Shown here one piece after another: positions 1-43,387 of a DNA stretch of 43,387 nucleotides (positions within the stretch are counted from its first letter, which is position 1; every line of letters begins with the position of its first letter). This DNA comes from a virus, in the IMG/VR virus record IMGVR_UViG_3300023116_000094, positions 1 to 43,387 of that record; one strand, given 5' to 3'. The translations under genes and the position numbers were made by a program. The notes under the pieces were generated by a model, which saw only the letters and a program-made list of their open reading frames with translations, searched no databases and was not told the DNA's origin.

Positions 1-197
1 CGAGACGTGTTTGGCTCAGTACCATCAGGCCAAGTGCGCACCATCAGAACACCAGACTCAACGTAAAAACCATTCCACTTGGTCTTATGATAGTGTTCGC
101 TACAGCAATGGTTTGCCATAAACTCGATTCGATGAAACTCAAACGTGTTATTGTGTTCGATGAGTTCCGTGTTACCCCATATCTTACCTGCTTTCAT
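1..197 (-). CDS. Cupin-fold protein, 3' end cut by window edge
   Basis: The ATG at 197 opens a frame that runs off the left edge, so only the first 65 residues are visible. Around residues 33-50 there is an H-Y-H, then F-Y-V-E-S-G pattern. It resembles the first metal-binding motif of cupins (G-x5-H-x-H-x3,4-E-x6-G), as in small mannose-6-phosphate isomerase-like proteins. The function cannot be set from the fragment: cupins may be isomerases, epimerases or sensors. It is the last visible gene of the small-gene run. The call rests on one motif. Confidence 0.55.
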   Translation of the reverse strand, partial: MKAGKIWGNTELIEHNNTFEFHRIEFMANHCCSEHYHKTKWNGFYVESGVLMVRTWPDGTEPNTS

Positions 198-200
198 TTA

Positions 201-407
201 CTACTCCCATTCAATTCCTAAATGCTCACCTTGATCAAAATGATAACCAATTGCTTTCATAAAGTCTTCTAGGACTCCAATCATATCATCTCGACTCAAA
301 TCTTTTTCCATTACATCAATTGTTACTCGTGTGTTCGTTGACGACTCATACTCGTAAGGATTACAAATTAATGTAATGTAAGGTTTATCTAGTGCTGGTT
401 TAATCAT
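201..407 (-). CDS. Hypothetical small protein (68 aa)
   Basis: Not recognised. The chosen ATG at 407 has GAGG six bases upstream and overlaps the stop of the preceding gene by 8 bases, which is typical phage coupling. Earlier non-ATG starts are less likely. The product is acidic and mixed alpha/beta in character, without a signal peptide, membrane segment or cysteine pair. It belongs to a run of short, tightly packed genes at 201-3404 that probably form one early transcript. Confidence 0.7.
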   Translation of the reverse strand: MIKPALDKPYITLICNPYEYESSTNTRVTIDVMEKDLSRDDMIGVLEDFMKAIGYHFDQGEHLGIEWE

Positions 408-612
408 CACTCGCCTCAAGACCAGAGAGTGCTCCGGAATATTTGTCCATTAGTCGCCTACCCACAGACTTCTGACGCTCATTACTCGCCTCTATCGCAT
501 CACGCAGAACTTTATTGAACCCGACTTCTATTAACCACACTCGTGCTTCTTCGTCGAGGTCTAACTCTACTTTACCGGTTTCTTCGTCTACTGAAATCAC
601 TTCAATTTTCAT
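400..612 (-). CDS. Hypothetical small acidic protein (70 aa)
   Basis: Not recognised. The ATG at 612 (M-K-I-E-V-I-S) is preferred over upstream non-ATG codons because AAGGA lies 8 bases before it. The N-terminal half is acidic with a D-E-E-T-G-K turn; the C-terminal half is a basic/acidic helix. It overlaps the gene before it by 11 bases and the gene after it by 8, so translation is probably coupled. There is no sign of membrane or export signals. Confidence 0.7.
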   Translation of the reverse strand: MKIEVISVDEETGKVELDLDEEARVWLIEVGFNKVLRDAIEASNERQKSVGRRLMDKYSGALSGLEASDD

Positions 613-886
613 AACCCAGTTCCTTGGCACGTTTCTTGGCATACTTGTATGCTTTTTTCAGACTCTTGAGAAGCTCCTCAACATCTTTGAAATGACCTTC
701 AACGATCTGGTCTGAGAAAGAAACAGTATAACTTTGAAGGTCTTTGTCGATCAAGTCGAGAAGACTTACCTTATCGATATGACAAGGCTCACAAGCACCC
801 TCGCCAAGATACACACCAACCTCAACATATCCATCGCTGGTCAACCAAGAAGAGGCATCAATCTCAACATAACTTTTATCAATCAT
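602..886 (-). CDS. Hypothetical protein (94 aa)
   Basis: Not recognised. The ATG at 886 has GGAG seven bases upstream. The N-terminal half looks beta-rich (Y-V-E-V-G-V-Y-L). The C-terminal 35 residues form a Lys-rich helix (L-L-K-S-L-K-K-A-Y-K-Y-A-K-K). A lone C-x2-C (C-E-P-C, residues 32-35) has no partner for a zinc site. It overlaps both neighbours by 8-11 bases. Confidence 0.7.
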   Translation of the reverse strand: MIDKSYVEIDASSWLTSDGYVEVGVYLGEGACEPCHIDKVSLLDLIDKDLQSYTVSFSDQIVEGHFKDVEELLKSLKKAYKYAKKRAKELGYEN

Positions 887-1076
887 CAGAACTCTCCACT
901 AGCACACAATCTGTTTTCAAAACGAAATTGATGAAGCGATGACCGCTCATCTGTGGATCGGGATCTTGCAAAGACTTATACTCGTTGCCACAATCTTCTA
1001 GAAAGGGAACGTATTGACCAACCTTGTCTGCATACCAACGAGAGGGATCGCTACACTTTTCGATTAAAATCTTCAC
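879..1076 (-). CDS. Hypothetical protein (65 aa), GTG start
   Basis: Not recognised. I place the start at GTG 1076 because GGAG lies six bases upstream. The longer reading from TTG at 1097 would have its start before that ribosome-binding site. The sequence has an aromatic-basic core (W-Y-A-D-K-V-G) followed by N-E-Y-K-S-L and a hydrophobic C-terminal strand. It ends 8 bases inside the next gene and begins 26 bases inside the preceding one. Confidence 0.6.
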   Translation of the reverse strand: MKILIEKCSDPSRWYADKVGQYVPFLEDCGNEYKSLQDPDPQMSGHRFINFVLKTDCVLVESSDD

Positions 1077-1464
1077 CGGGCACTCCGTAATATTCAAGTA
1101 CGGTCATGAACGCACGAACCTGGTCAACAAGATAATTCACATCTTTAACCGGATCACTGTCGTACCAAGCAAGACCTTCACCGTTACTGCGCTCTTCAAT
1201 GCTTTGCTCAAATGACGCAATCGCATTTTTTAATTCTTGAATAACGATGGCATCGACCTGTTCGTCTTCAAGTTCGATCATCACTTTCTGCATTTCTTTT
1301 TTCCTCAGAGTCCAAGACCCATTACCATTGTCTATCCATTCGATATCGTCGCCTTCTTTCCAGCCAAGCAACTCCATCTCTTCGTCAGGAAAGATCAGAT
1401 ATTGACCATCTGAATCTTCCTGCACATCAAGCGTATAGCTACGAGCGGTATCTGGTATTTGCAT
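1051..1464 (-). CDS. AbrB/SpoVT-like domain protein with helical tail (137 aa)
   Basis: Residues about 22-54 (L-I-F-P-D-E-E-M-E-L-L-G-W-K-E-G-D, then W-T-L-R-K) have the look of a swapped-hairpin AbrB/SpoVT DNA-binding domain: hydrophobic strand, short helix ending in G-W-x-x-G-D, then two strands. Residues 57-137 are an acidic helical region that could pass as a separate small protein beginning at an internal Met. This suggests a fusion of two small phage proteins. The ATG at 1464 has AGGA 8 bases upstream and lies 26 bases inside the dehydrogenase gene. A regulator or antitoxin-like role is only inferred. Confidence 0.6.
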   Translation of the reverse strand: MQIPDTARSYTLDVQEDSDGQYLIFPDEEMELLGWKEGDDIEWIDNGNGSWTLRKKEMQKVMIELEDEQVDAIVIQELKNAIASFEQSIEERSNGEGLAWYDSDPVKDVNYLVDQVRAFMTVLEYYGVPGEDFNRKV

Positions 1465-2212
1465 CGATAGTATCCTTTAAGAACTGCACATCAGCACCCG
1501 CTTCTTCACCAAACTTCATGAACGCAGACATGTCTTTCGGAAAACAGTGTCCGCCATAACCAAACATTCCATCAGGACCAGGAACAGCAGTGTGCGAGCG
1601 ACCGACACGTGGATCAAGGCAGAGACCATCGATCACAACGTCGAAGTCTTGACCGCCACATGCTTGAAAAATCTCATAAGCCTGATTAAAGAACGTCACT
1701 TTGGTTGCAAGGAAGCAATTCAAAAAGTACTTTGCAAACGAGGCTTGTTCAGCAGTCATGTATCGCACGTTCTTCAGATTAGGCAAGACGGGTGCGAATA
1801 TCTCGTGCCACCAGCGCATAGAACCGCCACCATAGATCGCAAACTCAGAGTCGATAAACTCTTGCGTCGGATCTGAACCAGTTGTGCCACGCAGATACTC
1901 AGGGCTGAACGTGATGTCCAGATGATCAAACTCACGCAGAAAAACGGGATTCGTGGTCGACTTGATCAGGTACTTAGTGTCACGATACTTATTGAAAACA
2001 TCAACGATGTTATCAGTATAACATGAACCGTCTTCGCCCATGGGCGTAGCAACACAGACAACAACACCATCAACAGTGTCAACCATGTCGAATGGAAAAT
2101 TAGAACCCTTAGCGGGATCATCAAAGAACAGGTCAATGTCTGGATGATTTGCTAGGGCAGTACCAACAGCAGTACCAACAGGACCTAGACCAGTAACAAC
2201 GATGCGTGGCAT
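1439..2212 (-). CDS. UDP-glucose/GDP-mannose 6-dehydrogenase family, short form (257 aa)
   Basis: The family oxidises a nucleotide sugar to the uronic acid with two NAD+ per turnover, in the cytoplasm. The N-terminus has the Rossmann motif G-L-G-P-V-G (residues 8-13). K161-Y-F-L-N165 and G-G-H-C223-F-P-K-D (residues 220-227) match the catalytic Lys, Asn and Cys signatures. The protein stops about 30 residues after the Cys. It lacks the C-terminal UDP-binding domain of cellular enzymes, which are usually about 390-430 residues. The start ATG 2212 has GGAG six bases upstream. All three named catalytic residues are kept, so it may be active or act with a host enzyme. Probable role: supplying or altering surface-polysaccharide precursors. 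A divergent paralogue lies at 8554-9507. Confidence 0.9.
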   Translation of the reverse strand: MPRIVVTGLGPVGTAVGTALANHPDIDLFFDDPAKGSNFPFDMVDTVDGVVVCVATPMGEDGSCYTDNIVDVFNKYRDTKYLIKSTTNPVFLREFDHLDITFSPEYLRGTTGSDPTQEFIDSEFAIYGGGSMRWWHEIFAPVLPNLKNVRYMTAEQASFAKYFLNCFLATKVTFFNQAYEIFQACGGQDFDVVIDGLCLDPRVGRSHTAVPGPDGMFGYGGHCFPKDMSAFMKFGEEAGADVQFLKDTIDANTRYRS

Positions 2213-2383
2213 TCACTTCTCCATAAATTTTTCAAGATAACTGCCACCCACATCGTCGATGTAAGTGCAGAGGTCATAGAACTTTTCTACGACCAAATAA
2301 AAAATGTCCCAGATCAACACTGGAACAACTATCAATGATAACTTAAACGCACGTCGGTAGTCAATATCCGACAGCGCGTCCAT
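2213..2383 (-). CDS. Small single-pass membrane protein (56 aa)
   Basis: Residues about 13-30 form a hydrophobic stretch (L-S-L-I-V-V-P-V-L-I-W-D-I-F-Y-L-V-V) with basic residues before it and acidic and aromatic residues after, which predicts one inner-membrane span. The ATG at 2383 is chosen because GGAGAG lies 7 bases upstream. It overlaps the preceding gene by 23 bases. Function unknown. Confidence 0.7.
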   Translation of the reverse strand: MDALSDIDYRRAFKLSLIVVPVLIWDIFYLVVEKFYDLCTYIDDVGGSYLEKFMEK

Positions 2384-2573
2384 TAATCTCTCCCCAAGTT
2401 TCGCTATCGACCCTTTCTTCATATTCTGGATACTCCTCGCACAGATCAGACAAACGTTCGCAGATTTCTAACGACTGCTTTGAATAAATCATTTTTGGAA
2501 CTTTTGGACTGGTGTCAGTCAACAGTTCCGTCACTAGCTTTTTATATAGTGACCTGAATTCTTCGTAACTCAT
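2361..2573 (-). CDS. Hypothetical protein (70 aa)
   Basis: Not recognised. The ATG at 2573 has AGGA six bases upstream and overlaps the stop of the preceding gene (ATGA). The sequence is acidic and helical with two Cys residues (E-I-C-E and D-L-C-E-E). There are no export or membrane signals. It is part of the coupled small-gene run. Confidence 0.65.
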   Translation of the reverse strand: MSYEEFRSLYKKLVTELLTDTSPKVPKMIYSKQSLEICERLSDLCEEYPEYEERVDSETWGEINGRAVGY

Positions 2574-2746
2574 GACACGTCCTTTTCAACGATAGACCAA
2601 ACCCGATCAGGATAACGATCTTCAAGTTCTTGCTTCAACGACTCTGCGGCAGACCAAGAATACTCGATCCAAGTATAAGGTGACTCACCGGTCTTGCCGT
2701 TCCATTGACCTTCGTAAGTCACCATGTAGATTAGAGCGTCATGCAT
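2570..2746 (-). CDS. Hypothetical small protein (58 aa)
   Basis: This frame fills the gap between its neighbours exactly. The ATG at 2746 shares one base with the upstream TAA, and its TGA overlaps the next ATG. The product is rich in Trp and Tyr (Y-E-G-Q-W-N-G-K, Y-T-W-I-E-Y-S-W) and ends in an acidic helix. Tight junctions at both ends support it as a real gene. Function unknown. Confidence 0.65.
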   Translation of the reverse strand: MHDALIYMVTYEGQWNGKTGESPYTWIEYSWSAAESLKQELEDRYPDRVWSIVEKDVS

Positions 2747-3018
2747 TACGAAATCACCTGAACACGACCATCGTAGTCGAAAGTAGTTTCGAAGGGAACG
2801 TAGCCGATGTCACCGATTCGCGAATCATCGTCCGTGTCAGCGCCTGTGATCTCGATGTGAAATCCTTCGAACATCGGAAACTTATGGAGAGGGTGAATCA
2901 CAGTACCCTTCTTGATGACACGACCAACAATAAAGTGCTCGTGACGACCCTCGATAGGTTCAAAGTCAAACGCTTTGATAACGTCACCGATCTCAGCAGT
3001 GTTTTCATACTTCAACAT
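2746..3018 (-). CDS. Conserved phage-type hypothetical protein (90 aa)
   Basis: The ATG at 3018 has GGAGG seven bases upstream. The sequence is beta-rich: G-D-V-I-K-A-F-D-F near residue 12, then G-R-x4-F-I-V-G-R-V. It has the look of a small beta-barrel protein, and I recall similar G-D-x-I-x-A-F-D-F proteins in T4-like marine phages. No catalytic motif is visible. It is the second gene after the early promoter at 3438-3466. Confidence 0.65.
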   Translation of the reverse strand: MLKYENTAEIGDVIKAFDFEPIEGRHEHFIVGRVIKKGTVIHPLHKFPMFEGFHIEITGADTDDDSRIGDIGYVPFETTFDYDGRVQVIS

Positions 3019-3020
3019 AA

Positions 3021-3404
3021 TTAAGCCTCCAGAACGTAAGGTTTGCCAAACTGACCAACGTTGATGTAGACATAGTGACTTCTGTGAAAATAGTCAGTCA
3101 TAATGTCATCGTTGCAGAAGAAGTCAGGACCCTCAAGAGCGGCTTTGAGTTCGCTCAAAAATGCAACAACTTTAGGACAGTTGTAGTTCTCTTCGATCCA
3201 GTAAGGGTTGACCTGAATGTAGTCTCGATCAAACTCGTTACCACCTTCAAGGGCACCAAGAACATCAAGCTTACCGCTCTTGATGTTGCAGACTAAGCCG
3301 CTGTGATGCTGAACCGCAAGAGTTCCCTTCATGCCGTACTTCTTGAGTACAGCCTTGATGCCGGGAGCCAACTTCTTCTTCATTTCTTGACTTACATACG
3401 CCAT
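3021..3404 (-). CDS. Conserved T4-like phage hypothetical protein (127 aa)
   Basis: The ATG at 3404 has GAGAGG about 8 bases upstream, making it a better start than the TTG nine bases earlier. The opening (M-A-Y-V-S-Q-E, then K-K-L-A-P and L-K-K-Y-G-M-K-G-T) is of a type I recall from T4-like marine phages, where its function is unknown. The rest is mixed alpha/beta with aromatic residues near the end. It is the first gene after the sigma70-like promoter at 3438-3466 and so probably an early protein. Confidence 0.7.
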   Translation of the reverse strand: MAYVSQEMKKKLAPGIKAVLKKYGMKGTLAVQHHSGLVCNIKSGKLDVLGALEGGNEFDRDYIQVNPYWIEENYNCPKVVAFLSELKAALEGPDFFCNDDIMTDYFHRSHYVYINVGQFGKPYVLEA

Positions 3405-3437
3405 AACAAACAACCTCTCATCTCAAATTACATAGTA

Positions 3438-3466
3438 ATTATCGCAGGAATCTGGGTGGTCGTCAA
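3438..3466 (-). promoter_or_regulatory. Sigma70-like early promoter, extended -10
   Basis: Read leftward: TTGACG (3461-3466), a 17-base spacer, then GATAAT (3438-3443) preceded by TGC, an extended -10. Transcription would start near 3431, 27 bases before the ATG of the 127-aa gene at 3404. It would serve the small-gene run down to position 1. Upstream, at 3498-3511, is a perfect 14-base palindrome (TTATAAGCTTATAA). That palindrome has no U-tract on the minus strand, so I do not call it a terminator. Confidence 0.7.
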
Positions 3467-3520
3467 CGGTTTTTTAAACTTTTTTTAGACTTTTTTGTTA
3501 TAAGCTTATAAATCAATGAC

Positions 3521-3727
3521 TTAAGCGGGGGGTCGAAAGCTTCGTTGTCCAGTCTCTTCTTTTTCTGGAGCGGGTGGAGGGCAGATTTGACCACGGGCAT
3601 TGCCGTTAGCCACGCCAGGAACGCCGCCATTGACAGAGACGTTCCAGCAAGGGAGATTGGCGCACCCACTCACGGTGAGTAGCGCCAAGATGCTAAAAGT
3701 AAGTTTCAAGCATTTCCAGTCGATCAT
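3521..3727 (-). CDS. Small proline-rich lipoprotein (68 aa)
   Basis: The first 22 residues are a lipoprotein signal: a basic start, a hydrophobic core and the lipobox L-T-V-S-G-C, with C22 as lipidation site. The mature part is short, with a Gly/Asn-rich centre and a Pro-rich end (C-P-P-P-A-P, F-R-P-P-A). That build recalls outer-membrane spanins (Rz1 type), but no inner-membrane partner is visible beside or overlapping it, so the lysis role is speculative. The ATG at 3727 overlaps the preceding gene by 35 bases. Confidence 0.65.
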   Translation of the reverse strand: MIDWKCLKLTFSILALLTVSGCANLPCWNVSVNGGVPGVANGNARGQICPPPAPEKEETGQRSFRPPA

Positions 3728-3890
3728 GATATTCAGCCATCTTGCTTAGTTCAGTTTCAAGGGTTTCCATCATATCTGGATGTTCTGCGACAGCCACAGG
3801 ATTCTCCAGAATGAGTTCTGCATTCATTCGGTGCTTGTGAATGCTTGCTTCGAAATGCGCTTTTGCGACTTCGACGATCTTATCTCTCAT
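3693..3890 (-). CDS. Conserved phage-type helical protein (65 aa)
   Basis: The ATG at 3890 has GGAGG about 7 bases upstream, which decides it over earlier codons. The product is almost entirely helical with regular charged residues (K-A-H-F-E-A-S-I-H-K-H, then M-M-E-T-L-E-T-E-L-S-K-M) and may form a helical hairpin or coiled coil. I recall proteins with this pattern from T4-like marine phages; function unknown. Its end overlaps the lipoprotein gene. Confidence 0.65.
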   Translation of the reverse strand: MRDKIVEVAKAHFEASIHKHRMNAELILENPVAVAEHPDMMETLETELSKMAEYHDRLEMLETYF

Positions 3891-4153
3891 GCAACAGCCT
3901 CCTCTTTCGGATAGCCTTCGTACCACTCAATTACGGTATTCACACGAAACGAGCGCCATGCATCTTTGTCAAGACACCAGACAGCAAAGTTGCTACTGCT
4001 AGGATCCATGTCTTGAACCGCGATTTCTTTACCTGCGATCTCAGCATTGAGCGTACAGGGCATGATACGAATCTCGTCGGTGTTGATCTTTTTGAAGACA
4101 ACGGTGACAACACCTTGCTTTACTGCATTAATGAACTGTTCTGGATTCTGCAT
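3887..4153 (-). CDS. SH3-like beta-barrel protein, DUF2693-like (88 aa)
   Basis: The ATG at 4153 has GGAGG upstream. The layout V-V-T-V-V-F-K-K, then R-I-M-P-C-T-L, then a long loop and V-W-C-L-D-K-D-A-W-R-S-F-R closely matches small phage proteins of the DUF2693-like type with an SH3-barrel fold. Their role is unknown; they are often in early regions. The stop overlaps the next gene's ATG by 4 bases (ATGA). The family call is from the motif pattern only. Confidence 0.65.
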   Translation of the reverse strand: MQNPEQFINAVKQGVVTVVFKKINTDEIRIMPCTLNAEIAGKEIAVQDMDPSSSNFAVWCLDKDAWRSFRVNTVIEWYEGYPKEEAVA

Positions 4154-4154
4154 T

Positions 4155-4682
4155 TTATCCTCCGAAGTAAGACAGAATGTTTTCAGGAGAAGTGACCTCG
4201 TATGGGTCAGTTTCGCAATTATCTTCGCGACCTGGTTCTTCGAACATTTTAACGATCACGCCATCAATTACATGCATCGCATAGCGCCACGAACGATTGC
4301 CAAAGCCTAGATTGTCTTTGGCGACAAGCATGCCCATATCTTCAGTGAAATAACCTGAACCATCAGGAATCACTTTAACGTGCTTGAGCCCTTGAGCCTT
4401 TGCCCATGCATTCATCACGAACGCATCATTGACCGAGATGCAGTAGATATCATCAACGCCGTACTGCTTGAAGTCGCCATACAACTTCTCAAAGTTGGGC
4501 AGTTGATACGTAGAGCAAGTCGGCGTAAATGCACCAGGAAGAGAAAAGACGATCACAGACTTACCCATGAAAAGGTCTTCACTGGTCACATCTTCCCATC
4601 GATACGGATTTGCACCGGGGATTGAATCATCACGAACCCGAGTTTTGAATACAACGTCAGGCACTTTTACGGGGCTAGTCAT
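4155..4682 (-). CDS. Peroxiredoxin, Prx5-like (175 aa)
   Basis: Thiol peroxidase fold that reduces peroxides in the cytoplasm. Residues 49-56 read P-G-A-F-T-P-T-C, the peroxidatic site, with C56 the attacking Cys and T53 and P49 conserved. Two further Cys (C81, and one near residue 155) could be resolving partners, but typical Prx5 arrangements vary. The length fits single-domain Prx5 proteins. The ATG at 4682 has GGAG eight bases upstream and overlaps the preceding stop (ATGA). In a phage this is an auxiliary metabolic gene, probably protecting the infected cell from oxidative stress. Confidence 0.9.
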   Translation of the reverse strand: MTSPVKVPDVVFKTRVRDDSIPGANPYRWEDVTSEDLFMGKSVIVFSLPGAFTPTCSTYQLPNFEKLYGDFKQYGVDDIYCISVNDAFVMNAWAKAQGLKHVKVIPDGSGYFTEDMGMLVAKDNLGFGNRSWRYAMHVIDGVIVKMFEEPGREDNCETDPYEVTSPENILSYFGG

Positions 4683-4894
4683 TTATTTCTCCTATTAAAG
4701 AATGATATCACAAAATATTTTCGGACGCAAGCGACAACGAAAAATATGGAAGTAAAGATTATAGTCATCAACTCCGCAGTCAAACTGAGAGGTAGAAACA
4801 TTTTGAGAAGTATGTAGTTGAGAACTAAGTTAATTGGTGTTGCTACGATTGTATCACTTACAGCCGTCTTAGCGGCCTTCATGTTAAATGTCAT
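4679..4894 (-). CDS. Small two-span membrane protein (71 aa)
   Basis: Two hydrophobic stretches (about residues 19-33 and 36-55) are separated by a tight turn, with basic residues at both ends (final F-N-R-R-N-K), predicting a helical hairpin in the inner membrane. A start at residue 5 (M-K-A-A-K) is also possible. The ATG at 4894 directly follows the upstream TAA. Similar hairpin proteins with S-D-T-I and P-I-N-x2-L-N elements occur in T4-like phages without known function. Confidence 0.65.
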   Translation of the reverse strand: MTFNMKAAKTAVSDTIVATPINLVLNYILLKMFLPLSLTAELMTIIFTSIFFVVACVRKYFVISFFNRRNK

Positions 4895-5140
4895 TTACTT
4901 TCCAGTATAGATGTCGTCGATGTAATCCCTAAACTGATCGACTTTATCCAGACGATTGGGCCAATAGATATAGTCCTTCTCTGGATTCTTTCTCAGATTA
5001 TCCAACAATGGTTGAATAGCATTATACAACTTATCGAGCCGACTTTCAACCGCATCCTTTTCTGTCGAAGATTTCTGAACAATCTCCAACTCTTCTTCAG
5101 TTACGGCTGTAAAGCCAAAATCGAAAATGTCTTCTGTCAT
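4895..5140 (-). CDS. Conserved T4-like phage hypothetical protein (81 aa)
   Basis: The opening D-I-F-D-F-G-F-T-A-V and the later L-L-D-N-L-R-K-N-P-E-K-D-Y-I-Y-W-P-N-R are of a type I recall from T4-like cyanophages, where the protein has no assigned role. The C-terminal half is amphipathic helix. The ATG at 5140 overlaps the preceding TGA. No membrane or nucleotide-binding motif is visible. Confidence 0.7.
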   Translation of the reverse strand: MTEDIFDFGFTAVTEEELEIVQKSSTEKDAVESRLDKLYNAIQPLLDNLRKNPEKDYIYWPNRLDKVDQFRDYIDDIYTGK

Positions 5141-5601
5141 ACCTTGAGTCCGTCTACGTTGAATTTAACATCATACTCAGGATAATCAGTGATGTCCACT
5201 TTCACGTCACTCTCAATGTTGATTGATGGATACGAAATTGTATCTACTGTGAGTGGACCTAGACCGATAGTATCTTTAGAAGGCGCATGATCGAGCCAAT
5301 CGGTATCCATCTTGATTGACACTACAGGATTCAGTCGGTCATGTTCGTACAGTGCAAGAAGTGCATAGTGCAGAATCTTCATCAAGTCTTTGCGATGGTC
5401 GTCTGAAGAACCTTTCTTGCCATATCGACCGTTGTATTTATCAACGTTGCCAAGAAAGAAACCGAGACCATGCCCACGATCAACAATTACTTCACTCGAT
5501 TGGAATCCACCATGACCATAGTGACCGCTGTACGTAGCGTCAATGTAGTCTTTGAATTCTTGGATCAACTCATCTTCACGAAACTTATATTCAATAGCCA
5601 T
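5137..5601 (-). CDS. DUF3310-like protein (154 aa)
   Basis: Residues about 25-85 follow the DUF3310 pattern (related to T7 gp1.7, a nucleotide kinase): G-H-G-L-G-F-F-L-G-N-V-x-K-Y, then R-Y-G-K-K-G, then D-L-M-K-I-L-H-Y-A-L-L-A-L. The C-terminal 60 residues are beta-rich and acidic. The ATG at 5601 is chosen because AGGTGA lies upstream; the adjacent TTG is less likely. Nucleotide metabolism is the inferred role, from the T7 relative only. Confidence 0.65.
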   Translation of the reverse strand: MAIEYKFREDELIQEFKDYIDATYSGHYGHGGFQSSEVIVDRGHGLGFFLGNVDKYNGRYGKKGSSDDHRKDLMKILHYALLALYEHDRLNPVVSIKMDTDWLDHAPSKDTIGLGPLTVDTISYPSINIESDVKVDITDYPEYDVKFNVDGLKV

Positions 5602-5804
5602 CAATTCACCTTTCTTTCGGCACCGTTTTTGTCAGTGACAATCAGTTCTTCATTTTCATTAATAACGATAGACTTAGCATCAAAGACTGTAAGCAAAGCA
5701 GACCATACATCGATCAAGCCGTCTTTATAACCAAGATGTCTACCAGCCCAATACGAGCCAAACATCAGCCCTACTGCAATAAGAGTATGAGTGTAGGGAT
5801 CCAT
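5601..5804 (-). CDS. Small membrane-anchored protein (67 aa)
   Basis: The N-terminal 20 residues (T-H-T-L-I-A-V-G-L-M-F-G-S-Y-W-A-G) form one hydrophobic anchor. A G-Y-K-D-G-x-I-D motif and a short acidic beta tail (I-V-T-D-K-N-G) follow. It has a near-perfect ribosome-binding site, AGGAGGTG, 4 bases before the ATG at 5804. I recall similar D-P-Y-T-H-T starts in T4-like marine phages. Function unknown. Confidence 0.7.
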   Translation of the reverse strand: MDPYTHTLIAVGLMFGSYWAGRHLGYKDGLIDVWSALLTVFDAKSIVINENEELIVTDKNGAERKVN

Positions 5805-5814
5805 AACGCACCTC

Positions 5815-7194
5815 CTAGAAGATTTTTATGTTCTTGAGTTTTTCGCCCGAAGACGATTTGTCAAAAACCGGTATATCATCATCAACAAGGTTCTGTTGTG
5901 TTTCATCTACATCATATAGTTTCATCTTACTTCGATCTACGCCAATCACAAATCGCTTATCGACGTTAGGATCATTGTAACGATTCTTTAACTGTTTCAC
6001 CATTATCTGTCCAAGACTATTTAGCTCATCGTTGGACACAAGGGCGAACATCAGGTCAGCCGTTGCAGGAAGACCGAAAGACTCAGATGTGTCTTCTAGT
6101 CCAGGATCAGAATTGCCATACCCCGACCGAGTCGTTTGTGTTGCTGACACAATAGGCACATCAAACTCTACAGCAAGCCCGCGTATTTCTTCTGCGATAG
6201 CCTTGACATAAGTATAAGAGTTGATTGCACCGCCCATGGCTTTCATTCTAGACGATGCACAGATGTTCAAGTAATCAATGAAGATTAACTCGGGAACAAA
6301 CTTTTTCTTCAGTTTGAGTTCCATCAGCAACGCCCGGAAGTGACCGCTATGAGCCTGTCCAGTCGGGTACTCCTTGATGATCAGCTTACCGTTTGTGCTA
6401 TTCGCAATTTGACGCACACGGTCAGTGAACATTGTCTGCGACATGTTCTCTAACTGATCGATTGGCACATTCAGCAGATTTGCGTCAATGCGTTCAGCAA
6501 TGCGCTCCTCTGCCATCTCCATCGTAATGTACAAGACATTACGACCCTGCGATAGGGCACTAGCCGCAACGTGACACATGAACAATGACTTACCAACACC
6601 CGTGCCTGCCAAGGCGATGTTTAGCGTCTTATTTGGCAGTCCACCCTTTGTGATTCGATTGAAGTAATCGAGATCGAAGGGGATGCGCTCTTCTTGCTCA
6701 TGATAAAAGGCGTATCGTTCATCTACGTTTTCAAGGTAGTCATGACCTACGTTCGTGTCGAACGATACGGCTAGTGCATTCTGTAGGATGTCAGGCAGAG
6801 CGTTCTTTGATAGCTTCTCATGCTTACCGTCGATGATTGTAATCGACTCCATGATAGCACGATAGACCGCACGATCTTGACACCACTTTTCTGTTGTATC
6901 TAATAGCCACGTATCATTCTCTTCTTTCACCTCAAAGATGTTAGGAAGAATGTCCATGGCATGAGTGTACATCTGGTCAGTCAATTTGTCAGACTGATCC
7001 AATTCAATCTTAAAAGATTCTAGCGTCGGCAACTTATTGTATTTGCCAACAAACTTCGTCACCTCAGTGAACAGATGTTGGTACACACCTTCGAAGTATT
7101 CTTTCTTAATGAAAGGAATGACCTTACGCATGTAAGGTTCATTTGTCAAAATGTTTCGAATGATTGTTTGTTCTAAATCAATCTTCACTGTCAT
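5815..7194 (-). CDS. 41: Replicative DNA helicase gp41 (DnaB-like, 459 aa)
   Basis: Hexameric 5'-3' helicase that unwinds DNA ahead of the phage polymerase and works with primase. It has a DnaB-like N-terminal helical domain (residues 1-150), Walker A A-G-T-G-V-G-K-S (196-203) and Walker B I-F-I-D-Y-L-N near residue 305. The length is close to T4 gp41 (475). The ATG at 7194 lies 17 bases inside the gene before it. It sits downstream of uvsX, the T4 order uvsX-40-41. Confidence 0.96.
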   Translation of the reverse strand: MTVKIDLEQTIIRNILTNEPYMRKVIPFIKKEYFEGVYQHLFTEVTKFVGKYNKLPTLESFKIELDQSDKLTDQMYTHAMDILPNIFEVKEENDTWLLDTTEKWCQDRAVYRAIMESITIIDGKHEKLSKNALPDILQNALAVSFDTNVGHDYLENVDERYAFYHEQEERIPFDLDYFNRITKGGLPNKTLNIALAGTGVGKSLFMCHVAASALSQGRNVLYITMEMAEERIAERIDANLLNVPIDQLENMSQTMFTDRVRQIANSTNGKLIIKEYPTGQAHSGHFRALLMELKLKKKFVPELIFIDYLNICASSRMKAMGGAINSYTYVKAIAEEIRGLAVEFDVPIVSATQTTRSGYGNSDPGLEDTSESFGLPATADLMFALVSNDELNSLGQIMVKQLKNRYNDPNVDKRFVIGVDRSKMKLYDVDETQQNLVDDDIPVFDKSSSGEKLKNIKIF

Positions 7195-7501
7195 CGTCGG
7201 GATTGCCTAATTGTAAACTACCGGTTTGCGCCGCTTCTTCAAGAACAGACGCAAGAACTTCTGCGGCTCGATCTTGAAGGGCTACGTTCGCTTCTGTCAA
7301 TTCAGTATCAGGTGTTGATACTATCATAAAATTAAAGTTTAAGCAATCATTTTCTCCGTCGAAAGCAATGTTTCCAAAACGCAATACAGTCTCAGTAAAC
7401 TCACCCTTGATGATACGAATATCCCAAGACTGATCGCGCTCATCGTCTGTAGCAGGAATCAACTGATAGTCAATTCCTTCTCGTGCTACTCCAATACCCA
7501 T
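7178..7501 (-). CDS. Hypothetical protein between uvsX and 41 (107 aa)
   Basis: It occupies the place of T4 gene 40, but I see no clear sequence likeness to gp40, so no symbol is given. The middle is beta-rich (V-L-R-F-G-N-I-A-F-D-G, N-F-N-F-M-I-V). A helix and an acidic tail (D-D-D-S-E-D) follow. The ATG at 7501 shares one base with the uvsX stop; the preceding GTG is a weaker alternative. Its tail overlaps the gene 41 start. Confidence 0.65.
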   Translation of the reverse strand: MGIGVAREGIDYQLIPATDDERDQSWDIRIIKGEFTETVLRFGNIAFDGENDCLNFNFMIVSTPDTELTEANVALQDRAAEVLASVLEEAAQTGSLQLGNPDDDSED

Positions 7502-8550
7502 CACTCAACTTCCATTTCTAGATCAAGTTCAATCGATGCACCAGCACCAATCTTGTATTGCTTTTCAATGAACGACTGGAAGTCTTCGTCTTCTAATAGT
7601 CCTTCCCAGAAAGAATGCGCGAGCGTGTCTTTCTCTCTGACCTTTCCGCCAACCAGTTGTCCAGTAGCTTTATCAACCAGTTGATACCAGCCGTTACTAG
7701 GCTTAATAACAAAACCACCAGCAAGAGCAACATCCAGAAGACCACTATAAGGCTCAATCCCACCTTCCCAAGAAACTCGGATAGGAATCTTTGACTTCTC
7801 TTTAACAAATCGAGACTTTTCGACGTTGATAATAAAGTCATAACCAGTTACCTCAGTGCCAGTTTTGTTCTGCCGACGACCGAGAATCCAGATGTTATCA
7901 GCAGAGTAGTAGATACCGGTACCACCGCCAACAATATCTTTCGGAAACAAACCAATCTCTTTGTACGTATGATTGATTGCAAGAAGAGGAATGTTCTTCA
8001 TCGTCAGATAAGGAGTTGTCATTCTGAACAAGCCCTTGAGTGCTTTCGCACGTGACATATCAGCCACAGACTTTTCGTTGATTGCATCCTCAAGTTCTTT
8101 CTTAGATGCTAGGTTACCAATAGAGTCAATCACCACAATAACTTTATCGGCTTTGTCCAGATTCTCAAGCTGGTTGATCAGATCAAACTTCAGTTCTTCG
8201 ACATTGGTGATAGGCGTGTGGAGCACACGATTCACATCAATACCAAACGTTTCAAAGTAAGACTGAGGCGAACCAAACTCAGAATCATAGAACAGCATTA
8301 CTGCATCTGGATCAGACTTCAAAAACTCAGCCGCCATCTTTAGTGCAAACGAAGTTTTAAAGTGCTTAGATGGACCAGCGAGAACAGTAAGTCCTGACGC
8401 CAGTCCACCCTTCAGACTACCAGACAGAGCGACATTCAACATAGGAACGTCGAGGGTTGTAATCTCACGCTCTTGAAAAAACTCAGACTCAGACAGCACA
8501 GCCGTGTGTGCGACTTTAGAGTTTTTCTTCAGCTTGTTCATTACTGACAT
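7501..8550 (-). CDS. uvsX: UvsX RecA-like recombinase (349 aa)
   Basis: Strand-exchange protein that coats single-stranded DNA for recombination-dependent replication and repair. It has Walker A G-P-S-K-H-F-K-T (residues 59-66), the T4 UvsX form of the motif. A Walker B I-V-V-I-D-S-I-G follows near residue 140, then the I-N-H-T-Y segment. The size agrees with T4 UvsX (391) less part of its C-terminus. The ATG at 8550 has AAGGA eight bases upstream. Mediator UvsY is encoded at 24540-24983. Confidence 0.95.
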   Translation of the reverse strand: MSVMNKLKKNSKVAHTAVLSESEFFQEREITTLDVPMLNVALSGSLKGGLASGLTVLAGPSKHFKTSFALKMAAEFLKSDPDAVMLFYDSEFGSPQSYFETFGIDVNRVLHTPITNVEELKFDLINQLENLDKADKVIVVIDSIGNLASKKELEDAINEKSVADMSRAKALKGLFRMTTPYLTMKNIPLLAINHTYKEIGLFPKDIVGGGTGIYYSADNIWILGRRQNKTGTEVTGYDFIINVEKSRFVKEKSKIPIRVSWEGGIEPYSGLLDVALAGGFVIKPSNGWYQLVDKATGQLVGGKVREKDTLAHSFWEGLLEDEDFQSFIEKQYKIGAGASIELDLEMEVE

Positions 8551-8553
8551 ATA

Positions 8554-9507
8554 TTAGTCCTTCAGATTTTTAAAGTTAATGCACTCATCAATTAGCGGTA
8601 GTTTGTCAGACAGACCCGCAAGTGCGCGTACATCGTGATTCAAGAATTCACCAGCATACCCACGGGCTTGCTTGTAACTAATCGAATCGTCAGTCTTCGC
8701 ACGAACGAACGTAGGAACCATGACACTCTTGTCAGTAATGTCAGGTGCATTCTCCATCAAACGTCGAACGATTGTTGGATTCGCATTCTTAACATCAAGA
8801 ATGGTATCATACAACTGATTAAAGAAAGTCTGCTTGACTGCTTTGAAGCCCGCAAGACCTAGTTTAGCATAAATTACTTCCCAAATGCTACCAACAGCAA
8901 CTTGTGCGGCTGAGAAATGGCTCGCGTGTTGCAGAAGTTGCATTAATGCTTGCCGAGGCTTTTCTTCGCCACCAACTATATGATAGTCAGAGACTAAAAT
9001 TTCACCCATGTTTGTTGCATCACTCATCTCAGGGAAGTAACAAACTTTTGCGCTAAAGACATCATAGCCCAGAGTCGCAATCAACCGCTGAGTTGTTTCG
9101 ATGTTTAGCGTTGATCGAATGCAGATGGCACACTCGGTTTGCTTAAACAATTTGTTTACAGCGTTTAGAAAATCCGCGTCATCGAACGTATCGTTTTTCA
9201 TCAAAGGAATTTCTTCACAGATGAATACGATAGTAGGTCGCGACTCAATCAGAGCATCAACGTCATTAAACGATTCTGCTCTTACAAACTCAGATGCTTT
9301 GGTATTGAAAGCAACAGCAGTTGCATCAGCAAGCATATTGCTACCAATAATGCCCGCTTTCATCGTCTGAAGACCAGCTTCCTCTTGACCAATAGGCGGT
9401 GATTGAGGATGCTCCCAGCCTTCTTCATCTACTCGTACAACAGTTCCATCGGCTGCCACTTGAGGTTCGCTCAGTTTTGGCGCGATTTCAGTTACATTAT
9501 CACTCAT
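8554..9507 (-). CDS. Catalytically degenerate UDP-glucose dehydrogenase-like protein (317 aa)
   Basis: A roughly 50-residue acidic leader precedes a Rossmann-like start (G-I-I-G-S-N, residues 52-57). From there the protein aligns with the dehydrogenase at 1439-2212: S-T-L-N for S-T-T-N, K215-L-G-L-A219 for K161-Y-F-L-N165, T-F-F-N-Q identical, and G-Y-A-G-E-F288-L-N-H-D for G-Y-G-G-H-C223-F-P-K-D. Catalytic Asn is Ala and catalytic Cys is Phe, so dehydrogenase chemistry looks lost. It lies between the primase-like gene and uvsX, which suggests a structural or regulatory role there. The ATG at 9507 has GGAG six bases upstream. Confidence 0.75.
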   Translation of the reverse strand: MSDNVTEIAPKLSEPQVAADGTVVRVDEEGWEHPQSPPIGQEEAGLQTMKAGIIGSNMLADATAVAFNTKASEFVRAESFNDVDALIESRPTIVFICEEIPLMKNDTFDDADFLNAVNKLFKQTECAICIRSTLNIETTQRLIATLGYDVFSAKVCYFPEMSDATNMGEILVSDYHIVGGEEKPRQALMQLLQHASHFSAAQVAVGSIWEVIYAKLGLAGFKAVKQTFFNQLYDTILDVKNANPTIVRRLMENAPDITDKSVMVPTFVRAKTDDSISYKQARGYAGEFLNHDVRALAGLSDKLPLIDECINFKNLKD

Positions 9508-9516
9508 TATTTGCTC

Positions 9517-10440
9517 CTAGTTGTTGCGATAGGCATATTCAACTGCTCTATCAGCTTCTTTCTCTAGTGGTCGATTAGTATACCACATTCCATTCTCATT
9601 GTCAAATTGTCTACAAAGTTCTGCGATTTGCTTTGCAGAAATAGGATAACCATTCTTGATGGCATTGCCTGCTGTAGCAACCATGATCTGATACATCTTG
9701 TGATACCATCCGGTACTCGTTATTGTTTGATACTGCATAGAAAGTTTCTTTGGCCAAAACGGGCAATCACGATAGCTGGACCAAGAAACGTTGGTGTTAT
9801 CTAGTGCTTGCTTACGATGCTCAAGCACTGCTTTTTGCAACTCGGGCGGCAGACGATCTAAAAAGTTTTTGCCTTCTTTCTCTTTGTATGGATGTTTAGC
9901 CTTTAAGTAGTCTGGATCAATAGGGTCGCCGTGATTAGAAAACATAAAATTATGAGCGTCGAAATACTGAGCAGGAACGTAGTACATACGACTAAGATCC
10001 TTTGTCTGAGCATCGCCGATCTCACCAAGTTCTGTGTTGAGGGCATGCCAGAAATGTCGGATCTCATCTCGCTCGACGTTTCGTGTAAGTTCAAATACAA
10101 GTCGGAATTTAGGTGTATCGACTGTACTACTTGCAGTAGAATAACACACAAAGTTCCAATGCCCATACCTACTATGAAGCTCATTTGTTAGTGGCTCCTC
10201 AAAAGTGACATCATCAACATCGACAGCCGCCCAGCGACCCCAGTACTCAACGTTGTCATTTGATCTTGTTGTACCTTCAGTATAAATTGCAGGACTAATC
10301 AGCGAAGCAGTTTTCTTCGACTCGGGTATGCTAGACAAACCAGACAGCAACTCAGTAAACTCATGCCAATTATTCATGGTCATTCGTTTATGAGTCTTAT
10401 TGTCATAACGATTTTTAAACAGCGTCAGTTCTAGTTTCAT
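9517..10440 (-). CDS. Primase-like protein of the archaeo-eukaryotic primase type (307 aa)
   Basis: Residues 71-77 read A-A-V-D-V-D-D, a hydrophobic strand ending in D-x-D like AEP motif I. Residues 100-118 (Y-S-T-A-S-S, then P-K-F-R-L-V-F-E-L) match the S-x-S...P-x-x-R pattern of RepB-like and prim-pol proteins. D143-A-Q-T-K-D-L-S-R with M-Y-Y-V-P fits the third acidic motif. The C-terminal 100 residues are helical. T4 uses the unrelated DnaG-like gp61; none is in this window. The ATG at 10440 lacks a ribosome-binding site and lies 6 bases from a consensus -10. The family call is by pattern only. Confidence 0.6.
   Translation of the reverse strand: MKLELTLFKNRYDNKTHKRMTMNNWHEFTELLSGLSSIPESKKTASLISPAIYTEGTTRSNDNVEYWGRWAAVDVDDVTFEEPLTNELHSRYGHWNFVCYSTASSTVDTPKFRLVFELTRNVERDEIRHFWHALNTELGEIGDAQTKDLSRMYYVPAQYFDAHNFMFSNHGDPIDPDYLKAKHPYKEKEGKNFLDRLPPELQKAVLEHRKQALDNTNVSWSSYRDCPFWPKKLSMQYQTITSTGWYHKMYQIMVATAGNAIKNGYPISAKQIAELCRQFDNENGMWYTNRPLEKEADRAVEYAYRNN
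9577..9605 (-). promoter_or_regulatory. Internal sigma70-like promoter, extended -10
   Basis: Read leftward: TTGACA (9600-9605), 17-base spacer, TATACT (9577-9582) with an upstream TGG making an extended -10. It lies inside the 3' end of the primase-like gene, about 70 bases before the degenerate dehydrogenase ATG, and could boost that gene, uvsX and 41. Being inside coding sequence, it may be chance. Confidence 0.5.
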
Positions 10441-10446
10441 TCAGAA

Positions 10447-10476
10447 ATTATAACAGATTAAGTTGTGGGCTGTCAA
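10447..10476 (-). promoter_or_regulatory. Consensus sigma70 promoter, leaderless, for the primase-like operon
   Basis: Read leftward: TTGACA (10471-10476), 18-base spacer, TATAAT (10447-10452) with TGT before it. Six bases separate the -10 from the ATG at 10440, so the transcript should begin at or next to the start codon. The TATAAT also contains the TAA stop of the methyltransferase gene. It would serve the primase-like gene, the degenerate dehydrogenase, uvsX and 41. Confidence 0.8.
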
Positions 10477-11053
10477 CCTTTACCAATGCCAATTGATTCA
10501 TCTTACGTCTACCCTTGAACGTTTGCTCGTAGTAGAACTTTTTTATCAACTTTAGTTCGTGATGGTCTGCGAATGCATCGCGAACAGGAACCAACTCAAA
10601 GTTATCGATCAACATAGCTTTAATGCCGAGATCAATGCACATAGTCATATCATGTGAAGCCGCAGGATAAGTGTGACCGCCATCGATTAGTGCGAAGTCG
10701 TAATCGTAGATAGAAATTTCGTCTATCATTTGATGTGCTTTGCCAGGAATCCATCGCCACTTATTTCGATACATCTTCGATAGTTTTATAGCGGCAAGCC
10801 ATCGTGCCGCAGGATTGATTCTATCGTCTACTTTGCCGTTTCGATCTTCGTAAGGCGAGCAAGAAATCATCTTTTCAAGGTCTTTGTATATCTCAAGTTG
10901 ATATGTGGTCGAATGACCAAGATGAAAACCGATCTCTAAAACTCGCTTCGGCTTGAAGAGTTTTTGTGCCCACTCAAACGCTCTAAACACATCATCAGTC
11001 GGTGGCATGTAACCCCATCCTATATCAGGAAAAGATAAGTGTTCTAGATTCAT
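10448..11053 (-). CDS. Class I SAM-dependent methyltransferase-like protein (201 aa)
   Basis: Residues 38-49 read [12 protein letters not shown], methyltransferase motif I. A later [11 protein letters not shown] segment is typical of the Methyltransf_24 group (small-molecule or sugar methylation). The substrate is unknown. The ATG at 11053 overlaps the TGA of gene 43 (ATGA), so it is translationally coupled to DNA polymerase. Its stop codon forms part of the next promoter's -10 box. Confidence 0.8.
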
Positions 11054-13485
11054 CCAAAGAAGTCCTCAAGCGTTGCCCTTGGTTCTGCTGACCAGCCGAC
11101 TGCGGCGAGAATTGGCTCAAGCGGATCAAGGAATGTTTTAACGAACATCATATCATAATCTATTGACACGTGCAAGCCAAGTTCTTTGGGCAACTGCATT
11201 GGAAAAGATATTACGTTCTCTTTAATCTTGTTCGGCTGGCGGAGGTACAGAAACTTAATTTTCTCACCGTCTTGAATCAACTCGTATTTGTCTTGTAAGC
11301 CAGCTTGCTTAACATAATGATTATATAGCAGAGAGCCACGAACATGAATCGGTGTGCCCTTGCCGTAAATAGTCTGACGATCTTTCCACTTTGTCACTTC
11401 AGAGACGCCACGCGGAAACGCAATTACTTCGGGCTCTAGGTTTTTAAACTCAGCCTTGAAGTTGGCAATGAATCGTTGCGTGTCAGACTCAGTGCCCTCG
11501 ATGATTACTTTGAACGTCTCTTTCATTTTGTCACGTACGACCTGCGGCGTACTAGACTTGATCGCTTCGATACCCATCATCTTGAGTTTCGGCTGAGCGT
11601 ACCGCACACCCTCGTTGTCATGGACATTTAGAATGTATCGCTTCTTAGCCATCCAGATGCCGCGATCAGCAATCGCTTCACGCTTCATCACCATACGATT
11701 TTCGTACGCACTAGTCTCGTCCGCCAGCTTTGCATAGGCTTCTGCGATTTTAGTTTCAAAATGTTCTGCGACTTTACTACAGAAGTTGACGGGATTGACA
11801 GGCTTGTGCAACTCGACCAGCGGTGCGAAGTTAATGTACACAGAGTCGGTGTCGATTGCAATCACGTAGTCGTCTTTGGTACCAAGAATCTCTTGCATCT
11901 CATCGTTCACTGCTTTCTCGGCACACTTGATTGCTCGCTGACCATTTGTGGTCACACCCTCAGCAATCTTCTGATCGAAGTACCGAAAGTATTTGTTGGC
12001 GAGTGCACCATAGAGAGAGTTCATCAGAATCTTGATCGCCATCTGCTGATTGTCCATCGTAGCGATTTCGTTCTCAAGTTTCTTGGTAGGCGCTTCTTCG
12101 TATTGCTGTTTGGCTTTGAGCATGTTGCCCTTGATGGTCACACGATCATCATAGAACTTACGAATCACGTTAGGGATGATGCCCTCAAAGTCTTTTCGGA
12201 ACATCGCACCATTGGCACACTTCGTGGTCTCTACGTTTTCGTCGTAGCACATTGTCTCGGGCGACATGTTGTACTGCACGATGATGTTCGGATACAGAGA
12301 GTTAAGGTCGAACGACACAACCCAATCGTGCGCACCGACCATGGGATCTTTTACATAGCCGCCGACGATCTTGCCAGCGTCATGGTCAATGTCAGGCTTG
12401 CCAGGAATCACCACGTTCTTTTGCCGCAGTTGATTATAGATGATTGAATCCCAGATCGCAGTGGTGCCAAACGTGTCTTGGTAGTTTGTCTTTGCTTGGT
12501 ATGCCATAGTCATAGCCAGCGAGATCAGACCCATCTTCTCTTCGAAACGATCAACCAGTTCAACGTCTTTGATGTTGTAGTCAATGAACTTTTGGTAGTC
12601 ATGCTTGTACAGACTGTGAAGCGAACCGTATTCTTCATACGACAGTTTGCGCTCGCCAAGTATCACGTGTGCGATATGATCAAGCTTGTATGATTCTTGC
12701 TCACCCCAGGTCTGCTTGCCAAACTTCTTGAACAGATCAAGGTAGTCCATCTGAGAGATGCCCTCGATCTCATATGCAATCTCAACCGTGTTCATCATGC
12801 GAATCTCACGCTCACGCACGAGACCCCACGGCGAGAACTTCTTTACAGCCTCGGCATGGAGAACTTGTTGAGTACGGCGCACCAGATATGGAATGTCAAA
12901 GAGTTTGGAGTTCCAGCCAGTCAGTACATCTGGGCAGTTGCCTTGCCACCAACCAAGAAACGCAGTGAGTAGATCATATTCATTTTCACAACGAAAGTAG
13001 GTGATGTCATGATCGTTCAGATCCGTATCGTAATTGTCCATACCCCACACATAGTAAGTCTTTGATCGATTAGACTTGGCGGCGATAGAGATAATAGGAT
13101 GTGCGGCTTCTCTCGGATGAGGAAAGCCTTGATCAGATGCGACCTCGATGTCGATAGTCATTACGTTGATCAGGTCACGATCAAACTTGATATCGTTAGG
13201 AAAAGTGTCGCCGATGAACTGAGTGACATAATTCGTCTGACCATGTACGGAGAAGTTAGGAACGTTCTCGTACTGCTTCATAAAGTCAGAAGCTTCACGC
13301 ATGTCACCGAACTGCATAGGCTCGACAGACTTACCGTAGAGCGTCTTGTACTTGCCAGTTGCACGATTGCTTTCAACGAACAGGGTAGGAGTGTACGGAA
13401 TTCTACGCTCGACGCGAGATCCACTTTCGTAACCACGATAGAGTATTTTGTTGCCCGCGCGGACAACATTCGTATAAAATTTCAT
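11050..13485 (-). CDS. 43: DNA polymerase gp43, family B (811 aa)
   Basis: Replicative polymerase with proofreading. Exonuclease motifs: I D-I-E (112-114), [10 protein letters not shown] (190-197), [11 protein letters not shown] (303-310). Polymerase motifs: A D393-L-N-S-L-Y-P, B K485 to N-S-L-Y-G (489-493), C D545-T-D547-S. All catalytic acids are present. It is shorter than T4 gp43 (898) but complete. The ATG at 13485 has no ribosome-binding site and sits 6 bases from a consensus -10 box. RegA, which represses translation of several early mRNAs in T4, is encoded at 15932-16306. Confidence 0.98.
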
Positions 13486-13491
13486 GTACGT

Positions 13492-13521
13492 ATTATACTA
13501 AAGTATCAGTAGAATTGTCAA
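13492..13521 (-). promoter_or_regulatory. Consensus sigma70 promoter, leaderless, for gene 43
   Basis: Read leftward: TTGACA (13516-13521), 18-base spacer, TATAAT (13492-13497), then 6 bases to the gene 43 ATG. Both hexamers are perfect. The TATAAT contains the TAA stop of the upstream glycosyltransferase-like gene. The expected start falls at the A of ATG. Confidence 0.85.
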
Positions 13522-14248
13522 CCGATTCCGACAAATTGACGAAATGAAAATTAGGATGCGTGTCTTGGTTGTAGTAATTTTTTACTTGCGACTCTGGTCG
13601 ATCAGTTACAGTTGTTCCCAAACTCGTATCAATTAATTGTGTGACAGGAGCCTCGATAACTATCTGAGGCTTTCGATGTGCACGAGTCACATCATTCGAA
13701 ACTCCTGTTTTGTTGTCTTTACCGATCTTGGGCCAGTATACCGCACGGACTTGAAGATTGTTCTTCTTTACCCAAGCATCTGTGACTGAATGCAGAATAC
13801 CCATAGGACCAGTCATTTTTGTGGTCTTATCGTTTTCTACAGCCTCACAAAACAACTTAGAAATTTGGCGCTTACACGTGTAGCATTCCATAGCAATGCC
13901 AATATTAAGAGTGATCATTTGTTCCCACTTAGACATGATCATGCGAAACGTTTCTTCTTGATCAGGTCTTAGATATGCATCGTGTTCCATAATAAAGAAC
14001 CGCTTCATTGGACCTTCTTGGGACATGCGCTTATGCATTCTGTATTGAGAACACAAAGAGGCTTTTTCTTGAGGTGATCTTCTTTTATCTTCTGAGAATG
14101 GTAGATCGAGAAGCGTATCAGGCGTGATACACTGCACAACATTTATTCTGAAAATGTCTGATACGCATTCAAAGGATTTCAATGCGACTTTATGATATTT
14201 TACAGCGAGAGGATCGTTAAGATCGACCTGCATGTATGCATCAATCAT
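13493..14248 (-). CDS. Putative glycosyltransferase-like protein (251 aa)
   Basis: The ATG at 14248 has AGGA about 7 bases upstream; the longer frame upstream is the small membrane gene's region. Residues 1-40 alternate strand and helix as in a GT-A nucleotide-sugar fold. F-F-I-M-E-H-D-A-Y (84-92) sits where GT-A enzymes keep a D-x-D-like metal motif (E88, D90). It could modify phage DNA, the host surface or a virion protein. The C-terminal 60 residues look disordered and Asn/Thr-rich. Identity is tentative: the DxD-like site is the main support. Confidence 0.5.
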
Positions 14249-14256
14249 AATAAATC

Positions 14257-14373
14257 CTATACGATAGCTAGAAGTACAATGACCCCAACAGTTCCGATGG
14301 TTAACCATCCTGCTTGTTCATGAGTCAGACCCATAAAGAAATCTTTTACCCAATCCCCAATTGCCTTGATCAT
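14257..14373 (-). CDS. Tiny membrane protein (38 aa)
   Basis: A 38-residue frame with a strong ribosome-binding site (AAGGAG, 7 bases before ATG 14373). An amphipathic start (I-K-A-I-G-D-W-V-K-D-F-F) is followed by a single membrane span (W-L-T-I-G-T-V-G-V-I-V-L-L-A-I-V) that ends the protein. It follows a late promoter at 14431-14438 and a leader hairpin, so it is probably made late. The shape is holin-like or envelope-active, but the function is unknown. Confidence 0.7.
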   Translation of the reverse strand: MIKAIGDWVKDFFMGLTHEQAGWLTIGTVGVIVLLAIV

Positions 14374-14392
14374 AATTAGCTCCTTATGTAGA

Positions 14393-14420
14393 GCGGAGTT
14401 TTATTTAAACGGAACTCCGC
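14393..14420 (-). other. Hairpin in late mRNA leader
   Basis: GCGGAGTT (14393-14400) pairs with AACTCCGC (14413-14420): 8 perfect pairs around a 12-base loop. On the minus strand it follows the late promoter TATAAATA by about 10 bases and precedes the ribosome-binding site of the 38-aa gene. It therefore lies at the very 5' end of that mRNA. With no U-tract after it, I read it as a stabilising or regulatory hairpin, not a terminator. Confidence 0.55.
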
Positions 14421-14430
14421 AAACCGTTAA

Positions 14431-14438
14431 TATTTATA
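14431..14438 (-). promoter_or_regulatory. T4-type late promoter TATAAATA
   Basis: An exact TATAAATA read leftward in the gap between the exported-protein gene and the 38-aa membrane gene. It would be used by RNA polymerase with gp55 and the gp45 clamp. It would drive the membrane protein and glycosyltransferase-like genes late in infection. Confidence 0.75.
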
Positions 14439-14445
14439 CATCGGG

Positions 14446-14733
14446 TTAATCGACACTGAAGAATGTCTTCACGGCGTCTGCAATAGCTTTGTTGATAGAT
14501 TTATCAACATCAACTGTTACAGTTTGACCGTATTCATCAGTATAACCAATGTAATGCCAAGTGTCAAGTCTTTCGTCGTATTCGTGCAACAGCGCAACGT
14601 TCGTCAGACCGGCTCTCATAGTATAGCCTGAGTTGTCGATCTTTGTCGCATACACTTTTACTTCTTCAACATCATTGGCGCTAACACTAGCAGATAAACC
14701 CAATGCAAGTGCGAGGGCTAAAATTCTTTTCAA
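14446..14733 (-). CDS. Small exported protein, TTG start (95 aa)
   Basis: Residues 1-19 (K-R start, then L-A-L-A-L-A-L-G-L-S, ending A-S-V-S-A) form a clear Sec signal peptide, with cleavage likely before N20-D. The mature part has beta character and no recognised motif (Y-D-E-R-L-D-T-W-H-Y-I-G-Y). The start is TTG at 14733, with AAGGA about 10 bases upstream; no ATG is available without losing the signal peptide. A periplasmic role during late infection is inferred from its place in the cargo island. Confidence 0.7.
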   Translation of the reverse strand: MKRILALALALGLSASVSANDVEEVKVYATKIDNSGYTMRAGLTNVALLHEYDERLDTWHYIGYTDEYGQTVTVDVDKSINKAIADAVKTFFSVD

Positions 14734-14747
14734 TTGTATTACGTCCT

Positions 14748-15185
14748 TTAAGATGAGATTGAGATTTTTCTCGGACGCTTTTCTTCAGGAATCTCTACTC
14801 TCAAGTTAATGACGAGTAATCCGTCCACGAAGTCTGCTCCATCAACAACAACATGTTCTGACAGTCTAAAGGTGCGAGTAAACTTCTTACCTGAGATTCC
14901 ACGATGCAGGTACTCCTTTGATCGCTCGTTTTCAAACTCTTCGACTCGGTTGTCGCCAGAAATCACAAGAAGAGCGTTGCCTTCTTTCACTTCAATTTCT
15001 AGGTTGTCTCTGCTATAACCAGCCAGTGCAAGTTCGATTGAAAACGTTGATTCGTCATGCTTGACTACGTTGTGTGGAGGAAAAAGTTTGTTGTCTGACA
15101 TCTCTGAAAGACGTTCAATCTCAGACCAAACGTGATCGAAGCCAATAAAATGCGAACGTGGAAAGGTAAATGCTTTAGTTACCAT
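14748..15185 (-). CDS. hsp20: Hsp20 / alpha-crystallin small heat shock protein (145 aa)
   Basis: ATP-independent holdase chaperone that binds unfolding proteins in the cytoplasm. The alpha-crystallin domain spans about residues 38-135. It includes L-A-L-A-G-Y-S-R-D-N-L-E-I, then G-N-A-L-L-V-I-S-G, then F-T-R-T-F-R-L and F-V-D-G-L-L-V-I-N-L (the A/D-G-L-L strand), ending in a K-I-S-I tail with the I-x-I anchor. Similar genes are frequent in marine T4-like phages. It has a strong AGGAGGT ribosome-binding site and a late promoter at 15255-15262, so it probably helps virion assembly. Confidence 0.93.
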   Translation of the reverse strand: MVTKAFTFPRSHFIGFDHVWSEIERLSEMSDNKLFPPHNVVKHDESTFSIELALAGYSRDNLEIEVKEGNALLVISGDNRVEEFENERSKEYLHRGISGKKFTRTFRLSEHVVVDGADFVDGLLVINLRVEIPEEKRPRKISISS

Positions 15186-15254
15186 AAACGGTACCTCCTA
15201 ATTAATTAAGCAAGGTTGTGTTGTATATGTGACCCTATAAAGGCATCACGCGGT

Positions 15255-15262
15255 TATTTATA
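15255..15262 (-). promoter_or_regulatory. T4-type late promoter TATAAATA for hsp20
   Basis: An exact TATAAATA read leftward, overlapping the stop codon of the ribbon-helix-helix gene (GTA TAA ATA), about 70 bases before the hsp20 ATG. The predicted leader begins with an imperfect hairpin (GTGA...CCT, TTAT, AGG...TCAC). Confidence 0.75.
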
Positions 15263-15416
15263 CGCGAGAAGTTTGCTTTTGGTTCTCTTGTATAAATTTT
15301 TTTATGAAGTGTCTCACTTCACGAGATGCGCTTGTGTCCATTTCTTTACACAGCGCAATAAATTCTTTCTTATCTTCCTTATTGATTTTCACAAGAAGAT
15401 TGTCATCTTTTTTCAT
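15258..15416 (-). CDS. Ribbon-helix-helix (Arc-like) regulator (52 aa)
   Basis: A 52-residue basic protein. A short strand (N-L-L-V-K-I) precedes helix A (D-K-K-E-F-I-A-L-C-K-E-M), a turn and helix B (S-A-S-R-E-V-R-H-F-I-K-K-F-I-Q-E). This is the Arc/MetJ ribbon-helix-helix layout, which binds DNA as a dimer through the strand. Its start is ATG 15416. It shares the 15417-15504 gap with a divergent plus-strand gene. A perfect 10-base palindrome (TGTATATACA, 15444-15453) there is a candidate operator. Confidence 0.7.
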   Translation of the reverse strand: MKKDDNLLVKINKEDKKEFIALCKEMDTSASREVRHFIKKFIQENQKQTSRV

Positions 15417-15504
15417 GGTCTAAGTCCAAAAACCTATATATAATGTATATACAGTGTAATAAAACTGTAACAATAACTACGCCGTGAGGCGACTGGAGGC
15501 AAAT
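15417..15504. promoter_or_regulatory. Divergent AT-rich promoter region with palindrome
   Basis: This gap separates the minus-strand ribbon-helix-helix gene from the plus-strand exported-protein gene and must contain both promoters. It is rich in TATA runs, with TATAAT on the plus strand at 15439-15444 but no convincing -35. The palindrome TGTATATACA at 15444-15453 lies beside that box and could be the regulator's site. Confidence 0.4.
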
Positions 15505-15789
15505 ATGAAAAACATCATCCTCGTATTACTTATGTTACCGCTAATCTCATTCGCTAATGAGAGTGTTGTCACTGCCAATCTTACTCCGATTGTCATGTTT
15601 GATACGTCTAGCGACTTAATTCAGATCAGAGACAAGCAAGGTAATAAGTACGCTATCAAAACAAACTGCGAATATGACGTAGAAGAAATCACTCAGTTTC
15701 AATTTCGTTCGCGTCAAGTCAGAGAAGGAACACCGATCAAGTTCTCACGCAAGAAAACTTGTCACGTTGAATCGATTGCGAGAATTTAA
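15505..15789 (+). CDS. Exported small protein, DUF6491-like (94 aa), plus strand
   Basis: One of only two plus-strand genes seen. The ATG at 15505 has GGAGG six bases upstream. Residues 1-17 are a Sec signal peptide (K-N-I-I-L-V-L-L-M-L-P-L-I-S-F-A). The mature part holds two Cys, in N-C-E-Y and T-C-H-V-E-S-I. Their spacing and beta pattern resemble periplasmic DUF6491 proteins of Proteobacteria, a weak likeness. A disulfide in the periplasm is plausible. Its TAA overlaps the stop of the convergent gene. Confidence 0.7.
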   Translation: MKNIILVLLMLPLISFANESVVTANLTPIVMFDTSSDLIQIRDKQGNKYAIKTNCEYDVEEITQFQFRSRQVREGTPIKFSRKKTCHVESIARI

Positions 15790-15935
15790 GCAACCCAGTG
15801 ATTCTTTCCATCTCTACTGAAATGGTAGTATTTGTATAGCTTGACGAAATAGGCAAACTGCTTAGGCTCATGATAGGGATTAGGTAGTTTGCCGAATATC
15901 TTTTCCATTCTAGCGTAATGTTCTTCGACTGTCAA
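15786..15935 (-). CDS. Conserved small protein after regA, TTG start (49 aa)
   Basis: The frame continues from the regA stop by a TTGA overlap (TTG 15935) and ends at 15786, tail to tail with the plus-strand gene. The core L-P-N-P-Y-H-E-P-K-Q-F-A-Y-F-V-K-L-Y-K-Y-Y is of a type I recall from T4-like marine phages. An internal ATG would give 40 residues but has no ribosome-binding site. TTGACA at the start codon, with TAGAAT 17 bases on, also reads as a promoter, so this junction is ambiguous. Confidence 0.6.
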   Translation of the reverse strand: MTVEEHYARMEKIFGKLPNPYHEPKQFAYFVKLYKYYHFSRDGKNHWVA

Positions 15936-16306
15936 GCCTTATTACCGATATTATATTTTGGACACAACTCCCACTGATCTTTATCCTTGTGAGAAATGAT
16001 CTTCACTTGTCGCAGTGGTGCACACTCTGCTACCTGAGCCTTATCGACGATCTGCACGAGTCCCCAATCTGCTAACAAAGTAGCGATGGTGTTTCTTCTT
16101 AGAACATCAGCCTCTTCTAGATTAGACTTCTTGCCGTCGAGTAGAAACAATTCTTTGAAGTGCACGATAAAGTACCGACCTTGTTTGTGCAAGATATGAC
16201 ATGACTGAAACAGTTTGTTTTCACGTCGAGATGCTACACCCATTCTTGTCAATGTCTCACGAACCTTGAGAAAATCATCGGGTTCGTTCAACGTCACTTC
16301 CAGCAT
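15932..16306 (-). CDS. regA: RegA translational repressor (124 aa)
   Basis: RNA-binding protein that in T4 represses translation of early mRNAs by covering their start sites. Residues throughout match T4 RegA: E-V-T-L-N-E-P-D-D-F-L-K-V, E-T-L-T-R-M-G, Q-S-C-H-I-L, Y-F-I-V-H-F-K-E, L-L-A-D-W-G-L, and P-K-Y-N-I-G-N near the end. The ATG at 16306 (M-L-E-V) matches the T4 N-terminus; a GTG 33 bases earlier overlaps gene 62. No strong ribosome-binding site is seen. Its place after 44-62 is as in T4. Confidence 0.96.
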   Translation of the reverse strand: MLEVTLNEPDDFLKVRETLTRMGVASRRENKLFQSCHILHKQGRYFIVHFKELFLLDGKKSNLEEADVLRRNTIATLLADWGLVQIVDKAQVAECAPLRQVKIISHKDKDQWELCPKYNIGNKA

Positions 16307-16325
16307 ATCTGCTGGTTTCCAAATT

Positions 16326-16703
16326 CTATTTTCTTCCACCTTTGTAGATCCTTGTTCTTATTTCATTAATTTGATCAGGTGAAAGGAGGGATAAAGCCGA
16401 ACGTGCTTTTTCGTTGCTGTATCCATAATACTCCTTTACCGCTTCCACGTCATCGAAAGTCTCTTGTTTCTCCCACTTAGAGAACCGCTTTCGCTTTCTT
16501 ACTATATTTAGTAAAAAATGAAATTGTAACTTGTTATCCAAGTGGTGAAACTGATTCATAACGTTAGCCGCGGCAACGGTATCAGGAAAATAACTTAGTG
16601 ATCGATTTGTCAGAAAAGAGTTATAGGCTTTCTCTTTCAAATCATCGTCCATGATGTCTTGCTTGCCATGATTAATGGCTGTCACATAGTCAAACGGATT
16701 CAT
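16326..16703 (-). CDS. 62: Sliding clamp loader small subunit gp62 (125 aa)
   Basis: Works with gp44 to open and load the gp45 clamp on DNA. Shorter than T4 gp62 (187). It carries the N-terminal N-P-F-D-Y-V segment and a helical remainder with R-K-R-K-R-F and a Lys/Arg-rich end. Identity rests mainly on order (45 - 44 - 62 - regA) and general likeness to small gp62 forms of marine T4-like phages. The ATG at 16703 overlaps the gene 44 stop by one base. Confidence 0.85.
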   Translation of the reverse strand: MNPFDYVTAINHGKQDIMDDDLKEKAYNSFLTNRSLSYFPDTVAAANVMNQFHHLDNKLQFHFLLNIVRKRKRFSKWEKQETFDDVEAVKEYYGYSNEKARSALSLLSPDQINEIRTRIYKGGRK

Positions 16704-17641
16704 TATTTAAACTCCACGTTTGCCATGATCTCAGTCATACATGCGACGATGTTCAACTCATGATCAGCAACGAAGGCATTCTTGTACTGGTAGTCAGCAA
16801 GAATCAACACCAGTTGCGGAATCGAAGATGCGTCCACTTTCTCGTACATGTTGTCATAGATTTGACGAAAGATTGCAGACACATCAACGTCTACGTTCTG
16901 AGCGACCCAACTGCGCATCTTTTTAAAGTCTTTGTCTTTGAGCGACTTGAAAAGAGAATCGTAGTTACCACTTGCATCATTATTGAGAACTGTAGTTTCC
17001 AATTGACCGCCAATCGAGTACCGCTGACACTCATTGATTACACGCCGCCAGTCTGGGGCGTACTTCATGATCAGTTGTGCAAGCAGGTCTTTGTTGAATG
17101 CGACTTGCTCAGATTCAAGAATGTGGATCAATCGCACAAAGAAATCGGCACAGAGAGTCTGCATCTCTTTCTTGGTCGTATTGAATTCATATACACCACA
17201 CCGAGAGTGAAGCGGCTCGATGATTCGATTCTTGAAGTTACAAGTCAGAATGAATCGACAGTTATCAGAAAACTCTTCAATGAAGCCACGAAGAGCTGGC
17301 TGTGTCGATTGAGGATTTAGATAATCAGCCTCGTCTAGGATGACGACCTTGACATCGCCACCTAGAGAGACAGAGGATGCAAAACGCTTGATTTTGCCAC
17401 GTAGCGTATCGATGTTACCTTCTTCAGAACCATTGATGACAATGTAGTCATAGCCAAGTTCATCACAGATTGCTCGTGCTACGGTAGTTTTACCAAGACC
17501 AGCAGTGCCGGTAAAAAGCATGTTAGGCAATTCACCAGACTGCACGATCTTTGTAAAAACTTCTTTCAGTTTTTTTGGTAGAATTGTGTCTTCTACCTTG
17601 CGAGGACGATACTTCTCAACCCAGAGAAAATCTTTAGACAT
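16703..17641 (-). CDS. 44: Clamp loader ATPase gp44 (312 aa)
   Basis: AAA+ ATPase that, with gp62, loads clamp gp45. It opens W-V-E-K-Y-R-P-R, the clamp-loader signature. It has Walker A G-T-A-G-L-G-K-T (45-52), Walker B/DEAD D-E-A-D (103-106) and S-R-C (146-148) with the arginine finger. The length matches T4 gp44 (319). All ATPase residues are present. Confidence 0.97.
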   Translation of the reverse strand: MSKDFLWVEKYRPRKVEDTILPKKLKEVFTKIVQSGELPNMLFTGTAGLGKTTVARAICDELGYDYIVINGSEEGNIDTLRGKIKRFASSVSLGGDVKVVILDEADYLNPQSTQPALRGFIEEFSDNCRFILTCNFKNRIIEPLHSRCGVYEFNTTKKEMQTLCADFFVRLIHILESEQVAFNKDLLAQLIMKYAPDWRRVINECQRYSIGGQLETTVLNNDASGNYDSLFKSLKDKDFKKMRSWVAQNVDVDVSAIFRQIYDNMYEKVDASSIPQLVLILADYQYKNAFVADHELNIVACMTEIMANVEFK

Positions 17642-17665
17642 AAATTACTCCGCATCATAATAAAA

Positions 17666-17827
17666 TTACCATTTGTGAACGATGTTTGCCATAATCATGC
17701 AAGCACAGCCAACATTGATTACGACAACAAACGTTCGAATAACCGCGACATGATTGTCATAGTCTGCGGTCTTGTCATCACTGAAGCTACCGATAGCGTA
17801 CTTCCAGATAGTCCAGAGTTTGTTCAT
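17666..17827 (-). CDS. Conserved small membrane protein upstream of 44 (53 aa)
   Basis: The opening N-K-L-W-T-I-W-K-Y-A-I-G-S-F-S-D is of a type I recall beside gene 44 in T4-like marine phages. After a polar D-N-H-V-A-V-I-R-T segment comes one membrane span (F-V-V-V-I-N-V-G-C-A-C-M-I-M-A) and a short basic end. The ATG at 17827 has no clear ribosome-binding site. A role near the replisome or membrane is unproven. Confidence 0.7.
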   Translation of the reverse strand: MNKLWTIWKYAIGSFSDDKTADYDNHVAVIRTFVVVINVGCACMIMANIVHKW

Positions 17828-17845
17828 AGGAGTATTATATCAGAA

Positions 17846-18052
17846 TTATTCGCCAGATTCACCTTGCATTTGTTCAACAAGTTGAATCAACTGAATAGAT
17901 TGATCTCGCAACTGGCCGATAGTCGAGAGTTCTTCACCGCGAAAGCCACCACGTCCGGTCACGGTATCAATTACAGCGACAGTACTGCGGGTCACGCGAT
18001 TAGCGAGTTCCATCAGTTGCTCGACGCTTTCGTTCGTTTCATTCTTAGCCAT
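17846..18052 (-). CDS. Hypothetical helical protein between 45 and 44 (68 aa)
   Basis: Not recognised. The ATG at 18052 is chosen over upstream codons inside gene 45; GGAG lies about 10 bases before it. Two amphipathic helices (E-Q-L-M-E-L-A-N-R-V-T and I-Q-L-I-Q-L-V-E-Q-M) flank a Gly/Arg loop (G-R-G-G-F-R-G-E), suggesting a helical hairpin. It lies in the 45-44 interval, where T4 has nothing equivalent. Confidence 0.65.
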   Translation of the reverse strand: MAKNETNESVEQLMELANRVTRSTVAVIDTVTGRGGFRGEELSTIGQLRDQSIQLIQLVEQMQGESGE

Positions 18053-18056
18053 AGCA

Positions 18057-18731
18057 TTATTCTCCGTAAGTGCTAGTTTTTTCAAGTGCTACCCAGTATT
18101 GGATACCGCTAATCTCATTGACAAAATGAGAAATCAATTTAGATGAGATATCAACTCGATAATCATCATCAACCATCTTCAAGTTCGCAATGTTGAATAC
18201 GAAGTTGAAATTTGCGTCTTTGTACTCACCATCAACGTCGATAGAGAATACGTTCGAAGTCTTGTCGTTCTGATCGATTACAGACAACTGCAATACATCA
18301 TTCACAACAGACAAAGACATTTCAGTGTGACCAAGAACAGAAGCCGCTCGCTTCACTCGGGTCAACGTCTCACGATCCAGAGAGAAAGATACCTCACACT
18401 CAGGCATGATGATGTCTTTGCTCGGGACAGTAAGCATATCTATATCAGAGTAAAAGTACTTGATACGAGTGCGACCACTACCGTCACTGATCAAAAAGTT
18501 GTTGTCTTCAAATGTAAGACGTGGCGAATCAACCAAAGACAAGACGCTGAGAAACTCGCTCAGGTCATAGATGCCGACCTGCTTGGGAAACTCAACGTCA
18601 ACCTCAGCACTGCTAAGAACATTCTTAGCCTCAGAGATTGTTTTGATTACGTTGCCATTGTTGATCACAACGTTAGGGTTAATCGTTGCATAGTTCTTCA
18701 GAACAGTCAACGTCTTTTCAGTTAGTTCCAT
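18057..18731 (-). CDS. 45: Sliding clamp gp45 (224 aa)
   Basis: Trimeric processivity ring for gp43; in T4 it also activates late transcription by contacting gp55. T4 landmarks are kept: L-K-N-Y-A-T-I-N near residue 10, I-Y-D-L-S-E-F-L near 52, and F-I/F-N-I-A-N-L-K-M in the last third. The length equals T4 gp45 (228). The ATG at 18731 has GAGG five bases upstream, unlike 43 and 46, which lack one. Expressed from the strong promoter at 18769-18797. Confidence 0.95.
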   Translation of the reverse strand: MELTEKTLTVLKNYATINPNVVINNGNVIKTISEAKNVLSSAEVDVEFPKQVGIYDLSEFLSVLSLVDSPRLTFEDNNFLISDGSGRTRIKYFYSDIDMLTVPSKDIIMPECEVSFSLDRETLTRVKRAASVLGHTEMSLSVVNDVLQLSVIDQNDKTSNVFSIDVDGEYKDANFNFVFNIANLKMVDDDYRVDISSKLISHFVNEISGIQYWVALEKTSTYGE

Positions 18732-18768
18732 AATATCCTCGCACTTTTATGCACGTTAATTTCAATAA

Positions 18769-18797
18769 ATTATACACTTTTCTGCGCTTGAGGTCAA
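18769..18797 (-). promoter_or_regulatory. Strong sigma70-like promoter for gene 45, with palindrome over -35
   Basis: Read leftward: TTGACC (18792-18797), 17-base spacer, perfect TATAAT (18769-18774). A gene 45 leader of about 30 bases results. The interrupted palindrome CGCTTGA-GG-TCAAGCG (18785-18800) covers the -35 and could be an operator. The -35 lies at the 3' end of gene 46. Confidence 0.8.
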
Positions 18798-20500
18798 GCG
18801 ACTTTGCTGAAGTTCTTTGATTTAACGAACTCAATTTTCTCATCAAATTTACCGTCAAGCATTTCTCCTTTGTGTGAAATAACAAATACGCACGTATCTT
18901 CGTCAAGCGTCTCAAGAATCTTCGACAGGTTGTCTACGCCGTCAGCGTCCAAACTGCTATCGAAAGTTTCGTCAAGAATGAGAAGATTGGTTGCGACACT
19001 ATTCTTCATCTTTGCGACCATACGCCAAGTGAACAGCAAGGCTAAATCGATTCGCTGTTTCTCTCCTTCGCTGAATGAGTCGTACGAAAATTCGTCTCTG
19101 TAACGAGAACGAATAGACTCTTTAAACGTATCGTCCAGATGAAACGACACATAGAAGTCCAGAACTTGCAGATACTTGTTGACCAGATTATTGATCACGG
19201 GCAAATACTGTTTGATGATCTTAGTCTTGATGCCAGTATCTTTTAACAGTTCTGTGATGACAGTATTGTACGCACCCTCTTCGGACAGTTGGCGTCTGTC
19301 TTTAGTTAGGGCTTGCTCTTCTTTGGTGTAAATTTCTAACTGCGAAAGCGAATCTTCTACAGAGTCAGTCTCAGTCTCAACCTTATCGACCTCTCGTTGT
19401 AACTGCTCGATTCTATTTTGAGCCTGAGTGATCTGTGTGTTGATTTCAAACTCGCGATTCAACTGCTCTTGAATCTTCGCAATGTTTTCTTCTACACTTC
19501 GATGTCGATCCGAGAGTGATTTGATTTGGGCTGAGGCTTGGTGTCTTGCTTCTTCGAATTCGTCCCACTTTCTAGCCGCTGTTTCAGTCTTTGCTTGCTT
19601 AACCTCTGGCTCGATACTTTGGTCACAGGTGGGACAAGTGGAGTTACTTTCATAAAACTTAATCTCTTTGTTCAGTGCTTTTTGCTTCGTAGAAAATTGT
19701 GTGTCGAATTTCTCGACCTCACGAATCTTACTATTTAGCTCATCCATCTGACTCTTCAGATTCTTCATCTGATCTTGAGACACAGAGACACGACCAAGAC
19801 CAAGAGTTGTGATTGACTCTTGCAGTACAGCAATTTCTTTTAGGCGTTCGGTCTTCTGCTCACGGCTAAGTTTTTCTAGTTTAGCCACGTAGTCGCGCTG
19901 TGTCTTGATCTTTTCTTCGATCAGTTCTAACGCAACTTTGTTGGCTCGCTCGCGCTCGCGCAGAATCGAAATGCGTTCTTTCAAAATGGTGTTCATCTTA
20001 GAGAACACGTTAATGTCGAGCAAGTCTTCAATCACCTCACGGCGATGCTGTGCCGGTAGTTGCATGAACGGAATGAACGATGAACTACCAAGCACCACAA
20101 TCTGGTGAAACGATTTGTGATTCAATTTCAAAATGTTCTGCTCAAGAACTTTCTGGTACTCTTTACTGTGACTGTCTTGGTTGATCAGTACATTATCTTT
20201 CCAGATTTCAAACTTGTTGGGCTTGACGCCACGCACAATCTTATAGTTTGATGGACCAATTGAGAACTCGACTTCGACTAGCATGGCTTTGCCGTTGATT
20301 GAGTTGACTAACTGACCCTTGTTGATGCTTCGATGTGCTTTGCCAAAAAGGGCAAACGACAACGCATCCAGCATTGTCGATTTGCCAGCGCCGTTTTGTC
20401 CAACGACTAGAGTAGACCTAGCACGATCTAAGGAAATTTCAGTGAATTGATCGCCCGTAGACAAAAAGTTACGGTAACGCAAATTTGTAAATTTAATCAT
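18794..20500 (-). CDS. 46: Recombination endonuclease subunit gp46 (SbcC/Rad50-like, 568 aa)
   Basis: ATPase subunit that with nuclease gp47 resects DNA ends and helps degrade host DNA. It has Walker A G-Q-N-G-A-G-K-S-T (34-42), long coiled-coil arms and a zinc hook C289-P-T-C292 at the apex. The ABC signature F-S-E-G-E-K-Q-R and Walker B L-L-I-L-D-E-T-F follow near the C-terminus. The length agrees with T4 gp46 (560). No ribosome-binding site precedes the ATG at 20500, which is 6 bases from its -10 box. Confidence 0.97.
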   Translation of the reverse strand: MIKFTNLRYRNFLSTGDQFTEISLDRARSTLVVGQNGAGKSTMLDALSFALFGKAHRSINKGQLVNSINGKAMLVEVEFSIGPSNYKIVRGVKPNKFEIWKDNVLINQDSHSKEYQKVLEQNILKLNHKSFHQIVVLGSSSFIPFMQLPAQHRREVIEDLLDINVFSKMNTILKERISILRERERANKVALELIEEKIKTQRDYVAKLEKLSREQKTERLKEIAVLQESITTLGLGRVSVSQDQMKNLKSQMDELNSKIREVEKFDTQFSTKQKALNKEIKFYESNSTCPTCDQSIEPEVKQAKTETAARKWDEFEEARHQASAQIKSLSDRHRSVEENIAKIQEQLNREFEINTQITQAQNRIEQLQREVDKVETETDSVEDSLSQLEIYTKEEQALTKDRRQLSEEGAYNTVITELLKDTGIKTKIIKQYLPVINNLVNKYLQVLDFYVSFHLDDTFKESIRSRYRDEFSYDSFSEGEKQRIDLALLFTWRMVAKMKNSVATNLLILDETFDSSLDADGVDNLSKILETLDEDTCVFVISHKGEMLDGKFDEKIEFVKSKNFSKVA

Positions 20501-20506
20501 ATGTGT

Positions 20507-20535
20507 ACTATATCATACCGAAAGTAGTGTGTCAA
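20507..20535 (-). promoter_or_regulatory. Sigma70-like promoter, leaderless, for gene 46
   Basis: Read leftward: perfect TTGACA (20530-20535), 17-base spacer, TATAGT (20507-20512), then 6 bases to the gene 46 ATG. Just upstream is the inverted repeat ACCAGA-CC-TCTGGT (20541-20554), which has no U-tract and may be a regulatory site. Confidence 0.8.
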
Positions 20536-20572
20536 GCATCACCAGACCTCTGGTAATACGGCAGGTGCGTTT

Positions 20573-21646
20573 CTATACTATATCTGCTGTCTGAGCCTCT
20601 ATCATTAATTCATGGACAAGTTTTTTAATATGTCCTTTATCAAGAGGTGTTTCAACAGCGTCAATATAACTGCTTAACAATTGTTCAGTTGACTCTACAG
20701 ATACTCGATCATCTTCGACCGACGAACCAACGAACTCTTCGAAGTTCTCTGCGATCTTCAGTTCATGAATACGCTTGGACTGAATACGATCAAGCCAGTG
20801 TTCAAATAGTTTTGGATTAGATTTGTTAGCCACAACAACCTTGACGAACTTGTCAGTGATGTCGGGCAGTTTGCCTGTACGATACTTATACTCAGCCTTC
20901 TCTACGGTATCATCGTAGTACAGCCGATGAAACAGTGTGACGGTGTTTTGTACAGGTGTCAGTTCACGTGTCTTGGTATCGAAGATGTGAAAGTACTTTG
21001 GATCATGTGCATCTGACCAGAAGAACTCCATCTGTGAGCCAAGATAGTGAATGTTGCCGTGATTTGATTTCGTATGGAAGTGACCAGTGAGTACTGTGTC
21101 AAATCTTTTGAAATCATCTGCACTCATGCCATGCGTACATGGAATGCCTGCTTGCATCTCAAAGCCTTCTAACTCTAGGTGAGCGCCGACGATAGACGCT
21201 TTGCACGTCTTCAGAAACTTTTCGGTCTCTGCTTCGTTCTCATCATTGATCCATGGCACGAGTGCAACCGGTGTGCCATCATACTCAACCACAGTTGGCT
21301 TCTCGATGATACGAACTTCAGCCATGTAGTGACCGAGCAGTTCTTTCAGTGAACTCAGATCGTTCGTGTTCTTGTAGAATACGTCATGGTTACCAGGAAT
21401 GATGTCCATGTGTATCTTGTGTTCACGCAACTTCTCAAGGAAGATTTTACGATTGTGTTCAAGGGCTTTGAAGTTGATAAACTTTCGATTATCGTAGTAG
21501 TCACCAAGGTGTAGAATCTTGGTGATGTTGTTCTCTAACAGATAAGGAAAGAATACTTCAGAATAGAATTTCTCTTGATACTTCATCATGATATCCGATG
21601 AATTGCGGATGCCACAATGCGTATCGTTTAGCAATGCTATTTTCAT
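20573..21646 (-). CDS. 47: Recombination nuclease subunit gp47 (SbcD/Mre11-like, 357 aa)
   Basis: Metallophosphoesterase that partners gp46. Motifs: D8-T-H10 (N-D-T-H), G48-D49, G-N-H87-D88, then G-A-H and G-H-F-H further on, giving all metal ligands. The length is near T4 gp47 (339). The ATG at 21646 follows the 39-aa gene, whose stop overlaps it. Confidence 0.97.
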   Translation of the reverse strand: MKIALLNDTHCGIRNSSDIMMKYQEKFYSEVFFPYLLENNITKILHLGDYYDNRKFINFKALEHNRKIFLEKLREHKIHMDIIPGNHDVFYKNTNDLSSLKELLGHYMAEVRIIEKPTVVEYDGTPVALVPWINDENEAETEKFLKTCKASIVGAHLELEGFEMQAGIPCTHGMSADDFKRFDTVLTGHFHTKSNHGNIHYLGSQMEFFWSDAHDPKYFHIFDTKTRELTPVQNTVTLFHRLYYDDTVEKAEYKYRTGKLPDITDKFVKVVVANKSNPKLFEHWLDRIQSKRIHELKIAENFEEFVGSSVEDDRVSVESTEQLLSSYIDAVETPLDKGHIKKLVHELMIEAQTADIV

Positions 21647-21647
21647 A

Positions 21648-21767
21648 TTAGTCCGTAAACTTACCGTCCTCGATCAGATGATGCAAACGGTGAGTAAAGA
21701 TAGTCCATAACAAAGCAAGTAGACTCGTCTCTGCGTACGTGCCTGACTTACACTCATACTTCCACAT
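21648..21767 (-). CDS. Conserved small protein between 55 and 47 (39 aa)
   Basis: A 39-residue frame, M-W-K-Y-E-C-K-S-G-T-Y-A-E-T-S, then T-I-F-T-H-R-L-H-H-L-I-E-D-G-K-F. I recall small proteins of this kind upstream of gene 47 in T4-like marine phages. The ATG at 21767 lies just after promoter-like elements and lacks a good ribosome-binding site. The C-terminal Arg/His-rich helix might bind nucleic acid, but that is a guess. Confidence 0.65.
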   Translation of the reverse strand: MWKYECKSGTYAETSLLALLWTIFTHRLHHLIEDGKFTD

Positions 21768-21770
21768 ACA

Positions 21771-21800
21771 AGTATACTCCATTTATAACCACTGTGTCAA
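21771..21800 (-). promoter_or_regulatory. Sigma70-like promoter overlapping a late-like box, upstream of 47
   Basis: Read leftward: TTGACA (21795-21800), 18-base spacer, TATACT (21771-21776). Inside the spacer is TATAAATG, one base off the late element TATAAATA. The pair may give early and late transcription of the 39-aa gene, 47 and 46. The -10 is only 3 bases from the ATG, closer than in the leaderless set. Confidence 0.55.
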
Positions 21801-22361
21801 GTCTGAGTCTACTTTTGCTTTACGGCGGCGCTTTTCTTTTGTAGCATATTCTTTGAACATTCGATCGCTTTCTTTTACAGCGTCAATTCGATAGCGTAAT
21901 TCTTCAATGAAAGAGAATGTGGTATCGTCACTCATATCAATGTCATCAGCGTTTTCCATAAATTGACTGATATCTGCTTCGGCAATGAACTTGAGTTTAA
22001 CGTCCTGTTGCTTTTTCTCTTTCTCGATACGGCGCAAAAATGCGTACCATGCAATCTGTGTAAAGTATGCGAATGCGTTGGGTTTGCCTGTGCGAGTAGC
22101 AGTTTCAAGATTGTAGTTCTCGATAGCCTTAAGACAGTTTTCTACAGCGTCCATGACCATCTCTTCACGGTACGTGTACCGCACAAAGTTAGCCTTATGA
22201 GACAAGCCTTCTGCGATCTTCAGAAAACACTCTGCAACGTAGTTTGGCACGATGGGTTTTGGATTACCAGCCTCGGTTTCAGAGTTGGCGTGTCTTACGT
22301 ACTCGACAACAGCCTCAGAAAACTGAGCGTTGTTGACGTAATGTGGTTTGTTTTCTTTCAT
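21783..22361 (-). CDS. 55: Late-transcription sigma factor gp55 (192 aa)
   Basis: Diverged sigma factor that directs host RNA polymerase to TATAAATA late promoters. The sigma region 2-like core is visible: Y-R-E-E-M-V-M-D-A-V-E-N-C, N-A-F-A-Y-F-T-Q-I-A-W-Y-A-F-L-R-R-I. The length matches T4 gp55 (185). It ends D-L-T-Q-W-L, a hydrophobic tail like the T4 clamp-binding end. Exact late boxes elsewhere in the window are its expected targets. Its own start has a TATAAT at 22394-22399 but no good -35. Confidence 0.95.
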   Translation of the reverse strand: MKENKPHYVNNAQFSEAVVEYVRHANSETEAGNPKPIVPNYVAECFLKIAEGLSHKANFVRYTYREEMVMDAVENCLKAIENYNLETATRTGKPNAFAYFTQIAWYAFLRRIEKEKKQQDVKLKFIAEADISQFMENADDIDMSDDTTFSFIEELRYRIDAVKESDRMFKEYATKEKRRRKAKVDSDLTQWL

Positions 22362-22424
22362 AAATGTCTACTCACGGTTTACATATTGTTACTATTATAA
22401 ACTAAAATTAGTTTAAAAAAAAGC

Positions 22425-22453
22425 TTGACAGATTAAAAAAATCGTGTTAAAAT
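22425..22453 (+). promoter_or_regulatory. Plus-strand sigma70-like promoter, antisense to the neighbouring gene
   Basis: Plus-strand TTGACA (22425-22430), 17-base spacer, TAAAAT (22448-22453). It points rightward, where every gene is on the minus strand, so it would make RNA antisense to the 149-aa gene at 22484-22933. No plus-strand gene or terminator is evident downstream. The 22362-22483 gap also holds AAACTAA-AA-TTAGTTT, an interrupted palindrome. Confidence 0.45.
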
Positions 22454-22483
22454 CTAACTCCACGCGCAGGGCGACAGAATATA

Positions 22484-22933
22484 CTAATGCAATGTGTCAT
22501 CGCGTTTAGGAAATGGTAGCACGTTTGATAAGATTCCAGTAGAGTCATTTTCAATCATTTTTACCATAGCGTTTTGTAATCTTTCAAAGGCTTCATTCTG
22601 CTCTTTTCTTGCGGCAGCATCTCTGAGTCGCCTGTGTTTGTGCATCTCTGTAACAGCATACTTATACTCTTCTTCAAGATGAACACTAGGGCGATTTGTA
22701 CTCACAACATGGAGAGTGTTCACCAAAATATATTCGTCAGGCGCTTCTAGATAATGCGCCCATGGTCTAAACATATAGACTCTATCACCATCTTGATCTT
22801 CGCCCATAATGATTGACATGGCATTTCGAACAATGATATCTTGAGTTTTATCTTCAGGCCACTCCATGACTTCACAAACAACTTCTTGGCCGTTACTAAA
22901 TTTGAACTGTGCTAAATTGTCTTGATAATCCAT
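22484..22933 (-). CDS. Conserved T4-like phage hypothetical protein (149 aa)
   Basis: The N-terminal 75 residues are beta-rich (F-K-F-S-N-G-Q-E-V-V-C-E-V-M-E-W, then I-I-V-R-N-A-M-S-I, then P-D-E-Y-I-L-V-N-T-L-H-V-V-S). The pattern recalls small LSm-like barrels. The rest is a charged helix and an acidic/basic tail. I recall similar proteins beside uvsW in T4-like marine phages. RNA binding is possible but unsupported. Confidence 0.65.
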   Translation of the reverse strand: MDYQDNLAQFKFSNGQEVVCEVMEWPEDKTQDIIVRNAMSIIMGEDQDGDRVYMFRPWAHYLEAPDEYILVNTLHVVSTNRPSVHLEEEYKYAVTEMHKHRRLRDAAARKEQNEAFERLQNAMVKMIENDSTGILSNVLPFPKRDDTLH

Positions 22934-22934
22934 G

Positions 22935-24416
22935 TCACATTCCTATTTGTGTTATTTTGTAAGGAAACTTTTCATTATTATAAATTTTAATTCGCTCGGC
23001 ACTGTGCAACAATGTAAAATTCTTTCGTGACTTCCAATGCAGATCATCTGCAATATCAAACAAGTGTGCGTCAGTACCATCATCAGATTTTCTTAGTCCT
23101 CTTCCGATTGATTGTAAGACACGGATTTGGCTTTTTGAAGGAGACGCAAATATAATATTATGTATATTTTTGATATTAATGCCAGTGGAGAAAGTACCCA
23201 GACTAGCGAGTATAATAGAATCCTTTTGCTTCTCCACAATATTCCGAATCTGCTCTCTGTCGCTGGTTTTGGTTTCACCAGAGACGTAAAATAATCGTTG
23301 CCCATCTTTCAGCTTGGTTTCAATCAGATCCCGCAACACCTTGCCATGACGATCCACCAAGTTAAATAAAACCAACGTATTTCCGTTCCTATCGACCGCA
23401 AGATTTGAAATGAATTTGTTTCGCTTTTCGTTTGAGACGATGAAGTCAATTTCTTCTTGATAGGTCTTGCCCTCCATTTCTTTACACTGTTCTTTAGAAT
23501 ACTGAAGCAATAGTATATCTATATTTAGTTTAGCCAGCGTATCTTTCTGCTGAAGTTCGTGCGTTGTAGTCACACGATGAACAGGACCAAATAGACCTTC
23601 AAGCACCAATTTGTGTACCTGTGTGCCGTCAAGTGTACCTGTTGTGCCGAATCGATACTCAGCGTTTACAGCTTTGTTCATAATTGATGAGAGCGATTTT
23701 GATTTGAATCCATGTACCTCATCGCCAAAGATGCAACCAAACTCGTGAAACCAAACAGGGTGCAGTTTGTAAATAGATTGCCATGTTGTGATGACTATAT
23801 CTTTGTCCGTCTCTTTATCTTTGCCGCTGTAGATTCGATGACAATTATTGTCAACGTCAAAGCCATAGTCTTTGAAGTCTGAATACATTTGCTCTACAAG
23901 AGAGGTCGTAGGCACAATCAGTAGAATCTTTTTGCCCGCCTGTCGATTTTCTAAGTACCATCGCATCAACATGTAGATGATAAAAGACTTACCAGAGCCA
24001 GTGGGCGACAGCAGAATAGCGCGACGATATTTGATTGCGTGTGTCAGTGCTTCGTACTGATAGTCACGAGGCTTGTAAGGCATATCGAGCGAGTCAAGCC
24101 ACTCGATTGTTTTGAGATGATTTACTTTGTTGGTCGCGTATGGATAGCCATATGGTCCTTCTTCGACTTTAATACCATAGCCGCGCTCCATCGCAAACTT
24201 CTTAATCGCCCAGTACAAGCCAGCATTTATCTGACCAGTAGTTCGATCAAGCATACGAATCTTGCCGTCCCAAACTCTGCGTTTGACAGCGGGCATAAAC
24301 TTAGCGCCTGGTACCTCAAACGTGAAATGCTCGGACAGTTCAGTGACAATGTGTGGTTCACACTCGGTCAACTGAAGCATCGCATAGTCTTTCATTTTGA
24401 GTTTAATTATTTGCAT
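22935..24416 (-). CDS. uvsW: UvsW RNA-DNA / DNA helicase (493 aa)
   Basis: Superfamily 2 helicase that unwinds R-loops and branched DNA, moving T4 from origin- to recombination-dependent replication. Walker A S-P-T-G-S-G-K-S (137-144), motif II D-E-V-H (232-235), and motif VI S-I-G-R-G-L-R are present, after an N-terminal domain of about 100 residues. The length matches T4 UvsW (503). The start overlaps the small membrane gene by 14 bases. Confidence 0.96.
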   Translation of the reverse strand: MQIIKLKMKDYAMLQLTECEPHIVTELSEHFTFEVPGAKFMPAVKRRVWDGKIRMLDRTTGQINAGLYWAIKKFAMERGYGIKVEEGPYGYPYATNKVNHLKTIEWLDSLDMPYKPRDYQYEALTHAIKYRRAILLSPTGSGKSFIIYMLMRWYLENRQAGKKILLIVPTTSLVEQMYSDFKDYGFDVDNNCHRIYSGKDKETDKDIVITTWQSIYKLHPVWFHEFGCIFGDEVHGFKSKSLSSIMNKAVNAEYRFGTTGTLDGTQVHKLVLEGLFGPVHRVTTTHELQQKDTLAKLNIDILLLQYSKEQCKEMEGKTYQEEIDFIVSNEKRNKFISNLAVDRNGNTLVLFNLVDRHGKVLRDLIETKLKDGQRLFYVSGETKTSDREQIRNIVEKQKDSIILASLGTFSTGINIKNIHNIIFASPSKSQIRVLQSIGRGLRKSDDGTDAHLFDIADDLHWKSRKNFTLLHSAERIKIYNNEKFPYKITQIGM

Positions 24417-24543
24417 CGTACTCTTGTCGCTTCCAGCGGTCTAAGGTTTCTTGATGTATTGCACTGTGCGAGTAAACAAACGTAATGCCACCAAATACCA
24501 TCGGACACATAAACACAGCCAGTAGTCCTAGCAATCCAATCAA
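24403..24543 (-). CDS. Small membrane protein between uvsY and uvsW, TTG start (46 aa)
   Basis: The TTG at 24543 overlaps the uvsY stop (TTGA), with GAGG 7 bases upstream. One N-terminal membrane span (G-L-L-G-L-L-A-V-F-M-C-P-M-V-F-G-G-I) is followed by a charged tail (R-W-K-R-Q-E-Y). T4 has small genes (uvsY.-1, uvsY.-2) in the same place, but no sequence likeness is claimed. Confidence 0.6.
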   Translation of the reverse strand: MIGLLGLLAVFMCPMVFGGITFVYSHSAIHQETLDRWKRQEYDANN

Positions 24544-24983
24544 AATCCAGCCTCAAACTTTTTCCAATCGATCATGTTCTTTATCGTCGAATGACGCCAC
24601 TTAATGTTGTCCATAATCTCTTTGAGAGTATCGACAACTTCTTTCATGTAAGCGAGTTTTGCTTCACTTGCCATAATCTCAGGATCACTATCGTAGTAGT
24701 AATCCATCTCGCCTTTGAGAATTTTTAGACCATCGAACGGATCAGGATTCCAACCTTTCTCAATCACTGTTTCGACGGGCATCTTCCCGTTGTAATATAG
24801 CCACTTGTCTTTGAGCAATACCTTCTGCTTAAACTCCGCGTCTTTGAGTTTAAGCTTTGCGTTACTATATAGCTCAAGATATTTTGCGTGTAGTTTAGGA
24901 GTCTCTTGCGAAGTCACATCAAGTTTGTTATACTCGATATGTGAGTCTTTCTTCCACTCCTGAAGAATGTTTTCTAAATTCAT
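24540..24983 (-). CDS. uvsY: UvsY recombination mediator (147 aa)
   Basis: Helps load UvsX onto gp32-covered single strands. Resembles T4 UvsY (137) in length, all-helical make-up, an N-terminal L-E-x-I-L-Q-E-W-K-K-D start and the terminal F-E-A-G. A central L-K-D-K-W-L-Y-Y-N-G-K-M segment fits the oligomerising region. Its gene order next to uvsW is as in T4. It has no clear ribosome-binding site. Confidence 0.9.
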   Translation of the reverse strand: MNLENILQEWKKDSHIEYNKLDVTSQETPKLHAKYLELYSNAKLKLKDAEFKQKVLLKDKWLYYNGKMPVETVIEKGWNPDPFDGLKILKGEMDYYYDSDPEIMASEAKLAYMKEVVDTLKEIMDNIKWRHSTIKNMIDWKKFEAGF

Positions 24984-25020
24984 AATATACCATTACTGTA
25001 TTAAAAGATACACAAAGTGT

Positions 25021-25049
25021 ATTATATCACACTAGCTCAAAATAATCAA
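25021..25049 (-). promoter_or_regulatory. Sigma70-like promoter for uvsY, extended -10
   Basis: Read leftward: TTGATT (25044-25049), 17-base spacer, perfect TATAAT (25021-25026) preceded by TGA. The leader to the uvsY ATG (24983) is about 30 bases. The -35 lies inside the tail-tube-like gene. Confidence 0.65.
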
Positions 25050-25536
25050 ATCTGAATGAGACAGGGAACGTGATGTATTCACCCTGACTCGTAGCCGCAA
25101 ACTGTACGTCACCTAGCGAAGTAGGCAGTGCATTTACATACTTGATTGTTCGACCAATATTATTGTGACTTGTCAATACAGACACACTGATATCACAGAA
25201 TGATCCAATTTCATCCGCATTAGTGGACAGCAGTCTGCCTGTATTTGACTTATATTCTTCTTCGACAAGTCTGCGCATCCAGTCATAGATTTCTTGATAG
25301 ACGTTCATGTTTTCGTCCATCAGAATATCCATGCTGACAGTGCCGAAAGACAAAGTATCGCCCGGTGTAACAACATTACCCACTCTACGATAAGGCAATT
25401 CAGTAGCAGTCATGTCCATAGAAGGATGCTGTACTTGTTGAGCAAAGAACTGAATGTTTGGATAGTTCTTTCGATCAAGCGCAACCTTAAATCCAGTCGG
25501 CGCAAGATATGTAGGATCGCATGTAAAATCAGCCAT
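25027..25536 (-). CDS. Tail-tube-like virion structural protein (169 aa)
   Basis: The ATG at 25536 has GGGA about 6 bases upstream. Layout resembles tail-tube fold proteins of T4-like phages: P-T-G-F-K-V-A-L-D-R near the start, Y-P-N-I-Q-F-F-A-Q-Q, a G-D-T-L-S-F-G-T strand, M-N-V-Y-Q-E-I-Y-D-W, and a beta C-terminus (F-P-V-S-F-R-F-D-Y). It is a paralogue-like partner of gp19 (33563-34090) but not the tube itself. Possible roles are baseplate, tube initiator or terminator. Late expression from TATAAATA at 25568-25575. Confidence 0.7.
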   Translation of the reverse strand: MADFTCDPTYLAPTGFKVALDRKNYPNIQFFAQQVQHPSMDMTATELPYRRVGNVVTPGDTLSFGTVSMDILMDENMNVYQEIYDWMRRLVEEEYKSNTGRLLSTNADEIGSFCDISVSVLTSHNNIGRTIKYVNALPTSLGDVQFAATSQGEYITFPVSFRFDYFELV

Positions 25537-25567
25537 TGATATTCCCAAGTGAGTTGCTTTATAATGG

Positions 25568-25581
25568 TATTTATATAAATA
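25568..25581. promoter_or_regulatory. Back-to-back overlapping T4-type late promoters
   Basis: The 14 bases TATTTATATAAATA form a palindrome holding TATAAATA on both strands: minus 25568-25575, plus 25574-25581. The minus copy serves the tail-tube-like gene 32 bases on; the plus copy serves the protease gene 28 bases on. The two boxes share two bases. Confidence 0.85.
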
Positions 25582-25608
25582 AATTAAGGCACTATTTGGA
25601 CTAATAAT

Positions 25609-27018
25609 ATGATTAAGTACATGCCCTTTGTATTCGCTCTGCTTGTAGGTTGTTCAGGCGGTAACGAATCTTCTGCTATTATAGAGCAACCACCAGTTGT
25701 TAATCATCCCGCACAAGGCACTGTTTTAGATGAGTACTGTGAAGATCCGCACACATTAGTAATTGTCACAGCAGATGGTGCTGGCGGCGAGATCGTAGAA
25801 AAAACAGAAAATTCAGAAGAATGTGGCTATGAACCTCCACCCGCATTTGGCACACCTTTATCAGAACCATACTGTGTAGAAGAGCCTAGTCCTGAGAATA
25901 GATTTATTCAGCTTCTTACACTTGTGCAAGACGTAGCTGATGGAAACGGTGGCAAACAGGTTGAGACTATACAAGAAGATGCTGAAGAATGTGGTTTTAT
26001 TCCTCAGATGGATCCGCCAGCATCTTGCCCTTCTGATCCAACTGACACTAAACACCCTTGGTATGACTACATGAATTGTGATGGTGTGCTTCAGCGAACA
26101 GGCGTTGACTTTCCATATGAAGTGGATAATGAGCAACTAGCAGTAATCGATTTACTCGCAGTTGTTGATAGCAAACTCACCGAAGAAGACATGGAAGGCT
26201 TGACACATGAAGAATACATTCGCCGTGAATTGGATTTTGCCAACAAAGTCTTTGCTGATTCTGGTGTTTATATTGTTCTTCGACTTGTCGATTTAAAAAT
26301 GGTAGAAGTTGGTGCAGGTGATCTAAGGCGGCAGTACACAGCATTCTTTGGTGATCGTTACGAATTTAGTGATGTCGAAAAGTGGCAACGAAACGCAGAG
26401 GCTGACATTGCATTTCTGTTTAAAAAGAAAGAGGAAGATCCTATTGCGTGTGGTGTTGCTCAAGTAGATGGAACACGAGGAGTCCAAAAAACACGAGGAA
26501 TCACACAATGTTTTCAGAACACAGTCTTTCAGGATTATGCCGCAACACGATACTATGAGCGAGCGCATGAAACATTCGTGCACGAAGTCGGTCACATTTT
26601 AGGACTCGATCATCACTTTGGTGATCATCAAGGCACAGTAAACATTTTTGAATATTCGTTTGGCTATCTGCTACCAGAATATCGAGCACCAGTAGAGAAA
26701 GAAGATAATTCGATCTGGGCTGGCTACGGCACCGTTATGTCATACTCTGATCTGCCTACTGGTAGATTTTCAGACTATGATGCATATTTTGAAATACCTG
26801 AAAACAGTAAAACAGTAAGACTTGGCACAAAAGGTGGCTGTTTCTGCCTACAGCCTATTGAAACACAACCACCAGAAACACAGGCTGTGAAACATCTAAA
26901 CAGAGTCAGATATAGAATGAGTCAACTGGCTGAAGACGATTACATCGTCGCTTTTTCGCCAGCACCTAGTCCTGACCCTCTTGTGTATTACTTTGAAAAT
27001 CCAGTTTGCTACTATTAA
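25609..27018 (+). CDS. Metzincin-type metalloprotease lipoprotein (469 aa), plus strand
   Basis: The signal ends with lipobox L-V-G-C15, so the protein is a lipoprotein after export. Residues 37-74 and 81-130 are two Cys repeats (G-T-x-L...C, A-D-G-x-G-G, E-E-C-G-Y/F), like those I recall in marine phage adhesins. The catalytic zinc site H325-E-V-G-H-I-L-G-L-D-H335-H and a downstream Met-turn G-T-V-M377-S-Y-S define a metzincin. The conserved Glu is present, so it should be active. It lies between tail and head genes, on the opposite strand, with its own late promoter and terminator. Likely late-expressed cell-surface or virion enzyme. Confidence 0.85.
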   Translation: MIKYMPFVFALLVGCSGGNESSAIIEQPPVVNHPAQGTVLDEYCEDPHTLVIVTADGAGGEIVEKTENSEECGYEPPPAFGTPLSEPYCVEEPSPENRFIQLLTLVQDVADGNGGKQVETIQEDAEECGFIPQMDPPASCPSDPTDTKHPWYDYMNCDGVLQRTGVDFPYEVDNEQLAVIDLLAVVDSKLTEEDMEGLTHEEYIRRELDFANKVFADSGVYIVLRLVDLKMVEVGAGDLRRQYTAFFGDRYEFSDVEKWQRNAEADIAFLFKKKEEDPIACGVAQVDGTRGVQKTRGITQCFQNTVFQDYAATRYYERAHETFVHEVGHILGLDHHFGDHQGTVNIFEYSFGYLLPEYRAPVEKEDNSIWAGYGTVMSYSDLPTGRFSDYDAYFEIPENSKTVRLGTKGGCFCLQPIETQPPETQAVKHLNRVRYRMSQLAEDDYIVAFSPAPSPDPLVYYFENPVCYY

Positions 27019-27040
27019 AAAAGGGGCGCAAGCCCCTTTT
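27019..27040. terminator. Bidirectional rho-independent terminator
   Basis: AAAAGGGGC (27019-27027), loop GCAA, GCCCCTTTT (27032-27040). The stem begins directly after the protease stop codon and lies just downstream of the exported-protein gene coming from the right. It has a U-run on both strands and would stop both transcripts. Confidence 0.85.
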
Positions 27041-27042
27041 CT

Positions 27043-27423
27043 TTATCCTTCCCAGCGTTCATCGTCTTCGTCATAGACTCCATCGTTATTGCTATCACAA
27101 TAACGTTGCCATGCTTGCATTGCAAAAGTGTATCCTTCTGACCAAGGCACATAGGCCGCACACCACTCGTGCGAACCAAACACCATGCCAGTGTTTGTCC
27201 CATTATCAGGCGGCGTATAGTCTACCTTCGTCCATGGGACAATTTTCTTAAACTGATTCGTGTTGCCATTGTTATAAACTTGGCGAGTCCACAATTCGCT
27301 TTGCTTTGCCACAAAAACGAATTCGTCATCAGCCACTGTATAAACATCTCCATTGTCATACGTAATTGTATGCGCCATAGCAAAAGTACTTAAAAATGCT
27401 AATACTAGCAGAGTATATCTCAT
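27043..27423 (-). CDS. Small exported protein with EF-hand-like loop (126 aa)
   Basis: The ATG at 27423 has AGGAG seven bases upstream and starts a signal peptide (R-Y-T-L-L-V-L-A-F-L-S-T-F-A-M-A), cleaved near A17. The mature part has beta character (D-N-G-D-V-Y-T-V) and P-W-T-K-V-D-Y-T-P. It ends with D-S-N-N-D-G-V-Y-D-E-D-D-E, a calcium-binding loop of EF-hand/dockerin type. Function unknown. Late expression is predicted from TATAAATA at 27502-27509. Confidence 0.7.
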   Translation of the reverse strand: MRYTLLVLAFLSTFAMAHTITYDNGDVYTVADDEFVFVAKQSELWTRQVYNNGNTNQFKKIVPWTKVDYTPPDNGTNTGMVFGSHEWCAAYVPWSEGYTFAMQAWQRYCDSNNDGVYDEDDERWEG

Positions 27424-27451
27424 TTCATTTCTCCTATATGTGAGACCGCGG

Positions 27452-27476
27452 ATATGTACCTGCACCAGGCACATAT
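27452..27476 (-). other. Leader hairpin upstream of the exported-protein gene
   Basis: ATATGTACCT (27452-27461) and AGGCACATAT (27467-27476) pair as a 10-pair stem with one G-U and a 5-base loop. It lies in the leader between the late promoter and the ribosome-binding site. Confidence 0.5.
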
Positions 27477-27501
27477 GCAGTATCAAGCATAGGACTGAAA
27501 A

Positions 27502-27509
27502 TATTTATA
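27502..27509 (-). promoter_or_regulatory. T4-type late promoter TATAAATA
   Basis: An exact TATAAATA read leftward, about 80 bases before the exported-protein ATG. Its first base is the last base of the gene 23 terminator's U-tract, so terminator and promoter are fused. Confidence 0.75.
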
Positions 27510-27533
27510 AAAAAAGGGAGCCTTGCGGCTCCC
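27509..27533 (-). terminator. Rho-independent terminator after gene 23
   Basis: On the minus strand: GGGAGCC, loop GCAA, GGCTCCC, then a run of seven T. It is placed about 40 bases after the gene 23 stop, and should end the transcript of the major capsid gene. Confidence 0.9.
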
Positions 27534-27573
27534 CCAAAAATGATCTCTAAAGAGATTCTTTTTATTGTATCTC

Positions 27574-28953
27574 TTAGGCGAGGATGTTGTCCACGCGGAA
27601 GATACGGTAGTACTGGTTAGTACGAGCGGTAGCAAGACCGTCAGCAGGAGTCGCGCCCACGAATGGGTTAGAAGCCATGCCGTAACGAGTCTTAAAGCCG
27701 ATCCGTGGCTGGAAGTCATTCTCGCCAACTGCACGTACCATCTGGAGAGGCACGTATGGGCAGTAGAACACACCAGCGTCATAAGGGTTAGTACCCTTGT
27801 AGCCTACAGTTACGTAGTCAGAAGTTGCATACGGATCGATGTAGACGCGAGTACGTCCGTTCAGAACACCAGCGAAGGTGTTACCAGTGTCATCGACTTG
27901 CAGGTTCGTGCTGAGTGCAGGAGCGTAGTCGAGCATACCAGCCGCAACGAGAGCAGTAGCAACGTCAGAAGAACATACAACGATGTTACCCTTACCGCGA
28001 CGAGTTTCTTTCGCGATTACGTTTGCTTCACGCTCAAGTTGAACCAACAGACCCTTGAACTTCTCAACAGACCAACGACCATCAGCGTCAGTGCTAAGAT
28101 CGAAGATACCAGCAGTCTGGAGACCAGCTTGTCGGCAACCAATCTTGGCTTGGCTGTTGATAGTACGGATGATCTCACGGTTGATTTCAGCGAGGATCTC
28201 AGTAGACAGAATGTTAGCCAGCTCTGTCTCAGCGTCAAGACCGTGAATCGCTTTCAAGTCTTGAGCCAATTCGAGGCTGTATTCTGCTTTCAGTGCACGA
28301 GACTTCGCAGTAACCGTGCTCTTTTCGATGGTGAATCCCATCTCTGCGAATGCAGAACCGGTAGAACCGAGGGCTTCAGCATCAGCCGTAGACATACCAC
28401 CGCCAACACCAGGAACGTAAGACGAACCAGAGTCAACGATAGAAGAGTCGTTGTCAGTGTCAGAAACACCAGTCAGACCAGAAGGACCCTTGTTACCAGC
28501 GGCATTAGCCGAATCTTGCGACACAGAAGAGTCGCCAGAGAACGGAGTGTGCGCTTCTTGGAACAAAGCTTCAGTGTCAGCAGTTGCACCACCACGAGTA
28601 GTCTTGTGACGAGCCTTCATTGCGAAGATCAAGCCAGTAGGACCAGTCATAGGCTGAACGCCTGCGAGATCGTAAGCCATGAGGTTAGGCATAGCACGTC
28701 GAACGAGAGCAATCAGAACAGGGTTCCAGTTTGCGCCAGTTACGCCAGCGGCAGCGCCAGTTGCGCTGAAGTTGGTGTTGGTTGGGGCTTCAGCAAGCAT
28801 GCCTGCTTCTTCCCGGAATGCTTGCTCTTGGTTCTCAAGAACAGCGGCAGTTACAGCTTTACGGTGATGATCTTTGATCTCACCAGCAGACGTTTCCTCG
28901 AGAACTGGGCTCCACTTCTCGATGAGTTTGTCATAAGATACTTGAACAGTCAT
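27574..28953 (-). CDS. 23: Major capsid protein gp23 (459 aa)
   Basis: HK97-fold capsid protein. The N-terminal residues 1-55 are a helical propeptide ending L53-A-E55, a gp21-protease site (L/I-x-E); mature protein would begin A56-P-T-N-T. T4-like landmarks include N-L-M-A-Y-D-L-A-G-V-Q-P-M-T-G-P and A-L-K-A-E-Y-S-L-E-L-A-Q-D-L. It is shorter than T4 gp23 (521). The ATG at 28953 has AAGGAG upstream. It is followed by a strong terminator. Confidence 0.97.
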   Translation of the reverse strand: MTVQVSYDKLIEKWSPVLEETSAGEIKDHHRKAVTAAVLENQEQAFREEAGMLAEAPTNTNFSATGAAAGVTGANWNPVLIALVRRAMPNLMAYDLAGVQPMTGPTGLIFAMKARHKTTRGGATADTEALFQEAHTPFSGDSSVSQDSANAAGNKGPSGLTGVSDTDNDSSIVDSGSSYVPGVGGGMSTADAEALGSTGSAFAEMGFTIEKSTVTAKSRALKAEYSLELAQDLKAIHGLDAETELANILSTEILAEINREIIRTINSQAKIGCRQAGLQTAGIFDLSTDADGRWSVEKFKGLLVQLEREANVIAKETRRGKGNIVVCSSDVATALVAAGMLDYAPALSTNLQVDDTGNTFAGVLNGRTRVYIDPYATSDYVTVGYKGTNPYDAGVFYCPYVPLQMVRAVGENDFQPRIGFKTRYGMASNPFVGATPADGLATARTNQYYRIFRVDNILA

Positions 28954-28964
28954 CTTAGTACTCC

Positions 28965-30005
28965 TTACTTATTAGATTTTTTGATGGCGTTGAGATACAT
29001 GTCCATCACAGAAGAAACCTCTGTGTTGTTTGTATCCCAGTCTTCGACGATCTCTTCTTCTGTAGAAGCAACTTCCTTCTTGAAGTAAGACTCTTTTACA
29101 GTCTTGACTTTAGATGCGAAAGATTCTTCATCTTCGAAGTCGAGAGAACTCACCAAAGACGCGAGTTTTTCTACCTGAGTTTCGGCGAGATCACGAGACG
29201 CTTCGCGAATAATCGCTTCACGCTGATAAATCTCAACCTTCTCAGACATTTCAAGAACAGTTGCAGTTTGGCTGTTAAGCTTTTCTTCAAGCTCTTCAAC
29301 CTGCTCTGCAAGTTCATCAACTAGGTCAACTTTAGACTCAGGAACTTCGATGTAAGACTCAAGGAACAGATCCTTCAGTTTGCCCATGAAATCTTCAGCG
29401 ATTTCAGTGCGCAAGCCAGTCTCAACAGCGAGTTTGTTTTCCTGCATCCAGTTCTCAACTACGTAGTTGAGGTAGCTATCAACTTTCTCTACGAGGTCTG
29501 TGCGCGTAGCGTCCAGCTCTTCGTCGAGTCGAGTTTGATATTCATCCTCTAGGCGTTCGATTTCCTCGGACAGCTTAGAACGAATAGCAGTTTCAAAGAT
29601 CACAGCAGTTTTCGCTTTGAACTCATCAGATAAAGTAGCTTCGCTTTCTACAAGAGCAGACAGTTCATCGTTGTAAGAGAACTCGGGCAGTTCAACTGCT
29701 TCGCCTTCTTCTACATCTTCGAACTCTTCAGACATCTTGCTGAACATAGCAGTCAGTTGGTCTTTTTTCATACCAGACATCTTGCTGTACATAGCGTTTA
29801 GCATTCCTGCTTTGGTCTTAGGCATCGGATCCTGTTTAGTCTGATCCCCTTTACGAGCGGGAGCTTTCTTAACAGGAGCGTCAGTCTTGTCTACAGACGC
29901 AATAGAGTCCGCCTCTGTACCAACAGGCATCTTCTGAGCACTTGCTTCCTCGATTTGGTTGTCCTCATCGATAGGAAGCTCAACATTTTGGTCTAGATCA
30001 GACAT
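28965..30005 (-). CDS. 22: Prohead core scaffolding protein gp22 (346 aa)
   Basis: Main component of the assembly core, later cut up by gp21. Very acidic and helical, with long coiled-coil stretches (e.g. L-V-D-E-L-A-E-Q-V-E-E-L-E-E-K) between about residues 110 and 300. It sits between 21 and 23 as in T4. Longer than T4 gp22 (269). AAGGAG precedes the ATG at 30005. Confidence 0.92.
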   Translation of the reverse strand: MSDLDQNVELPIDEDNQIEEASAQKMPVGTEADSIASVDKTDAPVKKAPARKGDQTKQDPMPKTKAGMLNAMYSKMSGMKKDQLTAMFSKMSEEFEDVEEGEAVELPEFSYNDELSALVESEATLSDEFKAKTAVIFETAIRSKLSEEIERLEDEYQTRLDEELDATRTDLVEKVDSYLNYVVENWMQENKLAVETGLRTEIAEDFMGKLKDLFLESYIEVPESKVDLVDELAEQVEELEEKLNSQTATVLEMSEKVEIYQREAIIREASRDLAETQVEKLASLVSSLDFEDEESFASKVKTVKESYFKKEVASTEEEIVEDWDTNNTEVSSVMDMYLNAIKKSNK

Positions 30006-30010
30006 ATGTT

Positions 30011-30676
30011 TTACTCCTTAAAGTTTGATTTGAGCAACGAGAGGAAATTTTTGTACTCACGAACTTGCGTCTCATAGAGATGCTTTGTCGGAGCCGATTT
30101 AATTTCAGTCTCCATTTTTTCAATTTCTTGAGCCTCAATAACACCGTTATTCCATACCCACTCTACGCCTTCCATAATACCATTAACGAAAGCCGCAGGC
30201 GCGGAAGGATCTTGTACGATATCGACAGTATTCAAAATAAAGTCTTCTCGCACATACATTGTGCCATTTCTTTGCTCAAGACTACCCATGCCACGAGTTG
30301 ACACGCCTAGTTGAACGCCACCATCAAGCAAGCCTTTAACGATCTTGCCCATTGGAGTATCCAATATTTGTGCCTTTCCTACTACATCATTGCCTTCGAA
30401 TCGAAGATCAGTGATGAGGTGAGAAACTTTGTCTAAGTTAACAGTGGGACCTTCGGGATGATTCAATTCACCCACAGCCCGCTTTTTGCTAACCTGTTGT
30501 TCAACGTACGTATTTACAGCCTTTTCCATAATTGTTTTAGGATAGATACGCCCGTTACGATTCTTTTGTTCTGCTTGCGCAAAGATACCTTCAATCATAT
30601 AAGACTTTTCACCACCATCCTTTGCTTCGACGATGCACTGTAAGTCGTTTTCATGATATTCGGTAATAAGTTTCAT
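30011..30676 (-). CDS. 21: Prohead core protease gp21 (221 aa)
   Basis: Serine protease that matures capsid and core proteins. Catalytic-site candidates: H73 in G-E-L-N-H-P-E and S126 in L-G-V-S-T-R-G-M-G-S, both typical of T4 gp21-type proteases. The N-terminal I-E-G-I-F-A-Q-A-E-Q-K-N-R-N-G-R segment is also conserved. The length equals T4 gp21 (212). Confidence 0.95.
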   Translation of the reverse strand: MKLITEYHENDLQCIVEAKDGGEKSYMIEGIFAQAEQKNRNGRIYPKTIMEKAVNTYVEQQVSKKRAVGELNHPEGPTVNLDKVSHLITDLRFEGNDVVGKAQILDTPMGKIVKGLLDGGVQLGVSTRGMGSLEQRNGTMYVREDFILNTVDIVQDPSAPAAFVNGIMEGVEWVWNNGVIEAQEIEKMETEIKSAPTKHLYETQVREYKNFLSLLKSNFKE

Positions 30677-30916
30677 TTACATTTCCTTAGCGAAAGCTAC
30701 ACCCATCTTCTCAGCTTCTTTCTGAGAACGATAGGTGTCTAGTTTGTCACCGTCAATATAGACAGTAAACCCTTTGTTGTCTTTGTGGATCATCACTGAG
30801 TGACGATTCACTTTCTTGTCGAAGACATGTTCACCTGCTGGCATTTTTTTCTTCGCTTCGCGGATGCTCTTAAACGTCTTCATAAGTTTTCCAGTTTTAT
30901 CAGAAACATATTCCAT
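30677..30916 (-). CDS. Small basic protein in the head gene cluster (79 aa)
   Basis: Directly precedes gene 21 and overlaps the methyltransferase gene by 37 bases. Lys-rich, with a small beta domain (H-S-V-M-I-H-K-D-N-K-G-F-T-V-Y-I-D-G) and an amphipathic helix. Its place is that of T4 gene 68, but length and sequence do not clearly match, so no symbol is given. The start at 30916 is uncertain; M12 is possible. Confidence 0.6.
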   Translation of the reverse strand: MEYVSDKTGKLMKTFKSIREAKKKMPAGEHVFDKKVNRHSVMIHKDNKGFTVYIDGDKLDTYRSQKEAEKMGVAFAKEM

Positions 30917-31524
30917 TCGCCTGAGATTTTAATTCTTCGTTCGGCTGTCTTGACTAACCAAGACCATTGTTCTTTTGACCAGTTGCCATCGGACTCAATT
31001 AAAATTGCTCTCCTTGCGTATGGTTTAAATTTCTTCAATACCTCTTCTGTTCTGTGGTGTGTATCTGCTCGATACACAGGAAAAAACCTATCTAAAATAA
31101 CGTGATCGAAATACGTCTTACAATCACGTATTTCAAAATCATCACCTAAAACGTCATTACATCTGTAACTGATCTGAACGCCCAGCATGTCACGTATCTT
31201 TTCACAGCACTCATATTGATAATCCCATTCGCATGAACTGATTGTCAATCGCCCGTGGTTCAATCGATTAGCATACTCTAAATGACCACATGCTGTTCCC
31301 ATGTTTAGAAACGCTTCAGACGTTCCAACATGATCTATGATACATTTTACGATCATCTCCTTTAATTTGAGTTGATCAACATGTCCTCTTGCATTCATAT
31401 ATTGGACTGTGCTAAAATTATCAGGCTTGTCTATATACCTGTCTTTGTTGCCCATTACTTCATACAGATGGGCGTTAGCAACTTTTTCCAATAATTTAAT
31501 TTCTTTATCAGTTACCTTTGACAT
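30880..31524 (-). CDS. SAM methyltransferase-like protein in the head cluster (214 aa)
   Basis: Residues 72-82 (F-L-N-M-G-T-A-C-G-H-L) look like a methyltransferase motif I with altered acidic residues. Y-R-C-N-D-V-L-G-D-D-F and Y-F-D-H-V-I-L-D-R-F-F fit motifs II-IV. The motif I is not classical (no D/E-x-G-x-G-x-G), so activity is unsure. It is an insertion in the T4 order 20-67-68-21, with its own late promoter. The substrate may be capsid, DNA or small molecule. Confidence 0.6.
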   Translation of the reverse strand: MSKVTDKEIKLLEKVANAHLYEVMGNKDRYIDKPDNFSTVQYMNARGHVDQLKLKEMIVKCIIDHVGTSEAFLNMGTACGHLEYANRLNHGRLTISSCEWDYQYECCEKIRDMLGVQISYRCNDVLGDDFEIRDCKTYFDHVILDRFFPVYRADTHHRTEEVLKKFKPYARRAILIESDGNWSKEQWSWLVKTAERRIKISGEWNMFLIKLENL

Positions 31525-31540
31525 TTTGTCTCGTGTTATT

Positions 31541-31548
31541 TATTTATA
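31541..31548 (-). promoter_or_regulatory. T4-type late promoter TATAAATA
   Basis: An exact TATAAATA read leftward in the 36-base gap between gene 67 and the methyltransferase-like gene. The leader would be very short, about 10 bases. Confidence 0.7.
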
Positions 31549-31560
31549 AAATAATGATTT

Positions 31561-31917
31561 TTAAACAGGAGCAACGAGGTCTTCGTCGTCATCCTCATCC
31601 ACGTCATCTTCATTATCATCGATGTCTAAGTCAAGATCATCAAGACTAATTTCTTCGTCATCGTCAAGCGAGTCCTCAACAGCATCTAGATCATCTTCTT
31701 CAGCTTCTGGCTCTTCTTGACCCAGAGACGCCGCAATTCTTGCTTTGGCTTGATCCAAAGTATCTTGCAAACGATCACCTACCATATCATTAAACTGTCG
31801 CTCGGCTTGAGTGAAGTTTTGATCTTCAATCGCCTTTAGAAAATCTTCAACTGCTTTAGAGTTTGGTTGAATAGGCTCTGCTTGCAATTCGTCAATTACT
31901 ACATCTTCGTCAGACAT
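31561..31917 (-). CDS. 67: Prohead core protein gp67-like (118 aa)
   Basis: The N-terminal half holds V-E-D-F-L-K-A-I-E-D-Q-N-F-T-Q-A-E-R-Q-F-N-D, then D-T-L-D-Q-A-K-A-R-I-A-A-S, like T4 gp67 (I-E-A-I-K-S-N-D-L...A-I-A-R). The last 55 residues are almost only Asp and Glu. Longer than T4 gp67 (80). It sits directly after gene 20 as in T4; its ATG overlaps the gene 20 stop by one base. Confidence 0.85.
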   Translation of the reverse strand: MSDEDVVIDELQAEPIQPNSKAVEDFLKAIEDQNFTQAERQFNDMVGDRLQDTLDQAKARIAASLGQEEPEAEEDDLDAVEDSLDDDEEISLDDLDLDIDDNEDDVDEDDDEDLVAPV

Positions 31918-33503
31918 TATTTTTCCTCATCTTTTGGTTCATCGGGAACAACTTGAACAGGTACGGGTTTAGGCGCCGCTGGCTCTTGTTGCTCTTCTTC
32001 ATCTTTATCTTCAATTTCACCGTCTTTAGTTTCTTGATCGATCTCTTTTTTCATTGCTTCTAGATCATCATCGGACATGCGCAAGACGTTACGCATAACC
32101 CATTCTTTCGAATAGTACTCACCAACGAACTGTGTAATTTCGTTCATGATACCGATACGTTCGCGAAGAATCTCCATCTCTTTCAGTTCGGTAAAGTGGT
32201 TGTCTTTTACGAAGTCAACATAGATGTTGTCTTTCCACTCTTCCCAGTCTTGCTCGGTGATAATACCTTTAAGTATGAGTTGCTTCTTGAGAATACCCAA
32301 GAACACCCAAGAGAATCTTCTACGAAGCCGATCAATGAATTTTTGGAACTTAACCTCATCTCTAGAAATTTCAGTCGATCTGCCAAGCGAGAATTGTGCT
32401 TCTTGCTCTAAACGATTCACTGGGACATTCAGAGAACGATACAGTCGCTTCTGGAAATAGATGATGTCATCTATCTGTCCCAGATTCTCGCCGCCTGGCA
32501 GTGTTGTGATCTCTGTTCCACGTCCGTTCTCTCGACGTGGTAGCCAGAAGTCTTCAAGCATTGACATGTGCTTGCGATCATCTTTGATCTGACCAGTGTT
32601 TGCATCATAGACCAGCTTGTTGCGATACTTGGACATGATGTCCGACATGTACTGCTCTGCTTTACCACGAGGCAAAGAACCTACGTCGATGTAAAAAATT
32701 CGACGTTCGGGTGCACGTGCGAGACGATAGATGACCAACGAGTCTTCCATCATGCGCAACTGGTTGATTGGCTTCAGTGCTTTATGGAGATGCGAAACAA
32801 CTTTCTTTTTTGTCTCATCTAATAGACCACTAGTGACATAACTGATCGAATCATTAGACAGTTTTACACCAGTTTGCGTGTTGCCTGGCTTGTCTTCGTA
32901 GATATAGTATTCATCAACTTTGTCTACGACCTTGACGCCAGTTGTTGGATCTTTCTTGTATTTGACTTCGCGCACCTTTCGAATGCGAGTCGAGTCAATG
33001 TTTCGAATCTCTTGAATGCCTGCTTTTGGTTGTGCATCATTGATAAGAAGATGATGATAGATACGACCATCTACGTACCAAGACCTAAAGATTTCGTGAC
33101 CGATCTCATTGAATCGGAGCATACCGATAATGTTTTCAAACTCTTCACGAATCTGCTCTTTGATCTTTTCACCAGCTTCAATGTCATCAAGTGAAATTTC
33201 TACAGAAGATGATAGTTCAGAAGCAGAAATGCCTTCGTTGACAATTTCGTCAATTGCCATATCTACTTCAGGATGCATGGCTACACCACGATAGCGCAAA
33301 ATAAGATGATGGTTGTCTTTCGACTCATCTCCATCCATATTAATGTACTGACCAAAATGACCCGCCGTCGCAGTTACATAACCCGCGCCGTCAGTGTCAG
33401 TTGGTGGGACAACAGACTGTAATTTCTCTTTGTCTTTGTCATCTTTTTTGGCTCGCTTGATTTCGAAGCCAAAAAGTTTCAATGTGTTTACGTTATCTGC
33501 CAT
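31917..33503 (-). CDS. 20: Portal vertex protein gp20 (528 aa)
   Basis: Dodecameric portal at the head vertex. T4-like length (524) and blocks: H-P-E-V-D-M-A-I-D-E-I-V-N-E near residue 77, then R-N-I-D-S-T-R-I-R-K-V-R-E, then R-A-P-E-R-R-I-F-Y-I-D-V-G and N-V-P-V-N-R-L. The last 50 residues are acidic and Pro-rich. GGA precedes the ATG at 33503. Confidence 0.97.
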   Translation of the reverse strand: MADNVNTLKLFGFEIKRAKKDDKDKEKLQSVVPPTDTDGAGYVTATAGHFGQYINMDGDESKDNHHLILRYRGVAMHPEVDMAIDEIVNEGISASELSSSVEISLDDIEAGEKIKEQIREEFENIIGMLRFNEIGHEIFRSWYVDGRIYHHLLINDAQPKAGIQEIRNIDSTRIRKVREVKYKKDPTTGVKVVDKVDEYYIYEDKPGNTQTGVKLSNDSISYVTSGLLDETKKKVVSHLHKALKPINQLRMMEDSLVIYRLARAPERRIFYIDVGSLPRGKAEQYMSDIMSKYRNKLVYDANTGQIKDDRKHMSMLEDFWLPRRENGRGTEITTLPGGENLGQIDDIIYFQKRLYRSLNVPVNRLEQEAQFSLGRSTEISRDEVKFQKFIDRLRRRFSWVFLGILKKQLILKGIITEQDWEEWKDNIYVDFVKDNHFTELKEMEILRERIGIMNEITQFVGEYYSKEWVMRNVLRMSDDDLEAMKKEIDQETKDGEIEDKDEEEQQEPAAPKPVPVQVVPDEPKDEEK

Positions 33504-33513
33504 ACGTATTCCT

Positions 33514-33550
33514 AAAAAATTATATAAGGGAGCCCGAAGACTCCCTTATA
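33514..33550 (-). terminator. Rho-independent terminator after gene 19
   Basis: On the minus strand: TATAAGGGAG, 8-base loop, CTCCCTTATA, then TAATTTTTT. Ten pairs with a U-rich tail lie between the stop of gene 19 (33563) and gene 20. Confidence 0.85.
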
Positions 33551-33562
33551 TTTAGTACACCA

Positions 33563-34090
33563 TTAAGATGTCGTATTGCTTTCCCAATACTGATACGAGA
33601 ACGTGACATCAAACGTTTCGATCTGATCACGCTGGTCATAGTCAAGGGTGATTGGTCCAACAACTGTCGGGAATGCACCTCTAAACGTATAACGCTTGAT
33701 CACAGATTCGTCACGATCCAATTGATCAACCAGCAAGTCTGATTGATAATCAACTGGGTTTGTCAAGCCTGTGTTAGCACTGTGTGCGTTGATGCCATTC
33801 ATCCATCGCTCAAACGAATCACGAATGGTAAAGTCAGTATCGTTAATGATAGTGACTGTCCAATCTTCGAATGTACGATCACCCGCAACTTTTAGTTCGC
33901 GACCGCGAAACGGTACTGCAAACGAGTTAGTTGAGGATTGTGGCAACTGCGCAGTCTTACAGAGGAATGACGTAAGTTCTACGTCACCCCCTGCGTATAC
34001 TGGAAAGTTAAGTGTCGCCTTGAACAGATTAGGTCTTGCGCCACCACCTCTCAGCTTCGACTTAAAGTCATCTACTCCTAAAATCGCCAT
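33563..34090 (-). CDS. 19: Tail tube protein gp19 (175 aa)
   Basis: Forms the inner tail tube. T4-like features: A-R-P-N-L-F-K-A-T near residue 18, L-C-K-T-A-Q-L-P, F-R-G-R-E-L-K-V-A-G-D-R-T-F-E-D-W, and the terminal F-D-V-T-F-S-Y-Q-Y-W. Length 175 against T4 163. GGAG precedes the ATG at 34090. It follows the sheath gene 18 as in T4. Confidence 0.96.
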   Translation of the reverse strand: MAILGVDDFKSKLRGGGARPNLFKATLNFPVYAGGDVELTSFLCKTAQLPQSSTNSFAVPFRGRELKVAGDRTFEDWTVTIINDTDFTIRDSFERWMNGINAHSANTGLTNPVDYQSDLLVDQLDRDESVIKRYTFRGAFPTVVGPITLDYDQRDQIETFDVTFSYQYWESNTTS

Positions 34091-34108
34091 GAGTTATTCT
34101 CCTTGCGC

Positions 34109-35851
34109 TTAAACCAGTCCAACGACTTCATCAAAGTCTACGCCAGTTCTAACTGCTACGAAGTTCAATGTTACGTAGTTGATAGAACGTGCAGGCTTAA
34201 TGAAGACCGATGCGACAAATTGATTGTTATCAATGATGTTCGGAGTGTTGTTTGTTTCATCACACACCACTCTGAAGTCAGTGATACCCCTTCGACCCTT
34301 GATCTCTCTCAAGAAAGGCTCGATGATATTAACGAATTCCGCACGAGTGAATTCATCATTGAATTCGAACATAACGTTCTGTGCGGCGCCTTTGATTGCT
34401 CGCTCGATCACCAAGAAGAGGCGACGAACGTTAATGCGATCAAACGCAGAAGGACGACCTAACTTAGTCTTATCTCCGTACAACAAAATTCCTTGTCCTG
34501 GCAAGTTAACGATTGGGTTAACACCGGCTTTATACAGCGTATCTCTTTGAGCCTTAGCAGGGTTGTACACCAGAGATGTCACTCCAAAGTACTGCCCTCT
34601 TCTAGAGCCTGCAGGAGAGTACCACGGATCTGCATTCAGATCGGTAGACGCCATCACACCCGCTGTTGCGGCAGCCGCAGGAATATTCACATACTCATCG
34701 TTATACTTATCGTATACTTTCAAGTAGTTGCCATCGACGATCAAGTAGGAAGAAGCGTTCAGCGTATTAGCCCATGCCGCTGTAGCAGAAGCAATTGTAC
34801 TGGTATTCGAACCTCTTCCTGTCACAATTTCTGCAGGAGGTGAAGTTACAACAACGCAGTCTTTACGTGCTACCGCTTGTGCAGTCAAGCTGTTGGCCAT
34901 AGTTCTACAGTCAGCACTGTCTGAAATTTCTGGTGCAACTAAGAAGTCCACTTGAATTACATCAGGATCGTTGTATTCACCAAAACTAATCAGATAATCG
35001 TTTATGCCCGGATTAGCCGCTCTACCTCGATCAAGAGAATAGTTCGCTACACGAGCCGCTTGAGAACCTCTAAACGATGCCGCACTTGTAATTCCTGGGA
35101 AAGCATCCGACAAGTTGGGTGCCCAAACATATTCAGACTTGTTATTCAAAACGTTCTGAATAAAGTTTGTTGAGCCATTAGAAGTTTTTGCGTCAGTGGC
35201 TAGAGAAAGATACTCATACTTCTCTAGTACTGTTCCCGGTGTTCCTGAAATTTTACCATCCTCGTCGAGAATGACAACGTGCACTTCATCACCAACTTCA
35301 GAGTCAGCCGCAAAGCCAAAACCAGCTACGTTAGCCGATGATCTTGGTGCACCATCAAACAGTGTAGAGATATTAGCGCCGTCAATAGTCCAGTTATCGA
35401 ACGCACTATCACCTTCGCTGTATGGGCACATTGAAATCTTAAGGCTGTTACCTAAAGTGCCAGGATATTTTGCGATAACATAGTTGTTGAGAGTTGTGAC
35501 GCTACGCGCATCCCAATCAGCACGATTTCTAATCAACACTTGGTCAGCACCAGCCGCAATTGCGTTTTGTGCTGAATCGTCTACGGTACGTGTTACGTAC
35601 GCGCTACTTGAATACTTCAAAAACATTGAAGCGGAGAGAAAATCCGATACTGCCGCCGCAGAATCGTCAGAAGGAGATCCAAATTGCGAAGCCAATTCTG
35701 CTTCACTACTTACCAGAATAGGCTGATTAGCTGGACCCCAGTTAAAGTCCCCTACAAACGCTCCCGTTGAAGAAGTGACTGCCGGCACAACACCAGACAG
35801 ATCGAATTCCTTTACGAGAATGCTTGGAGACTCAGATGGTATTAATGCCAT
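34109..35851 (-). CDS. 18: Contractile tail sheath protein gp18 (580 aa)
   Basis: Surrounds the tube and contracts. S-P-S-I-L-V-K-E-F-D-L-S and V-G-D-F-N-W-G-P-A open the protein. The C-terminal sheath core has R-R-G-I-T-D-F-R-V-V-C-D-E-T-N-N-T and I-N-Y-V-T-L-N-F-V-A-V. Shorter than T4 gp18 (659). AAGGA precedes the ATG at 35851; a late promoter lies at 35916-35923. Confidence 0.97.
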   Translation of the reverse strand: MALIPSESPSILVKEFDLSGVVPAVTSSTGAFVGDFNWGPANQPILVSSEAELASQFGSPSDDSAAAVSDFLSASMFLKYSSSAYVTRTVDDSAQNAIAAGADQVLIRNRADWDARSVTTLNNYVIAKYPGTLGNSLKISMCPYSEGDSAFDNWTIDGANISTLFDGAPRSSANVAGFGFAADSEVGDEVHVVILDEDGKISGTPGTVLEKYEYLSLATDAKTSNGSTNFIQNVLNNKSEYVWAPNLSDAFPGITSAASFRGSQAARVANYSLDRGRAANPGINDYLISFGEYNDPDVIQVDFLVAPEISDSADCRTMANSLTAQAVARKDCVVVTSPPAEIVTGRGSNTSTIASATAAWANTLNASSYLIVDGNYLKVYDKYNDEYVNIPAAAATAGVMASTDLNADPWYSPAGSRRGQYFGVTSLVYNPAKAQRDTLYKAGVNPIVNLPGQGILLYGDKTKLGRPSAFDRINVRRLFLVIERAIKGAAQNVMFEFNDEFTRAEFVNIIEPFLREIKGRRGITDFRVVCDETNNTPNIIDNNQFVASVFIKPARSINYVTLNFVAVRTGVDFDEVVGLV

Positions 35852-35915
35852 GGTCGTGTCCTTTTTTTCGTTAATATATGATAAGAGAACATAATACGGA
35901 TAATTTCAATGTATT

Positions 35916-35923
35916 TATTTATA
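35916..35923 (-). promoter_or_regulatory. T4-type late promoter TATAAATA for gene 18
   Basis: An exact TATAAATA read leftward in the 84-base gap between genes 17 and 18, about 65 bases before the gene 18 ATG. Confidence 0.8.
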
Positions 35924-35935
35924 AATTACCTGTTT

Positions 35936-37555
35936 TCAGTATGGTTCGTCCCATGACAACTGCCACGGTTCGTACTTCATACGTTCTCTATCTTCGATTT
36001 CTTGAATGGCACTAGACCCATCATCATGAAAACCAAACGGCACCACATCTTCTTCGATACGTCTCATCTGCTGTTCGAACATCATCTGCTTGAGATTGAT
36101 GTCTGTCATGTCTGAGAACATCTGTGTCGATATAAAGTAACCAAGCATCACTAAGTTCATCATCAAATCGTCGTGGTTGCCATCAGCGGCTTCGTAAGAC
36201 TGTCCCTTCGATACGAACGTAGAAATCTCTAAGATGGTATCATCGTCAACAATATCTAATTTATTGTTTTCAAGAAGGTCTTTGATGCCAGAACAACCAA
36301 GACGTTTTGTCTTCCGTGTCATTTCAATGCCAACAGCATTTGCCTTTACTGTTGACTCCACGTGAACATTTTCGTATTCTAGATCATAATACAAGCCTCT
36401 ACAAACCACGCTACCTTGATCATTTGATTCAACGATCACATATGCGTTATTGTAGACTTTCGCAAACTTATAGATAATGTCAGGGAAGAGTATTGGAGAA
36501 ATAGTATTGTTCCGATACACAGCGACCTGTTTGAAGGGTCGCACAGATATATCGATTACGTTAAACGTCGAATAGTCCTGTCCTCTTCCTTTTGCTACGT
36601 CGACCATCATGAGATATTCGTGATTCTTTGATGTTTCTTCGTAGATTTTTACATCACCGCCCTCAAGCATTTTGAGAGGTGGCATTGCTCTTAGATTAAG
36701 CAGTGTTTCTGCATTGATCAGTGTATCGCCCGTTCCGAAAAACGTATTACCAAATTCTTGATCGAACTGCATCTGTGACGTGTTCGAAATCGTCTGCTTC
36801 TTCCACTCTTCATCACGTCCTGGCACGTCCCACCAGTTAACTGTAAAGGCTTGATACTCGTTAGTCTTTTGTACAGCGCCTTCCCAGATTTTGTGGAACG
36901 TATTACCAATACCGTTAGCGGTAGATGTTATGATAACTTTTGTATCTTTACCCGCAGAGATTACCGGATATGTCGAGGTGTAAAACTCACTAGCTCTTTC
37001 AACAAAAGCAAACTCGTCAAGAAACAATAGATTGACAGACATACCACGAATAGAACTGCCTGAAGTAGCAGAAGCAATGATGCGAGAATTATTTGAAAAC
37101 TCAATACTACCTTTGTTGAGAGCGCGGCAACCAGGCTGTAAAAAGAAGGGTAAGTTTTCAAGAGCCAACGTGACACGTGCAAGCATTTCTCTTGCAGTTG
37201 CGCCTTTGTTGGCAAGAACCGCAATCGTTTTCTCAGGATGGAATATAGCGTACCAAAGTAAGTAAACAACTGACGAAATACTTTTACCAGACTGACGACA
37301 AGCCAAGACGATAGAAAACCGATTATCGTTAAAATGGTTGAACATTTTTTCTTGATATGGGTATAGGTCAAAGTTGACAAGTCCTTTATCAAGTGATATA
37401 ATCTTTACGTAAGTCTTTGCAAAATATGCAGGATCTTTCATGCACTTCGCGTACTCTAGCACTTGATGCTGAGTCCACTCTTGCTGTACCCCGTCACGTT
37501 TTACATTGATATTACCTAAATAATGTTCGTGATCACTCATTCGATGGGCTAACAT
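35936..37555 (-). CDS. 17: Terminase large subunit gp17 (539 aa)
   Basis: DNA packaging motor and headful nuclease. ATPase: Walker A C-R-Q-S-G-K-S (86-92), Walker B L-L-F-L-D-E (176-181). The nuclease domain has the acidic M-M-V-D-V-A-K-G-R-G-Q-D-Y-S segment near residue 330. The ATG at 37555 has AGGTG upstream; a second ATG at 37540 (M-S-D-H-E) would also give an N-terminus like relatives. The start overlaps gene 16 by 20-odd bases. Confidence 0.97.
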   Translation of the reverse strand: MLAHRMSDHEHYLGNINVKRDGVQQEWTQHQVLEYAKCMKDPAYFAKTYVKIISLDKGLVNFDLYPYQEKMFNHFNDNRFSIVLACRQSGKSISSVVYLLWYAIFHPEKTIAVLANKGATAREMLARVTLALENLPFFLQPGCRALNKGSIEFSNNSRIIASATSGSSIRGMSVNLLFLDEFAFVERASEFYTSTYPVISAGKDTKVIITSTANGIGNTFHKIWEGAVQKTNEYQAFTVNWWDVPGRDEEWKKQTISNTSQMQFDQEFGNTFFGTGDTLINAETLLNLRAMPPLKMLEGGDVKIYEETSKNHEYLMMVDVAKGRGQDYSTFNVIDISVRPFKQVAVYRNNTISPILFPDIIYKFAKVYNNAYVIVESNDQGSVVCRGLYYDLEYENVHVESTVKANAVGIEMTRKTKRLGCSGIKDLLENNKLDIVDDDTILEISTFVSKGQSYEAADGNHDDLMMNLVMLGYFISTQMFSDMTDINLKQMMFEQQMRRIEEDVVPFGFHDDGSSAIQEIEDRERMKYEPWQLSWDEPY

Positions 37556-37883
37556 CAATCACCTTTTCATCTTCGCTTTGTTGCAACAGACGTTGCAGAT
37601 CAGTTGTACTTCCTATAAAAACATTATTATTGGTAATTGCTTTAGGCTCTTCTTTTTCTTGTGTAATGTCTTTGGTTTTCTTATTTAGTTCCATCAACTT
37701 GTCATTGACATCTGAAATGTTCTTGATCATATTCGACAGAACTTCAAAGGCTCTTGGATGCTCAGACTCGCGAGCAACCTCGATCATCAGATCGAGCGAT
37801 TCTCTTCCCTTGTCAATCAACTCATAGTAAGTTGCTCGGGAATAATCGTAGTCTGACTTAATGTTAGGATCGTCTTTTTTCAT
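37533..37883 (-). CDS. 16: Terminase small subunit gp16 (116 aa)
   Basis: Recognises phage DNA and regulates gp17. Shorter than T4 gp16 (164), with a central helical hairpin (A-F-E-V-L-S-N-M-I-K-N-I-S-D-V-N-D-K-L-M) that fits the oligomerising core. The C-terminal F-I-G-S-T-T-D-L-Q-R-L-L is like marine T4-like gp16. The 16-17 order supports it. No clear ribosome-binding site is seen. Confidence 0.88.
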   Translation of the reverse strand: MKKDDPNIKSDYDYSRATYYELIDKGRESLDLMIEVARESEHPRAFEVLSNMIKNISDVNDKLMELNKKTKDITQEKEEPKAITNNNVFIGSTTDLQRLLQQSEDEKVIDVSPSNE

Positions 37884-37884
37884 A

Positions 37885-40800
37885 TTATGGAGTTTCTACT
37901 GCATTTCCGATGTATTCAACTTCGCTGTTAAACACTATGTTTTGGCTAGCTGTGTTTGTAGGATCAGCATCATCGGTAATCGTATATCTAACTTGCATTG
38001 AAGTAAATCTAGAATTCGGCGCTCGGACTCGCACTTGATGCGACCAAGACTGAGTAGAAGACAATGATAAGTCTGTTCCGTAGCTACCCTGTGCTACTGA
38101 CGTGAGAGTAGGACCAGAAATAATTTCAGCCCTTACGGTAAAGTTACCTGTAGTAGTCGCTGATTGATGCCATGTGCCGATCTTAATAAATGTTACTCCA
38201 TTACTGCCTAAAGGATCAAGATTGCCTTTTCCGTATACTCCACCATCTGGTCGAATCTCTACGGATGATATCGCCGTAGCAAGAGCATCTGCATCAGTAA
38301 CAACTTTCAGATCAGCGACAAAGAACCCGCCAATGCTGGGTTCGGCAACAAAGTTCACTGTAGATTGTCCACCAGGACCGCCCACAGTCGTATCAGTGAT
38401 TGTAAATCCTACACTTGCCGCTGGTGCTGTTGGACCTGCTCGATCATATATAGCCATTGTGTATGTGTCATCAATCGTATCGTCATTTGTGGCTGTAGAC
38501 GTAGCAAATCCACCACTATTACTTGTCATAGTGAACGTGCCTGCCGATCCTGAGTTAAAGTCAGCCAAAGCTTCTTCACTGCCAAATACTAGCCGTGCGT
38601 TCTGAACGGTTGCAGTTAAGTTTTCGCTCATGTTGATTTGATAATATAATATAGAACCACTGACGGTCACAGCAAATGCGCCTGTAACAGTTCCTGGCAC
38701 ATTTGCATTGTTAATACATACACTGCCATTTGGAATGTTCAGTGCTTCTGGATCACTTGTGCGAATCGCAGACTGCCCCGAACCGGAACCACTTTGATCG
38801 GTTTCAATTACATCATAGTCAGTAATGTTATAATAGTACGTGCCGTCTTGAATATTAGTTCCACCAACACTCCACGAAATTGCATCACCTTCGTCTACAG
38901 TAGTCGAAGGGCTAGCAGTTAATGTCCATGTTGCAGGCGCATCTAGTACAGAGAACGTCATTGTGTCGAGTACGTCACCACCATTACTTGCAAAATCGTT
39001 TCGTGATAGATACGCTACGCCAAATTGCTCGCCTTCGTATGTGCCATCAAATATTGGTGCGCCCATGTCAGCACCACCATTTTGCGTATACAAAAGTTTT
39101 ATCGCTGTAGATGCTGGATCAGTTTCAGCAAAGGGTATGTATTTTTGTGCATTGTTTGTCCATTTGCTAGACCAAGGGCTACCAAGAGCATCTGACTTTT
39201 GCAATTCAAAATACAAGTTTTCGTCAACTGCCGCATTCGTCGTAAAGTTTAATACAAGACTCTCAGTACCTTCTGTAACAGCACTATCGCGCACACCCGT
39301 TTGCTCAACAACGTACAGATTATAATCAACTGCGTCTGCATCGATGATACGAACAGAAGCAGACTGAGCGAGTGTTACACCCGAACTGTTTTTAACAATT
39401 GCCCAGAAATCTTGTTCGTCTGAATCTTCGTCTTGACCATCATCACGAATTAGCAACGAGAACGTTCCTGTTCCACCAGAAACTACCATTCCATTTCCTT
39501 CGCTTGCTTCATCTCCGTATGGCAATTGCGAATAGGAATACAGTCCTACATTTGTAGGCTCATCGACATCCCACTCGCCTGTGGTGGGATTTAGTTTACC
39601 AAAGTCATTTGGCGTTAAGCCTCGTAATCCATCAAAAGTTAAGAAAGTGTCGGACGTTCGTACTTGCCAATCGAATATTCCGTCAGCGCCAGTCGTTGTA
39701 AATGTAAACGTTAAAGTCTCACCTTCTGGAACACGTGTTTTGTTCGGAGTAAGAGTGTAAGTAGCCGCCGCACCACCACGAATCTGATTTAACGAAGAAA
39801 CAAGCGGATCGAACACTACAGGATCTGAATGAAGATACGCATAAAAAGATTCATCAGCAGTTTCGGAACTGTCAGCAAAAACAAGAGATGAACTTGTTCC
39901 ACTATTGTTTGTTACCGTAATTGAAGCACGTGAGTTTAATCCTTGTCCAGGAGCTCCTCCATTGCCAGCATACGTTAAGAAATCTAAATTATTTGTGCCG
40001 ACATTACCAATCTGAAGATAATAAGTGCCGTCAGTAATGTTGCTTCCAGACACATCGAATGTAACAGTATCACCTTCATTTGCGGTTGTAGGATTCATCG
40101 TAAGATTGTATACTGGATTTTGATCGAACACGTTGAAACCAGAAGAGGTTGCTACGAGAGCAGGACTGTATTTACTATTCGTAACTTGAAAAAATCCTCC
40201 GACTGTACCTCGTTGAATAGTATCAGCCCGAACTTGAATGCTAAATGTTGTCGATGTGCCGCTATTTAAGTTAAACGATCCAGAAGTTGCAAGTGGACGT
40301 GGATCACTAGCTATCCCGCCAGTAAATTGCCATGTGACTGTATCGCCACCATCTTGCGAACTATGATTGATTGTAAATGAAAGAGTATCACCTTCAGTAT
40401 AGCTCGCCGCGCTCGGTGTGACCGTAAACGTAGCCGCTGTGTTGTTAATCGCAACAGTTACAGAGTCTTTCTTAATTCCTTCGAACGTCTCAAGTATTAC
40501 AGCGAAATGCTCTGTGCTTTCTGATACCGTGTCGCCACGAATCGGAATAGTGATTAAACCTTCTGACACAGTTCCGACGTTAGGAGGATTTCCACTGATC
40601 GATGCTGGTCTAATATTTACGGGTTGTGGACTGCTTGAGTCAGGCAACGGCGTGACAAAATCAGAATCGGTTGTTGAAATATGTTTACCATACCAGTACA
40701 GCGTTGTGCTATTCCACGCTTTCGTATTGGGGTTACCATCATAAAGAGAACCTGAGCCGTGCGATACAAAAATCGAAAGATTATTTCCTTCGTCAACAGG

Positions 40801-41961
40801 ATCAAAGGGTGTCATTTGATATCTTGTAATGACATCGTTTAACACTACACGATCGGACGCGATGGTTCTTTCACCAACGTCTTCAACGAATACAGTAAAT
40901 GCTTCTTGACCTTCTGTTTCGACACTATCAATGCCTGTTGGTATTGTAAAGTAACCAAACGCAGGTCCCAGCGGACTGTCTTGCTGTAACTGCAAAATTG
41001 CTTTACTGCTTCTAAGAGGCACTTCATACGGCGGCGTGTAGTTGAATGCGCCCGCCGAATCGAAATTGTAGAAGTCATTTGTTGATGTATCACTGGCAAG
41101 ATCACCACCAGCAGGATCAACAAAATAACGAACAGTGCCTGTACCAGCTGGAATATTTGTGCCGCTAATTTTATACTTAAATATTGTTCCTTCTGGAACA
41201 CTATCGATATTACCTGTCAGTGTGTTGTATACAGGATCGCCGATGTAAGCTTCACCGTAACGACCCGCACTATCAAGAAAGCGTGTTAGCGTCCAAACAG
41301 GAGAAGGTCTCTGATCCACAGCAGAGTCTTGCATGACAGCGTTGATTGCTGGAGTAACAACATCGTCAACCGACACTTCAGCACCAAGATACATGCCCGC
41401 AGGATGAACAAACAGTTTGAAAATATCTCGCCACTTTGAAATAGGCACACCAACACGTATTAACAGAGCGAACGTTTGATATAACTTATCATTGGTCAAG
41501 TATCTCAACGAGTCAGGACCAACCTGCGAATTTGGATTGTTTAGTGTGAAAACGTTTTCTTTTGGATAAATTACGTCAGCGTCTAGACCGTAGAATGATC
41601 TAAAGAACCATTCGATAGCAAACTTTGTACCCTTTGATCTGAACAGAGTATTAGAGAAGTTTGCGGCGGCTCGCTTTTCAAAGTCTTCTGTACCAAAGCC
41701 TTCGAAGTATGCTTCACCCAAAAGAAACTCGTCCTCGATAAACGAGAGTAGTGTGATGTCAGTTTCGTTAATATCACGAACAGCGAAGAGATGATTTAAC
41801 AACTCGTTAGGATCGTTCTGATCTTGCCACTCGTAGTAGTTTTTTAGCAGAGCGATAAACTTAGGATAGAACTGAGCAAAATGTTCAGGCAACACGTTCT
41901 CGACCTGCATTTCACGCAGGTTGAGATGTCTTCTTCTTTTGTCTAGAAATCCATTATGCAT
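37885..41961 (-). CDS. Giant tail/baseplate protein with Calx-beta-like repeats (1358 aa)
   Basis: The ATG at 41961 overlaps the stop of the upstream gene (ATGCATAA). Residues about 1-205 resemble a baseplate- or tail-associated domain of T4-like marine phages (P-E-H-F-A-Q-F-Y-P-K-F, Y-Y-E-W, R-S-K-G-T-K-F-A-I-E-W-F-F-R, Y-P-K-E-N-V). The rest is beta-sandwich repeats with the Calx-beta hallmark (Y-T-E-G-D-T-L-S-F, A-N-E-G-D-T-V-T-F, V-P-E-G-E-T-L-T-F, V-D-E-G-D-A-I-S-W). Such domains give length, Ca2+ binding or carbohydrate contact. Probably a long tail fibre anchored at its N-terminus. Confidence 0.8.
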   Translation of the reverse strand: MHNGFLDKRRRHLNLREMQVENVLPEHFAQFYPKFIALLKNYYEWQDQNDPNELLNHLFAVRDINETDITLLSFIEDEFLLGEAYFEGFGTEDFEKRAAANFSNTLFRSKGTKFAIEWFFRSFYGLDADVIYPKENVFTLNNPNSQVGPDSLRYLTNDKLYQTFALLIRVGVPISKWRDIFKLFVHPAGMYLGAEVSVDDVVTPAINAVMQDSAVDQRPSPVWTLTRFLDSAGRYGEAYIGDPVYNTLTGNIDSVPEGTIFKYKISGTNIPAGTGTVRYFVDPAGGDLASDTSTNDFYNFDSAGAFNYTPPYEVPLRSSKAILQLQQDSPLGPAFGYFTIPTGIDSVETEGQEAFTVFVEDVGERTIASDRVVLNDVITRYQMTPFDPVDEGNNLSIFVSHGSGSLYDGNPNTKAWNSTTLYWYGKHISTTDSDFVTPLPDSSSPQPVNIRPASISGNPPNVGTVSEGLITIPIRGDTVSESTEHFAVILETFEGIKKDSVTVAINNTAATFTVTPSAASYTEGDTLSFTINHSSQDGGDTVTWQFTGGIASDPRPLATSGSFNLNSGTSTTFSIQVRADTIQRGTVGGFFQVTNSKYSPALVATSSGFNVFDQNPVYNLTMNPTTANEGDTVTFDVSGSNITDGTYYLQIGNVGTNNLDFLTYAGNGGAPGQGLNSRASITVTNNSGTSSSLVFADSSETADESFYAYLHSDPVVFDPLVSSLNQIRGGAAATYTLTPNKTRVPEGETLTFTFTTTGADGIFDWQVRTSDTFLTFDGLRGLTPNDFGKLNPTTGEWDVDEPTNVGLYSYSQLPYGDEASEGNGMVVSGGTGTFSLLIRDDGQDEDSDEQDFWAIVKNSSGVTLAQSASVRIIDADAVDYNLYVVEQTGVRDSAVTEGTESLVLNFTTNAAVDENLYFELQKSDALGSPWSSKWTNNAQKYIPFAETDPASTAIKLLYTQNGGADMGAPIFDGTYEGEQFGVAYLSRNDFASNGGDVLDTMTFSVLDAPATWTLTASPSTTVDEGDAISWSVGGTNIQDGTYYYNITDYDVIETDQSGSGSGQSAIRTSDPEALNIPNGSVCINNANVPGTVTGAFAVTVSGSILYYQINMSENLTATVQNARLVFGSEEALADFNSGSAGTFTMTSNSGGFATSTATNDDTIDDTYTMAIYDRAGPTAPAASVGFTITDTTVGGPGGQSTVNFVAEPSIGGFFVADLKVVTDADALATAISSVEIRPDGGVYGKGNLDPLGSNGVTFIKIGTWHQSATTTGNFTVRAEIISGPTLTSVAQGSYGTDLSLSSTQSWSHQVRVRAPNSRFTSMQVRYTITDDADPTNTASQNIVFNSEVEYIGNAVETP

Positions 41962-43387
41962 TGTAGCCGCCTGTAAACGATGTTGTAAAGTCACCTATAT
42001 AATTTTCTTGATCGACACCGGTAAAGACAGTAACGTAGTCTGTAGAACCGGCGGCAACAATATTTATAGTGCCTACCATTCCGCTATGGTACTGACAGAT
42101 GTAGTAGAGAGTACTTGGTGCGGCAGAGTCAGGAGTAAACGTCAACGTGCCTGTTTCTGCGCCGTTGTTTGTCACACCAGTATTGAACTGATCGCCAGTT
42201 CCAGTAGTTGCCGCTGTCTTAATCCAGAACGGATGTCCACCGACACTTAAGTTAAATGTATATGTAGTGTCTCTTTCAAGTGTCAACGTTGGGTTCGATG
42301 CACTATCAATAATGTAGTTAGAAGCACCATTGTTCGTTACATTCAACGAAGTGTTCGATGCACCGACATAAGTTGCCTGGTAAGCCCCACCGACATAATT
42401 GCCTGTGTAAATCGCACTAAAGTTTCCTAGATATGCGCCCAAATATGTGCCGCCATCTCCACCAGTGTATTCTAGATTAGATGAGAAGTTACCTGTGTAA
42501 TTCGCACTGAAGTCGCCCAAGTAAGATCCAATGTATGATGCATCACCAGAGTCAACATAGTTTCCAGTATATGTTCCCAGATAATCTGAAATTATGATAG
42601 CGCCGTCACCCGCACTGTCTGAAGTATATGCTTCAGTTCCAGTAAAGTTGGCAAGAAAGTCTCCAGTATAGCCTTCAAGAGTATAATTACCGGCGTAATT
42701 GGAAATATACTCAGACGAGTAAACTATAATAGTAGCAAGGTAGTTTGCTACATAGTTACCTGTATAATCAGATACATAGTCTGTTGGATTTGAGTAATCA
42801 CTAATAAAGTTACCGGAGTATGTTACTGAATCCAAGAACGTGCCACCACCTTCTTGAACTTCAGACTGATAAGAACCAATATAATTTGTTTCAAAGCCCG
42901 GATGTGCAGGACCTTGATAATCTCCCGTATACTTTATGCCAACGCCGTAGTCAGTAGTGTAATCTAGTTCGTCGGGTGATACCACATAATCACCAAAGTA
43001 CGCCATCGTGCCCACGTAAGTTGCTAAATAGGTGCCCGATGGACCTTCGTAAAAGCTATTATAACTGGTTTCATATGAACCATCCGACCCAATGTAGTCT
43101 GTCGCACTATAACGACTTAGATACGCTGTACTTGCATAAGTTAGATTATAATTTCCTTCATACGCTCCAAGATAATTTCCCGTATAAACAGCAGTAAAGT
43201 CGCCAATATAACCACTCGCATAGGCTGGGCTATAATCTAGTCCTGTGCTGTCATTGACGTATATGTCAATACTTGTGTAATCAGTTGTGAAGTCACCCGT
43301 ATATGTAATAGCAGAATCGCCCACAAAGTTAGCCGTGAAAGTACCCGCATATGAAGTTTGAGCGTCAAGCGGTGCTAGTGCAAGATC
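41954..43387 (-). CDS. Tyr/Gly-repeat tail protein with C-terminal cupredoxin-like domain, 5' end cut
   Basis: The frame is open through the right edge, so the N-terminus is missing; an internal GTG at 43324 is not the start. About 320 visible residues are short repeats of the type Y-x-G-x-Y/F (for example Y-T-G-N-Y and Y-L-G-D-F), likely a beta-solenoid or fibre shaft. Near 42218-42240 comes G-G-H-P-F-W-I and near 42074-42101 C-Q-Y-H-S-G-M, the His and C-x2-H-x2-M ligands of a type 1 copper site (amicyanin spacing). Domains of this kind recur in marine phage tail proteins as I recall. Probable adhesin upstream of the giant tail protein. Confidence 0.75.
   Translation of the reverse strand, partial: DLALAPLDAQTSYAGTFTANFVGDSAITYTGDFTTDYTSIDIYVNDSTGLDYSPAYASGYIGDFTAVYTGNYLGAYEGNYNLTYASTAYLSRYSATDYIGSDGSYETSYNSFYEGPSGTYLATYVGTMAYFGDYVVSPDELDYTTDYGVGIKYTGDYQGPAHPGFETNYIGSYQSEVQEGGGTFLDSVTYSGNFISDYSNPTDYVSDYTGNYVANYLATIIVYSSEYISNYAGNYTLEGYTGDFLANFTGTEAYTSDSAGDGAIIISDYLGTYTGNYVDSGDASYIGSYLGDFSANYTGNFSSNLEYTGGDGGTYLGAYLGNFSAIYTGNYVGGAYQATYVGASNTSLNVTNNGASNYIIDSASNPTLTLERDTTYTFNLSVGGHPFWIKTAATTGTGDQFNTGVTNNGAETGTLTFTPDSAAPSTLYYICQYHSGMVGTINIVAAGSTDYVTVFTGVDQENYIGDFTTSFTGGYNA
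42061..42068 (-). promoter_or_regulatory. T4-type late promoter inside the repeat protein gene
   Basis: An exact TATAAATA (as CTATAAATA) read leftward, about 100 bases before the ATG of the giant tail protein. It is inside coding sequence, so it may be chance. Confidence 0.5.

Follow-up and report, generated by a model that had tools for sequence, protein, structure and literature searches.

A catalytically impaired UDP-glucose dehydrogenase homologue encoded beside uvsX in uncultured marine T4-like viruses

UDP-glucose dehydrogenases (UGDs; TIGR03026, Pfam PF03721/PF00984, structures 1dli and 7kws) contain a Rossmann domain, a central helical domain, and a C-terminal UDP-binding domain with Lys320. 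The residues invariant in NDP-sugar dehydrogenases have been described in Streptococcus (S.) pyogenes numbering, which is followed here, and include the catalytic Cys260 and Asn208; helix alpha-9 contributes to the UGD dimer (PMC4794789). A close viral counterpart of the gene studied here is an intact UGD of phage C48C1 (OQ984149.1, 36267-37226), which lies directly before uvsX, has a nucleotide-sugar epimerase gene upstream, and retains all catalytic and NAD-binding residues. C48C1 also encodes a NodU-type carbamoyltransferase (95704-97221) and an annotated glycosyltransferase (100670-101350), which possibly perform later steps on the sugar made by the epimerase and UGD pair. The T4-like phages RB49 and Synechococcus phage ACG-2014a have just one small gene between gp43 and uvsX.

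The window analyzed here is a viral DNA stretch of 43,387 nucleotides (IMG/VR record IMGVR_UViG_3300023116_000094). It contained an uninterrupted open reading frame of 317 amino acids on the minus strand (8554-9507), which occupies the same place before uvsX as the C48C1 enzyme and encodes a UGD-fold pseudoenzyme, as judged from profiles, predicted fold, and aligned residues; its product is hereafter called the dead protein. The upstream border of this slot is a primase-like gene (9517-10440, minus strand; PHROG_9765), and the downstream border is uvsX (7501-8550, minus strand; PHROG_97, E 1.3e-87), with gaps of 9 and 3 nt, respectively. An AGGAG ribosome-binding site (9514-9518, minus strand) stands 6 nt upstream of the ATG and overlaps the stop codon of the primase-like gene. 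The preliminary description of this DNA had reported an intact protein with a strong start between these two genes, and the coordinates agree. In the dead gene, the two final codons, AAG GAC (Lys316-Asp317; 8557-8562, minus strand), also form an AAGGA ribosome-binding site 7 nt upstream of the uvsX ATG, and AAGGAY or GAGGAT served in this position in 103 of 134 loci. Translation of the two genes is therefore probably coupled. The conservation of the C-terminal Lys-Asp was considered as a feature of the protein only, which was rejected because the ribosome-binding site accounts for at least part of it.

Profile searches matched the dead protein to PHROG_9148 ('UDP-glucose dehydrogenase', E 3e-13) and to NCBIfam TIGR03026 (E 2.4e-8, with a score below the curated cut-off), and searches of Pfam and of PDB sequences gave no significant match. 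Comparison of the dead family with the intact family by hhalign gave a probability of 99.7% over 238 columns. The same genome encodes a second UGD with intact residues (1439-2212, minus strand; 257 amino acids, without the C-terminal domain), and AlphaFold2 models of the dead protein (pLDDT 76) and of this paralogue (pLDDT 80) had the same fold, and 7kws_A was the top-ranking solved structure for both (dead protein, Z 16.8 over 215 residues at 3.2 A; paralogue, Z 18.4 over 218 residues at 3.1 A). Residues 270-317 of the dead-protein model were poorly resolved, with low confidence in the loop 277-293. The profile matches and the fold rule out a chance resemblance and indicate that the dead protein, with its predicted two-domain fold, is a homologue of the NDP-sugar dehydrogenases by descent. 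The homology proposed in the preliminary description thus stands, the folds being alike and the family comparison far from random level. Its 'ungapped match' to the paralogue would not be sufficient for this, because the pairwise alignment is too weak alone (25.8 bits, 23% identity over 152 gapped columns, E 7e-4), and the claim is carried by the profiles.

Relatives were gathered from viral contigs; reduction at 85% identity left 37 representatives of the dead type and 41 of the intact type. All 41 intact sequences had Gly7, Gly9, Gly12, Thr83, Ser117, Pro140, Glu141, Lys204, Asn208, Cys260, and Asp264. The equivalents of Lys204, Asn219, Pro140, Gly258, and Asp264 were mostly kept in the dead proteins (33/37 for Lys204 and 34/37 for Asp264), whereas Cys260 was lost in all 37, with mostly Tyr or Phe in its place, and Asn208 in 36. 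In the aligned columns of the window protein, Lys215 and Asp292 correspond to the catalytic Lys and the general-base Asp, and Ala219 and Phe288 (8644-8646, minus strand) stand at the positions of the catalytic Asn208 and Cys260. These two substitutions had been recognized in the preliminary description, and the alignment extends the loss to the whole clade. The NAD site was equally affected. The GxGxxG motif is broken to GSNMLA (residues 55-60; 9328-9345, minus strand), with the first Gly kept in 37/37 members, the second lost in 36/37, and the third lost in 37/37. The ribose-binding Asp is lost, and so is, in most members, the equivalent of the NAD-contacting Thr83, the window protein having Ile100. 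Judging from these aligned residues, both catalysis and NAD binding should be lost in the dead protein. The preliminary description had overlooked the broken motif and suggested an NAD-sensing role, which the loss of the NAD-binding glycines makes unlikely and which was rejected on the loss of the motif.

The dead protein also lacks the inter-subunit Arg (Arg244 in S. pyogenes), which would serve the active site of the partner subunit, and it stops after the central domain. The same truncation, without the C-terminal UDP-binding domain, was observed in intact phage UGDs (257-350 amino acids), such as the window paralogue and that of contig L082 (5965-6921). An acidic leader that the UGD family does not have, already pointed out in the preliminary description, has been added at the N-terminus (residues 1-48; 9364-9507, minus strand), with a net charge of -8 in the window protein and a negative net charge in 36 of the 37 members; it was modeled with low confidence and is probably disordered. 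The central helix (residues 208-239; 8791-8886, minus strand), equivalent to the dimer helix alpha-9, includes Lys215, Ala219, and the kept TFFNQ, and together with the C-terminal tail it is among the best conserved parts of the family. Twenty columns were invariant across the 37 representatives, and Asp110, Gln226, Lys279, Glu287, and Asn314 were invariant or near-invariant only in the dead clade.

These polar residues could suggest a new function of the protein's own, in which a remodeled cleft binds another ligand or supports NAD-independent catalysis with Lys215, Asp292, the new Glu287, Lys279, and Asn290. Such a role, possible although doubtful in our estimate, agrees with the general retention of the Lys and the Asp, but the short members of the family (252-279 amino acids) alter many such residues and yet persist, and the loop 277-293 is modeled with too low a confidence for the pocket to be judged. 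The short sub-branch (the L254-L271 group, including L268 4925-5731, L271, L257, and L265) still occupies the slot; the conserved Lys is replaced by Arg or Tyr in several of its members, and TFFNQ is changed (QKYFDE in L268).

Among 83 dereplicated uvsX loci, the slot held an epimerase and an intact UGD in 40 (including C48C1), the dead protein alone in 37 (including the window), a tandem of dead and intact UGD in one (lineage L013/L014/L092), and nothing in five, these counts following how the loci were sought and not representing abundances. In the uvsX tree, the viruses with an epimerase and UGD and those carrying the dead gene lay on opposite sides of one branch (SH-aLRT 99). The dead gene was conserved beside uvsX across this marine T4-like clade, with about three losses. 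Empty slots (contigs L250, L255, and L258-L262) arose that many times inside the dead side, two of the events being forced by well-supported branches, and the lineages concerned retain uvsX, gp41, and gp43.

The slot UGDs, including that of C48C1, are homologous to the dead protein over most of its length and form its closest lineage. The dead proteins constituted one clade of the UGD tree (SH-aLRT 100) that joined the slot UGDs (92), which indicates, as far as aligned sequences can tell, a single origin. Attachment of the dead clade to the remote UGDs was marginally disfavored (AU p 0.044), and on the same test so was descent of the dead gene from the window paralogue, which with its relatives shares the fold and occurs in dead-carrying genomes but belongs to another UGD lineage, has every catalytic residue, and is encoded at a different genomic location. 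Nesting of the dead clade inside the slot UGDs is likely (p 0.082 for nesting versus a position beside them). With 2.4 changes per column on the long dead branch and a distant outgroup, the exact point of attachment is uncertain. The place beside uvsX was probably inherited from a metabolic gene, considering the gene content of the sister clade.

The dN/dS of the dead gene was 0.12-0.14 (about 0.13 in all pairs with measurable dS), compared with 0.08-0.11 for the intact UGD paralogue and 0.02-0.08 for uvsX, primL, and gp41. On these ratios, the dead gene is under purifying selection but is less constrained than its replication neighbors. It thus combines lost catalytic residues with a kept reading frame and purifying selection, as expected of a pseudoenzyme, and the selection, the family's own invariant residues, and the acidic leader together mark a maintained one. 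The gene could also be seen as a decaying relic of the slot UGD, retained merely as a spacer or leader for the translation of uvsX, since it supplies the uvsX ribosome-binding site and the empty slots show that some lineages have been able to lose it. This is extremely unlikely, because it is contradicted by the purifying selection in all measured pairs and by the intact frames and invariant columns of 37 divergent representatives.

The genomic position has also been taken to indicate a role in replication, and the preliminary description proposed a scaffolding part of the replisome. An accessory protein of this kind would use its acidic leader to bind UvsX, the primase-like protein, or the polymerase, serving as a scaffold without catalytic activity. 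The dead gene always has the primase-like gene and uvsX as its immediate neighbors, most loci being tightly spaced, and both the flexible acidic leader and the probable translational coupling to uvsX would suit this role. However, position was the sole argument offered for it, and the presence of an epimerase and an intact UGD in the slot of the sister clade means that adjacency to uvsX alone is no evidence for a replisome role. In addition, uvsX, primL, and gp41 all evolve more slowly than the dead gene, which is not retained everywhere its replication neighbors are, the slot being empty in about three independently derived lineages and holding other genes in the sister clade. A recombination or replication accessory therefore appears unlikely, and the case cautions that position in a replication operon is a poor guide to function.

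The distribution of intact UGDs offers another view. All five complete or near-complete genomes with a slot UGD (C48C1, 156 kb; G014-G017, 137-145 kb) had a single intact UGD and lacked a dead copy, and both near-complete dead-type genomes (G001, 155 kb; G002, 153 kb) had one dead and one intact UGD, near-completeness being judged against the 156-kb genome of C48C1. Relative to the dead gene, the intact one lay 6-8 kb downstream in the window, G003, G012, and G002, about 8 kb upstream in G019 and G026, and far away in G001; further contigs carried it 6-9 kb from the dead gene. G002 has also kept an epimerase elsewhere in the genome (59% identity). On dead-carrying contigs of 30-56 kb (G005, G006, G008, G010, and G011), which are fragments, no intact UGD was found. 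Contig G020, considered as a case of a dead gene without an intact UGD, proved uninformative, because the intact gene of its lineage lies 8 kb upstream, past the contig end.

Taken together, we tentatively favor the view that the dead protein is a maintained NDP-sugar-dehydrogenase pseudoenzyme that may, without catalysis of its own, pair with or regulate the phage UGD or a different enzyme in the nucleotide-sugar pathway. The sequences support a history in which, in an ancestor of the clade, a UGD gene between the primase-like gene and uvsX lost the catalytic Asn and Cys and the NAD-binding motif and has since been kept under purifying selection, with an intact UGD of another lineage encoded elsewhere. 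The protein would still fold as a Rossmann domain with a central helical domain and might pair through the UGD dimer helix, where its similarity to the intact enzymes is greatest. It could then act without chemistry, perhaps as a regulatory or stabilizing heterodimer partner of the truncated phage UGD, or alternatively on another enzyme of the phage sugar pathway; the acidic leader and the conserved C-terminal tail would be putative contact sites. This resembles the general concept of a pseudoenzyme subunit regulating its active paralogue, in that an inactive member of an oligomeric family is kept beside an active one; the partnership here is putative. The co-occurrence of dead and intact UGDs in two of two near-complete dead-type genomes and their tandem arrangement in one lineage count for this view, and the loss of the Arg244 equivalent and the fragments showing no intact UGD count against it. 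Contig G024 carries an intact UGD although its slot is empty, so the intact enzyme can occur without the dead protein, which therefore cannot be an obligate subunit. A new ligand site would account equally well for the residues invariant only in the dead family.

As a further alternative, the dead protein might be directed at the host, poisoning a host nucleotide-sugar dehydrogenase by pairing with it or countering a defense protein. The relatively fast evolution and repeated loss suit an accessory host-facing gene, and the dimer helix is retained, but arms-race genes seldom show one ancient origin followed by largely vertical inheritance throughout a clade, as is the case here, so that we regard such a decoy or inhibitor as quite unlikely. 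It is even more speculative, and improbable, that the once-only conversion in the ancestor of this large marine T4-like clade produced a factor that physically links sugar metabolism, possibly for DNA or capsid glycosylation, with the recombination and replication machinery. The clade-wide loss of residues, the indicated single origin, the purifying selection, and the new invariants support the more general proposal of the preliminary description that a former enzyme has been taken over for a non-catalytic role.

A tblastn search of 50,697 phage records with two dead-family members found annotated UGDs only (best identity about 24-27%), and no member was found among cultured phages. Likewise, none of the 84,980 cellular genomes that were scanned yielded a member of the family, and hence no cellular source was found among them. 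Our literature search for UGD with uvsX, phage C48C1, and inactive UGD paralogues found nothing relevant. The dead proteins add a new branch of pseudoenzymes to a known enzyme family and occur across a large set of uncultured marine T4-like viruses. It represents a clade-wide conversion of an enzyme to a pseudoenzyme in phages, and the probable ancestral state is still visible at the same address in the sister viruses, which makes the change of function directly testable.

Additional variation was observed around the slot. In the dead clade, a Methyltransf_24 protein is often encoded between gp43 and the primase-like gene (10448-11053 in the window; 33480-34364 in L153), and C48C1 has a Dam-type adenine methyltransferase there instead. 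The gp43 polymerase gene was in two pieces in L180 (5575, 7652) and L226 (4045, 6083), and uvsX was in two pieces in L201 (10841, 12728), L226 (10829, 11244), and L047 (4489, 5236), separated in L201 by a long insertion. The split uvsX genes possibly reflect an intein, an intron, a homing insertion, or an assembly frameshift.

Follow-up and report, generated by a model that had tools for sequence, protein, structure and literature searches.

The standard model for phage replication forks is the replisome of bacteriophage T4, whose helicase-primase pair, gp41 and gp61, has been solved to residue level. Among phages generally, DnaG-like primases accompany DnaB-type helicases, and primases of the archaeo-eukaryotic (AEP) superfamily mostly accompany helicases of the SF3 type, so that finding an AEP next to a DnaB-type helicase would be unusual. 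AEPs in phages are themselves well known, as PMC5862659 and PMC7824862 make clear, and databases already call the proteins considered here 'DNA primase'; in the titles, abstracts and selected passages of the literature searched, we found no report of T4-type phages in which an AEP substitutes for gp61.

Among named phages the nearest is C48C1 (OQ984149), a circular, complete genome of 156,191 bases belonging to the Kyanoviridae. Its 'DNA primase' (WJE87912.1) is 56% identical over the whole length to the primase of the window, by which we mean the entire stretch of DNA analysed, a viral fragment of 43,387 bases. The C48C1 annotation reads 'DNA primase' only, leaving both its AEP nature and the missing gp61 unstated. 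Gene order is the same in both: gp43-MTase-primase-(epimerase)-UGD-uvsX-ORF-gp41. Our explanation, which we hold to be highly probable, is that a stand-alone AEP-type primase took the place of the DnaG-like gp61 in these phages and primes for the gp41/gp43 replisome.

The primase locus and its distribution

The open reading frame begins with ATG, ends with TAG and encodes 307 amino acids on the reverse strand. The relevant features of the window are as follows.

11050-13485, minus strand: gp43 family-B DNA polymerase, upstream of the primase; 57% identical to the C48C1 DNA polymerase and about 49% to cyanophage gp43
10448-11053, minus strand: methyltransferase-like gene between gp43 and the primase; PF13578 at 8e-9
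9517-10440, minus strand: AEP-type DNA primase gene, the probable gp61 substitute; phrog_9765 at 1e-46, 56% identity to the C48C1 'DNA primase', AEP fold
9877-10440, minus strand: catalytic AEP domain, residues 1-188; aligned by VIA-align to 6zp9, the S-2L PrimPol AEP domain
10213-10221, minus strand: motif I, D74-V-D76, predicted to bind metal; both Asp are invariant in 51/51, and present in C48C1 and two Vibrio phages
10102-10140, minus strand: motif II region, residues 101-113 (STASS...PKFR); the usual His is Ala103, K111 and R113 invariant
9988-9999, minus strand: motif III, D148-L-S-R151; D148 and R151 invariant in 51/51, aligning with FDVHR of Emery gp96
9520-9873, minus strand: C-terminal all-helical domain, residues 190-307, possibly PriCT-like; AlphaFold pLDDT 92, with a suggestive match to RepB'
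8554-9507, minus strand: UDP-glucose-dehydrogenase-like protein between the primase and uvsX; phrog_9148 at 3e-13
7501-8550, minus strand: uvsX recombinase; phrog_97 at 1e-87, T4_UVSX_C
7178-7504, minus strand: 108-aa open reading frame between uvsX and gp41, conserved in the operon
5815-7194, minus strand: gp41 DnaB-type replicative helicase; phrog_19 at 2e-127

The first-pass annotation had placed the gene in a T4-type replication cluster, and its neighbours agree: gp43 lies upstream, and the UDP-glucose-dehydrogenase-like gene, uvsX, the 108-aa frame and gp41 follow downstream. This linkage is general among relatives, with gp43 upstream of the AEP at 77/77 loci where the sequence allowed, and uvsX and gp41 downstream at 69/76 and 64/76 respectively. 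The methyltransferase-like gene precedes the primase at 24 of 77 loci and so belongs to only part of the clade. The UDP-glucose-dehydrogenase-like protein, in which no clear GxGxxG dinucleotide-binding start is visible by eye, may be a repurposed enzyme inside the replication operon. The window holds a second, shorter UGD at 1439-2212, and also, at 25609-27018 on the plus strand, with its structural-gene neighbours encoded on the other strand, a 469-aa lipoprotein-like, reprolysin-type metallopeptidase (PF13582, 1e-9).

A tree of 70 gp43 sequences unites the 59 AEP carriers, and none of the 11 gp61 carriers, in one group with support of 100. The sample behind this tree had been selected by the presence of the AEP, and a second was therefore collected by gp43 alone. 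In this second sample the AEP was found at all 26 loci with a gp43 at least 55% identical to that of the window and at least 800 bases of downstream sequence, and at none of the 46 loci with a gp43 at most 52% identical, 33 of which have sequence reaching uvsX. Two of the 11 distant contigs tested (127 kb and 18.8 kb) carry gp61, most of the others being short. Distances between AEP sequences correlate with those between the accompanying gp43 sequences (r 0.78), as expected if the two genes have long been inherited together. Apart from a distant copy in a few Vibrio phages, which may represent a second swap or one that took place earlier, the AEP is confined to a single gp43 clade. The best reading of this distribution is one non-homologous replacement of gp61 in one marine T4-type lineage.

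One contig of the distant group, G046 (IMGVR_UViG_3300042449_000993, 172,991 bp; loci L259 and L281-L289), has gp43, gp41 and gp59 but neither gp61 nor the AEP, and no primase was found among the genes near its gp43. It may represent a third primase solution, or a piece of the genome may be missing; since it has neither primase, T4-type priming may be possible in another way.

Several AEPs are repair or restart enzymes and not replicative primases. Human PrimPol and LigD are cited as examples in PMC5862659. The AEP described here could likewise be an auxiliary primase-polymerase, serving lesion repriming or recombination-dependent restart, with host DnaG or a transcript providing the lagging-strand primers and gp61 lost for some other reason. 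The position of the gene near uvsX would suit such a role, much T4 replication being started by recombination, and G046 is a T4-type phage that lacks both known primases. However, an AEP carried by 26/26 members of the clade for which the sequence was available, with gp61 absent exactly there, has the pattern of a replacement and not of an optional extra, and we consider an auxiliary role improbable beside replacement of gp61.

Motifs, fold and family of the primase

The first-pass annotation had identified the protein as an AEP from three short motifs, and these are present as described: D74-V-D76-D77; S101-T-A-S-S105 followed by P110-K-F-R113; and D143-A-Q-T-K-D148-L-S-R151. Among 51 aligned relatives, D74, D76, K111, R113, D143, D148 and R151 are invariant and position 77 varies between D, E and S. 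C48C1 has all seven of these residues unchanged, as do two Vibrio phages whose proteins share about 30% identity, and the catalytic residues are again invariant in a second set of 56 relatives. Being invariant across the 51 and shared with such distant phages, the motif residues are not there by chance. The AEP motif I pattern hhhDhD/E is matched by A71-A72-V73-D74-V75-D76, and the acidic residue of motif III (hD/E) by D148, with a Lys and not a hydrophobic residue before it. The small-x-His of motif II is absent, position 103 being Ala in all 51 marine members and Pro in the Vibrio phages. According to Kazlauskas et al. 2018 (PMC5862659), this His is family-specific and is replaced in several accepted AEP families; Ala103 therefore bars the families with a canonical motif II, and not the AEP superfamily as a whole.

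An AlphaFold model of the primase, built on the 51 relatives, has a mean pLDDT of 88.8, and its best match in the PDB is 6zp9, the AEP domain of S-2L PrimPol (Foldseek 5e-5, probability 1.00; VIA-align Z 9.4, rmsd 3.5 A over 147 residues). The next VIA-align rows are mostly AEPs, namely RepB', a CRISPR-associated Prim-Pol, mycobacterial Prim-PolC and the human and yeast primase subunits; an exception among the leading rows is H. pylori HP0184, which has no AEP annotation. In a library of viral models, many of the matches are primase-helicases of the VirE or NrS-1 type. Sequence profiles, a check suggested by the first-pass annotation, point in the same direction: a PHROGs search gave phrog_9765 'DNA primase' (1e-46), followed by phage helicases or helicase-primases (6e-10 and 3e-8), and no match to an unrelated family. 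By hhalign, the AEP part of Brevibacillus phage Emery gp96 matches at E 2e-11 (probability 97) with all three motifs in register, and phage primase-helicases of this VapE/VirE type are the closest sequence kin outside the T4-type phages. Pfam and NCBIfam searches returned no family for the primase; BT4734-like_N, itself an AEP family, was weakly touched by one of the 51 members (0.015). A profile search against PDB chains gave U1A as sole match, at 0.51, which we attribute to chance. Against S-2L PrimPol, hhalign by sequence gave nothing, and so that link is structural. The earlier label 'prim-pol/RepB' can accordingly be kept in part: PrimPol is the best fold match, and RepB a structural relative only. 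The protein has the RRM-like catalytic fold of the AEP superfamily and is a divergent member of it that falls in no named family.

No match to a VapE/SF3-type helicase domain was found, and the primase ends at 307 amino acids after its helical domain. The top VIA row for a model of these C-terminal 118 residues is the helical domain of RepB' (3h20, 217-300; Z 6.5, 75 residues). ColE2 Rep and pRN1 rank lower, and Foldseek returned no significant match. On the model, this separate domain may reasonably be given the tentative label 'PriCT-like'.

The lost motif II His, changed to Ala in 51/51 marine members and to Pro in the Vibrio phages, could mean that nucleotide binding has gone too, leaving a structural or DNA-binding relative that has the AEP fold and is non-catalytic. 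We think this very unlikely, since all three catalytic Asp together with K111 (or Arg), R113 and R151 are kept across more than 50% sequence divergence, and since other accepted AEP families also do without this His (PMC5862659).

The search for gp61 and the rest of the primosome

The first-pass annotation had proposed a non-homologous replacement provided that gp61 was absent elsewhere in the genome. The window is a fragment, and absence was therefore assessed in relatives, comprising one complete near relative (C48C1) and incomplete contigs. Two profiles were used. The first, phrog_47, contains T4 gp61 and is able to pick up remote gp61 proteins as well as cellular DnaG; it matches T4 and syn9, and was silent in C48C1, in Vibrio phages henriette 12B8 and V6Aob, and in 40 AEP-bearing marine IMG/VR contigs, including those of 144, 135 and 116 kb. 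The second was a custom HMM built from the gp61 of 11 phages with leave-one-out controls, which recovered T4 gp61 at 5e-73 when this was left out; its best E in C48C1 was 0.2 (154,900 of 156,191 bases searched), and it found nothing in the 144-kb AEP contig. The custom HMM would miss the gp61 of RM378 (leave-one-out E 0.098), which phrog_47 finds at 8e-15. PF13155 (Toprim_2) was discarded as a test for gp61, as it misses T4 itself.

The converse also holds. T4, syn9, P-SSM2, AG-345-L05, HTVC008M, RM378 and Atu_ph07 have gp61 or a distant gp61-like match, and the AEP described here is absent from all of them. Where metagenome bins contain both kinds of primase, gp61 and the AEP are on separate contigs. 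Non-homologous replacement is thus supported in the relatives: gp61 is absent from the complete C48C1 and from every AEP contig tested, and the gp61-bearing T4-type phages have no AEP. That a divergent gp61 was missed elsewhere in these genomes, making the AEP an addition, is very unlikely, the least likely of the alternatives: C48C1 is the only genome both complete and close, most contigs being fragments, but two independent profiles are silent in it, phrog_47 reaches distant gp61 and cellular DnaG, and the large contigs of 144, 135 and 116 kb are silent too.

Two further cases were noted in these searches. One bin, G044 (Rhodobacteraceae bacterium Water_Bin34), contains five AEP-bearing and several gp61-bearing phage contigs, always separate. 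Cyanophage S-TIM5 (NC_019516, 145715-146002), outside the Kyanoviridae, has a weak AEP relative (8e-6) and no gp61 match.

The helicase gp41 is present in every record tested, bar the 116-kb fragment, which ends just past the AEP. The helicase loader gp59 was detected neither in C48C1 nor in 12 marine AEP contigs; in C48C1 the stretch from gp33 to gp32, where the gene normally lies, does not contain it (OQ984149, 111879-113137). We had considered that AEP carriers always lack gp59, which is ruled out by two AEP contigs carrying both (G042:C123 and G043:C28); since these and the Vibrio phages keep gp59, the gene seems to have been lost later and in only some of the carriers. A small RNase H profile, a weak test, found nothing in C48C1.

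In T4, as PMC10359460 describes, gp61 binds gp41 through an N-terminal hairpin of the helicase, residues 104-118. Relaxation of this docking surface after the loss of gp61 was not seen: the hairpin is more conserved, and its mean entropy is lower in the AEP clade (0.51) than in the comparison group (0.97), itself a broader group; for the gp41 C-terminal domain the gap is smaller (0.54 vs 0.69). This is suggestive of a surface still in use, and would fit docking of the new primase.

Proposed mechanism and comparison with known systems

Under replacement of gp61, primase activity and gp41 binding are predicted for the AEP, and a mechanism can be proposed from its residues and model. Asp74, Asp76 and Asp148 would hold two metal ions for catalysis, and Lys111, Arg113 and Arg151 would take over nucleotide triphosphate binding from the absent motif II His, while the C-terminal helical, putatively PriCT-like domain may hold the template and the first nucleotide. 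The enzyme would make short primers on the strand as it emerges from the gp41 hexamer, and gp43 would then take these over. Judging from the conservation of the gp41 N-terminal hairpin, the site of gp61 binding in T4, the AEP probably docks there. Counting against our explanation are the absence of the motif II His, the Lys before the motif III Asp and the existence of G046 with neither primase. A more speculative extension, which we regard as rather unlikely, is that the whole T4 primosome has been rebuilt, with the AEP docked on the hairpin once used by gp61, gp59 lost later in a subclade, and primers perhaps of DNA and not RNA, the last because no RNase H was detected in C48C1.

If replacement of gp61 is accepted, gp41, gp43, the genes for clamp and loader, and uvsX have been retained alongside an unrelated primase in a large marine sister lineage, which makes that lineage a natural experiment on the demands that a DnaB-type helicase places on its primase. 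A core part of a textbook replisome would then be replaceable by a non-homologous one, and the annotation 'DNA primase' can hide such a replacement in an abundant virus group.

The known systems resemble this one in different respects. Vibrio phages henriette 12B8 and V6Aob have a primase about 30% identical with the same catalytic residues, and likewise have gp41 and no gp61; their AEP sits after uvsY beside a Dda-like helicase and not beside gp43, and gp59 is retained. In henriette 12B8 (L003, 2438-5718), which has a T4-type set using an AEP, the annotation splits the DNA polymerase into two genes separated by a third. The VapE/VirE-type AEP-helicases, such as Emery gp96, possess a homologous AEP domain, but gp96 has its own VapE-type helicase domain and keeps the motif II His (YSTHSH...KYR), whereas the window primase stands alone beside a DnaB-type gp41. 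The PrimPol of cyanophage S-2L offers the closest solved AEP fold with no detectable sequence similarity, and S-2L is not a T4-type phage. T4 gp61, finally, has the same role as that predicted here, primase for the gp41 helicase, but is built from a zinc ribbon and TOPRIM in an unrelated fold; it shows no similarity to the window primase (hhalign probability 0.2), for which profile searches gave no TOPRIM or zinc-ribbon match.
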